From a virus, in the IMG/VR virus record IMGVR_UViG_3300031566_000064, positions 1 to 49,746 of that record: a DNA stretch of 49,746 nt; one strand, 5' to 3'. The position numbers and the translations under genes are program-made. Positions 1 through 49,746 of the stretch are shown here, one piece after another. The notes beneath the pieces were generated by a model that was given only the letters and a program-made list of their open reading frames with translations, made no database searches and was not told where the DNA came from. How positions within the stretch are numbered: position 1 is the stretch's first letter; every line of letters begins with the position of its first letter.

Positions 1-67
1 TGTCCGTAGGGCTTATAATGATGTCCTTACTTGGATAGAAAATTATATTGATAGTCGATTTGAATAA
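1..67 (+). CDS. 3' end of wrap-around small hypothetical gene
   Basis: This is the last 22 codons of the 56-aa gene read whole at 49511-49681, ending in IDSRFE and TAA. It appears here only because the contig ends overlap and should be counted once. Its stop lies 11 bases before the next ATG, with the ribosome site AAAGGAGC between them, so the two genes are probably co-transcribed. Confidence 0.75.
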   Translation, partial: VRRAYNDVLTWIENYIDSRFE

Positions 68-132
68 AAGGAGCAACCATGAAAGACATTAAAAACATGA
101 CGCCTGAGGAACTACTGGGAGTTGTAGTAGCT
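1..132. repeat. Terminal redundancy (left copy)
   Basis: Bases 1-132 are repeated at 49615-49746 with one difference (127 G, 49741 A, changing Val to Ile in the gene that starts at 79). Such a short repeat at the two contig ends is what an assembler leaves when it closes a circular or circularly permuted phage genome. It could also be a true short direct terminal repeat; read-depth data are needed to tell. Confidence 0.9.
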
Positions 133-375
133 TATAAAGTACGATCAACCAATATAAGATTTAAAGCTCATCAAGAAATCCTATACCGCTTTGCAGTGCT
201 TGAGAAGGCATTGGAATTGAGGGCAGATAGGACGATATCGGTTTGGGAATTTGGGAGTGGCAAAATGCCTACAGATAATGAACGAAATAGCAAGAAAAAA
301 GAAGTAATCCAGCATTTTATGAGCAAGGCAAAAGCAGAACTGGAGAAAGCCGATGAAACCATTGATGGCAAGTGA
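79..375 (+). CDS. Hypothetical protein, 98 aa
   Basis: I do not recognise a family. The protein is charged and predicted helical, rich in Lys, Glu and Arg (for example ILYRFAVLEKALELRAD), with no signal peptide or membrane segment. The ATG at 79 follows AAAGGAGC with good spacing. The next gene starts inside its 3' end at 353, so the two are translationally coupled. The start of this gene is repeated at the right contig end. Confidence 0.7.
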   Translation: MKDIKNMTPEELLGVVVAYKVRSTNIRFKAHQEILYRFAVLEKALELRADRTISVWEFGSGKMPTDNERNSKKKEVIQHFMSKAKAELEKADETIDGK

Positions 376-688
376 TATAGTGTTGGAAGATACAAAGAAA
401 CTTTGCTCTTTGCCCTATCCTAATCATCCAAGAGGTTGCCCAAATGTTAGGAGATGTAGGACTCTTGGGGATTATAAGATATTTGATATAATGAATCCAC
501 TTTATTTAATATACAATTATGGCGAGTATCTTTTTGACGCTGATAATACGGTTGTAGCTCAAATAAGAGGTTGGGGATATTTGACAGAAAATTTTGGGTT
601 ATCTCCAGATGAGACTGTTGAACTACAAAAACAGACATTACGGTTTATAGTTTATGCCTGTAATAAGGCTGTGGAAAGCGAGGAGTGA
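353..688 (+). CDS. Hypothetical cysteine-containing protein, 111 aa
   Basis: The ATG at 353 overlaps the upstream gene and has GGAGA six bases before it. Near the N-terminus is a Cys/Pro-rich patch (residues about 18-35, CSLPYPNHPRGCPNVRRC) that resembles metal-binding loops with a CPN motif, although I cannot tie it to a named family. The rest is mixed alpha/beta with conserved-looking aromatics. It sits in an early-type cluster of small genes. Confidence 0.65.
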   Translation: MKPLMASDIVLEDTKKLCSLPYPNHPRGCPNVRRCRTLGDYKIFDIMNPLYLIYNYGEYLFDADNTVVAQIRGWGYLTENFGLSPDETVELQKQTLRFIVYACNKAVESEE

Positions 689-689
689 G

Positions 690-827
690 ATGACCTTTAA
701 AACAAGATTACTTATCTTAATCGCAATAGCCTTATTCTTTTACGGCTGTTATCTATTGCAAATTCATGGCGACTGGTTCTGGGAAAAGGTGTATAATATT
801 AACACGGAACAGGGGGTAGGAGAATAA
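690..827 (+). CDS. Small single-pass membrane protein, 45 aa
   Basis: The sequence reads MTFKTRLLILIAIALFFYG and then CYLLQIHGDWFWEKV. There is a basic N-terminus, one clear membrane segment (residues about 7-23) and a short polar tail. GCGAGGAG precedes the ATG. Its TAA overlaps the ATG at 827 (TAATG), the same coupling used elsewhere in this genome. No function can be assigned; it could be a small membrane modulator made early in infection. Confidence 0.55.
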   Translation: MTFKTRLLILIAIALFFYGCYLLQIHGDWFWEKVYNINTEQGVGE

Positions 828-915
828 TGTAAAGCGAATCAAAATAGCTTATGTTGTTGAGGACATGGACAGGACGCCCGTTACGATTGGCGTTGAAACA
901 ACCGTGAGGATATGA
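827..915 (+). pseudogene. Small CDS with frame-disrupted start
   Basis: An ATG at 827 overlaps the previous stop (TAATG) and has AGGAG well placed, but the next in-frame codon is broken: ATG TAA. One base out of frame (from 829) an open frame reads VKRIKIAYVVEDMDRTPVTI and continues GVETTVRI to a TGA at 913. One missing base after the ATG would explain this. Either the gene is dead, the assembly has a one-base error, or translation starts at an internal ATG. Confidence 0.4.
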
Positions 916-949
916 GGCTAAAACGATACAACCGGAGGAGGATTGAGAG

Positions 950-1171
950 ATGCACTGGTGTCCAGATTGCGGTGAGGCATGTTTTTGTGATTGTGATGAT
1001 ACAGATTACGGTACTTTTAATTGCAAAATACATGACGGTGTTATATGCAGAGAAGAATTAGAAGAAACTTTGAATAACGAAACGGAGAATGATGATACCG
1101 GGACCTCCTTAACTGAAGAAGAATATAATGAGGAAGCACGGGGTGAAATTCAACGGACCGGAGGTGGATGA
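950..1171 (+). CDS. Small acidic cysteine-rich protein, 73 aa
   Basis: The N-terminus carries CPDCGEACFCDCDD, followed by an acidic tail with many Glu and Asp. The Cys spacing suggests a zinc-binding knuckle, a common build for small phage proteins of unknown role. GGAGGAGG lies before the ATG at 950. Its TGA overlaps the ATG of the next zinc-ribbon gene (1169-1173), so translation is coupled. Confidence 0.7.
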   Translation: MHWCPDCGEACFCDCDDTDYGTFNCKIHDGVICREELEETLNNETENDDTGTSLTEEEYNEEARGEIQRTGGG

Positions 1172-1485
1172 TGGCTGCTTGTGTAATGTGTGGAAGCCTT
1201 ATACCTGACGGGCAAAGAACTTGCTCAATGTGCTATGGTGATATTGAACATGGAAATGATAATTACTGTGAATGCTCCCCTACCTTACGGAAGGGGCTTC
1301 TAAACCGAAGTTAGAGACTGCATTCCCAGTCTCAAAATATTGTAAGCATAGTCTTAATATATGTGCTTATTGATTAAAAGTCAAGAACAATTTAACGGCT
1401 GTATCCCCGCCCTTTCGGACAGGGTTTTAGCCCATATACAGATAAAGATTGGGCTGAAAAAGAAGACGATAGAAGAGAAGAATAA
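1171..1485 (+). pseudogene. Zinc-ribbon gene interrupted by miniature TnpB element
   Basis: The ATG at 1171 starts a zinc ribbon with two CxxC pairs (CVMCG at residues 4-8; CSMC at 18-21). As the DNA stands, the frame runs into the inserted element and ends at 1314 (47 aa, tail CSPTLRKGLLNRS encoded by the element). If 1268-1441 is removed exactly, codon 33 becomes TAT and the frame continues YKDWAEKEDDRREE to a TAA at 1483-1485, an acidic tail of the kind expected for such a protein. The Cys pairs lie before the insertion, so a truncated product may still fold. Confidence 0.75.
1268..1441 (-). mobile_element. Miniature TnpB element, copy 1 (174 bp)
   Basis: This is an internally deleted relative of the element at 34086-35311, in the opposite orientation. 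Read on the minus strand it has the left-end hairpin (1391-1416 region), a stretch matching the tnpB leader up to ATGCTTA, then a jump to the last tnpB codons, the scaffold hairpin (1313-1333 region) and the right-end hairpin ending in GCATTCAC. TTTAT (minus strand, 1442-1446) precedes the left end, as in the other two elements. It differs from copy 2 at three positions. There is no target duplication, as expected for the IS200/IS605 group. Confidence 0.88.
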
Positions 1486-1505
1486 ACGAAAGAAAAGGAA
1501 TGATT

Positions 1506-1910
1506 ATGATACAGACCTTAATTATACCGAACAGACTGCCCGGCATGAATGATATTATCGCAGCTGCACATAACAGGCACGGAAATTTCAGCAAGTATGC
1601 CGAAATGAAAAAGCGATACGGACTTGAGATAATACTGCTCATTAAAACGCAATGCCTAAGACCGATTACCGTTCCTGTCGATATTGATTTTCATTGGTAT
1701 GAAGATAATATAAAAGGCAAAAAAAGAGATAAAGACAATATTTCTGCGGGTAAGAAATTTGTGCTGGATGCTCTTGTTGACTCTGGAATTATCAGAGATG
1801 ATGACTGGAAACAAATCAATACGTTTACTGATCACTTTCACTCTGTAAATGAGGATAAGGTTAGGATAATTTTAAACTATGAGGAGGAATTATGCCTGAA
1901 GATAAGATGA
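1506..1910 (+). CDS. rusA: RusA-like Holliday junction resolvase
   Basis: RusA-family endonucleases are dimers that cut four-way DNA junctions using clustered Asp residues. Here the diagnostic stretch is KKRDKDNISAGKKFVLDALV (residues about 72-91) followed by DSGIIRDDDW, giving the metal-binding Asp set and the catalytic Lys. The length of 134 aa is normal. I chose ATG 1506 because AAGGA at 1495-1499 is correctly spaced for it, while the ATG at 1500 touches the ribosome site. It probably resolves recombination or replication intermediates before packaging, together with the Rad52-like protein and exonuclease at 39.6-41.2 kb. Confidence 0.85.
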   Translation: MIQTLIIPNRLPGMNDIIAAAHNRHGNFSKYAEMKKRYGLEIILLIKTQCLRPITVPVDIDFHWYEDNIKGKKRDKDNISAGKKFVLDALVDSGIIRDDDWKQINTFTDHFHSVNEDKVRIILNYEEELCLKIR

Positions 1911-2308
1911 CGTTGTTTTCTGTAATGCAGCAAGGTAAGTTGATGGTAACTATCAAAGTTGACGGATCAGTTGTTATCGCTCCCGGAGTCAGTCTTGATG
2001 ATGCGGCGAAAGCATTCTGGGTCGCAGTTGAAAAGCACGGACATGAGAGATTTAATGAGGCTGTTGAGGAATATCCGAAAGTTATCGGAAACAAGGAAGA
2101 TACTCCGCATCCGGCGGACGAGTTCGATCCGATTGAGGATATGCTATTGAGTGTTTATGATAGAAGTGAATCTTTTTTGAATAACAAAATGTCAACTCCG
2201 GGTCCCGTAGCCTCAAGAGAACAAAAACCGATACTTGAAATGCTCGGAGTTCTCGCGAAATGTTCGCTTTATCTATTGCGGGAAATCAAGAGGCCGAAAA
2301 TCAACTAA
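1892..2308 (+). CDS. Hypothetical protein, 138 aa
   Basis: GAGGAGGAATT stands just before the ATG at 1892, which overlaps the resolvase 3' end. The N-terminus looks like a small beta-sheet (KLMVTIKVDGSVVIAPGVSL) followed by an amphipathic helix (DDAAKAFWVAVEKHG). The middle is acidic and the C-terminus helical. I do not recognise it. Its position between the resolvase and the PP-loop enzyme suggests an early DNA-metabolism role, which is inference only. Confidence 0.7.
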   Translation: MPEDKMTLFSVMQQGKLMVTIKVDGSVVIAPGVSLDDAAKAFWVAVEKHGHERFNEAVEEYPKVIGNKEDTPHPADEFDPIEDMLLSVYDRSESFLNNKMSTPGPVASREQKPILEMLGVLAKCSLYLLREIKRPKIN

Positions 2309-2325
2309 TACCTACAGGCAAGTAA

Positions 2326-3105
2326 ATGGCACTAATCGAATACGACATATTTGATGGCAAAGTTGACAGAGTTCAGGTTGCCATAGAACGGTTGCAGACG
2401 TTTGAACCGCCCGAAGGATATTATCTTGCGTTTTCTGGTGGCAAGGATAGTATTACAGTCTATCGGCTTGCGGAAATGTCGGGGGTAAAGTTCGATGCTC
2501 ATTTCAATCTTACCACAGTTGACCCACCGGAACTTGTGTATTTCATACGAGAGAATTATCCGACAGTTGAAGTGCATAAGCCTAAAATGTCAATGTGGCA
2601 ATTAATACCAACAAAGCTAATGCCACCGTCAAGGATGGTAAGGTATTGTTGTCAATACTTAAAAGAGGGTGGCGGTAACGGTAGAAATGTTATAACTGGC
2701 ATTAGACAAGCAGAGGGTTCAAGGAGAAAAAATAGAAGATTATTTGAAATTTGCCGACAAAATAAAACAAAACACTTTCTTAATCCGATTATAGATTGGT
2801 TAGATAAAGATGTGTGGGACTTTATACATCAGCAGAAATTAAAATATTGCAAATTATATGACGAAGGTTATAAGAGAATCGGGTGTATTTTATGCCCTCT
2901 GGCAAACAAAAAGAGCAAGGAAGAATATATAAAAAAGTACCCTAAATATTATCAAGCCTATTTAAGAGCATTTGGTAGAATGTTAGAAGAAAGAGATAGA
3001 AGAGGATTAGAAACAGTTGCATGGGAAACAGCACAAGAGGTAATGGACTGGTGGATAAGTGATAAAGATAACACAGACCCAGACCAAACGGTAATGTTTG
3101 AATAA
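2326..3105 (+). CDS. PP-loop ATP pyrophosphatase, PAPS-reductase-like
   Basis: The PP-loop SGGKDS (residues 37-42) binds ATP and adenylates a substrate in this superfamily (PAPS reductase, DndC and IbrA relatives). Downstream are a CC pair (RYCCQYLK, about 106-113), the conserved GIRQAEGSRR, and a Cys cluster (YCKLYDEGYKRIGCILCPL) that could hold an Fe-S cluster, as in DndC-like proteins. The 259-aa length fits. The ribosome site before ATG 2326 is weak. No DndA, B, D or E partner lies nearby, so phosphorothioation cannot be concluded; a base or nucleotide modification role is possible. Confidence 0.8.
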   Translation: MALIEYDIFDGKVDRVQVAIERLQTFEPPEGYYLAFSGGKDSITVYRLAEMSGVKFDAHFNLTTVDPPELVYFIRENYPTVEVHKPKMSMWQLIPTKLMPPSRMVRYCCQYLKEGGGNGRNVITGIRQAEGSRRKNRRLFEICRQNKTKHFLNPIIDWLDKDVWDFIHQQKLKYCKLYDEGYKRIGCILCPLANKKSKEEYIKKYPKYYQAYLRAFGRMLEERDRRGLETVAWETAQEVMDWWISDKDNTDPDQTVMFE

Positions 3106-3121
3106 CAAAAGAGGAGAAAAA

Positions 3122-3466
3122 ATGATAATTATCACGCATGACGGGAATCAGACAGTTTTTGCAGAATATGATGAAAATGATATAAAAGCCGAGTTCACTA
3201 CAAAGAAAATGATTAAATTTAAAGATGCGTCCGGAGAAATTAAAGATGAGGAGTTTGAGTTCAAGTGTATTGTTGCAGGCAAAATAAGCATGGCCGGTTT
3301 TGAAAACAAAGTTCTTTCCAAAGAGAAAATAAAGGGACTTATCGGTGATTGTGCTGATGGTGAAGATTTCATGGAAAAAATATATACAGGCGGGAAGATA
3401 CCAGTCAGAACACTCATAACTCCCAAAATGCAAAATCCTGTTGGCCGGAAACCGTTTACAGCATAA
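3122..3466 (+). CDS. Hypothetical protein, 114 aa
   Basis: ATG 3122 follows GAGGAG (3111-3116); the upstream in-frame ATG at 3098 lacks a ribosome site. The protein is short and mixed: a beta-rich first half with many Phe and Lys (AEFTTKKMIKFKDASGEIK), then FKCIVAGKISMAGFENKVLS. No signal peptide, membrane segment or catalytic motif is visible, and I do not recognise a family. Confidence 0.65.
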   Translation: MIIITHDGNQTVFAEYDENDIKAEFTTKKMIKFKDASGEIKDEEFEFKCIVAGKISMAGFENKVLSKEKIKGLIGDCADGEDFMEKIYTGGKIPVRTLITPKMQNPVGRKPFTA

Positions 3467-3521
3467 GAGGTATATTGCAAGCATGAACCGTATTTAGCAC
3501 AACTCAAACTGGAGTTATGAT

Positions 3522-3833
3522 ATGAAACTCGTATATATAGCCGGTGCGTATCGAGGTGATGGCAAGCTTGATACAATTTATGAGAATATTCAAACTGCGA
3601 GAAAATATGCTAAGAAATATTGGGAACTCGGTTATGCTGTTATATGTCCCCACATGAATTCAGCACTTATGGATGGGGTATGTGATGATAAAATATTTCT
3701 TGATGGTGATATTGAAATACTGAAGCGGTGTGATATTATCGTAATGTTACCTAATTGGGAACAGAGTGATGGGGCTACAAAAGAAGTCTACGAAGCCTGG
3801 GAAAACGGGCTCGAAATCATTTATGAGGATTAA
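3522..3833 (+). CDS. DUF4406-like nucleoside-deoxyribosyltransferase-fold protein
   Basis: The start MKLVYIAGAYRG, the central CPHMN, and DGDIEILKRCDIIVMLPNWE followed by QSDGATKE are the hallmarks of the DUF4406 group. This group shares the Rossmann-like fold of nucleoside 2-deoxyribosyltransferases. Phage members are usually small (about 100 aa), as here (103 aa). The substrate is unknown; a role in nucleotide salvage or base exchange is inferred from the fold only. A GGAG-type site precedes ATG 3522. Confidence 0.75.
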   Translation: MKLVYIAGAYRGDGKLDTIYENIQTARKYAKKYWELGYAVICPHMNSALMDGVCDDKIFLDGDIEILKRCDIIVMLPNWEQSDGATKEVYEAWENGLEIIYED

Positions 3834-3834
3834 T

Positions 3835-4008
3835 GTGAAAGAGAAGAATCTTAAAAAACGTGTTATGCTTGCCTGTTCTGTAAAACACGGTACCGTAGTA
3901 TTTAATAATCCGGTCGGATTCGATGAAATTACTAAGACACACTACGGTCTAACGAAAGGAAGTTCGGATTTAATCGGCTGGCGGAAACCCGATAGAAGCT
4001 ATCAATAA
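3835..4008 (+). pseudogene. Truncated VRR-NUC nuclease, N-terminal part
   Basis: From GTG 3835 (GAGGA five bases upstream) the frame gives KEKNLKKRVMLACSVKHGT and ends with HYGLTKGSSDLIGWRKPDR. That is the VRR-NUC signature up to GSSDLIG, but the following core strand with the ExK catalytic residues and the conserved C-terminal half are missing; the frame stops after 57 codons. VRR-NUC proteins are usually about 90-130 aa. A deletion joining this gene to the next one (from 3974) is the simplest reading. Confidence 0.65.
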
Positions 4009-4312
4009 TTGGATTGATAAAAACATTAACAGCTACACAAAGGCAGTTAATGATAACGGAAACCGCATTAAAAAACTCAATAATATTAAAAAGCGGCTGA
4101 AATACAAAAGAAAACGGCAGTCTGTTTTTGATGAAATGCTTAAAACTATTATCAAGGCAGCAGAGGGAAGAATATATTCGGCAAAGCGGAAGTTAAAGAT
4201 ATATAAAAAGGCAAAGAGTATATTAAAAGATTATTCGTATGAAGAAGAATGGCCACCATCAATATCTCAAACACTATTGGGAGTTAAATTCAGTAAAGAG
4301 CCGGCATATTAA
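3974..4312 (+). pseudogene. Headless coiled-coil gene downstream of VRR-NUC
   Basis: An open frame of 112 codons runs from a stop at 3971-3973 to TAA 4310-4312 with no ATG, GTG or TTG near its beginning. It encodes a Lys-rich coiled coil (EAINNWIDKNINSYTKAVND, then RIKKLNNIKKRLKYKRKR) and ends SISQTLLGVKFSKEPAY. The first internal ATG (4136) would give only 58 aa. It looks like a gene that lost its start in the same deletion that cut the VRR-NUC gene. Its stop overlaps the ATG at 4312 (TAATG), so ribosome traffic through it may still matter. Confidence 0.5.
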
Positions 4313-4506
4313 TGGTTAAGCGGGGAGAAAATTATAACGGAAATATGTTCTCGACTTGCCATAAAGCAAGGGAGGCTAAAATACTGAGTAAATATAGGTT
4401 TGACGATGGTGAACGGCTAAAGATGGCGGAACTCGGTTGTATGCGGATATTGGCGTTTAAAAGATATATGCAGAATATAAGGTTAAGTTCACAACTTGAG
4501 ATATAA
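4312..4506 (+). CDS. Small basic hypothetical protein, 64 aa
   Basis: The ATG at 4312 overlaps the upstream TAA. The protein is basic (pattern FSTCHKAREAKILSKYRFDD then GERLKMAELGCMRILAFKRY) and mostly helical; it could bind nucleic acid, but no family is recognised. It is the last gene of the first cluster, before the two non-coding RNA units. Confidence 0.5.
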   Translation: MVKRGENYNGNMFSTCHKAREAKILSKYRFDDGERLKMAELGCMRILAFKRYMQNIRLSSQLEI

Positions 4507-4529
4507 AGAAATCAGGATTAAAAATATCC

Positions 4530-4558
4530 TTGACAAAATCAAGGTTATATTGTAGTAT
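4530..4558 (+). promoter_or_regulatory. Sigma70-type promoter for RNA unit 1
   Basis: TTGACA (4530-4535), a 17-bp spacer and TAGTAT (4553-4558). The predicted start is near 4565. The same -35/17 bp architecture occurs at 4655, 38023 and 44791. Confidence 0.65.
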
Positions 4559-4564
4559 TCATAT

Positions 4565-4651
4565 AAATTGTCGGTGGACGGAAAACCACTTAAAAAAACC
4601 TTTCATTCCCGAGCAGAGGGTAGGTGTTGCCAGAGCACCTGCCCTCTTTTT
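4565..4651 (+). ncRNA. Short terminated transcript, RNA unit 1
   Basis: Between the promoter at 4530 and the terminator ending at 4651 lie about 87 nt without a credible reading frame. A small GTGG/CCAC hairpin (about 4574-4589) is followed by an unpaired A-rich stretch and then the terminator stem. A phage-encoded small RNA or a highly attenuated leader fits. The boundaries are estimated from promoter and terminator positions. Confidence 0.5.
4616..4651 (+). terminator. Intrinsic terminator of RNA unit 1
   Basis: An 11-bp stem GAGGGTAGGTG (4616-4626) pairs with CACCTGCCCTC (4636-4646) with one G-T wobble and a 9-nt loop, followed by five T residues. The next promoter's -35 box begins four bases later, so the unit is sharply bounded. 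Confidence 0.85.
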
Positions 4652-4654
4652 ATC

Positions 4655-4683
4655 TTGACAAGCGGAGGATTGTTGTTTATACT
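4655..4683 (+). promoter_or_regulatory. Sigma70-type promoter for RNA unit 2
   Basis: TTGACA (4655-4660), a 17-bp spacer and TATACT (4678-4683): a near-consensus promoter directly abutting the terminator of RNA unit 1. Confidence 0.8.
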
Positions 4684-4689
4684 GGTTGT

Positions 4690-4845
4690 GTAGAAAGAAG
4701 GAAACAATCATGGAACGTTTTAAAGACACGACACGGCTTATTTTTTTTGGCAAAAATCAAATTATATATATGAAACGTGGCTCTCCTACCCTTAGGGGTA
4801 TATCAGGTGTTTCCATGCATCTGCTTCTGGGCCACGTTTCTTTTT
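4690..4845 (+). ncRNA. Structured leader or small RNA, unit 2
   Basis: The transcript from 4655/4683 would end at a perfect 10-bp stem, GAAACGTGGC (4772-4781) with GCCACGTTTC (4831-4840), followed by TTTTT. The stem closes a 49-nt loop containing a further small hairpin (ACCCTTAGGGGT, 4788-4799), so it is a branched structure rather than a simple terminator. An SD-preceded ATG at 4710 opens a 58-codon frame across it (stop 4884-4886), which may be a leader peptide or chance. It lies directly upstream of the replication-organiser-like gene and could control it. Confidence 0.5.
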
Positions 4846-4864
4846 ATTTAGATGGATGTATATT

Positions 4865-5422
4865 ATGCGCTGGTTCAAGCATCTAACAGGCAGTCTAAAG
4901 GACCCTATGATTTCAGATTTAATTTCTGAATTTGGTGGCGATGGTTATCTTGTATTTTTCGGTATATTAGATATGATGGCAGAAGATTTTAATGAAGATA
5001 ATCCGGGAATATCAACTTTTTCTTCACAATATTTAACTAAAAACTTGCAGGTTTCTCGACAGAAACTTGTCAAAATTCTATCGTTTTTACAAAATTATCC
5101 GAAAAAAAATGGTAAGATATTGCACGAAATCAATGGGAATAATATCACGCTTAACTGTGTTAGATTAAAAGAGTTGGCTGATAATTGGACAAAAAAACTA
5201 CTGCGAAGTAACTTTAAAGTAACTACATCACAAGAAGAAGAAGTAGAAGAAGAAGTAAAAAAAGATATAAAAGAAAAAGAAAACTCGAATAAAGATAAAC
5301 CAGAAAAGCAACCCGATAATCACGATTATATTTATAAATGCGATAGTTGCGGTGCAGGATACGGCTCAGTAACTTCTTTAAAGCATTTCTGCGGTGGAAC
5401 ATTTAGAAAGGTGAAAGTATGA
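4865..5422 (+). CDS. Replication organiser-like protein with zinc ribbon
   Basis: The N-terminal 100 residues (MRWFKHLTGSLKDPMISDL, FGGDGYLVFFGILDMMAEDF, LTKNLQVSRQKLVKILSF) resemble the winged-helix N-terminal domain of phage replication organisers of the Lin1244/DUF4373 type. A highly charged linker (about 125-150) leads to a C-terminal zinc ribbon (CDSCGAG then HFCGG). I chose ATG 4865 because MRWFKH is the usual start of relatives; ATG 4856 is in frame nine bases upstream. It probably helps load the host helicase at the phage origin. A second, different initiator lies at 42080. Confidence 0.65.
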   Translation: MRWFKHLTGSLKDPMISDLISEFGGDGYLVFFGILDMMAEDFNEDNPGISTFSSQYLTKNLQVSRQKLVKILSFLQNYPKKNGKILHEINGNNITLNCVRLKELADNWTKKLLRSNFKVTTSQEEEVEEEVKKDIKEKENSNKDKPEKQPDNHDYIYKCDSCGAGYGSVTSLKHFCGGTFRKVKV

Positions 5423-5577
5423 AAAGTACAATTAGAACTGTTGAATTTATATGTAAAATGTGTGGTGAGCTTTTAAAGGCTTATTACATCAATACAAAAG
5501 ATGAAGATGAAACAGTAGAATGTTCATATTGTCAGTACGAGAACACTCTAAAAGATATACTTGATAACGAGCTATGA
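5419..5577 (+). CDS. Small zinc-ribbon protein, 52 aa
   Basis: ATG 5419 overlaps the previous stop (ATGA). Two CxxC pairs (CKMCGE at about 12-17; CSYCQY at about 39-44) frame a single zinc-ribbon knuckle. The body is acidic. Such mini-ribbons occur throughout this genome; the target is unknown. Confidence 0.65.
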   Translation: MKSTIRTVEFICKMCGELLKAYYINTKDEDETVECSYCQYENTLKDILDNEL

Positions 5578-5611
5578 GAAAGGTGAGGGCATGATTGAAA
5601 CCAATATTGTC

Positions 5612-5640
5612 TTGACAATTACGATAATGTTTATTATCTA
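5612..5640 (+). promoter_or_regulatory. Probable promoter for the packaging operon
   Basis: TTGACA (5612-5617), a 17-bp spacer and TATCTA (5635-5640) lie in the 130-bp gap before the PLD-fold and terminase genes. A 16-codon open frame (5591-5641) overlaps it and is probably not a gene. The -10 box is imperfect. Confidence 0.5.
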
Positions 5641-5659
5641 ATACATATCGGAGGACGAG

Positions 5660-5701
5660 ATGACGGCTTATAAAACTAAACATAACATAGTGTTGAAATA
5701 G
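5660..5701 (+). CDS. Possible 13-codon leader peptide
   Basis: CGGAGGACGAG precedes ATG 5660, which opens the tiny frame MTAYKTKHNIVLK ending in TAG seven bases before the next gene's ATG. The strong ribosome site is the main evidence. It may be a leader peptide that feeds ribosomes into the PLD-fold gene, or the remnant of a lost gene. Confidence 0.3.
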   Translation: MTAYKTKHNIVLK

Positions 5702-5708
5702 GTATATT

Positions 5709-6380
5709 ATGGGGACTGAAATTAATATAAAAGATATGCTGAAAGTTGAAATACCGAAAGAATTTAATACTCTGAGCTATATGGGAAAGCAGCTTGAGAA
5801 TACAAGCATGGTTAAAGAGAAAATTATTGCCGTTAATACTCAACACAAAATGACCCGCATTCATCTCAAGGCGAAAAAGAAAAATGAAGTCAAACTTGAA
5901 CATTTGCATCAACTGTTACCGAACATTCCAGATGTAAATTGCTCTTACCATATTATTTCAAGTGGTAACTTTGTCTTTTGGACATACGTTCCGCACCTGA
6001 TAAAGCTTGCCGGAAGATTCGATGAGTTTTACTGTAGCACATGGACCATGAATAGGCCAATTGCACACGAAATGCTTGAACTATATGATGCAGGAAAGTT
6101 TGGTAAAATCTCTTTACTGACGGGGAGGTATTTCAAGCAACGCGAAACCGCCGTATATGCGTATATTTTGGACGGACTGTTGACACGTGGTCAAAGATAC
6201 GTTGCATTTAAAAATCATACCAAGCTAATATTGCTTGGGAATAAGGACTGTAAGCTGGTCATAGAAGGGTCCGCAAACCTCACTGCGAACCCAAGGGCGG
6301 AGCAGTTTATCTTAACTAATCACAAAGGTTTATATGATTTCAATAGAGATTGGATGGAGGATATGTTTAATGTCAAATGA
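5709..6380 (+). CDS. Phospholipase D-fold (PLD-like) protein
   Basis: The C-terminal half holds an HxK-type motif (NHTKLILLG, His170 and Lys172) and, 15 residues on, GSANLTANPRAEQF. Together these give one half of a PLD/HKD nuclease active site; the Asp of a classic HKD motif is shifted (GNKDCK). One motif per chain is usual for bacterial nucleases that dimerise. The gene ends inside the small terminase gene, so the two are made together; PLD-like proteins in this position are recurrent in phages, but their job is unproven. I infer a nuclease acting with packaging. Confidence 0.7.
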   Translation: MGTEINIKDMLKVEIPKEFNTLSYMGKQLENTSMVKEKIIAVNTQHKMTRIHLKAKKKNEVKLEHLHQLLPNIPDVNCSYHIISSGNFVFWTYVPHLIKLAGRFDEFYCSTWTMNRPIAHEMLELYDAGKFGKISLLTGRYFKQRETAVYAYILDGLLTRGQRYVAFKNHTKLILLGNKDCKLVIEGSANLTANPRAEQFILTNHKGLYDFNRDWMEDMFNVK

Positions 6381-6861
6381 AAGAGCAATAATTGATGCAC
6401 GAACGGATACCGTATTAAATTTAATTGTAATGGGATTAACAAGACGGGAGATATTACGATATGTTACAAAAGACGCAGATCCACCGTGGGATGTATGCAA
6501 TCGCTCGGTTGACAGATATATTGCAGCCGCTAAAAAGATAATAGAAAAGGCCGCAGAAGTGAACATACAGAGGGAACTCGGACTTAGTTCTAAGCGCCTT
6601 GAGGACCTTTATAAACGTAACATTTCTATACAAGATTATAAAGGCGCATTAGCCGTGCAAAAGGAACGCAATGAGTTGTTTGGATTGAAAAAACAAGGTA
6701 TCGATATAAACCATAATTTCCCGGCCTCGTTTGCTGACTTCATCCAGATGGCAACGAAGCAGAAAAAAGAATCGGTGGTAGAAACAGAGGATAATGTGGA
6801 TATTGAAGAAGAAGATGAACTTAGCGATGAAGATGAACCTGATGAGGAGAATCTTAATTGA
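6370..6861 (+). CDS. terS: Terminase small subunit
   Basis: Small terminase subunits bind the packaging site and recruit the motor. ATG 6370 (GGAGG nine bases upstream) gives 163 aa. The N-terminal half has a helix-turn-helix-like stretch (TVLNLIVMGLTRREILRYVT then CNRSVDRYIAAAKKII), the middle a coiled coil, and the C-terminus a very acidic tail (EEEDELSDEDEPDEEN). The assignment rests on fold-like pattern and on its place directly before the large subunit, which it overlaps at TTGA. Confidence 0.75.
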   Translation: MSNERAIIDARTDTVLNLIVMGLTRREILRYVTKDADPPWDVCNRSVDRYIAAAKKIIEKAAEVNIQRELGLSSKRLEDLYKRNISIQDYKGALAVQKERNELFGLKKQGIDINHNFPASFADFIQMATKQKKESVVETEDNVDIEEEDELSDEDEPDEENLN

Positions 6862-8465
6862 CAGCCTCAACACAATATCACATGACCGCGCAAGAAATGG
6901 ATTTATGTCTTGACTATAATCAGCATATGAATGAGTGGATTTATGATATACTTGGTGTCAGGCTGGACAAAGAACAACGTAAAATAATTGAATCGGTTCA
7001 GAACAACAGGAGAACATCGGTACGCTCAGGACACGCCAGAGGTAAAGATTATACGGCCGCTGCCCTTGCTCTTGCGTTTTTATATACAAATTATCCTTCC
7101 AAAGTAATATTGACAGCTCCATCAAACCGCCAAGTTTTAGGCATTCTAATGGCGGAAATATCAAATATGTATCTGAACGCCGCAATTCCTCTTGGCGGTG
7201 AAATGCTCACGAACAGAATAAAATTCAAGGATAAACGGTGGTATCTGTTAGGCTTCAAGGCAAGCGATACCACACCGGAGTCATGGTCAGGCTTTCACAG
7301 CGATAATATCCTCGTGATTGTATCGGAAGCATCTGGCATACCACAACAGTCATTTAATGCGATTGAGGGAATATTGACCGGCACGATGTCAAGACTCTTG
7401 CTTGTATTCAATCCCACGGTAGCCTCTGGGGAGGCATACAACAGCACAAAATCAAGTTTGTATGTAAAGCATAAGCTGAACTGTTTGAACGCTCCAAACG
7501 TGCTTGAGAAGAAGAATATCATTCCTGGACAAGTTGATTATTTGTGGGTGAAAGAAAAGGTTGAAAAATGGTGTATCAATATACCTGCTTATAGTGGCGA
7601 CCCTACGAAGCATGAATTCACGTTTGAAGATAAGATATACCGCCCGAACGATTTGTTTCTCGTGAAAGTGCTTGCGGAATATCCTGTTGTAAGCGATTTC
7701 AAACTTATACCGCTTGAGTGGATTGAGATGGCGAATGAGAGATGGAAAGACTTTATTGAAAGCGGAAAGGCCCCCACAGGAGAGCTAAGGATTGGAGCCG
7801 ATATATCAGGCATGGGACGCGACTCCACTATATTCCTACATCGCTATCTCTGGAAAGAGGAAATAAAGCAGGTCAACGAAGTACAAATTGATGATGATTA
7901 TGAATCTGACGATATATATGCAGGTTTCCATGACGAGAAGCCAGAGAAGCCGATATTCAAGGAGTTTGATTTTGTTGAGAAGTGTGAGGAGTATAATCAC
8001 AGCGACCACATGGACACCGCCGAAAAGCTTATGGCAATCCACAACATAAATGGGAAGAAACTGTTCATCGATGCAATCGGTGAGGGTGCAGGTGTACATT
8101 CCCGGGTAAAGCAGTTGGCTCGTGATATAAAAGGATGCCGTTCGTTCCCTGTGAAGTTCTCGGAAAGTGCAAAAGGCTTGACAGATGTTTCAAGAGAGCG
8201 TAAATTCGGTAATATGAGAGCCTATCTTATGTGGTCGATCCGGGACGCATTAGACCCGAAACTTGGAGCGTATCTCATGTTGCCGCCGGATGATTTATTA
8301 ACTGAAGAACTTGCAGAACCACAGTTTGAGATAAAGAGCAACGGTGAAATAATGATTGAACCGAAAGAAGATATAAAAGCACGGATAGGGAGAAGTCCTG
8401 ATAGAGCAGACAGCTTGGCACAGACGTACTATCCGAAAGGTGATATTTCGATAAGGTTTATTTAA
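6858..8465 (+). CDS. terL: Terminase large subunit
   Basis: This is the ATP-driven DNA packaging motor and nuclease. The ATPase domain has a Walker A-like SGHARGKD (residues 57-64), a Walker B strand ILVIVSEASG (151-160) with the catalytic Glu, and a motif III-like LLVFNPTVASG. The nuclease domain has RIGADISGMGRDST, LFIDAIGEGAG and RSPDRADSLAQ, which supply the RNase H-fold Asp triad. At 535 aa it has normal length. It starts with TTG 6858 (GAGGAG eight bases upstream), whose last two bases lie in the preceding TGA. Confidence 0.93.
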   Translation: MTASTQYHMTAQEMDLCLDYNQHMNEWIYDILGVRLDKEQRKIIESVQNNRRTSVRSGHARGKDYTAAALALAFLYTNYPSKVILTAPSNRQVLGILMAEISNMYLNAAIPLGGEMLTNRIKFKDKRWYLLGFKASDTTPESWSGFHSDNILVIVSEASGIPQQSFNAIEGILTGTMSRLLLVFNPTVASGEAYNSTKSSLYVKHKLNCLNAPNVLEKKNIIPGQVDYLWVKEKVEKWCINIPAYSGDPTKHEFTFEDKIYRPNDLFLVKVLAEYPVVSDFKLIPLEWIEMANERWKDFIESGKAPTGELRIGADISGMGRDSTIFLHRYLWKEEIKQVNEVQIDDDYESDDIYAGFHDEKPEKPIFKEFDFVEKCEEYNHSDHMDTAEKLMAIHNINGKKLFIDAIGEGAGVHSRVKQLARDIKGCRSFPVKFSESAKGLTDVSRERKFGNMRAYLMWSIRDALDPKLGAYLMLPPDDLLTEELAEPQFEIKSNGEIMIEPKEDIKARIGRSPDRADSLAQTYYPKGDISIRFI

Positions 8466-8496
8466 CCGGAGGGAAGTGAAATGGGACGGAAACCAC

Positions 8497-8709
8497 ATGA
8501 AAAGAACAGATGAGAAAAAATTAGAGAAGATATTCGGGAAGATTAGTAAAAACAAGTTTAAGTGCGATTATTTGCATTGTGTGTTCGGTATGGGACTTGC
8601 TGGATTTGAGAGGTGTGCGATAAGGCACTCCAATCCTTATAACCCGAAATGTCCGGCTTTCAAGACGGAAGAAGAAATGTTTGCAGACCACGAAGCATCG
8701 CGAAAATAA
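8497..8709 (+). CDS. Small cysteine-rich protein between terminase and portal
   Basis: The frame contains CDYLHCVFGMGLAGFERC and NPKCPAF, a four-Cys arrangement likely to bind metal. Starts are ambiguous: GTG 8476 and ATG 8497 are in frame, while the best-spaced ATG (8481, after CCGGAGG) opens only a 10-codon frame that ends inside this gene at 8513. That short frame may act as a coupling leader. From ATG 8497 the product is 70 aa. Small metal-binding proteins here are common in phages, with unknown roles. Confidence 0.6.
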   Translation: MKRTDEKKLEKIFGKISKNKFKCDYLHCVFGMGLAGFERCAIRHSNPYNPKCPAFKTEEEMFADHEASRK

Positions 8710-8741
8710 AATAACATCCGGAGGAGTAAGGTGAGGATAAG

Positions 8742-10163
8742 ATGGACATTGAAAGTTTTGCAAAACTGCCGATTAATATTGTAAGAAACGCCGGAGGTAT
8801 ATTCAAGGCAACTCAAGATATATTGCTCGGCAAGGTTGATAGAAGTCCGTTAACATCGAGATTATTGCAGCAATACCAGTATGGCAAGCCACTACTCAAA
8901 CCGCAGGAGTTTTCAGCGTTAGTCGCCGCTTACAAAGAGTGGGTGTATATCTGTTCTTCCAAGAACGCAACAACCGCAGCATCTATTCCGCTCCGGCTCT
9001 TTGTTGCCAAGACAAGCTCAAAATCAAAGCTGTTACGTCCGTCAATTCCAATTACGAAAGACGTTCGGGACAGATTACACTCAAAGGCGGGACTTCAGCA
9101 CATCGTCCGGAAGTCAGTAGAGATTGAGGAAATAGTCGAACATAACTGGTTGCTGTTAATGAAGAACGTAAACCCGTTTATGAACCGGTTTATGCTTTGG
9201 GAGTTGACTCATCTGCATCTCGAATTAACAGGCAATGCTTATTGGTGGGTGATAAAAAATTCCGCTGGGGTTCCTGCTGAGATATGGCCGGTTCAATCGC
9301 AGTCGATGTGGATTGTTCCAAGCAAAGATAAATTCATTGACGGCTATTTGTTTAAAAATGGTATGAACAGTATATCGTTCGGCTTCGAAGAAATAATCCA
9401 CTTCAAATATGCCAATCCAAACCACTCTTATTATGGCTTTGGACCGCTATCAGCCATTACAGACTCTTATAATATATATCAGAACATGAATGAATACGAA
9501 AAGGCTATATTCAGGAACATGGGCCGGCCGGACGGACTTCTCGAAACAGACCAGACAGGCATGGACGATGAAACCTACGAGAGAATACATCAGGAGTGGG
9601 AAGAAAACTATGGTGGAATGTCCAATGCTGGCAAGATTGCAATATTGGAGTCTGGGACGAAATACAAGCCGTTAAATTTCGCACCGAAAGAAATGAACTT
9701 TATGAAAGGCAGAGAAGCCACGAAAGACGTTATCCGTAACGCATACGGACAGACACAAGCCATGTTTGAAGCCAGTTCACTTGCATCTGCAGAAATAGCT
9801 GATAGGGCTTATCGCAAGGACACGATAGAACCTCGCTTAACTCGTATAGAGGAAAAAATAAACGAACAGTTTATGCCGCTTTATAATGACATGACCTTGT
9901 TCGTTTCTTTCGATGATCCTGTTGCGCAGAACAAAGAAGAAATCAGAAACGAGCAGAAACACAGGCTCGAAATGGGACTGTCAGATATTAACACGGAACG
10001 TCATTTGATGGGCGATGAACCATATCCCTACGAAGAAGCGAATGTTCCGTTCGTTGCAACAGGCAGGGCAGCTATAAACGCACCGAAATTAGCAGCACCG
10101 GCGCAACTATCGGCTATGTCGGAACTCGCTGAGAATATAGCAGCCAAAATGTTAGAGGGCTAA
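8742..10163 (+). CDS. Portal protein (HK97-like)
   Basis: The portal is the dodecameric ring at the capsid vertex through which DNA passes. Supporting stretches are KEWVYICSSKNATTAASIPL, LELTGNAYWWVIKNSAGVPA, EIIHFKYANPNHSYYGFGPL and a C-terminal Ala-rich tail, all typical of the HK97 family; 473 aa is normal. Order (terminase, portal, HNH insertion, Mu F-like protein, protease, capsid) supports it. The last codons (LEG and stop) are repeated beyond the HNH gene at 10951-10966, suggesting the original C-terminus was replaced when that gene moved in. Confidence 0.9.
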   Translation: MDIESFAKLPINIVRNAGGIFKATQDILLGKVDRSPLTSRLLQQYQYGKPLLKPQEFSALVAAYKEWVYICSSKNATTAASIPLRLFVAKTSSKSKLLRPSIPITKDVRDRLHSKAGLQHIVRKSVEIEEIVEHNWLLLMKNVNPFMNRFMLWELTHLHLELTGNAYWWVIKNSAGVPAEIWPVQSQSMWIVPSKDKFIDGYLFKNGMNSISFGFEEIIHFKYANPNHSYYGFGPLSAITDSYNIYQNMNEYEKAIFRNMGRPDGLLETDQTGMDDETYERIHQEWEENYGGMSNAGKIAILESGTKYKPLNFAPKEMNFMKGREATKDVIRNAYGQTQAMFEASSLASAEIADRAYRKDTIEPRLTRIEEKINEQFMPLYNDMTLFVSFDDPVAQNKEEIRNEQKHRLEMGLSDINTERHLMGDEPYPYEEANVPFVATGRAAINAPKLAAPAQLSAMSELAENIAAKMLEG

Positions 10164-10166
10164 ATA
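10151..10166 (+). repeat. 16-bp direct repeat left of HNH gene
   Basis: GTTAGAGGGCTAAATA here, covering the portal stop, is repeated exactly at 10951-10966. The two copies bracket the HNH endonuclease gene and lie 800 bp apart, marking the likely borders of its insertion. Confidence 0.8.
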
Positions 10167-10175
10167 AGGGTAAAG

Positions 10176-10940
10176 ATGTCAAGAGAAATAAAGTGTTCGC
10201 AATGCGGCAAGGTGTTCGAGGCGAAAGGAAGTCGGGCTAAATGTTGCTCGGAGTCTTGCAGAAGAAAAGTCAGGGAGGCATACAACAAAAAATACCGTGA
10301 GACTCATAGGGAAGAACTTGCTGCACGCCGTAGAAAATACTATGAGACGCATAGAGAAGAGAGAAGAGCATACAACATAAAAAAACATGAAGACAATAAA
10401 GAAGAAGATAATGCACGCAGTAGAAAACACTACGAGACTCACAAAGAAGAACATGCTGCACACAGGAGAAAATGGTATGAGACTCACAGGGAAGAATGCA
10501 ATGCAGGCAGTAAAAAATGGCGTGAGACTCATAGGGAAGAACTTGCTGCAAATAAGAGAAAATATTACCATGAAATACAAAAATTAGACCCGCTGTATAT
10601 ACTAAACAAGCGTATGTCTTACGGTATAAGGGACTCATTAAAAGGCAATAAAAACGGTTCCCCGTGGGAAAGTTTAGTGCCTTACACTTTAGAAGATGTG
10701 CAGAAAAGTTTTGAAAAACTATTTAAACCGGGTATGACTTGGGAAAATTTTGGCAAATGGCATATTGACCATAAAATACCAGTATGGGCATTTAACTTTT
10801 CGAGTCCTTATGATATTGATTTTCAAAGATGTTGGGCTTTGGAAAACCTACAACCGATGTGGGCAGAAGATAATTTAAAGAAAAGCAACAAACTTGAACA
10901 AGCATTCCAACCGAGTCTTGCTTTTGGGATAGCAATATAA
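10176..10940 (+). CDS. HNH homing endonuclease with 15-residue repeats
   Basis: The 254-aa protein has an N-terminal zinc finger (CSQCGKVF then CCSESCRR), six tandem 15-residue units (residues about 39-128, consensus KYYETHREELAARRR) expected to form a long basic helix, and a C-terminal HNH-type domain (WHIDHKIPVWAFNF then RCWALENLQPMWAEDNLKKS). It likely cuts alleles lacking the insertion. It stands alone between portal and head genes and is flanked by 16-bp repeats. The C-terminal domain is shared with the gene at 29709 and the fragment at 15846. Confidence 0.85.
   Translation: MSREIKCSQCGKVFEAKGSRAKCCSESCRRKVREAYNKKYRETHREELAARRRKYYETHREERRAYNIKKHEDNKEEDNARSRKHYETHKEEHAAHRRKWYETHREECNAGSKKWRETHREELAANKRKYYHEIQKLDPLYILNKRMSYGIRDSLKGNKNGSPWESLVPYTLEDVQKSFEKLFKPGMTWENFGKWHIDHKIPVWAFNFSSPYDIDFQRCWALENLQPMWAEDNLKKSNKLEQAFQPSLAFGIAI
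10290..10559 (+). repeat. Six 45-bp tandem repeats in the HNH gene
   Basis: Six units of 45 bp encode KYRETHREE-type 15-mers. Codons differ between units, so expansion is not very recent. The third unit (KKHEDNKEEDNARSR) is the most diverged. Confidence 0.8.
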
Positions 10941-10950
10941 ATGATGCACC

Positions 10951-10966
10951 GTTAGAGGGCTAAATA
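10951..10966 (+). repeat. 16-bp direct repeat right of HNH gene
   Basis: This is an exact copy of 10151-10166. Read in frame, the bases before it give NDAPLEG and a stop, plausibly the original end of the portal gene before the HNH gene moved in. Confidence 0.75.
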
Positions 10967-11005
10967 TTAGCATGGTAGAACGTTACATTAACCGGAGGAA
11001 AGAAG

Positions 11006-11398
11006 ATGAAAAAGTTATTTTCAATCATAATGTTAATATTCATTGGCTTAGGCTGTGAAGGTAAAGTCGGGCCCGTTGGACCGCAAGGCATTCAAGGAGA
11101 AAAGGGAGAACCAGGCAAATCTATTGTCGATGAATGGACATATTCAGTCAAAGCAGATGATGTAAAGAAATATGAAGGCAATTGGTGGGTATTAATCTAT
11201 GATGATCGCTTTAATACAAATGCAACCTATGAAGTATGGCAGGATTTATATGGTGATGGCAAAGTATGGTTTAACCTGAATTTGTTTTATAATATTTTAG
11301 GATACCAATTTGCAATCATGATATCAGAAGGCTTAATGCTTATGTCCGCAGACACTGACATGACCGGAGCTAAGTTAAAAATATTCAAAATACGGTAA
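11006..11398 (+). CDS. Collagen-like lipoprotein
   Basis: MKKLFSIIMLIFIGLGCEG is a short type II signal peptide with a lipobox (LGLGC) and Cys17 as the lipidation site. It is followed by G-x-y triplets (GKVGPVGPQGIQGEKGEPGK), a short collagen-like rod that can trimerise, and a roughly 90-residue globular beta-rich C-terminus. CCGGAGGA precedes ATG 11006. A host-membrane lipoprotein inside a head-gene operon is unusual; superinfection exclusion or a host-derived cargo gene are possible roles. Confidence 0.8.
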   Translation: MKKLFSIIMLIFIGLGCEGKVGPVGPQGIQGEKGEPGKSIVDEWTYSVKADDVKKYEGNWWVLIYDDRFNTNATYEVWQDLYGDGKVWFNLNLFYNILGYQFAIMISEGLMLMSADTDMTGAKLKIFKIR

Positions 11399-11437
11399 AT
11401 CTGGGCAATTATAATTAACAGAAAGTAGGCGAATAAA

Positions 11438-11695
11438 ATGGAAACTTATCGGGATGTGATTAACAGACAGAAAAAAGAAATTGAGGATTTGCAAAGAAAC
11501 TGTAAGCATGAAAATATGACAATTGAAGCTCAGGGGAAAATCCTTGAGCTTTATGCACATTGCGAAGATTGTGGCATTAATCAGATAATTATTATTCGTA
11601 GCGGAACGAAGGTGAACGATTTGATTGATGAAATAAGGAAGCAGATTAATGATTGCAACAAAATTAGTCAATATGGTGTACGAAAAGCTGCTTAA
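11438..11695 (+). CDS. Hypothetical protein, 85 aa
   Basis: It has an N-terminal coiled coil (VINRQKKEIEDLQRNCKHEN), then a beta-rich segment with CEDCG and NQIIIIRSG, and a helical tail. Cys and His residues (NCKH, HCEDC) could bind zinc. It overlaps the start of the Mu F-like head gene. No family is recognised. Confidence 0.6.
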   Translation: METYRDVINRQKKEIEDLQRNCKHENMTIEAQGKILELYAHCEDCGINQIIIIRSGTKVNDLIDEIRKQINDCNKISQYGVRKAA

Positions 11696-12521
11696 GGCCG
11701 TCAACAGCGGACGAATGATAAAGACTTCACCCTATCTATCATTGACGGACTTATCAGAGCGTCAAAAGGAGCTGCTGTGGAAGAACTTTATTAACCGCAC
11801 AGAGCCGATTGAAAAGCGATATATAAAAGACCTCAAGGCATACTTCAATAAGCAGGCTAAAAGTGTACTTGAGGTAATGGCAAAGTATGAAGAAACAGGC
11901 CGTCCGTTCACCGTTGAGAGTATTGATATTTCTCTGTTTTACCCGGATGAGTGGCATGAAGAATTAAAAGTTATGAACACAAAATATAACCTTGAAAGCA
12001 TCAAAGCCGGTGGAGATAACGCCGACCTACTTAGGAAAACATTTGATATTAACGATGTTGCAATTACATTGTTTATCGCAAATAAGGAAGATACATTTGC
12101 ATTTGGAATTAACGATTATACGTCCGCACTACTACGCAATCAGCTTTTAATAGGACTTGAAAATCAAGAGGACATGAGGCAGTTGACAGGCCGTGTCCAG
12201 AATGTGTTCAATTTCAACGAAAAGTACCGGGCAAAGCGTATCGCTCAAACAGAAGTAATTGGAGCCGCCAATTTCGGTTCACTTGAAAGCTCGAAGCAGT
12301 CCGGCGTTGTGTGGGGGAATCAATGGCTTGCGGCACTCGATGAGCATACAAGACCGAACCACGCTCAATTAGGTAGAGAGCAGGTGAAGGTAAAACTTGG
12401 CGATAGGTTTCCTCTCGTCAATGTCGAATATCCCGGTGATCCGAGCGGAGCTGCTGAAAATGTTGTGAACTGTAGGTGTGCATTAAAGCCGATATTGAGA
12501 GAGCCGTTAGATGAAGAATGA
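11649..12521 (+). CDS. Mu F-like head morphogenesis protein
   Basis: The C-terminal block QWLAALDEHTRPNHAQLG, then YPGDPSGAAENVVNCRC, is the signature of the phage Mu F / SPP1 gp7 family, minor head proteins bound to the portal. The N-terminal half is helical. ATG 11649 overlaps the preceding gene and has AAGGAAG upstream. If the TGA at 12519-12521 were read through, the same frame stays open for 37 more hydrophilic codons to TAA 12633. At 290 aa the annotated length is already normal. Confidence 0.85.
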   Translation: MIATKLVNMVYEKLLKAVNSGRMIKTSPYLSLTDLSERQKELLWKNFINRTEPIEKRYIKDLKAYFNKQAKSVLEVMAKYEETGRPFTVESIDISLFYPDEWHEELKVMNTKYNLESIKAGGDNADLLRKTFDINDVAITLFIANKEDTFAFGINDYTSALLRNQLLIGLENQEDMRQLTGRVQNVFNFNEKYRAKRIAQTEVIGAANFGSLESSKQSGVVWGNQWLAALDEHTRPNHAQLGREQVKVKLGDRFPLVNVEYPGDPSGAAENVVNCRCALKPILREPLDEE

Positions 12522-12697
12522 TTTGTTTCCGTCGGCAATAACTCAATTAATGATGTCAATAACTCTATTAAGGATAAATTACAGTCGAATAATGAACAGC
12601 ACAAAAACTCTAAAAACAATGAATGTGGTGATTAATTGAATAAAAATATTCTTTATCATATTTGTGCTTTTTATATAACTAATTACACTACAAATTA

Positions 12698-12736
12698 GGT
12701 TAATGTCGGATTAACCCATATTTCGGATATCCGAAA
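12698..12736. promoter_or_regulatory. Two adjacent inverted repeats, operator-like
   Basis: GGTTAA-7 nt-TTAACC (12698-12716) is followed after four bases by the perfect 16-bp palindrome TTTCGGATATCCGAAA (12721-12736). No T run follows, so they are not terminators. Symmetry and position about 90 bp upstream of the promoter at 12825 suggest dimeric protein-binding sites. Confidence 0.5.
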
Positions 12737-12756
12737 CCCACATAATATTGACATTT

Positions 12757-12778
12757 AGTACACAAAGTAAAGGAGAGT
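12757..12778 (-). other. Perfect match to the TnpB element's right flank (guide)
   Basis: Read on the minus strand, these 22 bases are identical to 35310-35331: the last two bases of the TnpB element plus the 20 nt directly after it, the position from which TnpB guide RNA is taken. The five bases 5' of the match on the minus strand are TTTAC (12777-12781), one base from the TTTAT that precedes all three element left ends. On the + strand the site is part of a 10-bp tandem repeat (AGTAAAGGAG, AGTAAAGGAT). Confidence 0.85.
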
Positions 12779-12824
12779 AAAGGATATTAAATAAAAGAAT
12801 AAATGCGCGCGCGTAAAATATCAC

Positions 12825-12852
12825 TTGACATTTATTTGTAAAATATTATTAT
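12825..12852 (+). promoter_or_regulatory. Sigma70-type promoter upstream of prohead protease
   Basis: TTGACA (12825-12830), a 16-bp spacer and TATTAT (12847-12852). The predicted start is near 12859, giving a leader of about 60 nt before the terminator at 12880-12921. Confidence 0.65.
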
Positions 12853-12879
12853 GCGTGATATAGAAATTACTAAACGGAG

Positions 12880-12921
12880 GGCGTAAAAAGGTATTGTTGA
12901 AATACCTATTGCGCCTTTTTT
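12880..12921 (+). terminator. Intrinsic terminator in prohead-protease leader
   Basis: GGCGTAA (12880-12886) and AGGTATT (12889-12895) pair with AATACCT (12901-12907) and TTGCGCC (12909-12915), giving a 14-bp interrupted stem with a short loop, followed by six T residues. It lies between the promoter and the ribosome site of the protease gene, so most transcripts from this promoter should stop here. It is either an attenuator or the end of a roughly 60-nt small RNA. Confidence 0.8.
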
Positions 12922-12937
12922 ATTGGAGGATTTTGTG

Positions 12938-14452
12938 ATGACCGACCTTATAACGACAAGATTTAAGTTGAAAGAAATATTCCCAAACATAGCAGCAAAA
13001 ATGGAAAAGACATTGAAAGAACATGATGTTAATCCTGAAGAAGCTGAGTTTATTCGTAAGGGAATAATTCCCAGAGACATGAGATTCGAAGAAGGTGAGA
13101 ACGCTGTTGTGAGCTACATCACTACAAACACAAAAGACAGGGACGGCGAAGTTATCGAACCAAAGGGAGCTATGCTTGAGGATTATTTGAAAAACCCAGT
13201 AGTTCTTTTTGGACATGACTACTGGAGTATGCCGATTGGGAAGTGTGTTAGTATCAAGAAAGACAACAAGGGACTGATTGCAAAGACTGTTTATTACAAC
13301 AAGGGCTTAGGACAAGAGGTGTTTGAATATCGTAAAGCCGGTTTCCCGTTAGCGGAATCAATCGGCTTTATTCCGTTAGAGTGGACTGATTACAGCAAGA
13401 ATGATGGCACCGATGAAAGCAAAGATGGAGTTCGCAGGCGATACACAAAATGGAATATGCTTGAGTATTCAGATGTTTCTGTTCCAAGCAATCCCGAAGC
13501 AATTATGCTTGCCGTTTCAAAAGGACTGATGCCGGTAAAGATTGCTGATGTCGATAAAGCAGGAAACTACACGATGTTGCTTGAGAGTGAAGACAAGTAT
13601 ATTCACTTCAACGATAAAGTTGATAAGAACAGAATTACGCAGGTGCTTATGGACTTTGGCGGGTTACTACAGAAAGAAGATTTCGGGTCGTTCGATATTG
13701 ATGAGTTCTGTGAAAAGAACAAGGTTGAGATTTACGAGAAGTCCGAAACATCGTTTTCATTCCCGGACATAAAATCTGAAGCAACTGAAGAAAAGTCCGA
13801 AGATGAAGTAATTATAAAAAAAGTAGATATGACTGGCAATCCATCTGTCTGGGATATAACTGAGGCAATTCAGGCGCTAATAACTCCCCCGATTGGATTG
13901 AGATGGACCAAATGGGTTTGCGATATATACCCGGTAAAATATCCTGATGGACATGTTATTATTTGTGATGATGGCGATGGTAAGAATAAATATTATCAAT
14001 TCGATTATACTTTCAAGGAGGGCGCTGCGACACTATCTGATAAGTATATTGAAATTGAGTCTGTTTATAAGCCGAAAGGATTTTTTGCCAAAAGCGGACG
14101 TGAGTTTTCTGCTAAAAACATCAAAGCGATAAAAACAGTCATTGATAATATGCAATCTGCTGTTATAGCACTGAAAGCCATGCTCAATGAAGTGGAGCAG
14201 CCGGTAGAAGAAGCCATCAGTGATGTAACTCAAGTCAAGACTACTAATACCCCTCGCAAACTAAATAAAGACGAAATATCGGCTCTATTCGATGCCAATG
14301 GCGATGATGAGGTTACAATCAAACCGAGAATAATTAACGCAACCGAACTAAAAGGACTGTTCTCTTCAGCAAGTGAGGAAATATTACGGAAAAGCAATAC
14401 GGAAAAAGAAGAAAATACATTGAGAAGCAAAGGAGTAGTTCAAATACCATAA
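12938..14452 (+). CDS. HK97-type prohead protease, C-terminal extension
   Basis: The N-terminal 200 residues match the S78 herpesvirus-like/HK97 prohead protease: VVSYITTNTKDRDGEVI, NPVVLFGHDYWSMPIG (catalytic His) and GFPLAESIGFIPLEW (catalytic Ser). It trims scaffold and capsid precursors. From about residue 290 a long extra region follows, with a compact domain (WDITEAIQALI, then WTKWVCDIYPVKYPDGHVII) and a charged tail, making 504 aa, far above the roughly 200 aa of simple members; the extension may serve as scaffold. ATG 12938 has GGAGGA seven bases upstream. Confidence 0.88.
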   Translation: MTDLITTRFKLKEIFPNIAAKMEKTLKEHDVNPEEAEFIRKGIIPRDMRFEEGENAVVSYITTNTKDRDGEVIEPKGAMLEDYLKNPVVLFGHDYWSMPIGKCVSIKKDNKGLIAKTVYYNKGLGQEVFEYRKAGFPLAESIGFIPLEWTDYSKNDGTDESKDGVRRRYTKWNMLEYSDVSVPSNPEAIMLAVSKGLMPVKIADVDKAGNYTMLLESEDKYIHFNDKVDKNRITQVLMDFGGLLQKEDFGSFDIDEFCEKNKVEIYEKSETSFSFPDIKSEATEEKSEDEVIIKKVDMTGNPSVWDITEAIQALITPPIGLRWTKWVCDIYPVKYPDGHVIICDDGDGKNKYYQFDYTFKEGAATLSDKYIEIESVYKPKGFFAKSGREFSAKNIKAIKTVIDNMQSAVIALKAMLNEVEQPVEEAISDVTQVKTTNTPRKLNKDEISALFDANGDDEVTIKPRIINATELKGLFSSASEEILRKSNTEKEENTLRSKGVVQIP

Positions 14453-14530
14453 TACCAGAAGTGTTAGGCGAGAGCCAGAAACATTAGGTGTTTAACATTT
14501 CACGTTAATTCTAAAAAGAGGTAATTAAAA

Positions 14531-15835
14531 ATGTCTGAAGATATTAAAAAAACAGAAGAAAAGGACGAAACCGTTATGGTTAAGGTTTCAGACCTGAAAA
14601 AAATCATCAGCGAGGGTATTGAGTCGCAGTTGAAAGTAAGCGGAATCACGATTGACGATAACATGAAAGCTATGGTTCGTGAAATTGCTGAAGAAGTTTA
14701 CAACAACGACAAAAACAATGCACAGCGTACTACGAAACTTTCGCCAAGAGAGGACCCGAAAGGCGGATTCAAATCAATGTCCGATTTTGCGTCTGCTGTC
14801 ATCAAGTTTGAAACATCTGAAACTCATACCATGACTCCCGAACTTGTTGAATGGACGAAAATCTGTGATGCAAGACAGAAAACAGCCGGAAGTCCCGCAC
14901 AAAGTCTGGAAAGTGGAGAGCTTGGCGGATTTCTCATTCCTACTGAGTTCAGTTCGACTGTTATGATGAGAGTAAGAGAACGCTCAAATATCATGCAGTC
15001 CGCAAGAGTCGTGCCGATGAGCGCGAACACAATTAACGTTCCCTATATCAAAGGCTTCAACGAAAGTCAGGGCAAAGTTCATGGTAACATCAGCTTTATA
15101 TGGCCGCAGGAAACAGGCGACCGCTCTGCCGGAAAGAATATTGAGCTTGGCGAAATTCAGTTAACCCTGCGTGAAGCATCCGCAATGGTGTACCTGAACA
15201 ATTCACTAACAAAATTCAGTCCGATTTCGATTGAGCCTTTTGTAACGTCCGCTCTTGATGACGCTCTTGATTTTGCATTATCAGAAGTGTTCATTGACGG
15301 TAGTGGAGCCGGCAAGCCTCTCGGTATCTTGAATTCAGACTCTTTGGTTTCTGTTGCTGCAGAAGCCGAACAGTCAGCCGATACCATTGAAATCGAAAAC
15401 ATCCTCCAAATGTTTGCAAGGCATTACGGAACAAACAAAGAATGGTTCGCGAACGTTGACTGCTTGCCACAGATTGCCACTATGGTAATCGCAGGCGGTG
15501 GAACATCCACTCCTGTATTTATGCCCGCAGGTGGAGCAACCGGAAGATTGAGCGATACTCTGCTCGGCCGTCCGATAAGATGGAATGACCATGCGAAAAC
15601 TCTCGGCGATGCCGGAGATATTATTCTTGCCGATTGGAGCCAGTATCTTGTAGGACTGTTCAAGGGCGATGGCGGGATGGAAGTTGCGGAGTCTATTCAT
15701 CTGAAATTCGATTACAATCAAAAGGCATTGAGATTTACGTTCTATGTTGATGGACAGTCTTGGTGGCCTACACCGTTTACTCCGAAAAACAGCACAAAAA
15801 CTCGGAGTCCTTTTGTCGTTACCGTAGCGCGCTGA
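14531..15835 (+). CDS. Major capsid protein (HK97 fold)
   Basis: The first 120 residues form a charged helical delta-domain (scaffold-like, normally removed by the protease). The core begins near SLESGELGGFLIPTEFSSTV and contains SARVVPMSANTINVPY, REASAMVYLNNSLT, ALSEVFIDGSGAGKPLGIL and NQKALRFTFYVDGQ, the usual E-loop, P-domain and A-domain signatures of HK97-type capsids. The 434-aa length and position after the protease agree. It should be the most abundant virion protein. Confidence 0.92.
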   Translation: MSEDIKKTEEKDETVMVKVSDLKKIISEGIESQLKVSGITIDDNMKAMVREIAEEVYNNDKNNAQRTTKLSPREDPKGGFKSMSDFASAVIKFETSETHTMTPELVEWTKICDARQKTAGSPAQSLESGELGGFLIPTEFSSTVMMRVRERSNIMQSARVVPMSANTINVPYIKGFNESQGKVHGNISFIWPQETGDRSAGKNIELGEIQLTLREASAMVYLNNSLTKFSPISIEPFVTSALDDALDFALSEVFIDGSGAGKPLGILNSDSLVSVAAEAEQSADTIEIENILQMFARHYGTNKEWFANVDCLPQIATMVIAGGGTSTPVFMPAGGATGRLSDTLLGRPIRWNDHAKTLGDAGDIILADWSQYLVGLFKGDGGMEVAESIHLKFDYNQKALRFTFYVDGQSWWPTPFTPKNSTKTRSPFVVTVAR

Positions 15836-15845
15836 GGCAAATAAA

Positions 15846-16025
15846 TTGGAAAAATGGCATATTGACCATATTATCCCAGTTTCAGCATTTAATTTTACCA
15901 AGCCCGAGCATATAGACTTTAATAAATGTTGGGCATTGAGTAATTTACAACCACTATGGGCAGAAGAAAATCTATCAAAACATAAAAAACTTAAAGAAGC
16001 TTTTCAACCAAGTTTTATGTTTTAG
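15846..16025 (+). pseudogene. HNH endonuclease remnant after capsid gene
   Basis: A 59-codon open frame with only a TTG at its head encodes KWHIDHIIPVSAFNFTKPEH, CWALSNLQPLWAEENLSKH and ends AFQPSFMF. This is the C-terminal HNH domain of the genes at 10176 and 29709 with everything before it gone. It lies directly after the capsid stop. It marks a past homing or recombination event, with most of the endonuclease since lost. Confidence 0.8.
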
Positions 16026-16101
16026 TTAAAAAGGTTTTTAGAATTCTTTCCGTAGCAAATTGCTAAAAAAGAAAAACAAACTTTAAACAAGGAGCACTAC
16101 G

Positions 16102-16797
16102 ATGTTTGGTAAAGAAATGGTTCAAAACATGGATTTTGTCATGATACCTCCGCAAGATATTGATGACGCTGCTGTCGATTCAGCTTGGGTTGACATGAAA
16201 AATTATGGTCATGCAGTTGTTATTATTTCTGTTGGAGATACATCAGGAGCAGCATTTGCCGTAACGTTCAACGAGGCAAGCGATACGTCCGGAACAGGCG
16301 AACAGGTTCTTGCTTATACAAGAGCATGGTCAAGCGGTCAAAAACTGCTTATCGACACAGTTGTCGGCACTCCGGTTGTAGGTGAAACTATAACATCAAC
16401 GCTTACGGCTGAAATCAATGAAATCGGTAAAGATTATCTTATCGTTAGAAATCTCACAGGCGGAACAACTTGGACTGATAACGCGGCAATAACATTCGGC
16501 AATTCCGGCGCAACTGCTGTTATGAACGGAACAGGCGAACAGGAAGATATTTTAGTTCCTCTTTATACAGCTCCGTCAAGCACAGTTACAATACCGGCCG
16601 TTACGTTCAAGAATTATTTGTTCGAAATTGATGCCGATAGTCTGTCTACTGGTTACAGTTGTATTCAGGTTGCGTTGTCTGATCCGACTGCCGCTACGAT
16701 TGCAGGTGGCATAATTATTCTGTCTGACGCAAGATACAGAGGTATGCCAATGCCAGGTGTTATGGGAACGCAGAAGATGGCCGCAACGTTTGCGTAA
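16102..16797 (+). CDS. Putative virion or decoration protein, 231 aa
   Basis: Rich in Ala, Gly, Thr and Val with beta-strand periodicity (MKNYGHAVVIISVGDTSGA, FKNYLFEIDADSLSTGYSCI), which is typical of capsid-surface or tail structural proteins. GGAG precedes ATG 16102. Its place directly after the capsid gene suggests a head decoration or cement protein. No named family is recognised. Confidence 0.65.
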   Translation: MFGKEMVQNMDFVMIPPQDIDDAAVDSAWVDMKNYGHAVVIISVGDTSGAAFAVTFNEASDTSGTGEQVLAYTRAWSSGQKLLIDTVVGTPVVGETITSTLTAEINEIGKDYLIVRNLTGGTTWTDNAAITFGNSGATAVMNGTGEQEDILVPLYTAPSSTVTIPAVTFKNYLFEIDADSLSTGYSCIQVALSDPTAATIAGGIIILSDARYRGMPMPGVMGTQKMAATFA

Positions 16798-16816
16798 TTT
16801 AACGGAGGCTATATAA

Positions 16817-17140
16817 ATGCAATATTACAAAATAGTTAAACCATATCCCGGCTTTGAAGTAGGACAGGTTATTTCGGTTGCCAGTCCAGAACGTTTTGCA
16901 GATATGCAAGCGGGTTATGGTATTCCGGCAGATGACCCTAATATCGTTAAGCCGAAAACCGACGAGAAAAAGGTTGAGAAAGTACTTGAGAAAGCTACTG
17001 TTGAAATAGTCGATGAAGTAGTTGATAAAGTCGAAATTGAGGCAGAAGTTGTTATTGAGAAAGAACCTGAAGTAAAACCGGTTGAAACAAAAAGGGCTGT
17101 TAGCAGAAAAGCCACTCAAAAACCGAAGAAAACGGAATAG
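16817..17140 (+). CDS. Hypothetical protein with Val/Glu/Lys-rich tail, 107 aa
   Basis: A small N-terminal domain (YYKIVKPYPGFEVGQVISVA) is followed by a low-complexity tail of Val-Glu-Lys repeats and a basic end (SRKATQKPKKTE). CGGAGG precedes ATG 16817. A minor head component is possible. A hairpin with a short T run follows the stop. Confidence 0.6.
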   Translation: MQYYKIVKPYPGFEVGQVISVASPERFADMQAGYGIPADDPNIVKPKTDEKKVEKVLEKATVEIVDEVVDKVEIEAEVVIEKEPEVKPVETKRAVSRKATQKPKKTE

Positions 17141-17142
17141 GG

Positions 17143-17168
17143 AGAGCAGGGCTAATTCCCTGCTCTTT
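17143..17168 (+). terminator. Intergenic hairpin, weak terminator or processing site
   Basis: AGAGCAGGG pairs with CCCTGCTCT around a CTAATT loop (17143-17166), followed by only TT before CC. The T run is too short for an efficient terminator, so partial attenuation or mRNA protection between structural genes is more likely. Confidence 0.5.
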
Positions 17169-17189
17169 CCTCAAAGGAGGGCAAATATA

Positions 17190-17633
17190 ATGAGTAACGC
17201 AGTAGTTGAAGTAATATTAAAGAAACCGTATATGAACTTTCCGAAAGGTGCAAAAGTTACTCTTGGTAGAGATAAAGCAGACTTGCTTGTTAAGAGAAAA
17301 ACTGCAATCATAAAAGGAGTAGAGGCAAGTTATTCGGAGGACGAAGTAGGTAACAAACTGCTCTCGAAGCAAAAAGAAATTGATGAAATGAATGGCAAGT
17401 TACTTGATGCCACAGATGAAAATGTAAGTCTGAAAAAAGCAAATGCCGAACTGAACGGACTATTGGATGAGGAGCAAAGGAAAGTGGGATTTCTCGAGAG
17501 TAAAGTTAAAAAGTATTCCGATGCTTATAGAGATTTTAACAAAACCGAACCGGAAAATAAGGCAGTTAACGCTCCGCCGGTTGATAAAATGATAAAGGGA
17601 GATAAGTCCGAAACAAAGGACGTTAAAAAGTAA
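17190..17633 (+). CDS. Hypothetical coiled-coil structural protein, 147 aa
   Basis: ATG 17190 (AAAGGAGG upstream) begins MSNAVVEVILKKPYMNFPKG. After a small beta domain comes a coiled coil (residues about 60-120, SKQKEIDEMNGKLLDATDEN) and a charged tail. The upstream extension of the frame (to 17082) reads through the previous gene in another frame and is not coding. Unknown role; it belongs to the head operon. Confidence 0.65.
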   Translation: MSNAVVEVILKKPYMNFPKGAKVTLGRDKADLLVKRKTAIIKGVEASYSEDEVGNKLLSKQKEIDEMNGKLLDATDENVSLKKANAELNGLLDEEQRKVGFLESKVKKYSDAYRDFNKTEPENKAVNAPPVDKMIKGDKSETKDVKK

Positions 17634-17674
17634 ATTTCTAAACAGCGGTTAAAATCCGTGAAAGGAAAAATGAA

Positions 17675-18616
17675 ATGGGTAGTAAAACTTCTTTATTTTA
17701 TAACAGACAGTCAGGCGGGAGATTCGCCATCGAGGACCAAGGTTTGAATACTGGGAATAGATGGTTTGTTGACTCCGGAAGTGCTAATGCAGGAAATGCT
17801 GCAGGAAAAGGCATGAGCCCGTCCGCTCCGTTTTCTTCCCTGACATACGCTTTTTCGTCCGACCGCGTTCAGGCTAACAACGGTGATATTGTTTATGTTA
17901 TGCCCGGACACGCTGAAGCAGTTGCTTCTGACGGTGCATTGACGATTGATATTGCAGGTGTCGAAGTTTGGGGACTTGGTAGAGGTGATAACCGCCCTCT
18001 TATAACAATATCGACCGCCGCCGCAGCAGCAGCCCTGATAACCGGAGCCGGAACGATAATGCACGGTTTCAGATGGAGCATTGCAATTGATGCCGCGACC
18101 GACCCGATACAAATCTCTGGAGCCGGTGGTGATTTCTACGATTGGGAGATTATAGAAGCGTCCGCTTGCGAAGCTCTCGACCTGTTAAGCGTTTCCACAG
18201 GTGGAACACGCACAAAAATCCATGACATGGTTATCAAAGGCAGGAATACTACTGATGGCGATGCTCTCAATGCAATTCATCTTGACGGCTGTGATGATGT
18301 CGAAATTTACAACATCCACGCCTATAACGGAGATTGGAAAGAAGGTGTAATATTCAATCAGGGCGATGAAGTATTGGATATTAAAATTCACGACTGCATA
18401 CTGCAAACCAAAGCGACCGAAGATTTGTCAATAGTTCTCGATACTAACGCAACCGGTGAGATATACAATCTGAAATGTATTCTGTTCGAGAATGCAGCGA
18501 ATATCGATGAGTGTTTGAGCATTGGCAAATGCCACGCTTATGACCCGATACTTGTTGTCAATGCCGATGGCGAAAAAGGTATTGAATGGCCGGGTACTGA
18601 TTCAACAGACGCATAA
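17675..18616 (+). CDS. Beta-helix virion protein, 313 aa
   Basis: After an N-terminal segment (YNRQSGGRFAIEDQGLNTGN) the sequence shows the repeated short strands of a right-handed parallel beta-helix (AGVEVWGLGRGDNRPLITIS, KIHDMVIKGRNTTDGDALNA, VEIYNIHAYNG), as in pectate-lyase-like phage decoration or tail proteins. No catalytic residues can be assigned. Encoded between capsid and connector genes, it may be a head spike or surface fibre. Confidence 0.65.
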   Translation: MGSKTSLFYNRQSGGRFAIEDQGLNTGNRWFVDSGSANAGNAAGKGMSPSAPFSSLTYAFSSDRVQANNGDIVYVMPGHAEAVASDGALTIDIAGVEVWGLGRGDNRPLITISTAAAAAALITGAGTIMHGFRWSIAIDAATDPIQISGAGGDFYDWEIIEASACEALDLLSVSTGGTRTKIHDMVIKGRNTTDGDALNAIHLDGCDDVEIYNIHAYNGDWKEGVIFNQGDEVLDIKIHDCILQTKATEDLSIVLDTNATGEIYNLKCILFENAANIDECLSIGKCHAYDPILVVNADGEKGIEWPGTDSTDA

Positions 18617-18635
18617 TATATTGCTTATAACGATT

Positions 18636-18659
18636 GCAGGGGTTCGCAAGTTCCCCTGC
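18636..18659 (+). other. Intergenic hairpin without T run
   Basis: GCAGGGG (18636-18642) pairs with CCCCTGC (18653-18659) around a 10-nt loop. No T run follows. Similar hairpins stand after other structural genes (17143, 19513). Confidence 0.55.
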
Positions 18660-18683
18660 ATACTAATAGTTAAGAGGTAAATT

Positions 18684-18875
18684 ATGATAGAAATAGTATC
18701 AAGAATTAAGCAATATCAGGGACCCTCAACAGATACGAAACCGAAAGACAATAGTGTTTATCCCGGTTCGACTTTCCATGAGGTAAATACTGGTGCGTTG
18801 TTTGTTTATTACAATGGCGATTGGATTGATGATTTGAGATATATTTACGCAATTTCACAAGGTATTAAACCGTAA
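18684..18875 (+). CDS. Small hypothetical structural-operon protein, 63 aa
   Basis: Starts MIEIVSRIKQYQGPSTDTKP and contains GSTFHEVNTGALFVYYNGDW, a short beta-hairpin pattern like the tips of fibre or capsid-associated proteins. AAGAGG precedes ATG 18684. Unrecognised. Confidence 0.6.
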   Translation: MIEIVSRIKQYQGPSTDTKPKDNSVYPGSTFHEVNTGALFVYYNGDWIDDLRYIYAISQGIKP

Positions 18876-18893
18876 AACATAAGGAGTACGACA

Positions 18894-19499
18894 ATGCAAT
18901 TAGAAGGAAAAGTAGGTGTGCAGGCTTTGAATAGCGGTTCGCCCGGTGTTATAAGAATTGACGGTAGAGGTAATGTCAGCACTCAAAAGGGCGGAAAATA
19001 TACTGAAGCGACATTAGCAGGTAGAATGTTCGCCGTTGCGAATCAGGCTGTTGTGAATGTAACGGCTGGTTTAGCAGCAACCTATACAGGACTTGCTCTT
19101 GTTAATCCGGTAGGTTCTGGGAAAAATCTTATTATACATGAAATGGGTGCTATTAATGAAATTGCACTCCCTACTGCCGCTTGTGTATTCGGAGTTATGA
19201 CAGGTGGCGGTGTAGGTGCAGCCACATCAGTAATCGCAGCACGAAACAGATTGTCAGGTGGGCCGGCATCGAAAGCTTATGTTGATAGTGCCGTTGTATT
19301 CACGGAAGCACCCGTACTTGAACAGGTTTTTCATACGTTCCATACTGGAGCAGTTACGACTGCTATAGGTTCGGGGTTTTATGCGATTCTTGACGGTTCG
19401 CTGGTTATCACTCCCGGCTATCATGTATGTCCGTATGCTTCGGCTGTCAATAATGCAACTTTCCAGTTCTCGATTTTATGGGAAGAAATTGATGTGTAA
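18894..19499 (+). CDS. Putative virion surface protein, 201 aa
   Basis: The sequence is Gly/Ala/Val-rich and beta-strand-like (IIHEMGAINEIALPTAACVF, SGFYAILDGSLVITPGYHVC). The first 35 residues have a small loop motif (SGSPGVIRIDGRGNVSTQKG). It resembles head-fibre or decoration proteins encoded between capsid and connector. The assignment is by context, not family recognition. Confidence 0.6.
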   Translation: MQLEGKVGVQALNSGSPGVIRIDGRGNVSTQKGGKYTEATLAGRMFAVANQAVVNVTAGLAATYTGLALVNPVGSGKNLIIHEMGAINEIALPTAACVFGVMTGGGVGAATSVIAARNRLSGGPASKAYVDSAVVFTEAPVLEQVFHTFHTGAVTTAIGSGFYAILDGSLVITPGYHVCPYASAVNNATFQFSILWEEIDV

Positions 19500-19512
19500 T
19501 TAAAATTGTGAT

Positions 19513-19538
19513 TTGAGGGGGTGTAAAAGCCCCCTTAA
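19513..19538 (+). other. Intergenic hairpin without T run
   Basis: TTGAGGGGG (19513-19521) pairs with CCCCCTTAA (19530-19538) with one G-T wobble and an 8-nt loop. A second inverted repeat, GTTTAA-7 nt-TTAAAC, lies at 19603-19621. The 139-bp gap before the connector gene holds nothing else I can see. Confidence 0.55.
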
Positions 19539-19638
19539 ACGCAAGATATTGATTGGAAACAGTAAAGTTAATACAAACTATCACACTCAGACACGAAACG
19601 CTGTTTAAGGGCAGGTTAAACGATTACAGGAGCAAATA

Positions 19639-20235
19639 ATGCCATATAACGATACCGATACAGCACAGGCTTTAATTGGAACCGCAGGAGCATCGTTAAC
19701 AGAAGAAATACTAAACGTTGCTCAGGCTATTATTCACAAATGGAGTCAGTTGCGTTGGACGGACACGGCAGTTGTTGATAGGTTTTCTGGCAGGAATAAT
19801 AAAATAGTGTTTTTGAACTATCCGATTACGACTTGGAATTACTTGAAAGAGATTGACCAGCAGAACTCAAGTGAGAATGAGCTTGACAGATACAACGATT
19901 ATGATGTTGACGAGAAAACAGGAAAGCTCGATATATCAGGCGGAAACTATAAAGCATTTTTCCCGGAAACTGAAATGAGTTCTCCTATGGGACGATTTAT
20001 AAATGGCAATAATAATTATGAAGTTAGTTATATATACGGATATGATTCAACGAACAATAATTATCCGATTGTGCAGTACGTTGAGGCGGCAATTGCCCTA
20101 GAGATAAAGAAGAATCCACTTCTTTTGCAAACGTTAAACCTGACAGGCGGAACTACTCTGAACTTTGGCAACGATGGAATATATAAATTACTGCTAATGA
20201 TTCCACGGGGGAAAGGTGTAGGTAGGAAATATTGA
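19639..20235 (+). CDS. Head-tail connector (HK97 gp6-like)
   Basis: 198 aa. The N-terminal helices (AQALIGTAGASLTEEILNVA, HKWSQLRWTDTAVVDRFSG) and the C-terminal YIYGYDSTNNNYPIVQYVEA followed by AIALEIKKNP fit adaptor proteins that extend the portal ring. Gene order (connector, closure, terminator, gp10-like, tail tube) is the standard one. AGGAGC precedes ATG 19639. It ends with a TGA that overlaps the next TTG start. Confidence 0.7.
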   Translation: MPYNDTDTAQALIGTAGASLTEEILNVAQAIIHKWSQLRWTDTAVVDRFSGRNNKIVFLNYPITTWNYLKEIDQQNSSENELDRYNDYDVDEKTGKLDISGGNYKAFFPETEMSSPMGRFINGNNNYEVSYIYGYDSTNNNYPIVQYVEAAIALEIKKNPLLLQTLNLTGGTTLNFGNDGIYKLLLMIPRGKGVGRKY

Positions 20236-20609
20236 TTGAGAACCAGTTCATACAGACCTGCACAATACAAAGGAAAAAGGATAGTGCAAATTACGGCGGC
20301 ATAAGTGCTGATAATTATGACATCGTTTATGAAAAGGAACCGTGTTTGTTTATACAGACTATCGGCAGGACTGAAAAGAGAGGCGAGGCAGCAATCAGTA
20401 CAGTAATTGATGGATATATCAGGATTGGGAGAGAAATAGTAAGCACGGACAGGCTAATAATAAATGATTATATATATTATATCGCGAATGTTAAAGAAGT
20501 TAGGAATTTATACACAGATGAAATTGAGTTTTGGGAGGGAAGTGCAACAAGAGTAGGTAAATATACAGATGAATCAAGTGAACTTGTCATAAGAGAATAT
20601 GGAGGATAA
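20232..20609 (+). CDS. Head closure protein (SPP1 gp16-like)
   Basis: The start TTG 20232 overlaps the previous stop (TTGA). Motifs CTIQRKKDSANYGGISADNY and IINDYIYYIANVKEVRNLY match the small beta-barrel head-tail joining family that stops DNA leaking from the filled head. 125 aa is the normal size. Alternative starts downstream would cut the first strand. Confidence 0.7.
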   Translation: MIENQFIQTCTIQRKKDSANYGGISADNYDIVYEKEPCLFIQTIGRTEKRGEAAISTVIDGYIRIGREIVSTDRLIINDYIYYIANVKEVRNLYTDEIEFWEGSATRVGKYTDESSELVIREYGG

Positions 20610-20610
20610 A

Positions 20611-20781
20611 ATGAAAACACGGTTACAGTTGCTCGATGGACTTGTGAATGGAACACTCACGGGAAAAGAAAGAATGATTGCTTTAGAAAATCCAGTTGTA
20701 TTTAAAGCGTATGAAGATATTCTAAATGGTGGTGTTTTTAAAACGAAACCGAAACACGCAAAGACAAAGGGGGCGAAATAA
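20611..20781 (+). CDS. Small hypothetical protein, 56 aa
   Basis: ATG 20611 follows GGAGGATAAA and begins MKTRLQLLDGLVNGTLTGKE. It is helical with a basic C-terminus (KTKPKHAKTKGAK). The in-frame ATG at 20599 lacks a ribosome site. Its stop overlaps the next ATG (TAATG). Unrecognised. Confidence 0.6.
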   Translation: MKTRLQLLDGLVNGTLTGKERMIALENPVVFKAYEDILNGGVFKTKPKHAKTKGAK

Positions 20782-21317
20782 TGCCAGATTTAAAATTAGT
20801 TAATATTCCCGGAGCAGGACCGCTTATATATTCAAAGATGGGTGCAGGGACGAGAGCGACTGCTGACCTTTTCAATTTTCAGAAAAATAATACAGAGGTA
20901 TTCAGCGTTGACTATCAAGGACTGCCTGATCCCGGCGGAAACCAAGCCTCAAGAGTATTGTCGATAGAAGTTGGAGATATTGTTGCCGACTCTGATGCTC
21001 TTGATTTCTTCTTGTTTGAAGTACGGTCCACTATCGTAATAACCGCAGTAAGTTATTCTGTCGATACTGCGACTGCAGACGGTAGTTCTAGCGGACAGAC
21101 GCTTTTAATAAGCGATGAATCTGCCAATCAAATCGTTTCCGTTGCAACACCTTCAGCTAATCCCGGAGTAGCACAGGCGACAGTAACAACGATGGGTGAT
21201 GTAACCTACGGAACGTTGACTACCGGAGATTATCTAATGTTCGCTCCGACAAAAGTTTCATCCGGTTTAGCGATGAGCGGATTGACTTTCTATTTCACTT
21301 ATACGATGAGCAATTAA
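20781..21317 (+). CDS. Structural protein with one beta-sandwich repeat
   Basis: 178 aa. The segment SIEVGDIVADSDALDFFLFE to SSGLAMSGLTFYFTYTM looks like a single beta-sandwich domain. It aligns by eye with two segments of the next protein (VNLGDLSADSDDYDYPLLRF... and MANIGTIVAADSEAKKCVLI...), so the two genes arose by domain duplication. Virion surface or tail-associated function is inferred from context. Confidence 0.65.
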   Translation: MPDLKLVNIPGAGPLIYSKMGAGTRATADLFNFQKNNTEVFSVDYQGLPDPGGNQASRVLSIEVGDIVADSDALDFFLFEVRSTIVITAVSYSVDTATADGSSSGQTLLISDESANQIVSVATPSANPGVAQATVTTMGDVTYGTLTTGDYLMFAPTKVSSGLAMSGLTFYFTYTMSN

Positions 21318-21347
21318 TCGATTTACATATAATTGGAGGTTAAAAAT

Positions 21348-22457
21348 ATGCCAGCATTAGACTTTGAAGATACTCAAAAGAGAGATGAATGTATCAAGGT
21401 TGATATATTCAATAAACGTGATTTTTTTCGTAATGATTTAGCGGGTACGAGAAACTTCACATGGACCAAAGACGGATTTCTCGACACGACAAGCGGATGG
21501 AAAGACCGGTATGTTACTGTAAATCTCGGCGATTTGTCTGCTGATAGTGATGATTATGACTATCCGCTTTTACGGTTCCCTGTTGACGTAACGATAACGA
21601 ACGTTGAGATTGCAGTCGATACAACGATTGTTGCAGATGCCACTAACTACAATACGTTCACAATATACTCAAGTGGACGATCAACAGCTATGGTAACTGC
21701 CCTATCGACCGCAACAGGCTTTACGTTGCACGTTCCGCGAGCATTTACAGGAATAACGGCCACTACTGGAAAACTCGCGGCCGGCGATACGATGTATCTT
21801 TCTCCTGTGGCGACAGCTTCCGGAAAAGCAATGAGCGGCGTTTCCGTTGCTGTAACTTTCACGGTTGACAGGCCTGAAGCAGTATCGGGCGACCAAGAGG
21901 ATAACCTCCTCCAGATTATTAACGGTGAGGCCGGGTCTGATGGCTTGATTGAGTCTGACCATTTGCTCCGCGACCATTTAATACAGCGCAGGAATAATGA
22001 AGTTGTAATGCGTATTGATGTTGATGGCATAATGACTGCCGGTCCGACATACACTCCTCCCGATATGTATCACGTTGCGATGGCGAATATCGGAACTATC
22101 GTTGCCGCTGATAGTGAAGCGAAAAAATGTGTATTGATAAAACCGAATGGAACTATACAGATTGACAAGATTTATTTCGGTGCAGACACGACTGCAGCAG
22201 CTGACAGCGAAACCGCTTATATGGAAGTTATTGTATGCGATGGTTCTGATAATAAAATCGCATCAGCTTTCGTTCACGGTCCCGCAGGAGCAGGGCAGGC
22301 TTTAACTGCTGGGCGTTTGTATGACATGGGCGAAATAAGCGATGAGTATTCTAAAATATCAAGTTCGGAGCAGGTTGAAGTTCAGTTCTTGGCTTTAGGC
22401 TCTCCGAGTGATATTGCAGGACTAACCGTTGCAATCGTTTATAGAAAGATTGATTAA
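21348..22457 (+). CDS. Structural protein with two beta-sandwich repeats
   Basis: ATG 21348 (ATTGGAGG upstream) gives 369 aa. After the N-terminal 50 residues there are two related domains (about 60-180 and 240-369), each beginning with a G-(D/T)-(L/I)-x-A-(D/A)-S pattern and ending SGxAMSGVSVAVTFTV or GLTVAIVYRKI. They are paralogous to the preceding gene. Near the C-terminus, bases 22341-22379 (DEYSKISSSEQVE) nearly match 44687-44725 in an unrelated gene. Likely a decoration or tail-tip protein. Confidence 0.65.
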   Translation: MPALDFEDTQKRDECIKVDIFNKRDFFRNDLAGTRNFTWTKDGFLDTTSGWKDRYVTVNLGDLSADSDDYDYPLLRFPVDVTITNVEIAVDTTIVADATNYNTFTIYSSGRSTAMVTALSTATGFTLHVPRAFTGITATTGKLAAGDTMYLSPVATASGKAMSGVSVAVTFTVDRPEAVSGDQEDNLLQIINGEAGSDGLIESDHLLRDHLIQRRNNEVVMRIDVDGIMTAGPTYTPPDMYHVAMANIGTIVAADSEAKKCVLIKPNGTIQIDKIYFGADTTAAADSETAYMEVIVCDGSDNKIASAFVHGPAGAGQALTAGRLYDMGEISDEYSKISSSEQVEVQFLALGSPSDIAGLTVAIVYRKID

Positions 22458-22882
22458 TGTTACCTGATTTTTCGATGGCGTTAAAAACATACTTGGAGTC
22501 CAAGCGAACCGATATAGTAGGCGGAAGCGATATTGAAAACAAGTTGCATTTTATACTTGATGAATTCGATACCGATACAGGTATTCCGGCTATTATGGTT
22601 AGAGAAACAGGAGGAGGTGGCGGTAATAATTATTTGCCGACTTTTACAACATCTACGTTTCAATTATGGACTCGGGCAAAACAGCCCCCACAGGCGAAGA
22701 CGCTAATCAGAAATGTTGATGTGTTTTTGCATAGATACGGACCTGCTTTGATGACTAATGATGTTTATGTGTGGCATATTGGAAGAAACACTAACCCTCA
22801 AAGGATGGACGACCCGGATACGCATTTTGCTCAATATTTTTGTTTGTATGATGTGGTGTATCGGGAAGCTGATGGTGCATGA
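22457..22882 (+). CDS. Tail terminator-like protein
   Basis: 141 aa; ATG 22457 overlaps the previous stop (TAATG). DFSMALKTYLESKRTD and FQLWTRAKQPPQAKTLIRNV resemble the small ring proteins that cap the tail tube and bind the head connector. The position between closure and gp10-like genes supports it. The Gly-rich loop GGGGGNN is unusual but harmless. Confidence 0.65.
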   Translation: MLPDFSMALKTYLESKRTDIVGGSDIENKLHFILDEFDTDTGIPAIMVRETGGGGGNNYLPTFTTSTFQLWTRAKQPPQAKTLIRNVDVFLHRYGPALMTNDVYVWHIGRNTNPQRMDDPDTHFAQYFCLYDVVYREADGA

Positions 22883-23316
22883 TGAATAATGAACCATTGA
22901 AAATAGAGATTACAGGATCGGAAGAACTTTTAAAAACGTTCGGATTGTTATCTAAGGGAATAGATGCTGATTTTGTTATGATTAATGCTATGAAACGTAT
23001 TGGTAAAGAGGTTGAGGCAAACGCTAAAGATTTACTACAGGAGAAAATATATGAAACTCCGTCAAGTCCGTATTATGTTCGAACAGGACTTCTAAGAGCG
23101 AGAACGCAATCAGATAGCAATCCTACAAAAGAAATGAACGGAACGCTGTCAATATCTGTACGCTCAAAGGTTCATTACGCTCAATATATAGAGTTCGGAA
23201 CAAGCAGGATGAACGCAAGGGCGTTCTTGATGCCGGCAGCAGAAAAAACAAAGGGAGAAATATCAAGAATATTAAAAGATGCAATAATGGATTATTTAAA
23301 ATCAAAGGGGAGGTAA
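22879..23316 (+). CDS. HK97 gp10-like tail completion protein
   Basis: 145 aa. SPYYVRTGLLRARTQSD, VHYAQYIEFGTSRMNARAFL and MPAAEKTKGEI are the clear signature of the HK97 gp10 family, involved in joining tail to head. It starts with tandem ATGs at 22879/22882 overlapping the upstream stop. Confidence 0.85.
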   Translation: MMNNEPLKIEITGSEELLKTFGLLSKGIDADFVMINAMKRIGKEVEANAKDLLQEKIYETPSSPYYVRTGLLRARTQSDSNPTKEMNGTLSISVRSKVHYAQYIEFGTSRMNARAFLMPAAEKTKGEISRILKDAIMDYLKSKGR

Positions 23317-23322
23317 AATATT

Positions 23323-23868
23323 ATGACTGACATGACATTCACCGATGCAAAAATTGAGATGAGTGCCGCCCAGATAACTTTTGGAGGTACTGACCTTGGT
23401 GGCACTACAGGTGGAGCGACTTTCACTTATACGGTTGGGATGCAGAAAATCTTTGTTGACCAATCATCCATGCCGAGAAAACATAAGATAACTCAAGAGG
23501 AGTGCCAAGCTGTTGTAAATCTATCAGAATACAGTTTCGATAATTTACGCAAGGCTTTGCCTGCAGGAACATATACTCTTGATAGCGGCGGTGCAAAGGA
23601 AAAGATTGAGATTGGTGGAACTCAAATTGTTTCAGGTGATTATGAAGAATTAATAATTACACCTGTAACTGGCGGTTCCGGGACTATTGACACCGACAGC
23701 AACCTTAAAGTTACGATTTACAAAGCTATCGCAATCAGCAATCTCGAATTAGGATTCACAAAAGAGGGTGTTCGGGTTATTGCAATTACATTCGATGCGA
23801 TTGCCGATACAACAAAAGCAGCCGGAAAGCAATTATTCGCACTTGGTGATACGACCGCTACAGCATAA
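23323..23868 (+). CDS. Major tail tube protein
   Basis: 181 aa; GGGGAGG precedes ATG 23323. AQITFGGTDLGGTTGGATF, a central KIEIGGTQIVSGDYEELIIT and KVTIYKAIAISNLELGFTKE reflect the beta-barrel of tail tube subunits. It stands directly before the tail chaperones and tape measure, its usual place. It should be highly abundant in virions. Confidence 0.75.
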   Translation: MTDMTFTDAKIEMSAAQITFGGTDLGGTTGGATFTYTVGMQKIFVDQSSMPRKHKITQEECQAVVNLSEYSFDNLRKALPAGTYTLDSGGAKEKIEIGGTQIVSGDYEELIITPVTGGSGTIDTDSNLKVTIYKAIAISNLELGFTKEGVRVIAITFDAIADTTKAAGKQLFALGDTTATA

Positions 23869-23925
23869 TTAAACCTGCATACGTTTTAATTTTGTATGCT
23901 ATATGTTAAACCGGAGGAAGATGCA

Positions 23926-24378
23926 ATGAAAGCTAAAGAAAAAAAAGATGTTGACGAAACTATCAAAACAAAAGAAGAAATTATAACCGCAGACGCGTGG
24001 AAACAACTTGGCAAAAATACATGGATTGTAAAATTGCCATCAGGTGCGAATGTAGAGCTTAAACAGTTCAATCTTTTTGAAAGTGCTGCATTAGGGCATA
24101 TACCACTAAACCTTGTCAATCTGTCAATGTCATGTGCAGAAAAGATGTCAAGTCGGGATGGCTTTAAACAGTTAAGTTCTAAGGAACTTGAGGGTATGAT
24201 AGAACTGATTAACAAAATTACCCTTAAAGCCGTTGTAAATCCGAAAGTTTCCGAAACAGAGGAAGCCGGCGTAATACTATTAAGCGATATTAGCGTCAAC
24301 GATAAGTTTGCGATATTTGCGGCTATCAATGAAGTAAAGGAGGGCAGCAGGCAACTGTTACCCTTTTCTTCGAAATGA
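23926..24378 (+). CDS. Tail assembly chaperone, G-type
   Basis: ATG 23926 (CCGGAGGAAG upstream) gives 150 aa: an acidic/basic N-terminus, then WIVKLPSGANVELKQFNLFE and a helical body. It lies between tail tube and tape measure, where the lambda G/GT-type chaperone is always found. Such chaperones coat the tape measure and are lost from the mature tail. A T-type domain follows in the +1 frame, with a slippery CCC TTT near the end. Confidence 0.75.
   Translation: MKAKEKKDVDETIKTKEEIITADAWKQLGKNTWIVKLPSGANVELKQFNLFESAALGHIPLNLVNLSMSCAEKMSSRDGFKQLSSKELEGMIELINKITLKAVVNPKVSETEEAGVILLSDISVNDKFAIFAAINEVKEGSRQLLPFSSK
24358..24378 (+). other. Probable programmed +1 ribosomal frameshift site
   Basis: In the G frame the bases read TTA CCC TTT TCT TCG AAA TGA. 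The T-type frame is one base later (CCT TTT CTT CGA AAT). Slippage of a proline tRNA on CCCT would join the frames six codons before the stop. The +1 frame is closed just upstream (TAA at 24335), so the switch must occur within about 40 bases. Tail-chaperone frameshifts are usually -1; +1 is a known minority type. Confidence 0.65.
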
Positions 24379-24382
24379 CGGT

Positions 24383-24658
24383 ATGGTTAGAACGATTGAC
24401 GGCGTATGTCAGAGATACGGACAGAGGCCGTCATCGATTATTGGGATAAAAGATGAATTAGTGGCTTATGAGTTCGATGTTTCCGTTGCAATAAAAGGCT
24501 CAAAAATGGAACAAGATGAAATGGAAAGCAAAACAGGCGATACCAAAAAACGAGCTATTATTGATGATAAAAAAGTAATGTCGGAACAGGAATTAAAAAG
24601 ACTCCGTTCTCAATTCGGTTCAGTTGCTAATTTGCAGAATATGTCCACGAGGAAATAA
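24383..24658 (+). CDS. Tail assembly chaperone, T-type extension
   Basis: This frame encodes DGVCQRYGQRPSSIIGIKDE and LVAYEFDVSVAIKG, the typical T-domain motif that contacts the tape measure, then a charged tail. Its first ATG (24383) has no ribosome site, which argues that it is made as a fusion to the G protein by the frameshift at 24358-24378 rather than alone. Confidence 0.75.
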   Translation: MVRTIDGVCQRYGQRPSSIIGIKDELVAYEFDVSVAIKGSKMEQDEMESKTGDTKKRAIIDDKKVMSEQELKRLRSQFGSVANLQNMSTRK

Positions 24659-24663
24659 TTATT

Positions 24664-27420
24664 ATGGCTGATGTAGTTGCGGGGAATCTGATTGTAAATA
24701 TAAAAGCAATGACTGGTGATTTCCAGAGAAATATGGATAATGCAACTAAAGGCTTATCAGGCTTTTCTAAAAATGTGGCAAATACACAAATCTCTTTGAA
24801 AAAGCTTACTATTGCATTTACTGCATTTACTGCTGCCTCCGGTCTTGTCGCCCGTAGTTTTATTAAAGCTGCAAGTGAGGCGGAAGGTTATCAGGTCAGA
24901 TTAAAAGTTCTGTTAGGTTCTCAATCTGAAGGCAACAGAATGTTTCAAGAAATGACTAAGTATGCCTCCAAAGTTCCTTTTACATACAGAGAAGTTATGG
25001 GTGCTGCTACAAGCCTTTCCGGAGTCATGAGAGGCGGAGTTGATGAAATAAAAGAATGGATGCCTTTAATAGGAGATTTAGCCGCTGCATCAGGACTTGA
25101 TATTCAGACGACTACATCGCAAGTAATAAAAATGTATTCTGCGGGTGCTGCCGCTGCGGACATGTTTCGGGAACGAGGTATCCTTGCCATGCTTGGATTT
25201 AAAGCAGGTGTAAGCTATTCTGCCGAAGAGACCCGAAAGGCAATGTTTGAAGCATGGAATAAAGCCGATAGTCAGTTTAAGGGAGCTACGGATGAACTTT
25301 CTAAAACATGGACAGGTTTAACTTCAATGCTTTCTGATGCTTGGTTTCAGTTTAAAGTGGATGTTATGGAAGCTGGTTTATTTGATGCAATAAAAGAAGA
25401 AATTTTAAAATTAATTGAAAAAATTAATGAATTGAAAGAAGCTGGTAAATTAGAAGAATGGGCTAATAAAATTAGTGGTAGCTTTGAAAAAATAATAAGT
25501 TCTTTTAATGATATTAGTTTAAAAATTGATGTTTTAATTGGTAGATTCTTGAAACTTGGTTATGCCATAAAGAATTTTGGTATGTTTGGTGGATTAGGCG
25601 ATCCTTTATCTATTAAAAAAATTAATAAATATTTTGAGGAAGTAGACCAAGCAGTGTCTGAGATGATGTTGGAAAGAATGGGAATAAGACCTTATGGAGG
25701 TATAACTCCAGAAGAATACCAAACATCAAAAACACCAATAATGTTCCGAAAAGGATTTAAAGGATTTGAAACTGCAGGCGGTGGTGGTGAAGGTGGTGAA
25801 GGTGGTGAAGGTGGTGAAGGAACAGCATTCGGTATCGGTGGCAGACGAGCTTCTATGAGTTCTATGCTTATTAATGAATCAGCAAGAATCTCACAAATCG
25901 GGCTTACAGGCACAGAATTAGCACTTAATAAAACAAGAAATGCATGGCTTGAATTTACGAATGAAATGACTAAACCTGAATCCGGTACAATCTCAAAATT
26001 TGCAGAATCATCAATGAATATATTCAGAGAGATGGGTTCTGAAATGAGGTGGGAGCTTGAAAACATAAGCTATTTCTTCACAAAAGATGTACTGGCAGGT
26101 GGTTGGAAATATGGATTTCAGGAATTACGTAATATGGCTACTGATGCACTGCATCATCTTGCAGGCAGACTCGTTGTTACGATTGAGAGAGAATTGATTG
26201 ACAGGATTTATGATGCTTTGATAAGTGAGGCAGTCGGGAAAGCTGTTGGTGAATTTATCGATTTGTTTAAACCTGTCGGAAATATTTTCAAGTGGATATG
26301 GGAAGGGGAATCTGGGAGTGGGGGTTTAAAATCATTATTTACTGCTGATTGGTTTCAAGAAGCTATAAAAGCACCATTTAAGAATACTGCTGATTTTTTT
26401 AAATGGATATGGGCGGGGGAATCTGGGAGTGGGGGTTTAAAAAGTTTGTTTGAATCTGATTGGCTTGCAGATACGGTAAAAGCTCCCTTTAAAAAAACAG
26501 CAGATATGTTTAAATGGATATGGGAAGGGGAATCTGGGAGTGGGGGTTTAAAATCATTATTTGAATCTGATTGGTTTAAAAAATACATTGCAAATCCATT
26601 TAAAGAAGCATCAAAAATGGCTTTGTGGATTTGGCATGGTTCTGAATTTGGTTCTGGAATAAAAGAATTATTTGAAGCAGGTTGGTTTAAGAAAGCATTG
26701 AAAGACCCGTTTGATTTTCTTGGTAAATTAGGAGTATTAATATGGCATGGTTCTGAATTTGGAGGAGGTTTACTTGAACTCTTTACTGCCGATTGGTTTA
26801 AAGATGCTATTCTGCATCCTTTCAAAACATTAAGTAAGGCAGGAACTTGGTTATGGGAAGGTGTAGCAGGAATTGGTGGAGGCATAAAAGCATTGTTAGA
26901 AGCGGAATGGCTTCATACAGCAATATATGTAGCTTTTTCAAATCCTATTGCAGCAGCTTTTATAGCGACCGTTGCTATATTGTCTGCTGCATGGTCATCA
27001 CTTGAAGATGATATATATGAGTTTATTTTTGGTCCATGGAAAAGTTTTAATGAAGAGTTACGGCGTTCTAATACCGGTATTGTTAATCCTCCAACCGGAG
27101 AAAATATACCAACTGGGCCAACAACAGGAAGAGCTACACCTTTGTGGGTAAGAAATGCTTTTGGTGAGGCTTTTTATACTGACTTGATGAATAGAATTGG
27201 TTCATATCAACATGGCGGTATCGTTCCCGGCAGAATAGGACAACCTCAACTTGCTGTTATTCATGGCGGTGAAACAATTACACCGCCTGGCATTCCTTCG
27301 ATAGTAGTGAATGTAACTGGAAATAATATACTTGATGATAATACGGCAAATATGCTGGCACAGAGAATAACGGAAAAAATATCAATGCAGTTAAGAACTC
27401 GGCAAAGGTATTCCTTATGA
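24664..27420 (+). CDS. Tape measure protein
   Basis: At 918 aa it is the longest gene, sited after the chaperones. The N-terminus (VVAGNLIVNIKAMTGDFQRN, then KNVANTQISLKKLTIAF) and YASKVPFTYREVMGAATSLS match tape-measure start regions. A GEGGEGGEGGEG linker lies near residue 380, six 37-residue repeats at about 542-763, a hydrophobic segment (NPIAAAFIATVAILSAAW), and the C-terminal HGGIVPGRIGQPQLAVIHGG seen in many tape measures. It sets tail length and probably enters the host envelope during DNA delivery. Confidence 0.92.
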   Translation: MADVVAGNLIVNIKAMTGDFQRNMDNATKGLSGFSKNVANTQISLKKLTIAFTAFTAASGLVARSFIKAASEAEGYQVRLKVLLGSQSEGNRMFQEMTKYASKVPFTYREVMGAATSLSGVMRGGVDEIKEWMPLIGDLAAASGLDIQTTTSQVIKMYSAGAAAADMFRERGILAMLGFKAGVSYSAEETRKAMFEAWNKADSQFKGATDELSKTWTGLTSMLSDAWFQFKVDVMEAGLFDAIKEEILKLIEKINELKEAGKLEEWANKISGSFEKIISSFNDISLKIDVLIGRFLKLGYAIKNFGMFGGLGDPLSIKKINKYFEEVDQAVSEMMLERMGIRPYGGITPEEYQTSKTPIMFRKGFKGFETAGGGGEGGEGGEGGEGTAFGIGGRRASMSSMLINESARISQIGLTGTELALNKTRNAWLEFTNEMTKPESGTISKFAESSMNIFREMGSEMRWELENISYFFTKDVLAGGWKYGFQELRNMATDALHHLAGRLVVTIERELIDRIYDALISEAVGKAVGEFIDLFKPVGNIFKWIWEGESGSGGLKSLFTADWFQEAIKAPFKNTADFFKWIWAGESGSGGLKSLFESDWLADTVKAPFKKTADMFKWIWEGESGSGGLKSLFESDWFKKYIANPFKEASKMALWIWHGSEFGSGIKELFEAGWFKKALKDPFDFLGKLGVLIWHGSEFGGGLLELFTADWFKDAILHPFKTLSKAGTWLWEGVAGIGGGIKALLEAEWLHTAIYVAFSNPIAAAFIATVAILSAAWSSLEDDIYEFIFGPWKSFNEELRRSNTGIVNPPTGENIPTGPTTGRATPLWVRNAFGEAFYTDLMNRIGSYQHGGIVPGRIGQPQLAVIHGGETITPPGIPSIVVNVTGNNILDDNTANMLAQRITEKISMQLRTRQRYSL
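26287..26952 (+). repeat. Six 111-bp repeats in the tape measure gene
   Basis: The period is exactly 111 bp (37 codons; consensus FKWIWEGESGSGGLKSLF then xADWFKxAIxxPFK). The first three units are close at the DNA level, the last three only at the protein level, so duplication has been stepwise. Conserved Trp residues mark each turn. Change in copy number would alter predicted tail length. Confidence 0.85.
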
Positions 27421-28652
27421 GTACGATTTATTATGAAGTTAACGACATTGATGTTTCAGATGAAGTACAACGTCAGTCATTAACCATAAATCATAGGCTG
27501 ACTTCAAGTGTTGATACGGCAGTATTTACAATGGTTGATCCTGATACTGCTCCTGTTCCCGGTAATAGTGTTCTGATATATCTTGATAATGCTACGCAGA
27601 AACTTTTTGCAGGTTTGATTGTATCAATAAATCAAAGAAAACTTGCTCCGGGAAGCTGGCAATATACTGTAAATTGTACGGATTGGCAGAGGCTTTTCGA
27701 TAAAAGATTGGTCGCAACTACTTATACGAGTAAGACGGTTCAACAAATTGTAGAGGATATAGTATCGAATTATACCGATGCAACAGTCGGATTCACTTCT
27801 AATAATGTAACAGGCGTTTCATTTATTACAATTAATGAGATGAGGTTCAATTATAGATACCCTTCGGATTGTTTGAGAGAACTTGCTGAATCTCATGGAT
27901 GTGAATGGTATATTGATGAAGATAAGGATGTTCATTTCTTTGTAAAACAGGAAGTTGAAGATGCTCCTTATGAAATAACGGATACAACTCTTAAAACAGT
28001 AATAAATACTTTTAATATAAGTATTGATTATTATCAGGTCAGGAATACTGTATATGTTCGGGGTGGCTATAAGCTTTCAAGCAGTATAACAGAAACGAGG
28101 GTTGCAGATGGTTCTCAAAGGACTTGGAATCTGCCGTATAAACCTTATTCTTTGAGTTTGACTGTCGATGGTGGTGCAAAAACACTCGGTGAGGAGTTTA
28201 TTGATGAAGATGACGGTAGCTATGAATATTTTTATAACTATGATGAAAAAATAGTCAAATGTGCGACTGCAGAAGCAACTCCTGCTCAAGGGATTTTAAT
28301 GGTTTTTTCATTCACTTTTGAAAGACCGATTTTGATTTATGCTACAGACGATGCCTCAATAAATGAAATAGCCGATGCGGAACTTGGAGACGGTAAATAT
28401 GAATATATTTATAAAGATACTAATTTAAACGAAAGCGAAGCATTTATTAGGGCAAAATATGAATTGCAAATAAATAAAGACCCCGTTATATCGGGCAGTT
28501 TTACCTCTCATGAATACGGATTCAAAGTTGGTCAAACATTGGCAATAAATTTCATTGGATGTGATTACAATGATGATTATGGTATAAATAATGTTACGAT
28601 CACTTCACTGGGAAATAATATTTTATTATATAGTATGGAGTTCACTAATTGA
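27417..28652 (+). CDS. Tail tip / baseplate hub protein
   Basis: 411 aa; ATG 27417 overlaps the tape-measure stop. The N-terminal barrel (YYEVNDIDVSDEVQRQSLTI, FAGLIVSINQRKLAPGSWQY, CTDWQRLFDKRLVA) and the middle domain (CLRELAESHGCEWYIDEDKD) fit gpD/gp27-like hub proteins that cap the tail tube and carry the distal baseplate. Gene order supports it. No enzymatic motif is visible. Confidence 0.75.
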   Translation: MSTIYYEVNDIDVSDEVQRQSLTINHRLTSSVDTAVFTMVDPDTAPVPGNSVLIYLDNATQKLFAGLIVSINQRKLAPGSWQYTVNCTDWQRLFDKRLVATTYTSKTVQQIVEDIVSNYTDATVGFTSNNVTGVSFITINEMRFNYRYPSDCLRELAESHGCEWYIDEDKDVHFFVKQEVEDAPYEITDTTLKTVINTFNISIDYYQVRNTVYVRGGYKLSSSITETRVADGSQRTWNLPYKPYSLSLTVDGGAKTLGEEFIDEDDGSYEYFYNYDEKIVKCATAEATPAQGILMVFSFTFERPILIYATDDASINEIADAELGDGKYEYIYKDTNLNESEAFIRAKYELQINKDPVISGSFTSHEYGFKVGQTLAINFIGCDYNDDYGINNVTITSLGNNILLYSMEFTN

Positions 28653-29125
28653 GTAATATAATATTAAAATGTAATGAAATTATCAAGCCTTCCGGCATAA
28701 TAACTTGCACAAAGAGGGATTGGAAAACCGGCGAGATATTGTCGGTCAATAGATATGATAATCTCATTGTAAACGTCTGGAAAAATGCAACCGCGAATAG
28801 ATACGGTCAGGTAGGCAATGATTGTGATATTACCTATGGAGCAGTGGGAACAGACGGAACGGCTCCGACGGTAAGCGATACAACTTTAACAACCGAACTT
28901 GACAGGTCTCTTATAACAGACATTTCTGCAAGTTCGAATGTAGTTACATTTTATGTGTTTTTTGATGCCGCAGATGCAAATGGTACTTTATTGGAGTTCG
29001 GGGCATTTGGAGAAGCTGCTACTTCTTCAGCTGATAGCGGCACGATGGTGAACCACGTATTGATTAATGAAATTAAATCAAGCTCTCAAACTTTGTTATT
29101 TCAATGTAAAATAACGGTAAGTTGA
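28649..29125 (+). CDS. Baseplate or tail-tip protein, 158 aa
   Basis: The start TTG 28649 overlaps the upstream TGA (TTGA), the third use of this junction here; GGAG is eight bases before it. It shows GIITCTKRDWKTGEILSVNR, YDNLIVNVWKNATANRYGQV and a beta-rich body, a pattern seen in small tail proteins following the hub. Function is by context. Confidence 0.65.
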   Translation: MSNIILKCNEIIKPSGIITCTKRDWKTGEILSVNRYDNLIVNVWKNATANRYGQVGNDCDITYGAVGTDGTAPTVSDTTLTTELDRSLITDISASSNVVTFYVFFDAADANGTLLEFGAFGEAATSSADSGTMVNHVLINEIKSSSQTLLFQCKITVS

Positions 29126-29126
29126 T

Positions 29127-29342
29127 ATGCCTAATCCGAATGAAGATTTAATCAGTTTAATTTTGGCTATTGTAAAGCAACAGCAGAATGTTGTCAATGT
29201 TAGAGATGACGAGCTTGTTGATAAACTGAAAATAGTCAGCGAAAGCGTTACATTGTCAGAAAGTTTAACGATTAAGAAAAATACACATCCAGTCAAATAT
29301 GATGATCCAGAAGCAATTTACGATAGATGCTCTTACGGTTAG
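29127..29342 (+). CDS. Small tail-region protein, 71 aa
   Basis: It is helical at the N-terminus (LISLILAIVKQQQNVVN) with a Ser-rich segment (SESVTLSESLTIKKN). The start ATG 29127 is one base after the previous stop. Unrecognised; probably a minor tail component or assembly factor. Confidence 0.6.
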   Translation: MPNPNEDLISLILAIVKQQQNVVNVRDDELVDKLKIVSESVTLSESLTIKKNTHPVKYDDPEAIYDRCSYG

Positions 29343-29352
29343 GAGGTTTTAA

Positions 29353-29700
29353 TTGGCTTATTCCAAGACAACTGCCCGGACTGCTCATAGTGATACAGTA
29401 ACAGCTGCTTTTCATAATTCTATTATGGCGGAACTAAAGGCTGCGGCAGAAAATATCACTTTACACGATGTGGATAAGGTCATAGCGTATACAGGAAATA
29501 AAATCTCAACTATTACTATTACTGATAATTCAGCAACATCTGGATATGATATAACAGCAGTTATGACTTTTATTTATACAGGATGGAAAGTAACTCAAAT
29601 TGTGACAGTCTTTGACGTTGGCGAGATGAATATAACTGTCACAGAAGTTTTTTCTTATTCTGGTTGGAAATGTACTGGTATTGCAAGGACGCTTTCATAA
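29353..29700 (+). CDS. Tail-region protein with TTG start, 115 aa
   Basis: TTG 29353 follows AGGAGG. The N-terminal segment (YSKTTARTAHSDTVTAAF) is helical; the second half has two similar beta-hairpins (FIYTGWKVTQIVTVFDVGE and FSYSGWKCTGIARTLS), a small internal duplication. Possibly a neck or fibre-attachment protein; no family recognised. Confidence 0.6.
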   Translation: MAYSKTTARTAHSDTVTAAFHNSIMAELKAAAENITLHDVDKVIAYTGNKISTITITDNSATSGYDITAVMTFIYTGWKVTQIVTVFDVGEMNITVTEVFSYSGWKCTGIARTLS

Positions 29701-29708
29701 GAGTGAAA

Positions 29709-30317
29709 ATGATGATAAAAATATGCTTAAATTGTGGGAAAGAATTTAAAACAAAATATAGCAGGTCAAAATACTGTTCCCAAGATTGTTTTCATAATAA
29801 TCAAATAGGTAGACATTTCTCTGAAAAATGGAAAAGTAATATGAGCAAAGCACAAAAAGGCAAAAAGCTTTCTGAGGAAACAAAAAAGAAAATAGGTGAG
29901 AGCCATAAAGGAGAAAGAAATTATCATTGGATGGGTGGATTAAAAGAATATAGGGAAAGACGTAAAAATAATCCAAGATATATTTTAAATAATAGAATAA
30001 GTCGTGGAATAAGTCATTGTTTGAAAGGCAATAAAAATGGTCGACATTGGGAGAAACTTGTTGGGTATACTCATAAACAACTAATAAAACATTTAAAAGA
30101 AACTCTTCCTGTTGGTTATGATTGGCAAGATTTCTTAAGTGGCAAATTACACATAGATCATAAAATACCAATTTCAGCACATAATTTTACCAAGCCTGAA
30201 CATATTGATTTTAAAAGATGCTGGGCATTGGTAAATTTACAATTATTACCAGCACTTAAAAATAGAATTAAACATGATAAATTAACAGAAGATTTTCAAC
30301 CAAGTTTTAAAATATAA
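29709..30317 (+). CDS. HNH homing endonuclease with NUMOD3-like region
   Basis: From ATG 29709, 202 aa: an N-terminal zinc finger (CLNCGKEF then KYCSQDCFHN), a NUMOD3-like DNA-binding block (MSKAQKGKKLSEETKKKIGE then SHKG) and a C-terminal HNH domain (HIDHKIPISAHNFTKPEH, CWALVNLQLLPALKNRIKH). It is homologous at the C-terminus to 10176-10940 and the fragment 15846-16025. It is a free-standing selfish gene set between tail genes; no intron borders are visible. Confidence 0.85.
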   Translation: MMIKICLNCGKEFKTKYSRSKYCSQDCFHNNQIGRHFSEKWKSNMSKAQKGKKLSEETKKKIGESHKGERNYHWMGGLKEYRERRKNNPRYILNNRISRGISHCLKGNKNGRHWEKLVGYTHKQLIKHLKETLPVGYDWQDFLSGKLHIDHKIPISAHNFTKPEHIDFKRCWALVNLQLLPALKNRIKHDKLTEDFQPSFKI

Positions 30318-30329
30318 AGGGAGCAAATC

Positions 30330-31898
30330 ATGGTAGGAGCAGAGATACTTACCGGAATTATTGCAGAGGGTATTGGTGTTCGTCACGGAACGTGTGATAC
30401 AGGCATGGGAGCCAGCACTACAACTGTAGTATGTGCGGATTTAGCAGGTTTTGGAGATGATTACTTTAACACGAAATTCTACATGCAGATTATTAAAAAC
30501 ACAAATTCCGTTGGCAATGCTCCAGAATCACAGGTTCGGCAAATAACAAATTATGTTTCTGCAACCGGAACATTCACGGTAACGGCGTTTGGAGCAAACG
30601 TCGAGGAGGGAGACTCGATATTTATAATACATGAATGTATTGCTTTGCTCGGACTTCATGCAGACGCTACACTTGCAAAAATGGTTGACGATTCATGGCT
30701 TGCACATATTCTTGCGATTGACGGCGATGTTTCCGATTTTAATGATAATACCGACTCTTTGGAAGCAATAAGTGATAAGCATTTAGTACCTGCTAAAGAT
30801 TCTACAGCTGATGTCAATATGCGTGATGTAGTCGGGAAGAAAGATGATACATTAAAGCCTTATTATAAAGACGATATAATTGCAGGCGGAACAGCAACAG
30901 CAAATGGATATGCAGAACCTTATGTTCCTTCGAATGCTTGTGATAATAATGTTGATACTTTTTGGACAGATATTAATGGTGCTCCGTGGTGGTGGAAATA
31001 TGATTTTGGAGTAGGGGTTACAAAGGTCGTTACTGGATATGCAATAAATGCGGGAATATATCCTACAAATAATCCTGGGAGTTGGACATTTGAAGGTTCT
31101 AATGATGATTCGGACTGGACTGTCCTTGACACACAATCTGAGATAAAGACAAATACTTTTCAATGGATGTCATTTGATATATATAGCAATTATACCGCAT
31201 ATAGATATTACCGGTTTAACATTACTGCAAATCAATCAGCGGGGAGTGTTGGTTTTTTAGCGGAGGTAGAATTTTATGAAGCCGGTGCGACAACAGGAAC
31301 AGTATCCTCTCATTCCATTTTAAAAGGAATACTTGCCAAAATCCCATTACTTGATAGGTTGATTAATACTATCGGGAATAAAGATGATACTGCAAATACT
31401 ACAGTTGACGATACTTCCTCAATAATGCGGTATATGAAAGGCGCCGTAAATCAACTTGCGTCAATTATAAGTAGCCTTTGGAAAGGGTACACAACTGCTG
31501 GAGTTATTGTTTGTGATACTTCTGTAGGAACTCCAGACATTATCGTAGTGGCAAGCTATGCTGCTGCGAATACATTTGGTAGCTGGACACAGATTGATGC
31601 TGCCGCAAGTGCTGATAGTTGCATAAATTGGATTCATGTTGCCTTAATTACTCTAACTGGTCGACTCGTGAAAGCTGCTATAGAAATTGGAACGGGTGCA
31701 GGTGGTTCTGAAGTAACAAAGATACGGATTCCATTTTCTGTATATGCTAATACCGATATTGCTCATGATAGTGTTGGAATAAGTTTAACAATACCAATTA
31801 AAGTTGCAAGTGGAACGAGAATTGCAGCAAGAATTACAGATAATGAAGAAGCAGCAACAAGCTATAACGTAGGCGTGGCTTACTATCAAGGTTTATAA
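30330..31898 (+). CDS. Receptor-binding candidate with discoidin-like domain
   Basis: 522 aa. Residues about 185-320 look like an F5/8 type C (discoidin, CBM32-like) beta-sandwich: PYVPSNACDNNVDTFWTDIN, WWWKYDFGVGVTKVVTGYAI, WTFEGSNDDSDWTVLDTQSE, YRYYRFNITANQSAG and LAEVEFYEAG. Such domains bind sugars. The N-terminus looks like a tail-attachment region and the C-terminal 150 residues are beta-rich. As the last large tail gene it is the best candidate for host-glycan recognition. Confidence 0.75.
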   Translation: MVGAEILTGIIAEGIGVRHGTCDTGMGASTTTVVCADLAGFGDDYFNTKFYMQIIKNTNSVGNAPESQVRQITNYVSATGTFTVTAFGANVEEGDSIFIIHECIALLGLHADATLAKMVDDSWLAHILAIDGDVSDFNDNTDSLEAISDKHLVPAKDSTADVNMRDVVGKKDDTLKPYYKDDIIAGGTATANGYAEPYVPSNACDNNVDTFWTDINGAPWWWKYDFGVGVTKVVTGYAINAGIYPTNNPGSWTFEGSNDDSDWTVLDTQSEIKTNTFQWMSFDIYSNYTAYRYYRFNITANQSAGSVGFLAEVEFYEAGATTGTVSSHSILKGILAKIPLLDRLINTIGNKDDTANTTVDDTSSIMRYMKGAVNQLASIISSLWKGYTTAGVIVCDTSVGTPDIIVVASYAAANTFGSWTQIDAAASADSCINWIHVALITLTGRLVKAAIEIGTGAGGSEVTKIRIPFSVYANTDIAHDSVGISLTIPIKVASGTRIAARITDNEEAATSYNVGVAYYQGL

Positions 31899-31919
31899 TC
31901 TAATAAAGGGAGATTTAAA

Positions 31920-32162
31920 ATGGCAGATTACACAATTACAATTACATTAACAGATGCTCAAGATTCGGCTATGAAAAATATCGCAACGAAAGCTGGAAAA
32001 ACTGTTGCTCAAATATTTCAGGAGTTCTGGGATGGGTACTCTGTTGATGGAAAAGTACAAGTTGGTGCAGTCAAATCTCAAATTAATCAATGGATTAATG
32101 ATGATTTGAAAACTGAACTTGCGAAAACAACACCGGAAAATGTATTAGCATTATTAAAATAA
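31920..32162 (+). CDS. Small MADYTIT paralog 1, 80 aa
   Basis: It begins MADYTITITLTDAQDSAMKN, nearly the same start as the next gene, so the pair arose by duplication. It has an N-terminal strand and then helices (TVAQIFQEFWDGYSVDG). GGGAG precedes ATG 31920. It may be a tail-fibre chaperone or minor tail protein; that is inference from position. Confidence 0.65.
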   Translation: MADYTITITLTDAQDSAMKNIATKAGKTVAQIFQEFWDGYSVDGKVQVGAVKSQINQWINDDLKTELAKTTPENVLALLK

Positions 32163-32179
32163 AATTGAGGAGAAATACA

Positions 32180-32443
32180 ATGGCAGACTACACAATTACA
32201 TTAACAACTAATCAGGATAATGCCCTGAAAGAGATAGCGGAGAAAGCTAACCTAACTCCACAAGATTACATCAGTAACATGGTTAAATCGTATATCAATA
32301 ATAACTTTATTTCGTATATCGTTAATAATAACACCATCACAAAGGACGAGATACTGGAACAGAATGCGAAACTGGTGATGTCTAAATCTGTTTATCTCGA
32401 AGATTTGGCAACGGCAAAGGCCGAAGCGTTACCTGTTAAATAA
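32180..32443 (+). CDS. Small MADYTIT paralog 2, 87 aa
   Basis: ATG 32180 (TTGAGGAG upstream) gives MADYTITLTTNQDNALKEIA followed by helices (NLTPQDYISNMVKSYINNNF). It is paralogous to 31920-32162, and the two have since diverged strongly after residue 20. The longer in-frame start at 32165 lacks a ribosome site. Confidence 0.65.
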   Translation: MADYTITLTTNQDNALKEIAEKANLTPQDYISNMVKSYINNNFISYIVNNNTITKDEILEQNAKLVMSKSVYLEDLATAKAEALPVK

Positions 32444-32462
32444 TTAATTGCTGTAATAAAAG

Positions 32463-32502
32463 CTAAAACTAATGACTCCGAAAGGGGAGGCTACGGTTTT
32501 AG
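32463..32502 (+). other. Intergenic RNA hairpin before holin-region operon
   Basis: CTAAAAC (32463-32469) pairs with GTTTTAG (32496-32502), with an inner CTCC/GGAG stem (32476-32489). No T run follows. It could be an mRNA processing or stability element between tail and lysis genes. Confidence 0.4.
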
Positions 32503-32521
32503 AAAGGCAAAGGAAAATTCG

Positions 32522-32851
32522 ATGATTGAGAATATGTCCGGTTCAGAGGTAACTATTGGGGTTGTGATAGCCACTTTTATCGGCAATATTATTGCCATGC
32601 GGGTTGGGTATGGGAAAGATATTTCAAAGAATCGTGAAAATGTAGATAGGCAGAGTAAAAATATCGATAAATTATTCGATGTAACTGATGATATAAACAA
32701 GGCAATAGTAGGGAAAAATCAATGCAAGGATTTTCGTGATGAATTCGGGCATAGAATGGTCGAAGTCAAAACCGATTTAATGGCTGAGCTAAAAAACTTG
32801 GACAGAAAATTTGATAAGTATATTCTCAATGGCAACAGTAAAAGCAAGTGA
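32522..32851 (+). CDS. Membrane-anchored coiled-coil protein, 109 aa
   Basis: One N-terminal membrane segment (VTIGVVIATFIGNIIAMRVG) is followed by a long coiled coil (NVDRQSKNIDKLFDVTDDIN, RMVEVKTDLMAELKNLDRKF). The layout is the reverse of XhlA-type hemolysins and similar to small lysis-accessory proteins. AAAGGA precedes ATG 32522. It sits at the head of the lysis-region cluster. Confidence 0.6.
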   Translation: MIENMSGSEVTIGVVIATFIGNIIAMRVGYGKDISKNRENVDRQSKNIDKLFDVTDDINKAIVGKNQCKDFRDEFGHRMVEVKTDLMAELKNLDRKFDKYILNGNSKSK

Positions 32852-32852
32852 T

Positions 32853-33356
32853 ATGTCATTAACGAAATATATAAACCGCCTTTTCAATCGGCATAAACAA
32901 GCAAAGAAAGAACCGGGTAATATGATAACCATAAAGAGATATTTAACAGGCGATGACGGAACGGCCGGAGTTTTGTTTATGAAAGGTTTCGGCTGCTATA
33001 CGCTCGAATTGCCTTGGCGATATAATGAGCCATGCGTGTCTTGCATAAGACCCGGTGTTTATTCAGCGATTATTGATAACAACACAATAATCGGAGGACA
33101 GCCGGTTATAAGATTTTACGATGACCAGTTTGATAAAGAAAGATATGGAATATTAATACACATAGGAAATTACGCAGGTGATAAAGATAAGGGCTTCAGG
33201 AGCGATGTGCAGGGATGTATCTGTGTAGGTATGGGAACAGGTACGTTGAGCAATCAGAGGGCGGTTACGAGTTCTCGTGCCGCTATGACAGAGTTACTTG
33301 CAAACGTCAAGGAGGGGGCGGTTGCAATATCAATCGAGAATATTTACGAAACATAA
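32853..33356 (+). CDS. DUF5675-like protein in lysis region
   Basis: The core ITIKRYLTGDDGTAGVLF, CYTLELPWRYNEPCVSCIRP then GVYSA, and YGILIHIGNYAGDKDKGF then CICVG match the DUF5675 family found in phage lysis and tail regions; the biochemical activity is not established. Starts at 32829 (MATVKAS) or 32853 (MSLTKY) are both possible; the latter directly follows the previous stop. From 32853 it has 167 aa. Confidence 0.7.
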   Translation: MSLTKYINRLFNRHKQAKKEPGNMITIKRYLTGDDGTAGVLFMKGFGCYTLELPWRYNEPCVSCIRPGVYSAIIDNNTIIGGQPVIRFYDDQFDKERYGILIHIGNYAGDKDKGFRSDVQGCICVGMGTGTLSNQRAVTSSRAAMTELLANVKEGAVAISIENIYET

Positions 33357-33368
33357 AAGGAGGTTATC

Positions 33369-33767
33369 ATGTTTGGATCAGTAGTAGGTGTTTTAACAGG
33401 TGTGGCAAAGGCAGTCGGTTCTATTCTCCTAACTCCGCAAGGAGTGGCAGTAGGACTTGGTGCGATAATCGTTGCTTATATTCTCAAGAAAATTGACAAT
33501 GAGTATTTAAAGGGACTCATTAAAAAGCCGTTTCTCAAACTGGCTGAATATCTCGAAAAGCTATTTTACGGTTTAGGCGCTGCCCTGACACTCGGATTAT
33601 CGAAGTGGAAATGGTCGGCCGGCTTGTGGAATAAAACGATTGAGCCGTATATTGTCGATGCTATTGATAACATCATTAACGGAGTTATTGACGGCGTTGA
33701 GGCGATTATTGATGCCATAAGGGACGGTTTTATTCGAGGTTTGAAATCAGACAACGAGGATAAATGA
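33369..33767 (+). CDS. Membrane protein, putative holin component, 132 aa
   Basis: The hydrophobic N-terminus (VVGVLTGVAKAVGSILL and GVAVGLGAIIVAYIL) gives one or two membrane spans; the rest is amphipathic helices (IIDAIRDGFIRGLKSDNEDK end). AAAAGGAGG precedes ATG 33369. The position after the DUF5675 gene suggests lysis, but no holin family is recognised. Confidence 0.6.
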   Translation: MFGSVVGVLTGVAKAVGSILLTPQGVAVGLGAIIVAYILKKIDNEYLKGLIKKPFLKLAEYLEKLFYGLGAALTLGLSKWKWSAGLWNKTIEPYIVDAIDNIINGVIDGVEAIIDAIRDGFIRGLKSDNEDK

Positions 33768-34006
33768 TGCCGGATCCGGTAAAAATAGCTGAAGCCCAAG
33801 CGCGACCTTGGTATAAGGTTCGCAGAATAAGAGGCTGTTTGCTTGGAGTAATCGGTGCAGCTCTCATATCGATACCGGCCGCTCCTGCAATAGTTACGAT
33901 AGGAGCGTTTGCTTTAACAACTCAAACTGTAGGTATTTTGGTGAGTGGCGTTGCGACATACATTTACGGTTACGGTTCCGGTGCCAAAGTAGAGAGGGAA
34001 AAGTAA
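33764..34006 (+). CDS. Two-span membrane protein, putative holin, 80 aa
   Basis: ATG 33764 overlaps the previous stop (ATGATG). A basic start is followed by two hydrophobic stretches (CLLGVIGAALISIPAAPAIV and GAFALTTQTVGILVSGVATY) and a charged C-terminus (KVEREK): the size and topology of a small class II holin. It is the last gene before the strong terminator at 34053. Confidence 0.6.
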   Translation: MMPDPVKIAEAQARPWYKVRRIRGCLLGVIGAALISIPAAPAIVTIGAFALTTQTVGILVSGVATYIYGYGSGAKVEREK

Positions 34007-34052
34007 ATAAGAGTGTTCTACATGGCCCTCCGGTAGGTAGATTCACTCGCAA

Positions 34053-34084
34053 GAGGTAGGACTTCGGTTCTGCCTCTTTTTTTA
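34053..34084 (+). terminator. Strong intrinsic terminator of the late operon
   Basis: A 10-bp stem GAGGTAGGAC (34053-34062) and GTTCTGCCTC (34067-34076) with a TTCG tetraloop is followed by seven T residues. It ends the head-tail-lysis transcript. The TnpB element begins two bases after the T run, so the terminator tail supplies the TTTAT insertion motif. Confidence 0.92.
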
Positions 34085-34085
34085 T

Positions 34086-35311
34086 TGGACTCACCAAGAA
34101 TACCCCGTTGCTTGCGGCGGGGATGAATTGGTAAAAATAGTTCTTGATTTTTAAGCAAGAATTGCATATATTAGTCCTATGCTTAAGAAAACCTACAAAT
34201 TCAGACTCTATCCAACAAAGAAACAAGCAAGGATATTGCAACTTTCTCTCGATGCTTGTCGGTGGGTATATAATAAGACTCTTGAAACCAGAAAAACAGC
34301 ATGGGAAGATAGAAAAGAATCTGTTTCTCTTTACGATACCAGCAATCTTATCGTTCGGTGGAAAGAAGAGAAACCAGAACTTGTCAATGCTCATTCGCAG
34401 TGCCTTCAAAATGCTCAAATGCGTGTTGACCTTGCATTTAAGGCATTCTTTCGCCGTGTCAAGATGGGTGAGAAACCAGGGTATCCTCGCTTTCGTGGAT
34501 TCGATAGATACGATAGTTTTACTTTTCCGCAGAGTGGGTTTAAACTTATCGGCGACAGACTCAAACTTTCCAAAGTAGGTTCTGTAAAAGTCCGCAAGCA
34601 TAGACAGATAGAAGGCATTATAAAAACTTTGTCTATTCGGAGAATAAACAATAAATGGTATGCCTGTTTCTCTTGTGAGGTTCAATCCCAACCGCTTCCC
34701 GTTGTCGATGCGGTGGTTGGTATTGACGTTGGACTCGAATCTTTCGCCACATTTTCTACTAGTGAAAAGATTGAGAATCCCCGCTTTTTCAAAACAGATG
34801 AACTCAAACTTGCGAAAGCGCAACGCAGATTTTCCAAACAAGAGAAGGGCACTCTGCAAAGAAAAAAAGTTAAAAAGGTTGTTTCTCGTATTTACGAAAA
34901 AATTACGAATAGAAGAACTGATTTTACACATAAACTTTCTCGTAAAATTGTGAATAACTATCAAATAATCGCCTTTGAAAAACTCAACATTAAACAGATG
35001 CAGGAAAACGGATTTAAAAGCATTCGCAAAAGTATTGCCGACGTTGCTTGGAATCAATTCATTCAATTCACAATCTACAAAGCGGAAGATGCTGGTCGGA
35101 CTGTGGTATGTATTGACCCTCGCAACACAAGCAAGATGTGTTCTCGGTGTGGACAACTCGTTGAAAAGAAATTGTCTGATAGAGTTCATTCTTGCTCCTG
35201 CGGTCTTGTAATTGATCGTGATCATAATGCCTCAATTAATATTTTAGCTCTTGGAATGAAGAGCTTAACTTCGGTTTAGATGCCTCGACCCTTGGGTCGG
35301 GGAGCATTCAC
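34086..35311 (+). mobile_element. TnpB-only IS200/IS605-type element (1226 bp)
   Basis: The left end follows TTTAT (34081-34085) and has a hairpin with CCCCG...CGGGG (about 34103-34123). The right end has the hairpin CTCGACCC/GGGTCGGG (35284-35302) and stops at GCATTCAC (35304-35311). Ends were fixed by alignment with the two miniature copies, which diverge exactly there. It contains only tnpB; no Y1 transposase (TnpA) is present in the window, so movement would need TnpA in trans. No target duplication is seen. Confidence 0.88.
34179..35279 (+). CDS. tnpB: TnpB RNA-guided nuclease
   Basis: TnpB is the ancestor of Cas12: it uses an RNA made from the element's right end to cut DNA next to a short 5' motif. 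The 366-aa protein starts MLKKTYKFRLYPTKKQARIL (N-terminal helical/OB region). It has RuvC motifs GIDVGLESFA (Asp183), IIAFEKLNIKQM (Glu267) and DRDHNASINI (Asp348), and a zinc finger CSRCG...CSCG (321-341). All three catalytic acids are present, so it is probably active and not a dead TldR-type repressor. The stop is within the RNA scaffold region. Confidence 0.93.
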   Translation: MLKKTYKFRLYPTKKQARILQLSLDACRWVYNKTLETRKTAWEDRKESVSLYDTSNLIVRWKEEKPELVNAHSQCLQNAQMRVDLAFKAFFRRVKMGEKPGYPRFRGFDRYDSFTFPQSGFKLIGDRLKLSKVGSVKVRKHRQIEGIIKTLSIRRINNKWYACFSCEVQSQPLPVVDAVVGIDVGLESFATFSTSEKIENPRFFKTDELKLAKAQRRFSKQEKGTLQRKKVKKVVSRIYEKITNRRTDFTHKLSRKIVNNYQIIAFEKLNIKQMQENGFKSIRKSIADVAWNQFIQFTIYKAEDAGRTVVCIDPRNTSKMCSRCGQLVEKKLSDRVHSCSCGLVIDRDHNASINILALGMKSLTSV

Positions 35312-35331
35312 TCTCCTTTACTTTGTGTACT
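35230..35331 (+). ncRNA. Predicted TnpB guide RNA (omega/reRNA), 3' part
   Basis: In TnpB systems the RNA scaffold overlaps the 3' end of tnpB and ends in a guide of about 16-20 nt taken from the flank. Here hairpin 1 is AGCTCTT/AAGAGCT (35246-35265, loop GGAATG), hairpin 2 is the right-end stem (35284-35302), and the predicted guide is 35312-35331. The miniature copies keep hairpin 1 with the same loop but a different stem, GAGACTG/CAGTCTC, which supports the fold. The 5' limit is a guess. Confidence 0.7.
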
Positions 35332-35394
35332 TATTGACATCATAAACCGAGTTAATGACGACAGAAACTATAATGAAAACAGAGGGAACGGAGA
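35312..35394 (+). other. Flank and leader before the helicase gene
   Basis: This 83-bp gap holds the TnpB flank identical to 12757-12776 (minus strand), a TTGACA at 35334 without a convincing -10 at correct spacing, and a 17-codon frame (35354-35407, MTTETIMKTEGTEIVNN) of doubtful reality. A TATAAT at 35368 is too far from the TTGACA for a normal promoter. Confidence 0.4.
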
Positions 35395-36774
35395 TTGTTA
35401 ATAATTAATTATACTGAATTTATTAGAAATAAAGGGCAGTTGTCAACAAATAGTGGTTTTAAGCCATTATTTATGCCAGACTTTTTGTTTGATTTTCAGG
35501 AGGCTTTAACTACATGGGCAATAGAAAAAGGCAAATCAGCTATTTTTGCCGATTGTGGTCTGGGCAAGACACCTATGCAATTAGTCTGGGCACAAAACGT
35601 ATTGGAGAAAACAAATAAGCCAGTATTAATTATAACACCTCTCGCGGTATCCGCGCAGACAATTAAGGAAGGGGAAAAGTTTAATATTAAATGTACAAGG
35701 TCAAGGGACGGAAAAATAGAAAAGGGTATAAATGTTACAAATTATGAACGCTTGCATTATTTTAATGCGGATGATTTTTCAGGAGTTGTTTGTGATGAAA
35801 GCAGTATATTGAAAAATTTTTCAGGTGTCAGGAGAAAAGAAATAACTGAATTTTTATGTAAAACAAAATATAGATTATTGTGTACTGCGACAGCTTCACC
35901 GAATGACTATGTGGAACTTGGCACATCTTCAGAAGCACTCGGAGAGTTAGGGAATATGGATATGCTTTCTATGTTTTTTAAAACATCTGATAATGCTCTT
36001 CAAATATCTCAAAGATACGGTGATTTTTGGAATAGAAACAGGTGGAGATTTAAGGCTCATTCCGAAGAAGGTTTTTGGAGGTGGGTATGTTCATGGGCAA
36101 GGGCATTAAGAAAGCCGTCCGATTTAGGTTTTGATGATAAAGATTTTATTTTACCACCGCTCACTATTGAAGATACGGTTTGTAATCACAATATTACACT
36201 ATTCGGCGAACTCTTTGTCAAAGAAGCCGTTACTCTTAATGAGCAACGAGAAGAACGGAGGGTAACAATAAAACAAAGGTGTGAAGCGGTTTATGAGAAA
36301 GTTTCGGACCACGACACGAGTCTTATTTGGTGTCAGATGAATGATGAAGGTAATTATCTTGAAAAAATAATACCAGAATCAAAACAAATTTGTGGTGCTG
36401 ATTCAGATGAGAAGAAAGAGGAAACATTCCTTGCGTTTCAAAAAGGAGAATTGAGAAGATTAATTACAAAGCCAAAAATAGGTGCGTTCGGTTTAAATTT
36501 TCAAAATTGTTCCCATGTTACATTTTTTCCATCACATTCATTTGAACAATATTATCAGGGTGTTAGAAGGTGTTGGAGATTTGGACAGAAAAAACCAGTT
36601 AAGGTGGATATAATAACAACTATTGGGGAAATAGGTGTTATGAAAAACCTATTAAAAAAGGCTGATGCTGCGGATGTAATGTTTTCTAATTTAGTAAAAT
36701 TTATGAATTCTGAACTTAAAATAAACCGTACACTTAAAAAAACAAAAGAAATGAGGATACCGGAATGGGCATAA
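35395..36774 (+). CDS. SNF2/DEAD-type helicase paired with methyltransferase
   Basis: Superfamily 2 motifs: Walker A FADCGLGKT (51-59), motif II CDESS (133-137), motif III LCTATASPND, and C-terminal motifs GLNFQNCSHVTFF and EQYYQGVRRCWRFGQ with the arginine finger. TTG 35395 keeps the usual N-terminal YTEFIRNKGQ region; the next ATG (residue 27) would remove it. It overlaps the DNA methyltransferase by ten bases, a pairing common in phages and reminiscent of restriction-modification or anti-restriction modules. No nuclease domain is visible. Confidence 0.85.
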   Translation: MLIINYTEFIRNKGQLSTNSGFKPLFMPDFLFDFQEALTTWAIEKGKSAIFADCGLGKTPMQLVWAQNVLEKTNKPVLIITPLAVSAQTIKEGEKFNIKCTRSRDGKIEKGINVTNYERLHYFNADDFSGVVCDESSILKNFSGVRRKEITEFLCKTKYRLLCTATASPNDYVELGTSSEALGELGNMDMLSMFFKTSDNALQISQRYGDFWNRNRWRFKAHSEEGFWRWVCSWARALRKPSDLGFDDKDFILPPLTIEDTVCNHNITLFGELFVKEAVTLNEQREERRVTIKQRCEAVYEKVSDHDTSLIWCQMNDEGNYLEKIIPESKQICGADSDEKKEETFLAFQKGELRRLITKPKIGAFGLNFQNCSHVTFFPSHSFEQYYQGVRRCWRFGQKKPVKVDIITTIGEIGVMKNLLKKADAADVMFSNLVKFMNSELKINRTLKKTKEMRIPEWA

Positions 36775-37736
36775 TAAGCCAAAAGATAACAGAAGATTAT
36801 GCGGCTTACAATGGCGACTGCATGGAAGTATTCCCTAAACTGAAAACCAATTCTATTCATTTATCTGTTTATTCGCCGCCATTTTCTGATTTATATAACT
36901 ATTCAAGCGATGATGAGGATATGAGTAATTGCAGGAATTATAAACAATTTCTCGACCAGTATAATTATTTAATAAAAGAAATATATCGTACAACTCTACC
37001 CGGTAGAATATCAGCGGTACATTGCATGGATATAAAGATTCCTGGCGATAATTCATCTTTTAGAGATTTTCCCGGCGATATTATACGGATGTATCAAGAT
37101 GCAGGTTTTAAATATCAGACAAGGTTTTGTATATGGAAAGAGCCATTTAAAGTAGCAATAAGAACAAGAGCGTTGGGATTAATGCACAGGCAATTAACAA
37201 AAGATTCCACTCTATGCCATTCAGCAGGTGCAGATTATGTTTTGATATTTAGGAAAAATGGAGGCAATAGTATCCCTGTTACACATCCTGATGGGTTGCT
37301 TGAATATGCCGGGGAACGTGATATTCCCGAAGGTTTGGTTGAAAAATATAGATATGGTTGGGATGATTCGAGAACTAATAAATTATCGCAATGGATATGG
37401 CGGCAATATGCTTCATCACATTGGGATGATATAAGAACAGGGAATGTTTTACCATATAATGAAGCCCGTGATTTGGAAGAAGAAAAGCACGTTTGCCCTT
37501 TGCAGCTAGATGTTATTGAAAGAATTATAATCCTTTACTCAAATGAAGGTGAAACAATTGCAACTCCATTTATGGGTGTAGGCTCTGAAATTTACATGGC
37601 TGTCAAAAAGAGACGTAAGGGTATAGGTGTAGAGCTAAAAAGCTCTTATTTTAGACAGGCTATGAATAATATAGAACATGCAAAAGATGCACTGCCAGTT
37701 TCGATATTTGATATAGAAGAAGATGAGGAGCTATAA
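36765..37736 (+). CDS. DNA methyltransferase (N4/N6, beta-class-like)
   Basis: Motif IV is SPPF (37-40, in HLSVYSPPFSDLYNY), marking an amino-methyltransferase acting on A or C. Motif X/I lie at the C-terminus (IIILYSNEGETIATPFMGVG then SEIYMAVKKRRKGIGVEL), an order typical of beta-type enzymes. 323 aa. It overlaps the helicase gene upstream, and the two probably act together. No cognate restriction nuclease is seen, so protection of phage DNA from host restriction is the likely job; the target sequence is unknown. Confidence 0.88.
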   Translation: MGIISQKITEDYAAYNGDCMEVFPKLKTNSIHLSVYSPPFSDLYNYSSDDEDMSNCRNYKQFLDQYNYLIKEIYRTTLPGRISAVHCMDIKIPGDNSSFRDFPGDIIRMYQDAGFKYQTRFCIWKEPFKVAIRTRALGLMHRQLTKDSTLCHSAGADYVLIFRKNGGNSIPVTHPDGLLEYAGERDIPEGLVEKYRYGWDDSRTNKLSQWIWRQYASSHWDDIRTGNVLPYNEARDLEEEKHVCPLQLDVIERIIILYSNEGETIATPFMGVGSEIYMAVKKRRKGIGVELKSSYFRQAMNNIEHAKDALPVSIFDIEEDEEL

Positions 37737-37777
37737 TTACACCATTCAACCGGCACAAAATCAAGAAAGGCTACACA

Positions 37778-38008
37778 ATGGAAAAAAGAACAAGATTTAT
37801 CAAAAACAGAACAGGTCGTAAGCCAGTAGTATGCAATATCAACAAGGAAAGGAAAGAATTCAAACCGGCATGGAGAGCATCAGTCGGAGAGTTTGACAAG
37901 CACGGATTGATAGTTACCAAAGGAGAAACAAGAAACCTTGCACTAATACAACTGGCAAAGATTGTGAATATTATACCGAGAAAGGATTTCAGGAAAGGCG
38001 GCAAATAG
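37778..38008 (+). CDS. Small basic hypothetical protein, 76 aa
   Basis: Lys/Arg-rich (MEKRTRFIKNRTGRKPVVCN, end IIPRKDFRKGGK) with a short beta-strand pattern. A weak AAGAAAGG-like site precedes ATG 37778. It could bind nucleic acid. It is the last gene before the promoter at 38023. Confidence 0.6.
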   Translation: MEKRTRFIKNRTGRKPVVCNINKERKEFKPAWRASVGEFDKHGLIVTKGETRNLALIQLAKIVNIIPRKDFRKGGK

Positions 38009-38051
38009 GGAAAATATTTCCCTTGACAAACAAAGGTTAATAAATTATAGT
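38008..38051 (+). promoter_or_regulatory. Sigma70-type promoter with overlapping inverted repeat
   Basis: TTGACA (38023-38028), a 17-bp spacer and TATAGT (38046-38051). The inverted repeat GGGAAA-ATA-TTTCCC (38008-38022) ends at the base before the -35 box, a good position for an operator. It is probably the main promoter of the right-hand early cluster. Confidence 0.75.
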
Positions 38052-38066
38052 ATAATTAATAAAAGG

Positions 38067-38174
38067 ATGGCGCAAGTGATATTCCACTACAAAGAATTTG
38101 ACTCCAGTAAACCAAAAAGCGACACTCGGGAGAGTATCGCCTTTGGGTTTCCGAACTCAGCCTGGAGGACGTAA
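38067..38174 (+). CDS. Possible small protein, 35 aa (or structured leader)
   Basis: ATG 38067 (or GTG 38076, better spaced from AAAAGG) opens MAQVIFHYKEFDSS, then KPKSDTRESIAFGFPNSAWR and Thr before a TAA. The composition looks protein-like. The same bases can fold as RNA (see 38102-38167), so coding and structure compete as explanations. No family recognised. Confidence 0.4.
   Translation: MAQVIFHYKEFDSSKPKSDTRESIAFGFPNSAWRT
38102..38167 (+). promoter_or_regulatory. Foldable leader RNA hiding a ribosome site
   Basis: Three nested stems: CTCCAG/CTGGAG (38102-38107 with 38162-38167), AAACCAAA/TTTGG(G)TTT (38109-38116 with 38142-38150) and GCGACACTC/GAGTATCGC (38119-38127 with 38132-38140, one mismatch) closed by a GGGA (GNRA) tetraloop. 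The outer stem covers the ribosome-site-like GGAGG. About 50 nt downstream of the promoter at 38023, it could be a regulatory leader. No known riboswitch class matches by eye. Confidence 0.4.
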
Positions 38175-38209
38175 GCAGGAAGAATGATGAAAAGGACAAC
38201 TGTCTAAAT

Positions 38210-38383
38210 GTGAATGCTCCCCTACCTTACGGAAGGGGCCTCTAAACCGAAGTTAAAGACTGCATTCCCAGTCTCAAAATATTGTAAGCATAGTCTTAAT
38301 ATATGTGCTTATTGCTTAAAAGTCAAGAACAATTTAACGGCTGTATCCCCGCCCTTTCGGACAGGGTTTTAGCCCATATACAG
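38210..38383 (-). mobile_element. Miniature TnpB element, copy 2 (174 bp)
   Basis: Same length as and three mismatches from copy 1 (1268-1441), also opposite to the full element. Minus-strand TTTAT (38384-38388) precedes its left end. It lies in a leader region, where the frame that starts at ATG 38184 has already stopped (38205-38207), so no gene is visibly split. The close identity of two copies at unrelated sites indicates recent movement or conversion. Confidence 0.88.
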
Positions 38384-38435
38384 ATAAATTAATAGTTTTA
38401 AAATGCAACAGTTATTTTGAGGAGGTGAAGAAAAC

Positions 38436-38771
38436 ATGGTGACTCTCGGATGTGCATACTGTGGTTCAAAAGGATATACCGTACTCGCCGTATGGCTTTC
38501 AAAAGATAGTGGCGATGGGATAATGTATCAGAAAAACAAATGCCGCAGATGTGGCAAGGAAACGATACGTCCTGTTGATTTGGTTCGTGATGGGAATAAG
38601 TATTGTTATATCTGGATTGGTTATGCTTATCAGTTGCATCGGTTCGTTATGGAGCAAAAACTGAAAAGGACGCTAAAATCTACAGAGCGGGTGAAATTCA
38701 AAAACGGCAATAAAGGAGATTGCAGGCCAGAAAATCTTATACTTGTTCAGAAACTAAAAAGAAAACGCTAA
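38436..38771 (+). CDS. HNH_3-like protein lacking catalytic histidines
   Basis: 111 aa with a zinc finger (CAYCGSKG, then KCRRCGKE) and the C-terminal part of an HNH_3-type domain: LHRFVMEQKLKRTLKSTERV then KFKNGNKGDCRPENLILVQ. In active members the segment after ERV reads HHxxGNKxDNRPENL; here HH is replaced by KF and DN by DC. It may be an inactive endonuclease kept as a DNA-binding protein. GGAGGTG precedes ATG 38436. Confidence 0.7.
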   Translation: MVTLGCAYCGSKGYTVLAVWLSKDSGDGIMYQKNKCRRCGKETIRPVDLVRDGNKYCYIWIGYAYQLHRFVMEQKLKRTLKSTERVKFKNGNKGDCRPENLILVQKLKRKR

Positions 38772-38789
38772 TAACTGGAGGACGTACCC

Positions 38790-39071
38790 TTGTTGACAGC
38801 AAAACTCACAGACCACATAAATCTTGACGGACTTGAAAATAAAACTATATTGCAATCCGGAACTCCGCTTTTATATTTCAATATTGAAACGAATAAGCGG
38901 AAGTATAAATGTTCGGCAATAAACAGGCCGGACAGGTTTAAGGACGAGCAAGAACAAATGCTGACGCAAGCCAAAGCGTTTGCATACATCAAGAGGGAGG
39001 TTCTGATAATAGGGTCCGTTGTGAAAACGGCAAATATGCAGTTCAAAAATGGGAGCTTTAGTAATGGTTGA
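38790..39071 (+). CDS. Hypothetical protein with TTG start, 93 aa
   Basis: TTG 38790 (or 38793) follows CTGGAGGAC, the ribosome-site type used through this region. Content: LDGLENKTILQSGTPLLYFN, NRPDRFKDEQEQMLTQAKAF and a beta-rich end. Unrecognised. The next gene starts inside its end. Confidence 0.6.
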   Translation: MLTAKLTDHINLDGLENKTILQSGTPLLYFNIETNKRKYKCSAINRPDRFKDEQEQMLTQAKAFAYIKREVLIIGSVVKTANMQFKNGSFSNG

Positions 39072-39228
39072 AAGAATACTTGTTTTGATAAGCTATTTGT
39101 ATCTTGGAACAGCAGTAATATTTTTCTTAGGGATTTATAAGACTTTTAAAAATAAGGAGGATTTGAGTTTGTTAACCAGTCGTTCGATTATAAAAATATT
39201 GGAAAAGGGTGTCGAGCGAAACAGATAA
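39064..39228 (+). CDS. Small membrane protein, 54 aa
   Basis: ATG 39064 overlaps the previous gene. One membrane span (ILVLISYLYLGTAVIFFLGI) is followed by a basic tail (SRSIIKILEKGVERNR). No clear ribosome site; it probably depends on coupling. Function unknown. Confidence 0.5.
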   Translation: MVERILVLISYLYLGTAVIFFLGIYKTFKNKEDLSLLTSRSIIKILEKGVERNR

Positions 39229-39249
39229 TACCATAAACCGGAGGGCAAA

Positions 39250-39543
39250 ATGAAAGTTTACGAAGTGCATCAAATAACCTTAACTCAAGATGAGTATGAC
39301 AATCTTCCGGAGCAGGTTAAGGTTTTATTCACAGAAGAAAATACTCTCGGCTATGCACCTGGCGAACAAACGCATCAAATACTGACAGATACAGGCGAAA
39401 CCGCGAAGTCGAGAATAAAATTCATCCAAAACATCAAAAATATTAACGGTGGCAAATATGCAGGGAAGAAGTTTGTTATTATTCCCGAAAAGTTCAAGCC
39501 GTTCAATGTAACAACTAAAACGCAAACTATAATACAGTTTTAG
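39250..39543 (+). CDS. Hypothetical protein, 97 aa
   Basis: CCGGAGG precedes ATG 39250. Content: YEVHQITLTQDEYDNLPEQV and GKYAGKKFVIIPEKFKPFNV. It lies directly upstream of the Rad52-like gene and may belong to the same recombination cluster. No family recognised. Confidence 0.6.
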   Translation: MKVYEVHQITLTQDEYDNLPEQVKVLFTEENTLGYAPGEQTHQILTDTGETAKSRIKFIQNIKNINGGKYAGKKFVIIPEKFKPFNVTTKTQTIIQF

Positions 39544-39566
39544 TTTGTCGTAAACTGGAGGACACG

Positions 39567-40478
39567 ATGGGCACAGTGGAAAAAACCAAAGAACAAATTT
39601 ACGCAGAATTAACAAAGGATTTCGATAAGAACGACCTTGAGTGGCGTGTTGGTATGGGTGGTGTAAAAGAGGGCAAACCTTGGGCGAAGATACTTGCATA
39701 TACCACTTTACGAGGTGTTCAAACAAGACTCGATACTGTAGTAGGTTTTGAAAACTGGAAGAACGAATATCAGTCGGGTCCGAATGGCGGGATAATGTGC
39801 GGACTGTCAATCAGAATAAATGGAGAATGGTTGACAAAATGGGATGGTTCGGATAATAAAGGTTCGTCAGATGATGACTCCATAAAAGGCGGATTTTCCG
39901 GTTCCATGAAAAGAGCCGCAGTTCAATGGGGCATGGGTAGGCATTTATATTATATCGGTGATACTTGGGCTGTATTTAATGATAACGGACAGCACACAAT
40001 GAAAGAGGGTGGTAGGTTTTATAAATGGGATCCGCCCAAAGAATGTGTTACTGCTATTCCCGGAAAACCGCCAGTAACACAGCAAAACCCCCCAGAAACC
40101 AATCAAAAGCCAGAAACGAAGAAACCACCAGTAGCACAGCAAAAACCGCCGGACGCTGTAAATCAGCAGGTAACAGCAAAACCGCCGGACCGGGATCCCA
40201 GCGAAAAAGACTCGTCAATAAATCAGCAAAAGGCTATTTACGCAATCGGGACGAGTGAACGCAAATGGGATGTAGATACCATGAGAGCTGTTATTAGCAA
40301 GTTTATTGGCAGACCTATTACGAAGACAAAAGAACTGTCGATGAATGAGGCCAGAGAAGTTATTAATATGATGAAAGACGGTGAAAAGGCCACAGAACTT
40401 CTCAATTCATTGGCAAATCCTGAGTCAAATTATCCGTACGAAAACAATACAGACTATGAAGATTCGCTGCCCTTCTAA
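39567..40478 (+). CDS. Rad52/Rad22-like single-strand annealing protein
   Basis: 303 aa. The first 160 residues carry the Rad52-like core: FDKNDLEWRVGMGGVKEGKP, ILAYTTLRGVQTRLDTVVGF, FSGSMKRAAVQWGMGRHLYY. A Pro/Gln-rich linker (about 160-220) follows, then a small C-terminal helical domain with PSEKDSSINQQKAIYAIG. It anneals complementary single strands and works with the adjacent exonuclease, like other phage annealase/exonuclease pairs. CTGGAGGAC precedes ATG 39567. Confidence 0.87.
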   Translation: MGTVEKTKEQIYAELTKDFDKNDLEWRVGMGGVKEGKPWAKILAYTTLRGVQTRLDTVVGFENWKNEYQSGPNGGIMCGLSIRINGEWLTKWDGSDNKGSSDDDSIKGGFSGSMKRAAVQWGMGRHLYYIGDTWAVFNDNGQHTMKEGGRFYKWDPPKECVTAIPGKPPVTQQNPPETNQKPETKKPPVAQQKPPDAVNQQVTAKPPDRDPSEKDSSINQQKAIYAIGTSERKWDVDTMRAVISKFIGRPITKTKELSMNEAREVINMMKDGEKATELLNSLANPESNYPYENNTDYEDSLPF

Positions 40479-40538
40479 CGAACGTTACGAGCTCGGGCGA
40501 TACGCACAAATAAACGTTAGTAACCGAAAGGAAATACA

Positions 40539-41225
40539 ATGTCAGAACCGCAACCTATTAAGACTCATTACGAACCGAAGAAAAAATACACGAAAGCACA
40601 TCAGCGTTACAAGACAGCAGACGGAACTGTTGTTCCCGGTGTTACCACTATTCTCGGAATGTGGGGAGAGGGACAGTATAGCTTAATGGCTTGGTGCAGA
40701 AAAGAAGCACTTGCAGGAAACGACCCGAATTTAATATCTGCAGAGGCGGCGACAATAGGCACTATAACGCACGAAATGGTTGCCGGCAAGATACTCGGCT
40801 ATGAACCTGATTTGACGAACTACGCACCTAATCACCTACAGAAAGCCCGGAACGGTTTTGATGGTTTTATAATGTGGAATAAAGATTATACAATCAATTA
40901 CACGGATGTTGAACGATATGTTGTAAGCGAAAAATATCGGTTCGGTGGCGCGCTCGATTTGCTCGGGACGAGAGATGGCAAAACCATATTGCTCGACCTT
41001 AAGACCGGGAATGGTGTTTATAAAACTCACAAAGCGCAGGTTTCAGCTTATAAACACGCATATGAAGAAATGACAGGTATTAAGATTGATGAGTGCCATA
41101 TTCTTAACACTAACCGGGAAACCGGAGCGTTCACTCATTATTCGTTAAGTGAAAACGATATTGAGGTTGGATGGCAGGTGTTTGAGCATTGTCTTGGATT
41201 ATATAAACTTAATAAACAATTTTAA
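40539..41225 (+). CDS. PD-(D/E)XK exonuclease
   Basis: 228 aa. Motifs: GTITHEMV (His78), RFGGALDLLG (Asp140), TILLDLKTGNG (Asp153, Lys155) and KAQVSAYKHAYE (Gln167). These are the RecB/Cas4-like nuclease residues. It follows the annealing protein and should make the 3' single strands the annealase uses. Normal length; GAAAGGAAA precedes ATG 40539. Confidence 0.85.
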   Translation: MSEPQPIKTHYEPKKKYTKAHQRYKTADGTVVPGVTTILGMWGEGQYSLMAWCRKEALAGNDPNLISAEAATIGTITHEMVAGKILGYEPDLTNYAPNHLQKARNGFDGFIMWNKDYTINYTDVERYVVSEKYRFGGALDLLGTRDGKTILLDLKTGNGVYKTHKAQVSAYKHAYEEMTGIKIDECHILNTNRETGAFTHYSLSENDIEVGWQVFEHCLGLYKLNKQF

Positions 41226-41236
41226 AGGAGGTTTTT

Positions 41237-41401
41237 TTGGGCAAAATACGCTCTATAATAATTACTGCAATAGGCTACATATCCGCAGCGGCATATATAG
41301 TGATGATTTATGTTCTACTGTTATTTTTAACTTCGTTTGCTGTCGGCATTACGTTGTGGCTTATTAAATATGGTTTCACGCTCGGATATGGACTCTTGTG
41401 A
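41237..41401 (+). CDS. Small two-span membrane protein, 54 aa
   Basis: TTG 41237 lies just after AAAGGAGG. Nearly the whole chain is hydrophobic (SIIITAIGYISAAAYIVMIY then VLLLFLTSFAVGITLWLI). Its TGA overlaps the ATG of the next membrane protein, so the two are coupled and may form a complex. Unknown role. Confidence 0.55.
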   Translation: MGKIRSIIITAIGYISAAAYIVMIYVLLLFLTSFAVGITLWLIKYGFTLGYGLL

Positions 41402-41571
41402 TGTTAGAGCATATACTTCCACCGATTATAGCAGTAAGTTTATGGTGTTCAGTATTTACTGTGAACGAGGTTTATAAGCGAAAAGCGTTTCCGAAACTTG
41501 TCAAGAACTTAATATATATACACGTTGTCGGTTACGATTTACTTCTCATTGTTGTTTATTTGCTATTTTAA
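41401..41571 (+). CDS. Small two-span membrane protein, 56 aa
   Basis: ATG 41401 overlaps the preceding TGA. Two hydrophobic segments (ILPPIIAVSLWCSVFTV and VVGYDLLLIVVYLLF) flank a basic loop (YKRKAFPKLVKN). The topology resembles small phage membrane modulators; no family recognised. Confidence 0.55.
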   Translation: MLEHILPPIIAVSLWCSVFTVNEVYKRKAFPKLVKNLIYIHVVGYDLLLIVVYLLF

Positions 41572-41583
41572 CAGGAGGACAGA

Positions 41584-42078
41584 ATGGAAATAAAAGAGAA
41601 ATTAAAATTACGGAAACAGGTGGAAACGAAAAGTGGTAAAAAATGGCTTGAATTGAGAGGAGAAGAAACTCTATGGTTGCTTTTCGTTACTTTAGCCGGA
41701 TGTGATTTTACAGCAAGAGGAAATAAAATAATGTCAGAAAAGTTGACTCCTCTGTCTCTGAAAGACGGATTCCGAACAATAACTCCGAAAGTCTGGCAGA
41801 AATATCGGTCGAGCAGGAAAGATTTGAAATGGAAGATGTTCGCGGCAAATCGCAAACCGAAACCGGAACTTGATGTTCCTATTCTCGGCAAATTGATTCC
41901 GCTCATAGATTCCGGATTAACCGGTGTTCCTTATAACGGAGAGCCGTGGATAAGGGAAACCTTAAGCAACAGGAAATGTCCACATTGTGGCAAAGGAATT
42001 GATATTGTTTCGCTTTACATTATTCCGAAAATTCGCATAGAAATTCCTGCAAAAGATGATATAAAACCGGAGGGATGA
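41584..42078 (+). CDS. Hypothetical zinc-finger protein, 164 aa
   Basis: A basic, mixed N-terminal domain (KLRKQVETKSGKKWLELRGE then ETLWLLFVTLAG) is followed by a C-terminal CPHCGKG half-ribbon and a beta-rich end. ACAGGAGGACAG precedes ATG 41584. It sits directly before the replication initiator and may be a replication accessory; this is inference. Confidence 0.6.
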   Translation: MEIKEKLKLRKQVETKSGKKWLELRGEETLWLLFVTLAGCDFTARGNKIMSEKLTPLSLKDGFRTITPKVWQKYRSSRKDLKWKMFAANRKPKPELDVPILGKLIPLIDSGLTGVPYNGEPWIRETLSNRKCPHCGKGIDIVSLYIIPKIRIEIPAKDDIKPEG

Positions 42079-42079
42079 A

Positions 42080-43039
42080 GTGGCAAGACCTATTAAAAAA
42101 GGCTTGGATTATTTTCCGTTAGATACTGACATGGACTTGGATGATAAAATTGTGTTGATTGAAGCCCGGCACGGAATGGTTGGTTTTGCTATTATTGTGA
42201 AGCTCCTTATGAAAATTTATGGTATTGGTTATTTCTATGAATGGAATGAGGAAAAGCTATTGTTGTTCTGTAACCGGGCCGGAGGTGATGCCGAAATGAT
42301 AGAGGCGGTCGTTGCCGATGCCTTAAAATGGGGAGTATTCGATAAGAAATTATACGACAAATATGGAATATTAACTTCGGCGGGTATTCAGGACAGATAC
42401 TTCCGTGCTATTTACAAGAGAGCAACTATTACCATAACAAAAGAGTATAAGCTTATTGACCTTGCAAAATATCCGAAGCTCGAAGCCGTTAGTGTCGAAA
42501 GTGTAGAAAAGAAAAAGCCGAAAGCCGAAAAGAAAAAACCTACTGAAAAGGTTAAATACCATGATGAGATATATCTGACATCAGAAGAATACGACAGGTT
42601 GGTTGCCGACTTTGGCAAGAGAATAACCGATGCCGAAATACTCGATGCTGATGCTTATTTGAGTCAAGGGAATAACCGAAAGAATTATTCAGACCACAAC
42701 AAGATGATCCGAACATGGCTCAGAAGAAAGGGGATTGACAGAGTTCAGGACTCATTGGTAAAGCCTAAGGCCGAAACTCCAGAGGTTGTAGTTGATATAA
42801 AATACAAGCTATTGAGCGAAGTTCACCCGGATTGGGATGAAGAAATAAAAGATGATGTTAACGCACAGTCGTATGATAGCTGGTTTAAGAGTATTTATGT
42901 AGTCAAGGAAAACAAAGAAAAGATACTGCTGTTCGTTACTGATGATTATCAGGTCCAATGGTTACATGAGCATTATGAAGATGTTATGAAAAAGTGCATT
43001 AAAAAACTGTTTAAATTCACCTCGGAGATTGGAGAGTAA
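42080..43039 (+). CDS. Replication initiator: DUF4373 plus DnaA N-terminal-like domain
   Basis: 319 aa from GTG 42080 (CCGGAGG upstream). The N-terminal 110 residues (ARPIKKGLDYFPLDTDMDLD, EARHGMVGFAIIVKLLMKIY, WNEEKLLLFCNRAGG) match the Lin1244/DUF4373 winged-helix domain of phage replication proteins. A Lys/Pro-rich linker follows. The last 80 residues (AQSYDSWFKSIYVVKENKEK, VTDDYQVQWLHEHYEDVMKK) resemble DnaA domain I, which binds DnaB helicase. It probably recruits the host helicase to the phage origin. Confidence 0.75.
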   Translation: MARPIKKGLDYFPLDTDMDLDDKIVLIEARHGMVGFAIIVKLLMKIYGIGYFYEWNEEKLLLFCNRAGGDAEMIEAVVADALKWGVFDKKLYDKYGILTSAGIQDRYFRAIYKRATITITKEYKLIDLAKYPKLEAVSVESVEKKKPKAEKKKPTEKVKYHDEIYLTSEEYDRLVADFGKRITDAEILDADAYLSQGNNRKNYSDHNKMIRTWLRRKGIDRVQDSLVKPKAETPEVVVDIKYKLLSEVHPDWDEEIKDDVNAQSYDSWFKSIYVVKENKEKILLFVTDDYQVQWLHEHYEDVMKKCIKKLFKFTSEIGE

Positions 43040-43040
43040 A

Positions 43041-43415
43041 ATGACTACAAAACTTGAAACAATCAAACTCGACGATGTAGAGTATGTAAGACTTGACAGT
43101 ATCACTTCACAGAAAGCTGAAGTACTTGACGGTATGGAATATGTAATAGTCCGCACATATTCAGCCGGTGTATTTGCGGGGTATCTGAAATCAAGGAATG
43201 GCAAAGAAATAGTGCTCGCTAATGCAAGACGTTTGTGGTATTGGGATGGCGCAGCCTCACTTTCACAACTTGCAACGGAAGGCGTGAGCAAACCACAAAA
43301 CTGTAAATTCCCCTGTGAAGTTGATGCAATAACTCTTACAGAAGCAATCGAAATTATACCATGCACAGAAAAGGCACGGTTAAGTATTAAAGGAGTGAAA
43401 ATATGGAAAAGCTAA
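43041..43415 (+). CDS. DUF6948-like protein, 124 aa
   Basis: ATG 43041 follows GGAGAG. The block YVIVRTYSAGVFAGYLKSRN then GKEIVLANARRLWYWDGAAS and LSQLATEGVSKPQNCKFPCE matches a widespread phage protein often placed just before Gly-rich repeat genes. Function unknown. The next gene starts inside its 3' end. Confidence 0.7.
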   Translation: MTTKLETIKLDDVEYVRLDSITSQKAEVLDGMEYVIVRTYSAGVFAGYLKSRNGKEIVLANARRLWYWDGAASLSQLATEGVSKPQNCKFPCEVDAITLTEAIEIIPCTEKARLSIKGVKIWKS

Positions 43416-43798
43416 ATTACTGTTACGGTTACGGTTTCGGTTCCGGTGACGGTGACGGTTACGGTTCCGGTTACGGTGACGGTTCCGGTTACGGTTACGG
43501 TTCCGGTTACGGTTCCGGTTCCGGTTCCGGTTCCGGTTCCGGTGACGGTTCCGGTTACTGTTACGGTTCCGGTGACGGTGACGGTTACGGTGACGGTTCC
43601 GGTTCCGGTTACGGTTACGGTTACGGTTTCGGTTCCGGTGACGGTTCCGGTTACGGTTACGGTTCCGGTTACGGTTCCGGTGACGGTGACGGTTCCGGTT
43701 CCGGTTACGGTTACGGTGACGGTTCCGGTTCCGGTTACGGTTACGGTTACGGTTTCGGTTCCGGTGACGGTGACGGTTACGGTTCCGGTTACGGTTGA
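43403..43798 (+). CDS. Glycine-dipeptide repeat protein, 131 aa
   Basis: After MEKLNYC nearly the entire chain is X-Gly dipeptides, with X being Tyr, Ser, Asp, Phe or Cys, about 62 in a row (for example GYGSGYGDGSGYGYGSG). It is encoded by hexanucleotides GGTTAC, GGTTCC, GGTGAC and GGTTTC. The start overlaps the preceding gene. The product is probably disordered or phase-separating; DG-rich stretches might bind calcium. Similar genes follow DUF6948 genes in other phages, so the pairing is unlikely to be chance. Confidence 0.7.
   Translation: MEKLNYCYGYGFGSGDGDGYGSGYGDGSGYGYGSGYGSGSGSGSGSGDGSGYCYGSGDGDGYGDGSGSGYGYGYGFGSGDGSGYGYGSGYGSGDGDGSGSGYGYGDGSGSGYGYGYGFGSGDGDGYGSGYG
43421..43797 (+). 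repeat. Hexanucleotide tandem array (GGTTMC/GGTGAC)
   Basis: About 62 six-base units with GGT fixed and the second triplet varying. All three frames of the + strand stay open; the frame from 43446 would encode a Thr-Val/Pro-Val repeat to 43868. Gain or loss of units keeps the frame, so length should vary between isolates. Confidence 0.85.
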
Positions 43799-43854
43799 AG
43801 GTATTTTAATTGAACATTATTTAGAATCGTTAATAATAAAAATTGGAGAACAAA

Positions 43855-44127
43855 ATGAGAATTCTTAAATTTGAAATGCGCGACGAGGTAAAAGACGTTA
43901 TTACTGGCTTTAAAGGCGTGGTAATAGCAAGGACTGAATGGAGCAATGGTTGTGTTCGATATACCTTAATGCCAAAGGCTTTAAAAGATGGCATTCCTCA
44001 AGATAGTGTCACTATTGACGAAGAACAGCTTGTATTGGTTTCAAAGGCAAAGAAGAAAGAAGTAGCTCCGTCTGGTGGAGAAAGGCAAAATTTCACGCTC
44101 AATCACATGAACCCTAAAAAACAATAA
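43855..44127 (+). CDS. Conserved phage protein with TGFKGVVIA motif, 90 aa
   Basis: ATG 43855 follows TTGGAGAA. DEVKDVITGFKGVVIARTEW then SNGCVRYTLMPKAL, and IDEEQLVLVSK, form a small SH3/KOW-like barrel found in many phages. Its role is unknown; translation or replication accessory roles have no support here. Confidence 0.65.
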   Translation: MRILKFEMRDEVKDVITGFKGVVIARTEWSNGCVRYTLMPKALKDGIPQDSVTIDEEQLVLVSKAKKKEVAPSGGERQNFTLNHMNPKKQ

Positions 44128-44158
44128 TTACAATAACCAATTAACCGGAGGAAAGCAA

Positions 44159-44764
44159 ATGTCAGAGAAAAAAATTGAACTCGTTTTCGTAAAGTATGAA
44201 TTCACGCCGGCAGAAATGATGGAGATTGCAGGAGAAATGGCAAGACACCATCAGGAAAGAAAGGCTACAGATGACGAAAGAAAAAGTGCCGCGAGTCAGT
44301 TCAAAGCAACGATTGATGTTCACGATGCACAGCTTAATGTGTTATCAGAGAACTACCGGAGTGGATATGTTTACAGAAATCTTGAGTGTCATGTGGAATT
44401 TGATTTCATTGAAAAAGTCAGGAGATACATCCGCCCAGACACCGGAGAGATAGTAAAAATAGAGCCGCTAAAAGAAGAGGATTATCAAACATCTTTATAT
44501 GACGAGTTTGCGAAGTTAAATAAGGTTGCTCCGAAAGACGAAATCGAATTAACACCTGCAGAGAAGCCGGAAGATGAAGATTGCCAAGAAACACTTGCGG
44601 GTGCATTTGGCAAGATTGATGAAACTATCACAAAAGATTATGATCACAGGAAAGAGGAATACTCGAAATTGACTCCGGCCGAACAAGATGAGTATTCTAA
44701 AATATCAAGTACGGAGCAAGTTGAACCGTTACCGCCCGAAGATGAGGCAGAGTTAGAATTCTAA
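44159..44764 (+). CDS. Hypothetical protein with EYSKL repeat tail, 201 aa
   Basis: CCGGAGGA precedes ATG 44159. The N-terminal 100 residues are a mixed domain (FTPAEMMEIAGEMARHHQER, RNLECHVEFDFIEKVRRYIR); the tail is acidic and contains two imperfect copies of EYSKLTPAEQ (EEYSKLTPAEQ, DEYSKISSTEQ). The second copy (44687-44725) is almost identical in DNA to 22341-22379 in a structural gene. Unrecognised family. Confidence 0.65.
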   Translation: MSEKKIELVFVKYEFTPAEMMEIAGEMARHHQERKATDDERKSAASQFKATIDVHDAQLNVLSENYRSGYVYRNLECHVEFDFIEKVRRYIRPDTGEIVKIEPLKEEDYQTSLYDEFAKLNKVAPKDEIELTPAEKPEDEDCQETLAGAFGKIDETITKDYDHRKEEYSKLTPAEQDEYSKISSTEQVEPLPPEDEAELEF

Positions 44765-44790
44765 ACTGGAGAAAATAATCAAAAAAACAC

Positions 44791-44819
44791 TTGACAAACC
44801 AAACATTAACGATTATACT
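44791..44819 (+). promoter_or_regulatory. Sigma70-type promoter before the RecN-like gene
   Basis: TTGACA (44791-44796), a 17-bp spacer and TATACT (44814-44819): near-consensus. The predicted start is near 44826, giving a leader of about 25 nt before ATG 44852. Confidence 0.85.
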
Positions 44820-44851
44820 ATAATAAACAAACAACTAAACTGGAGGACGAA

Positions 44852-46129
44852 ATGGAAAATTTGAAAGTTATCGAATTACACATTGAGAATTTCTTAAATG
44901 TGAAAGCCGTTACTATCAGGCCGGTTGACGATATTGTCAGAATTGAAGGCAAAAACAAAAACGGCAAATCAAACATTATCGATGCTATATGGGCGGCCAT
45001 TGGTGGCAAGGAAGAAGGCCCTCGTCAACCTGTCCGCCTTGGAGAGGAGTCTGCGACCATTATTGTGGACTTGGGCGATATAATAGTGCGCCGGCGGTTC
45101 ACAGGAAACAATACCTACCTTGACGTTAAGAACAGTGAAGGCATGGTATTCCAGACCCCACAAAAGATACTCGACACGCTGTTTACAAAAATATCAATAG
45201 ACCCGAGCCGGTTTATGACGATGAGCAATCCTATGCGAAAAGGTTATTTGCTCGAACTGACTGGCAAGAAAGCAGATATTGAACTACTTGACGAAAAAAG
45301 AAAAGAAATATACAATAACAGGAGCGATGTCAACAGAGCAGTTACGCAGCTCAAGGCAAAGTTGAAAGACGCTCCGGAATATGAGCATATCGAGGAAGTG
45401 TCTGCAGGTGAATTGATTGATGCAATTAACGAGGCAAATATTCAGTCAAGTAAAAAGGCACATCTCATAAGCGATATTGCTGATGCTCAATCTACCGTCC
45501 TGGCTAATCAAGAGAGAATATCGCAGTTAAAGAAAGCGGTTGTTGAGCTGCTTTGTGATATTGAACAGATGGAGGCTGAAGTCGATGCTATTGTTGTCCC
45601 AGATGTGGAATTGCTCAAGGTAGAACTGAAAGCGTCTGAGGAAACAAATCGCAAGGCCCGGGAAATGGAAAATATTGCAATACAGACGAAAGAACTCAAG
45701 GAGCAAGAAATATCTGCTGAAAACCTGACTAAACTTATTTACGGTCTTGATAGCGAAAAGCAGGAGTTACTTCTCAAGTCGAAACTTCCGATTGAAAACC
45801 TTGAAATAACCGATGATGATATATTGATTGCAGGTATTCCGTTCGATGATTTGAGTTCATCAGAGCAGATAAAAATCTCAATCAATATCGCCTTAAGCCA
45901 GAACCCGAAACTCCGAGTATTGAGGATGGAAGGCTCGTTCATGGACAGCGAAAGCATGGAAGAAATAAAGCAGTTCGCCAAAGAGAAGAACGTCCAACTC
46001 TGGATTGAAGTCGTTACGGATGAGCCTAAAGCCGGATTTCATATTGTGAACGGAGAAGTAAGTTCACAACCCGACACAGAAAACACCGTTAACGATGAAA
46101 TAAGCCCTGATGAGGACGTATTATTTTAA
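44852..46129 (+). CDS. SMC/RecN-like AAA ATPase
   Basis: 425 aa. Walker A is GKNKNGKS (33-40) after the usual IELHIENFLNVKAVTI strand. A coiled-coil middle (about 150-290) separates it from the signature LSSSEQIKISINIALSQNP and RMEGSFMDSESMEEIKQF (Walker B region, with the Asp/Glu pair partly replaced: RMEGSF). The layout is that of a small RecF/RecN/SbcC-type ATPase that binds DNA ends or gaps. CTGGAGGACG precedes ATG 44852. It probably works with the annealase and exonuclease upstream. Confidence 0.85.
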   Translation: MENLKVIELHIENFLNVKAVTIRPVDDIVRIEGKNKNGKSNIIDAIWAAIGGKEEGPRQPVRLGEESATIIVDLGDIIVRRRFTGNNTYLDVKNSEGMVFQTPQKILDTLFTKISIDPSRFMTMSNPMRKGYLLELTGKKADIELLDEKRKEIYNNRSDVNRAVTQLKAKLKDAPEYEHIEEVSAGELIDAINEANIQSSKKAHLISDIADAQSTVLANQERISQLKKAVVELLCDIEQMEAEVDAIVVPDVELLKVELKASEETNRKAREMENIAIQTKELKEQEISAENLTKLIYGLDSEKQELLLKSKLPIENLEITDDDILIAGIPFDDLSSSEQIKISINIALSQNPKLRVLRMEGSFMDSESMEEIKQFAKEKNVQLWIEVVTDEPKAGFHIVNGEVSSQPDTENTVNDEISPDEDVLF

Positions 46130-46191
46130 ACATAACATAAACTACTGGAAAAAAAGAAAGAGTACATAAATAACAATTAAACAAACTATTA

Positions 46192-46220
46192 AAAACCCTA
46201 TGCGGTGCTTTTGCTCTTTC
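46192..46220 (+). repeat. 29-bp direct repeat upstream of 46251 gene
   Basis: The 29 bases here, starting AAAACCCTATGCGG and ending GCTCTTTC, are identical to 47146-47174. Both copies lie 30-50 bases before a gene start and after an AT-rich stretch, so a shared regulatory RNA element or protein site is likely. In this copy CCCT can pair with AGGG at 46223-46226. Confidence 0.75.
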
Positions 46221-46250
46221 ACAGGGCAAAAAAAACTTAAGGATAAAACC

Positions 46251-46658
46251 ATGAAAACTGACTGGAAATGGGAAGTAGAATTACATCGAGTAACGGGTGT
46301 TGATGACGGTGAGTGTCGTGTCGTAGTTGCAGAAATATTCGGCAAAAATACAGAAGAAATCGAAGAACATGGCAAATTGATTGCAAACGCAGAACGATTA
46401 AAATTAGCTTTAGAAGATATGTGCTATCAGTATGCCTATTGGAATGGTAGTGTCGGGGGCTTAACAACGGGTGGGCTATCTGCCCTTGAGGATGCCTTTG
46501 ACTTTCTCGGCTGGGATGACCCGCATATTGCACCAGACGCATGGTGTGATGAATCTGGATGTAAAGAACGGTATACTTGCGGAACACCTACGCCGAACGG
46601 ATATAGAAAGACATGTGGTAAACATATACCACGTGTAGAAGAAACCATAAAAGAATAG
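46251..46658 (+). CDS. Hypothetical protein, 135 aa
   Basis: ATG 46251 follows AAGGA. A helical first half (IFGKNTEEIEEHGKLIANAE) leads to CYQYAYWNGSVGGLTTGGLS and a Cys-rich end (WCDESGCKERYTCGT, KTCGKH) that could bind zinc. The in-frame upstream part (from 46200) overlaps the 29-bp repeat and lacks a ribosome site. Unrecognised. Confidence 0.6.
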   Translation: MKTDWKWEVELHRVTGVDDGECRVVVAEIFGKNTEEIEEHGKLIANAERLKLALEDMCYQYAYWNGSVGGLTTGGLSALEDAFDFLGWDDPHIAPDAWCDESGCKERYTCGTPTPNGYRKTCGKHIPRVEETIKE

Positions 46659-46669
46659 AGGTTCAAAAA

Positions 46670-47086
46670 ATGATGACTACTGACGAACGCCTTGACTGGT
46701 TAATTGACATTGGAAAATGCTCCAATAACATCGCAAAAGAAGATGTTAGAAAAATAGTCGCACATCATGCACGAGCAATAAGAAACTCAATAGAACTTGA
46801 TTATAAAGATATAAAAATCATGCAAGAAATTCAGGATGAACGATTATCTCAAGATAAAGAATGGAAAGAGCAGAATCATCATCCATTTAGATGGATGTCT
46901 ATACTCATGGAAGAAGTTGGCGAAGCATCAAAGGCACTTCCGGAAGGTTCATTATTAAAATATAGGGACGAAATGATACAGGTGGCTGCTGTTGCTGTGG
47001 CGGCGATTGGATGTTTTGAAAGAGGAAAGTGGGATAAGCAAGAAGAAATTGAAAGAAAGGCACATCTTTATGATATTGGCTTATAA
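46670..47086 (+). CDS. MazG-like nucleotide pyrophosphohydrolase
   Basis: 138 aa. The C-terminal half has RWMSILMEEVGEASKAL and LKYRDEMIQVAAVAVAAIGC, the EExxE...D pattern of all-alpha NTP pyrophosphohydrolases (MazG/dUTPase-like). Such phage enzymes may clear non-standard nucleotides or alarmone precursors. The first Glu cluster is EEVGE. Tandem ATGs at 46670 and 46673; GAGGT lies upstream. Confidence 0.75.
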   Translation: MMTTDERLDWLIDIGKCSNNIAKEDVRKIVAHHARAIRNSIELDYKDIKIMQEIQDERLSQDKEWKEQNHHPFRWMSILMEEVGEASKALPEGSLLKYRDEMIQVAAVAVAAIGCFERGKWDKQEEIERKAHLYDIGL

Positions 47087-47145
47087 TTATTTATGGAAGG
47101 ATTGTAAAGACGTGAGGAAACCATGAATATTTAAAAACTTTATTT

Positions 47146-47174
47146 AAAACCCTATGCGGTGCTTTTGCTCTTTC
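47146..47174 (+). repeat. 29-bp direct repeat upstream of Gp37/Gp68-like gene
   Basis: Exact second copy of 46192-46220. Here GCGGTG within the repeat can pair with CACCGC just beyond it (47156-47161 with 47175-47180), giving a hairpin that the first copy cannot form fully. Confidence 0.75.
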
Positions 47175-47221
47175 CACCGCTAAATAAAAAGACAAACTAA
47201 TGACATATTTAGGAGGGCATA

Positions 47222-48007
47222 ATGCCGACAAAAATAGAATGGTGCGATGAGACATGGAATTGTGCAGTTGGTTGTACGAAAATTAAGCAATCGTGCCGCT
47301 ATTGTTTCGCTGAACGAATCCACAACCGCTGGCATATAGCATTTATGCGTGGGAAGAATTTCCCGATGCAATACGCGAAGCCATTTTCGAACGTGCAATG
47401 TATATCAAGTCGATTGCAGCAGCCGTATCATTGGAAGCGCAAAAGAAACATATTTGTTAATTCCATGTCGGATGTTTTTCATAAGGATGTGCCTTTTGTG
47501 TTCACAGAGCAGCTTTGGGAAACGATGTATAATTGTAATGGCATTGAACATCCACAGCATAACTTTCTCATATTGACGAAACGTCCGGAGAATGCTGTTG
47601 AATTTCAGAAGCACATGGAAAGCAAGTTTATGCTGACTTGGTATGATAATATTTGGATTGGTATATCGGTTTCCACTCAAAAAGATTTGGACGAAATGAT
47701 GCTGGTGTTCGATGAGATTGACTCTAAAAACAAGTTTTTGTCTGTGGAGCCGATGTTGGGCGAAATTAACTTTGAAAACCACTTGCACGGCATATCGTGG
47801 TGTATATTTGGGTGTGAGAGCGGAAAACAAGCACGTCCCATGAATGAGAATTGGGTTAGAAAGGCGATAGCACAGTGCAAAGAAAACGACATCCCGGTGT
47901 TCTACAAACAACGAATGGAAGGCAAGAAACTAATAAAAATGCCGTTATTGGACGGAAGGTGTTATAACGAGTTTCCGAAGGAACTTTCCTGGAAAGAAAA
48001 ATTATGA
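47222..48007 (+). CDS. Phage Gp37/Gp68-like (DUF5131) Fe-S protein
   Basis: 261 aa. KIEWCDETWNCAVGCTKIKQ then SCRYCFAERIHNRW carries the three-Cys motif (CTKIKQSCRYC) of the Gp37/Gp68 family, thought to be radical-SAM-like with a 4Fe-4S cluster. Other family blocks: IFVNSMSDVFHKDVP, FLILTKRPENAVEF, NIWIGISVSTQKDLD, FLSVEPMLGEINF. The substrate is unknown. AGGAGGGC precedes ATG 47222. It is often found near phage DNA-modification genes, which fits the PP-loop and methyltransferase genes here. Confidence 0.82.
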   Translation: MPTKIEWCDETWNCAVGCTKIKQSCRYCFAERIHNRWHIAFMRGKNFPMQYAKPFSNVQCISSRLQQPYHWKRKRNIFVNSMSDVFHKDVPFVFTEQLWETMYNCNGIEHPQHNFLILTKRPENAVEFQKHMESKFMLTWYDNIWIGISVSTQKDLDEMMLVFDEIDSKNKFLSVEPMLGEINFENHLHGISWCIFGCESGKQARPMNENWVRKAIAQCKENDIPVFYKQRMEGKKLIKMPLLDGRCYNEFPKELSWKEKL

Positions 48008-48171
48008 AAAGCCCGAAGCGTAAAAAATACAAAATCTCCTGCGATATGTATGACGCGATAATTAAGGCTATTGATTACGATAAAGCCGAAGAAATTGCAG
48101 TAAGGATGTTCGGCATTCCTAATAAGAACAGGATATTCGTTGAAGAATTAAGAGAGAAACAATACACTTGA
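48004..48171 (+). CDS. Small basic protein, 55 aa
   Basis: ATG 48004 overlaps the previous TGA (ATGA). It reads SPKRKKYKISCDMYDAIIKA then IDYDKAEEIAVRMFGIPNKN: a basic start and a helical body with a possible small DNA-binding fold. Unrecognised. Confidence 0.6.
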   Translation: MKSPKRKKYKISCDMYDAIIKAIDYDKAEEIAVRMFGIPNKNRIFVEELREKQYT

Positions 48172-48238
48172 CACACGAGAACTCCAACAGTTTAAGACTG
48201 GCAGGCTGATGTTTATTGTGCCATTGAAAGGATAAATA

Positions 48239-48745
48239 ATGAAGCGATGTAATACGGATATATTTTTAAAAGCACTAAAAGAAGGTTATTATATAGCTGA
48301 TATAAACGGAAATTTGTGGAATAATAAAAATAAACCATTGATTGGTAAATGTTGCACAGCAGGATATTTATTGATTGGCTATAAATATGGGGATAAAAGA
48401 TATATAACTGGTAAACATAGAGTAATATGGATGTATTTTAATGGAAGAATACCAAATGATTATGTTATTAATCATAAAAATGGAATAAAAAATGATAATA
48501 GATTATCTAATTTGGAATGTATTACCCAAGCAGAAGATAAAATACACGCTATCAAGAACAAATTGAGGATACCTGTAAAAGGAGAGCAACATGGACGCTC
48601 AAAACTTACAAACGAGCAAGTTATAGAAGTAAGGAAAAGAGTATCTATGGGTGAACATAGAAAGACAATATATAAAGATTATCCCGTATATTATACTACA
48701 ATAAATAAAGTAATATCATCCGATACATGGAGAAACGTAAAATGA
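48239..48745 (+). CDS. HNH endonuclease (HNH_3 type)
   Basis: 168 aa. The N-terminal half resembles NUMOD4-like starts (YYIADINGNLWNNKNKPLIG). The HNH core KHRVIWMYFNGRIPNDYVIN then HKNGIKNDNRLSNLECITQA has the catalytic His and the ND-N pattern. A C-terminal helix-turn-helix-like segment (HGRSKLTNEQVIEVRKRVSM) binds DNA. The AT-rich coding differs from its neighbours, consistent with a recently arrived selfish gene. AAAGGA precedes ATG 48239. Confidence 0.85.
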   Translation: MKRCNTDIFLKALKEGYYIADINGNLWNNKNKPLIGKCCTAGYLLIGYKYGDKRYITGKHRVIWMYFNGRIPNDYVINHKNGIKNDNRLSNLECITQAEDKIHAIKNKLRIPVKGEQHGRSKLTNEQVIEVRKRVSMGEHRKTIYKDYPVYYTTINKVISSDTWRNVK

Positions 48746-49302
48746 AAAGTATTTATTTAACAGAGAATGAAATCCAACAATTAAATAATAACGAAAAATT
48801 AATTTTTATTAGGATGTTGAAAGAGCAACCGCCAGAAGAATACATATTTAAGAAAATACACGAGCAAGGAAAGTTTGCCCTTTTTGTGCTGACGGAGAAG
48901 AATATCTTCTCAATTCCGCTCCAATACCCCATCGGCACGGTTATTGGGATAAAGGAAACTTATTGTAATCGCGGCTTTAAATATGATTTTATTTTAGGGC
49001 AATACATTCCTGAGTACTGTTATAAATCTAAGGGCAAAAAACCTCAACGAAAAAAATGGTTAAGTCCCGTAACCATGCCACAAGAGGCTATCCGCACAAA
49101 GCTAAAAGCGGTTGGGAATAGTGTGAAAAGGGTGCAAGCTATAACAACAAGTGAAGCAATAAGAATAGGAATCTACTACAGTCAACAAGAGCCATTTCCA
49201 ATAACAAGAATAAAAGATTGGTTCAACTCCAAATATGCCAAAAAAGGCTATAAGTGGGAAGATAACCCATACTGTGAGATTGTTGACTGTGAGGTGAGAT
49301 GA
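48742..49302 (+). CDS. PUA/ASCH-like phage protein, 186 aa
   Basis: ATG 48742 overlaps the HNH stop. The pattern FSIPLQYPIGTVIGIKETYC, WLSPVTMPQEAIRTKLKAVG, KRVQAITTSEAIRIGI and a final YKWEDNPYCEIVDCEV follows the ASCH/PUA-like phage proteins usually around 180-200 aa. ASCH domains are thought to bind RNA or modified bases. The first 30 residues look divergent. No ribosome site of its own is obvious, so it may depend on coupling. Confidence 0.7.
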   Translation: MKSIYLTENEIQQLNNNEKLIFIRMLKEQPPEEYIFKKIHEQGKFALFVLTEKNIFSIPLQYPIGTVIGIKETYCNRGFKYDFILGQYIPEYCYKSKGKKPQRKKWLSPVTMPQEAIRTKLKAVGNSVKRVQAITTSEAIRIGIYYSQQEPFPITRIKDWFNSKYAKKGYKWEDNPYCEIVDCEVR

Positions 49303-49511
49303 TGCTTTGGCATAGGAACTGCAACACAATAGATTTATTCTGCGATAACTTTAGTTCTTTTGTATGTGCTGAAGTAGTGCATATAAATCGTGAAAGTGTG
49401 GACAGGGATATTGAAGAAGCAAAAAAGCAAGGATGGATAATAAATAGAGATGGGGATGGTAATCTTACTAAAGTTATTTGTCCTATTTGTCAGAAAGGTA
49501 AGGTGGAATAA
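49299..49511 (+). CDS. Small zinc-finger protein, 70 aa
   Basis: ATG 49299/49302 overlaps the upstream TGA. WHRNCNTIDLFCDNFSSFVC and a C-terminal CPICQKGKVE provide Cys pairs for a likely zinc site. It ends in TAATGG with the next gene. Unrecognised. Confidence 0.6.
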   Translation: MMLWHRNCNTIDLFCDNFSSFVCAEVVHINRESVDRDIEEAKKQGWIINRDGDGNLTKVICPICQKGKVE

Positions 49512-49681
49512 TGGCAATATATACAGAGCAAGATAGAATTGCAGATAACACATTAACTGCATTATTGGAGGATTTTATTAAATATCTTTCCCAACAGAAT
49601 GTTAAAAATGATGATGTCCGTAGGGCTTATAATGATGTCCTTACTTGGATAGAAAATTATATTGATAGTCGATTTGAATAA
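49511..49681 (+). CDS. Small hypothetical protein, 56 aa (complete copy)
   Basis: ATG 49511 overlaps the previous TAA; AGGTGGAA lies upstream. It is acidic and helical (DRIADNTLTALLEDFIKYLS then RRAYNDVLTWIENYIDSRFE). Its 3' end is repeated at 1-67 through the contig overlap. Confidence 0.7.
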   Translation: MAIYTEQDRIADNTLTALLEDFIKYLSQQNVKNDDVRRAYNDVLTWIENYIDSRFE

Positions 49682-49746
49682 AAGGAGCAACCATGAAAGA
49701 CATTAAAAACATGACGCCTGAGGAACTACTGGGAGTTGTAATAGCT
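49615..49746. repeat. Terminal redundancy (right copy)
   Basis: Copy of 1-132 with one base difference at 49741 (A for G at 127). See the left copy. Confidence 0.9.
49693..49746 (+). CDS. 5' end of the 98-aa gene (duplicate of 79 onward)
   Basis: The first 18 codons of the gene at 79-375 appear again here because of the end overlap, with one Val-to-Ile change at codon 17. Do not count it twice. Confidence 0.85.
   Translation, partial: MKDIKNMTPEELLGVVIA

What the first reader, a model, noticed from the sequence alone, without database searches (positions are those of the whole stretch)
12757..12781. TnpB guide perfectly matches a site in the same phage genome
The 20 nt directly after the right end of the TnpB element (35312-35331) are identical to the minus strand of 12757-12776; with the last two element bases the identity is 22/22. 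The element end was fixed independently by alignment with two miniature copies. A 20-nt chance match at exactly this spot is very unlikely in 50 kb. The TTTAC next to the target differs in one base from the TTTAT found at all three element left ends. Either the phage has a repeated control sequence and the element landed in one copy, making its guide recognise the other, or TnpB is aimed at the phage's capsid-gene control region. The one-base motif difference could be what spares the genome.
Basis: partly seen in the sequence, partly recalled or inferred. Interest (0 to 1): 0.88.

Follow-up and report, generated by a model that had tools for sequence, protein, structure and literature searches.

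The report
Phage TnpB guide matches phage repeat
A phage carries a small RNA-guided DNA cutter (TnpB) whose built-in guide perfectly matches a second spot in the phage's own genome, most likely because the element landed beside one of two copies of a duplicated phage sequence rather than because it evolved to aim there.

Summary
The 20 nt after the TnpB element's right end (35312-35331) equal the minus strand of 12757-12776 (22/22 with the last two element bases), and chance is excluded. Element ends are solid: TTTAT|34086...35311, ending in TTCAC, supported by two 174-bp mini-copies. TnpB looks catalytically intact, and no TnpA lies in the genome.

Another 38 nt downstream (35331-35368, 84%) matches 12525-12562(-), same order and orientation, with about 190 bp extra at the 12.5-kb copy (0 of 2000 shuffles). 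The left flank has no match. The pair is therefore best read as a duplicated non-coding phage segment, with TnpB inserted at the edge of one copy; the guide inherits the match. TTTAC versus TTTAT is probably a weakened TAM, reducing self-cutting, but not proven to abolish it.

It remains unusual: none of 12 other phage TnpB elements checked has such a match. Perfect identity over exactly the guide, against 84% beyond it (p about 0.02), leaves room for selection on pairing or phage-versus-phage targeting. No relative with an empty site exists in the collections searched; the only close relative lacks the TnpB region.

The parts
34086..35311 (+). TnpB-only IS200/IS605-type element (1226 bp)
   Evidence: ends aligned to two mini-copies; left TTTAT|, right TTCAC|
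34081..34085 (+). TTTAT target motif / TAM at the left end, in the T-tract of a terminator
34051..34078 (+). terminator-like hairpin of the upstream gene, directly left of the insertion
34179..35279 (+). tnpB gene, 366 aa, with GIDVG / AFEKLN / DRDHNA RuvC motifs and CxxC...CxC zinc ribbon
   Evidence: Pfam OrfB_IS605, Cas12f1-like_TNB, HTH_OrfB; NCBIfam guided_TnpB 305 bits; ISDra2 TnpB 8bf8 E=3e-55
35238..35311 (+). right-end guide-RNA scaffold (two hairpins), 75-77% identical to the minis with pairing kept
35312..35331 (+). presumed guide (20 nt), identical to 12757-12776 minus strand
35331..35368 (+). second homologous block, 84% to 12525-12562 minus strand
   Evidence: 0 of 2000 shuffles
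12757..12776 (-). target-like copy of the guide sequence
12777..12781 (-). TTTAC, TAM position of the target-like copy, one base off TTTAT
12525..12562 (-). copy of the second homologous block, just after the stop of the head-morphogenesis gene
12721..12736 (+). perfect palindrome TTTCGGATATCCGAAA between the two homologous blocks; operator-like, absent from the TnpB-side copy
12825..12852 (+). promoter-like TTGACA-16-TATTAT upstream of the prohead-protease gene
1268..1441 (-). 174-bp mini-copy 1 (no tnpB) with scaffold and its own 20-nt flank
38210..38383 (-). 174-bp mini-copy 2 (no tnpB)

Best explanation
A non-coding segment of the phage exists in two diverged copies: one in the gap upstream of the prohead-protease/capsid genes (12525-12781, minus orientation) and one between a terminator and the helicase gene (35312-35368). 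They differ by about 190 bp between the two blocks. A TnpB-only IS200/IS605-type element inserted 3' of a TTTAT in the terminator's T-tract, at the edge of the second copy. Because TnpB takes its guide from whatever lies to the right of the element, the guide automatically equals the other copy. Steps shown: the match, the second homologous block, the element ends, intact nuclease motifs, and TTTAC at the other copy. Steps inferred: that TnpB is expressed and its guide starts at 35312; that TTTAC is a weak TAM so the 12.7-kb copy is cut poorly; and that the usual role, re-installing the element at empty TTTAT sites on sister or co-infecting genomes, is what TnpB does here.
For: Two adjacent homologous blocks in the same order and orientation, the second reached by 0 of 2000 shuffles. 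In a whole-window self-comparison these are the only dispersed non-coding matches at that score apart from the minis, the terminal repeat and a 46.2/47.1-kb intergenic repeat. The second block extends well past a 20-nt guide, which guide selection alone would not explain. Catalytic motifs align with ISDra2 TnpB. No TnpA in the record. A TTCAC end plus guide immediately after it, and no cutting at TTCAC, are experimentally established for SisTnpB7 (PMC11043419).
Against: The homology begins exactly at the element end or TAM and the left flank does not match, so the insertion point coinciding with a repeat edge is a moderate coincidence. The guide stretch is 22/22 while the next block is 84%; with uniform divergence this has p about 0.02. 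No empty site could be found: the only relative lacks the TnpB region.
Confidence: 0.62

Rival explanations
1. The element brought its right flank with it. It once sat at the 12.7-kb-type locus of this or a related phage, and a faulty right-end cleavage or recombination moved element plus 57+ nt of flank to the terminator at 34085.
For: Homology starts exactly at the element end and lies only on the right. The left junction is a canonical TTTAT insertion site.
Against: No cleavage-like motif at the far end of the homology (35368, GAAAC rather than TTCAC). The 12.7-kb copy reads TTTAC, not the TTTAT of all three insertions here. The 12.7-kb site shows no scar and is intact in the relative.
Confidence: 0.15
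2. TnpB acts as a homing or competition nuclease against related phages whose 12.7-kb-type locus carries TTTAT, and this phage is protected by TTTAC. This would parallel the intron endonuclease that sabotages a co-infecting phage (PMC11620839).
For: Perfect identity over exactly the guide length against 84% beyond; a one-base TAM change at the self target; a TnpB relative in another phage contig carries a recoded gene end that breaks its own guide match, showing that phage TnpB elements can coexist with protected self targets.
Against: No related phage with TTTAT at that locus is known: the 18-mer occurs in one other IMG/VR contig, near-identical and also TTTAC. The second homologous block is not explained by guide selection.
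Confidence: 0.12
3. TnpB with this guide binds the 12.7-kb site and regulates capsid-gene transcription, like a TldR repressor.
For: The target lies in the intergenic region upstream of the prohead-protease gene.
Against: The RuvC residues are intact, whereas TldRs have lost them (own knowledge). The target is 49 nt upstream of the -35-like box, and the TAM is off consensus.
Confidence: 0.04
4. Chance or assembly artefact.
For: The window is a metagenome contig, and the TnpB side is not covered by a second assembly.
Against: Shuffles reach at most 12 nt. The 12.7-kb locus is 100% identical in an independent contig, and the sequence after the guide differs at the two places, so no simple mis-join explains both.
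Confidence: 0.03

Closest known systems
IS200/IS605 TnpB elements (ISDra2 TnpB; SisTnpB7 of Sulfolobus islandicus)
   Same: TnpB domains, right-end guide RNA, guide = right flank, TTTAN-type TAM and TTCAC end as in SisTnpB7 (PMC11043419), RuvC motifs
   Different: No tnpA in the record; sits in a phage; guide has a second perfect match in the same genome next to a one-base TAM variant
Phage homing endonucleases and the intron endonuclease of phage PhiPA3 (PMC11620839)
   Same: Selfish nuclease in a phage whose target lies in phage DNA; self genome possibly protected by a small change
   Different: RNA-guided; target in the same genome rather than shown in a rival; no rival target known
TldR, TnpB-derived RNA-guided repressors of phages (PMC13418256)
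   Same: Phage-encoded TnpB-like protein with a guide matching an intergenic region
   Different: Catalytic residues intact; no promoter overlap; target in the phage, not in a host gene

Membership tests
IS200/IS605-family TnpB (RNA-guided nuclease) | TnpB domain architecture (HTH, RuvC-like, zinc ribbon) | tested here: met
   Pfam all three domains over cut-off; NCBIfam guided_TnpB 305 vs cut-off 100
IS200/IS605-family TnpB (RNA-guided nuclease) | RuvC catalytic D/E/D residues | tested here: met
   GIDVG, AFEKLN, DRDHNA align with the closest chain of known structure, a 408-aa designed nuclease of the same length as ISDra2 TnpB
IS200/IS605-family TnpB (RNA-guided nuclease) | structured right-end RNA followed by the flank as guide | tested here: inconclusive
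   hairpins conserved with pairing kept in the minis, but the fold z-score of the TnpB copy is only -0.9 and there is no RNA data
IS200/IS605-family TnpB (RNA-guided nuclease) | fixed target motif at the left end, scarless insertion | tested here: met
   TTTAT at 3 of 3 left ends; mini1 removal restores a plausible frame
IS200/IS605-family TnpB (RNA-guided nuclease) | TnpA (Y1) transposase in the element (autonomous members only) | tested here: not met
   no PF01797 match in the record; fits TnpB-only elements, not autonomous ones
IS200/IS605-family TnpB (RNA-guided nuclease) | guide-dependent cleavage next to the TAM | not testable with these tools
   needs a TAM/cleavage assay
TldR (nuclease-dead TnpB repressor) | loss of RuvC catalytic residues | tested here: not met
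Homing nuclease | intact target in element-free relatives of the same locus | tested here: inconclusive
   no relative covering the TnpB locus in IMG/VR or INPHARED

The most novel reading that the evidence does not exclude
A phage TnpB whose guide is kept perfectly matched to a second phage locus. It cuts that locus in competing phages that carry TTTAT, while its own genome is spared by a single TAM base (TTTAC): an RNA-guided, self-immune anti-competitor weapon built from a transposon.
Probability: 0.1. Interest if true: 0.85.

Novelty: new member of a known kind. Interest (0 to 1): 0.42.

Why it matters
TnpB guides normally match only the empty insertion site. Here a natural second match with a one-base TAM change sits in the same small genome, so the tolerance of a TnpB to self-targeting, and the idea that TAM changes give immunity, can be tested with two natural sites. 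If the guide-length perfect identity is selected, phage TnpB elements would be RNA-guided analogues of homing endonucleases used in phage competition.

Tried and rejected
Empty-site search: the 18-nt guide core occurs in only one other IMG/VR contig, near-identical, and that contig stops on both sides of the TnpB region (28272 / 38271). TnpB relatives in IMG/VR are at most 63% identical, in unrelated contigs. Capsid and Mu-F-like queries found only the same near-identical contig as a close relative. Helicase relatives (at most 65%) do not share the flanking sequence. A degenerate scan for the second block gave two chance hits in coding DNA. Distant blastn of both loci against phages and plasmids gave only short AT-rich hits inside unrelated coding genes. 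The guides of the two minis have no other match in the window. Guide self-matches were sought in 10 TnpB elements of 9 annotated phages and in the phage contigs L006 and L007: none. The regulator (TldR-like) idea was rejected on the intact RuvC motifs and promoter distance. No Rfam match or tRNA in the window.

Full report
What is there. The window is a tailed-phage genome: portal 8742, Mu-F-like head protein 11649, prohead protease 12938, HK97-type capsid 14531, helicase 35395 and methyltransferase 36765. It has 132-bp direct end repeats. A second contig (IMGVR_UViG_3300031565_000131) matches at about 99-100% in every stretch compared and runs across the window's ends, so the genome is circular or circularly permuted, about 49.6 kb. 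That contig lacks window 28273-38270, which includes the TnpB region.

The observation. 35312-35331 equals the minus strand of 12757-12776. Shuffled windows give guide-prefix matches of at most 12 nt, and the 18-nt core with up to 3 mismatches is found only at these two places, with 0.06 expected.

The element. The TnpB element is 34086-35311: TTTAT stands left of it and it ends in TTCAC. The two mini-copies (1268-1441 and 38210-38383, 174 bp each, minus strand) fix both ends. The distance from TTTAT to a shared GCGGGGAT is 31 nt in all three, and all right ends read GAGCATTCAC. Removing mini1 restores a frame ...GNDNYYKDWAEKEDDRREE*; no homologue was found to confirm that protein. The right-end hairpins are kept in the minis with changed sequence. 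TnpB has all three Pfam domains and intact RuvC and zinc-ribbon motifs. No Y1 transposase is present. TnpB inserted in the T-tract of a terminator (34051-34085).

The homology between the TnpB flank and the 12.5-kb region continues. 35331-35368 matches 12525-12562 (minus strand) at 84% over 38 nt, in the same order and orientation, with about 190 bp between the two blocks at the 12.5-kb side and none at the TnpB side. No shuffle of 2000 reached that score (maximum 28 against 44). The sequence left of the element does not match beyond chance (103 of 1000 shuffles as good). The second block lies beyond any TnpB guide, so the simplest reading is a duplicated non-coding phage segment with the element inserted at the edge of one copy. 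The 12.5-kb copy carries an operator-like palindrome (12721-12736) in the extra 190 bp, and a promoter-like site (12825-12852) lies further downstream.

What remains odd. First, the guide stretch is 22/22 while the next block is 84%; under one divergence rate this has p about 0.02. Second, homology begins at the element end or TAM. Third, none of 10 TnpB elements in 9 annotated phages (regions up to 50 kb each, so several genomes were not searched whole) and none of the two IMG/VR relatives has a second match of its guide in its own genome. These facts keep two alternatives open: the flank travelled with the element, or guide-target pairing is under selection.

Would the phage cut itself? In SisTnpB7, which has the same TTCAC end and a TTTAA TAM, the guide starts right after UUCAC. 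TTCAC is not cut, the base next to the target had the second strongest TAM effect, 13-14 matched bases suffice, and weak TAMs with a full match are cut slowly (PMC11043419). By analogy TTTAC here should be a weak TAM: reduced, not certainly absent, cutting. This is inference from a distant homologue.

A possibly related case. In another phage contig (L007), a TnpB with 55% identity sits at the end of an upstream gene. The gene's last ten codons and stop (VISYRDKWSA*) occur on both sides of the element, with 10 of 33 nt different, all synonymous. The left copy keeps the gene intact and has four mismatches to the guide. This looks like a self-protected target by recoding and makes a homing-type role for phage TnpBs plausible, but it is one case with no relative to compare.

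Verdict. Observation confirmed and extended. The repeat explanation is the most likely (0.62); active targeting of rivals is possible but without direct evidence (about 0.1). The element itself is an ordinary TnpB-only IS200/IS605-type element; the self-matching guide with a one-base TAM change makes it a useful natural test case.

Noticed in passing
L007 2898-2930 and 4177-4209: TnpB relative (55%) in a phage contig: the last ten codons plus stop of the upstream gene (VISYRDKWSA*) are present on both sides of the element with 10/33 differences, all synonymous; the left copy keeps the gene whole and breaks the guide match (mismatches at guide positions 6, 9, 15, 18).
   Followed up: partly
window 1268-1441 and 38210-38383: Two 174-bp mini-copies without tnpB keep a guide-RNA scaffold resembling that of the resident TnpB and have their own flanks; they could supply guides in trans.
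   Followed up: partly
window 1-132 and 49615-49746: 132-bp direct repeat at the contig ends (one mismatch); a near-identical contig runs across the junction, so the genome is circular or permuted.
   Followed up: yes
window 12698-12736: Two dyads in the gap upstream of the prohead-protease gene: GGTTAATGTCGGATTAACC and TTTCGGATATCCGAAA, both containing TCGGAT; operator-like.
   Followed up: no
window 10746-10919, 15843-16016, 30135-30308: A 174-nt stretch repeated at three places (64-73%); the first lies in an endonuclease-VII/HNH-like gene, so these may be dispersed homing-endonuclease copies or remnants.
   Followed up: no
window 43417-43862: Long array of TACGGT/TCCGGT-like 6-nt units (period 12/18) inside an ORF.
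   Followed up: no
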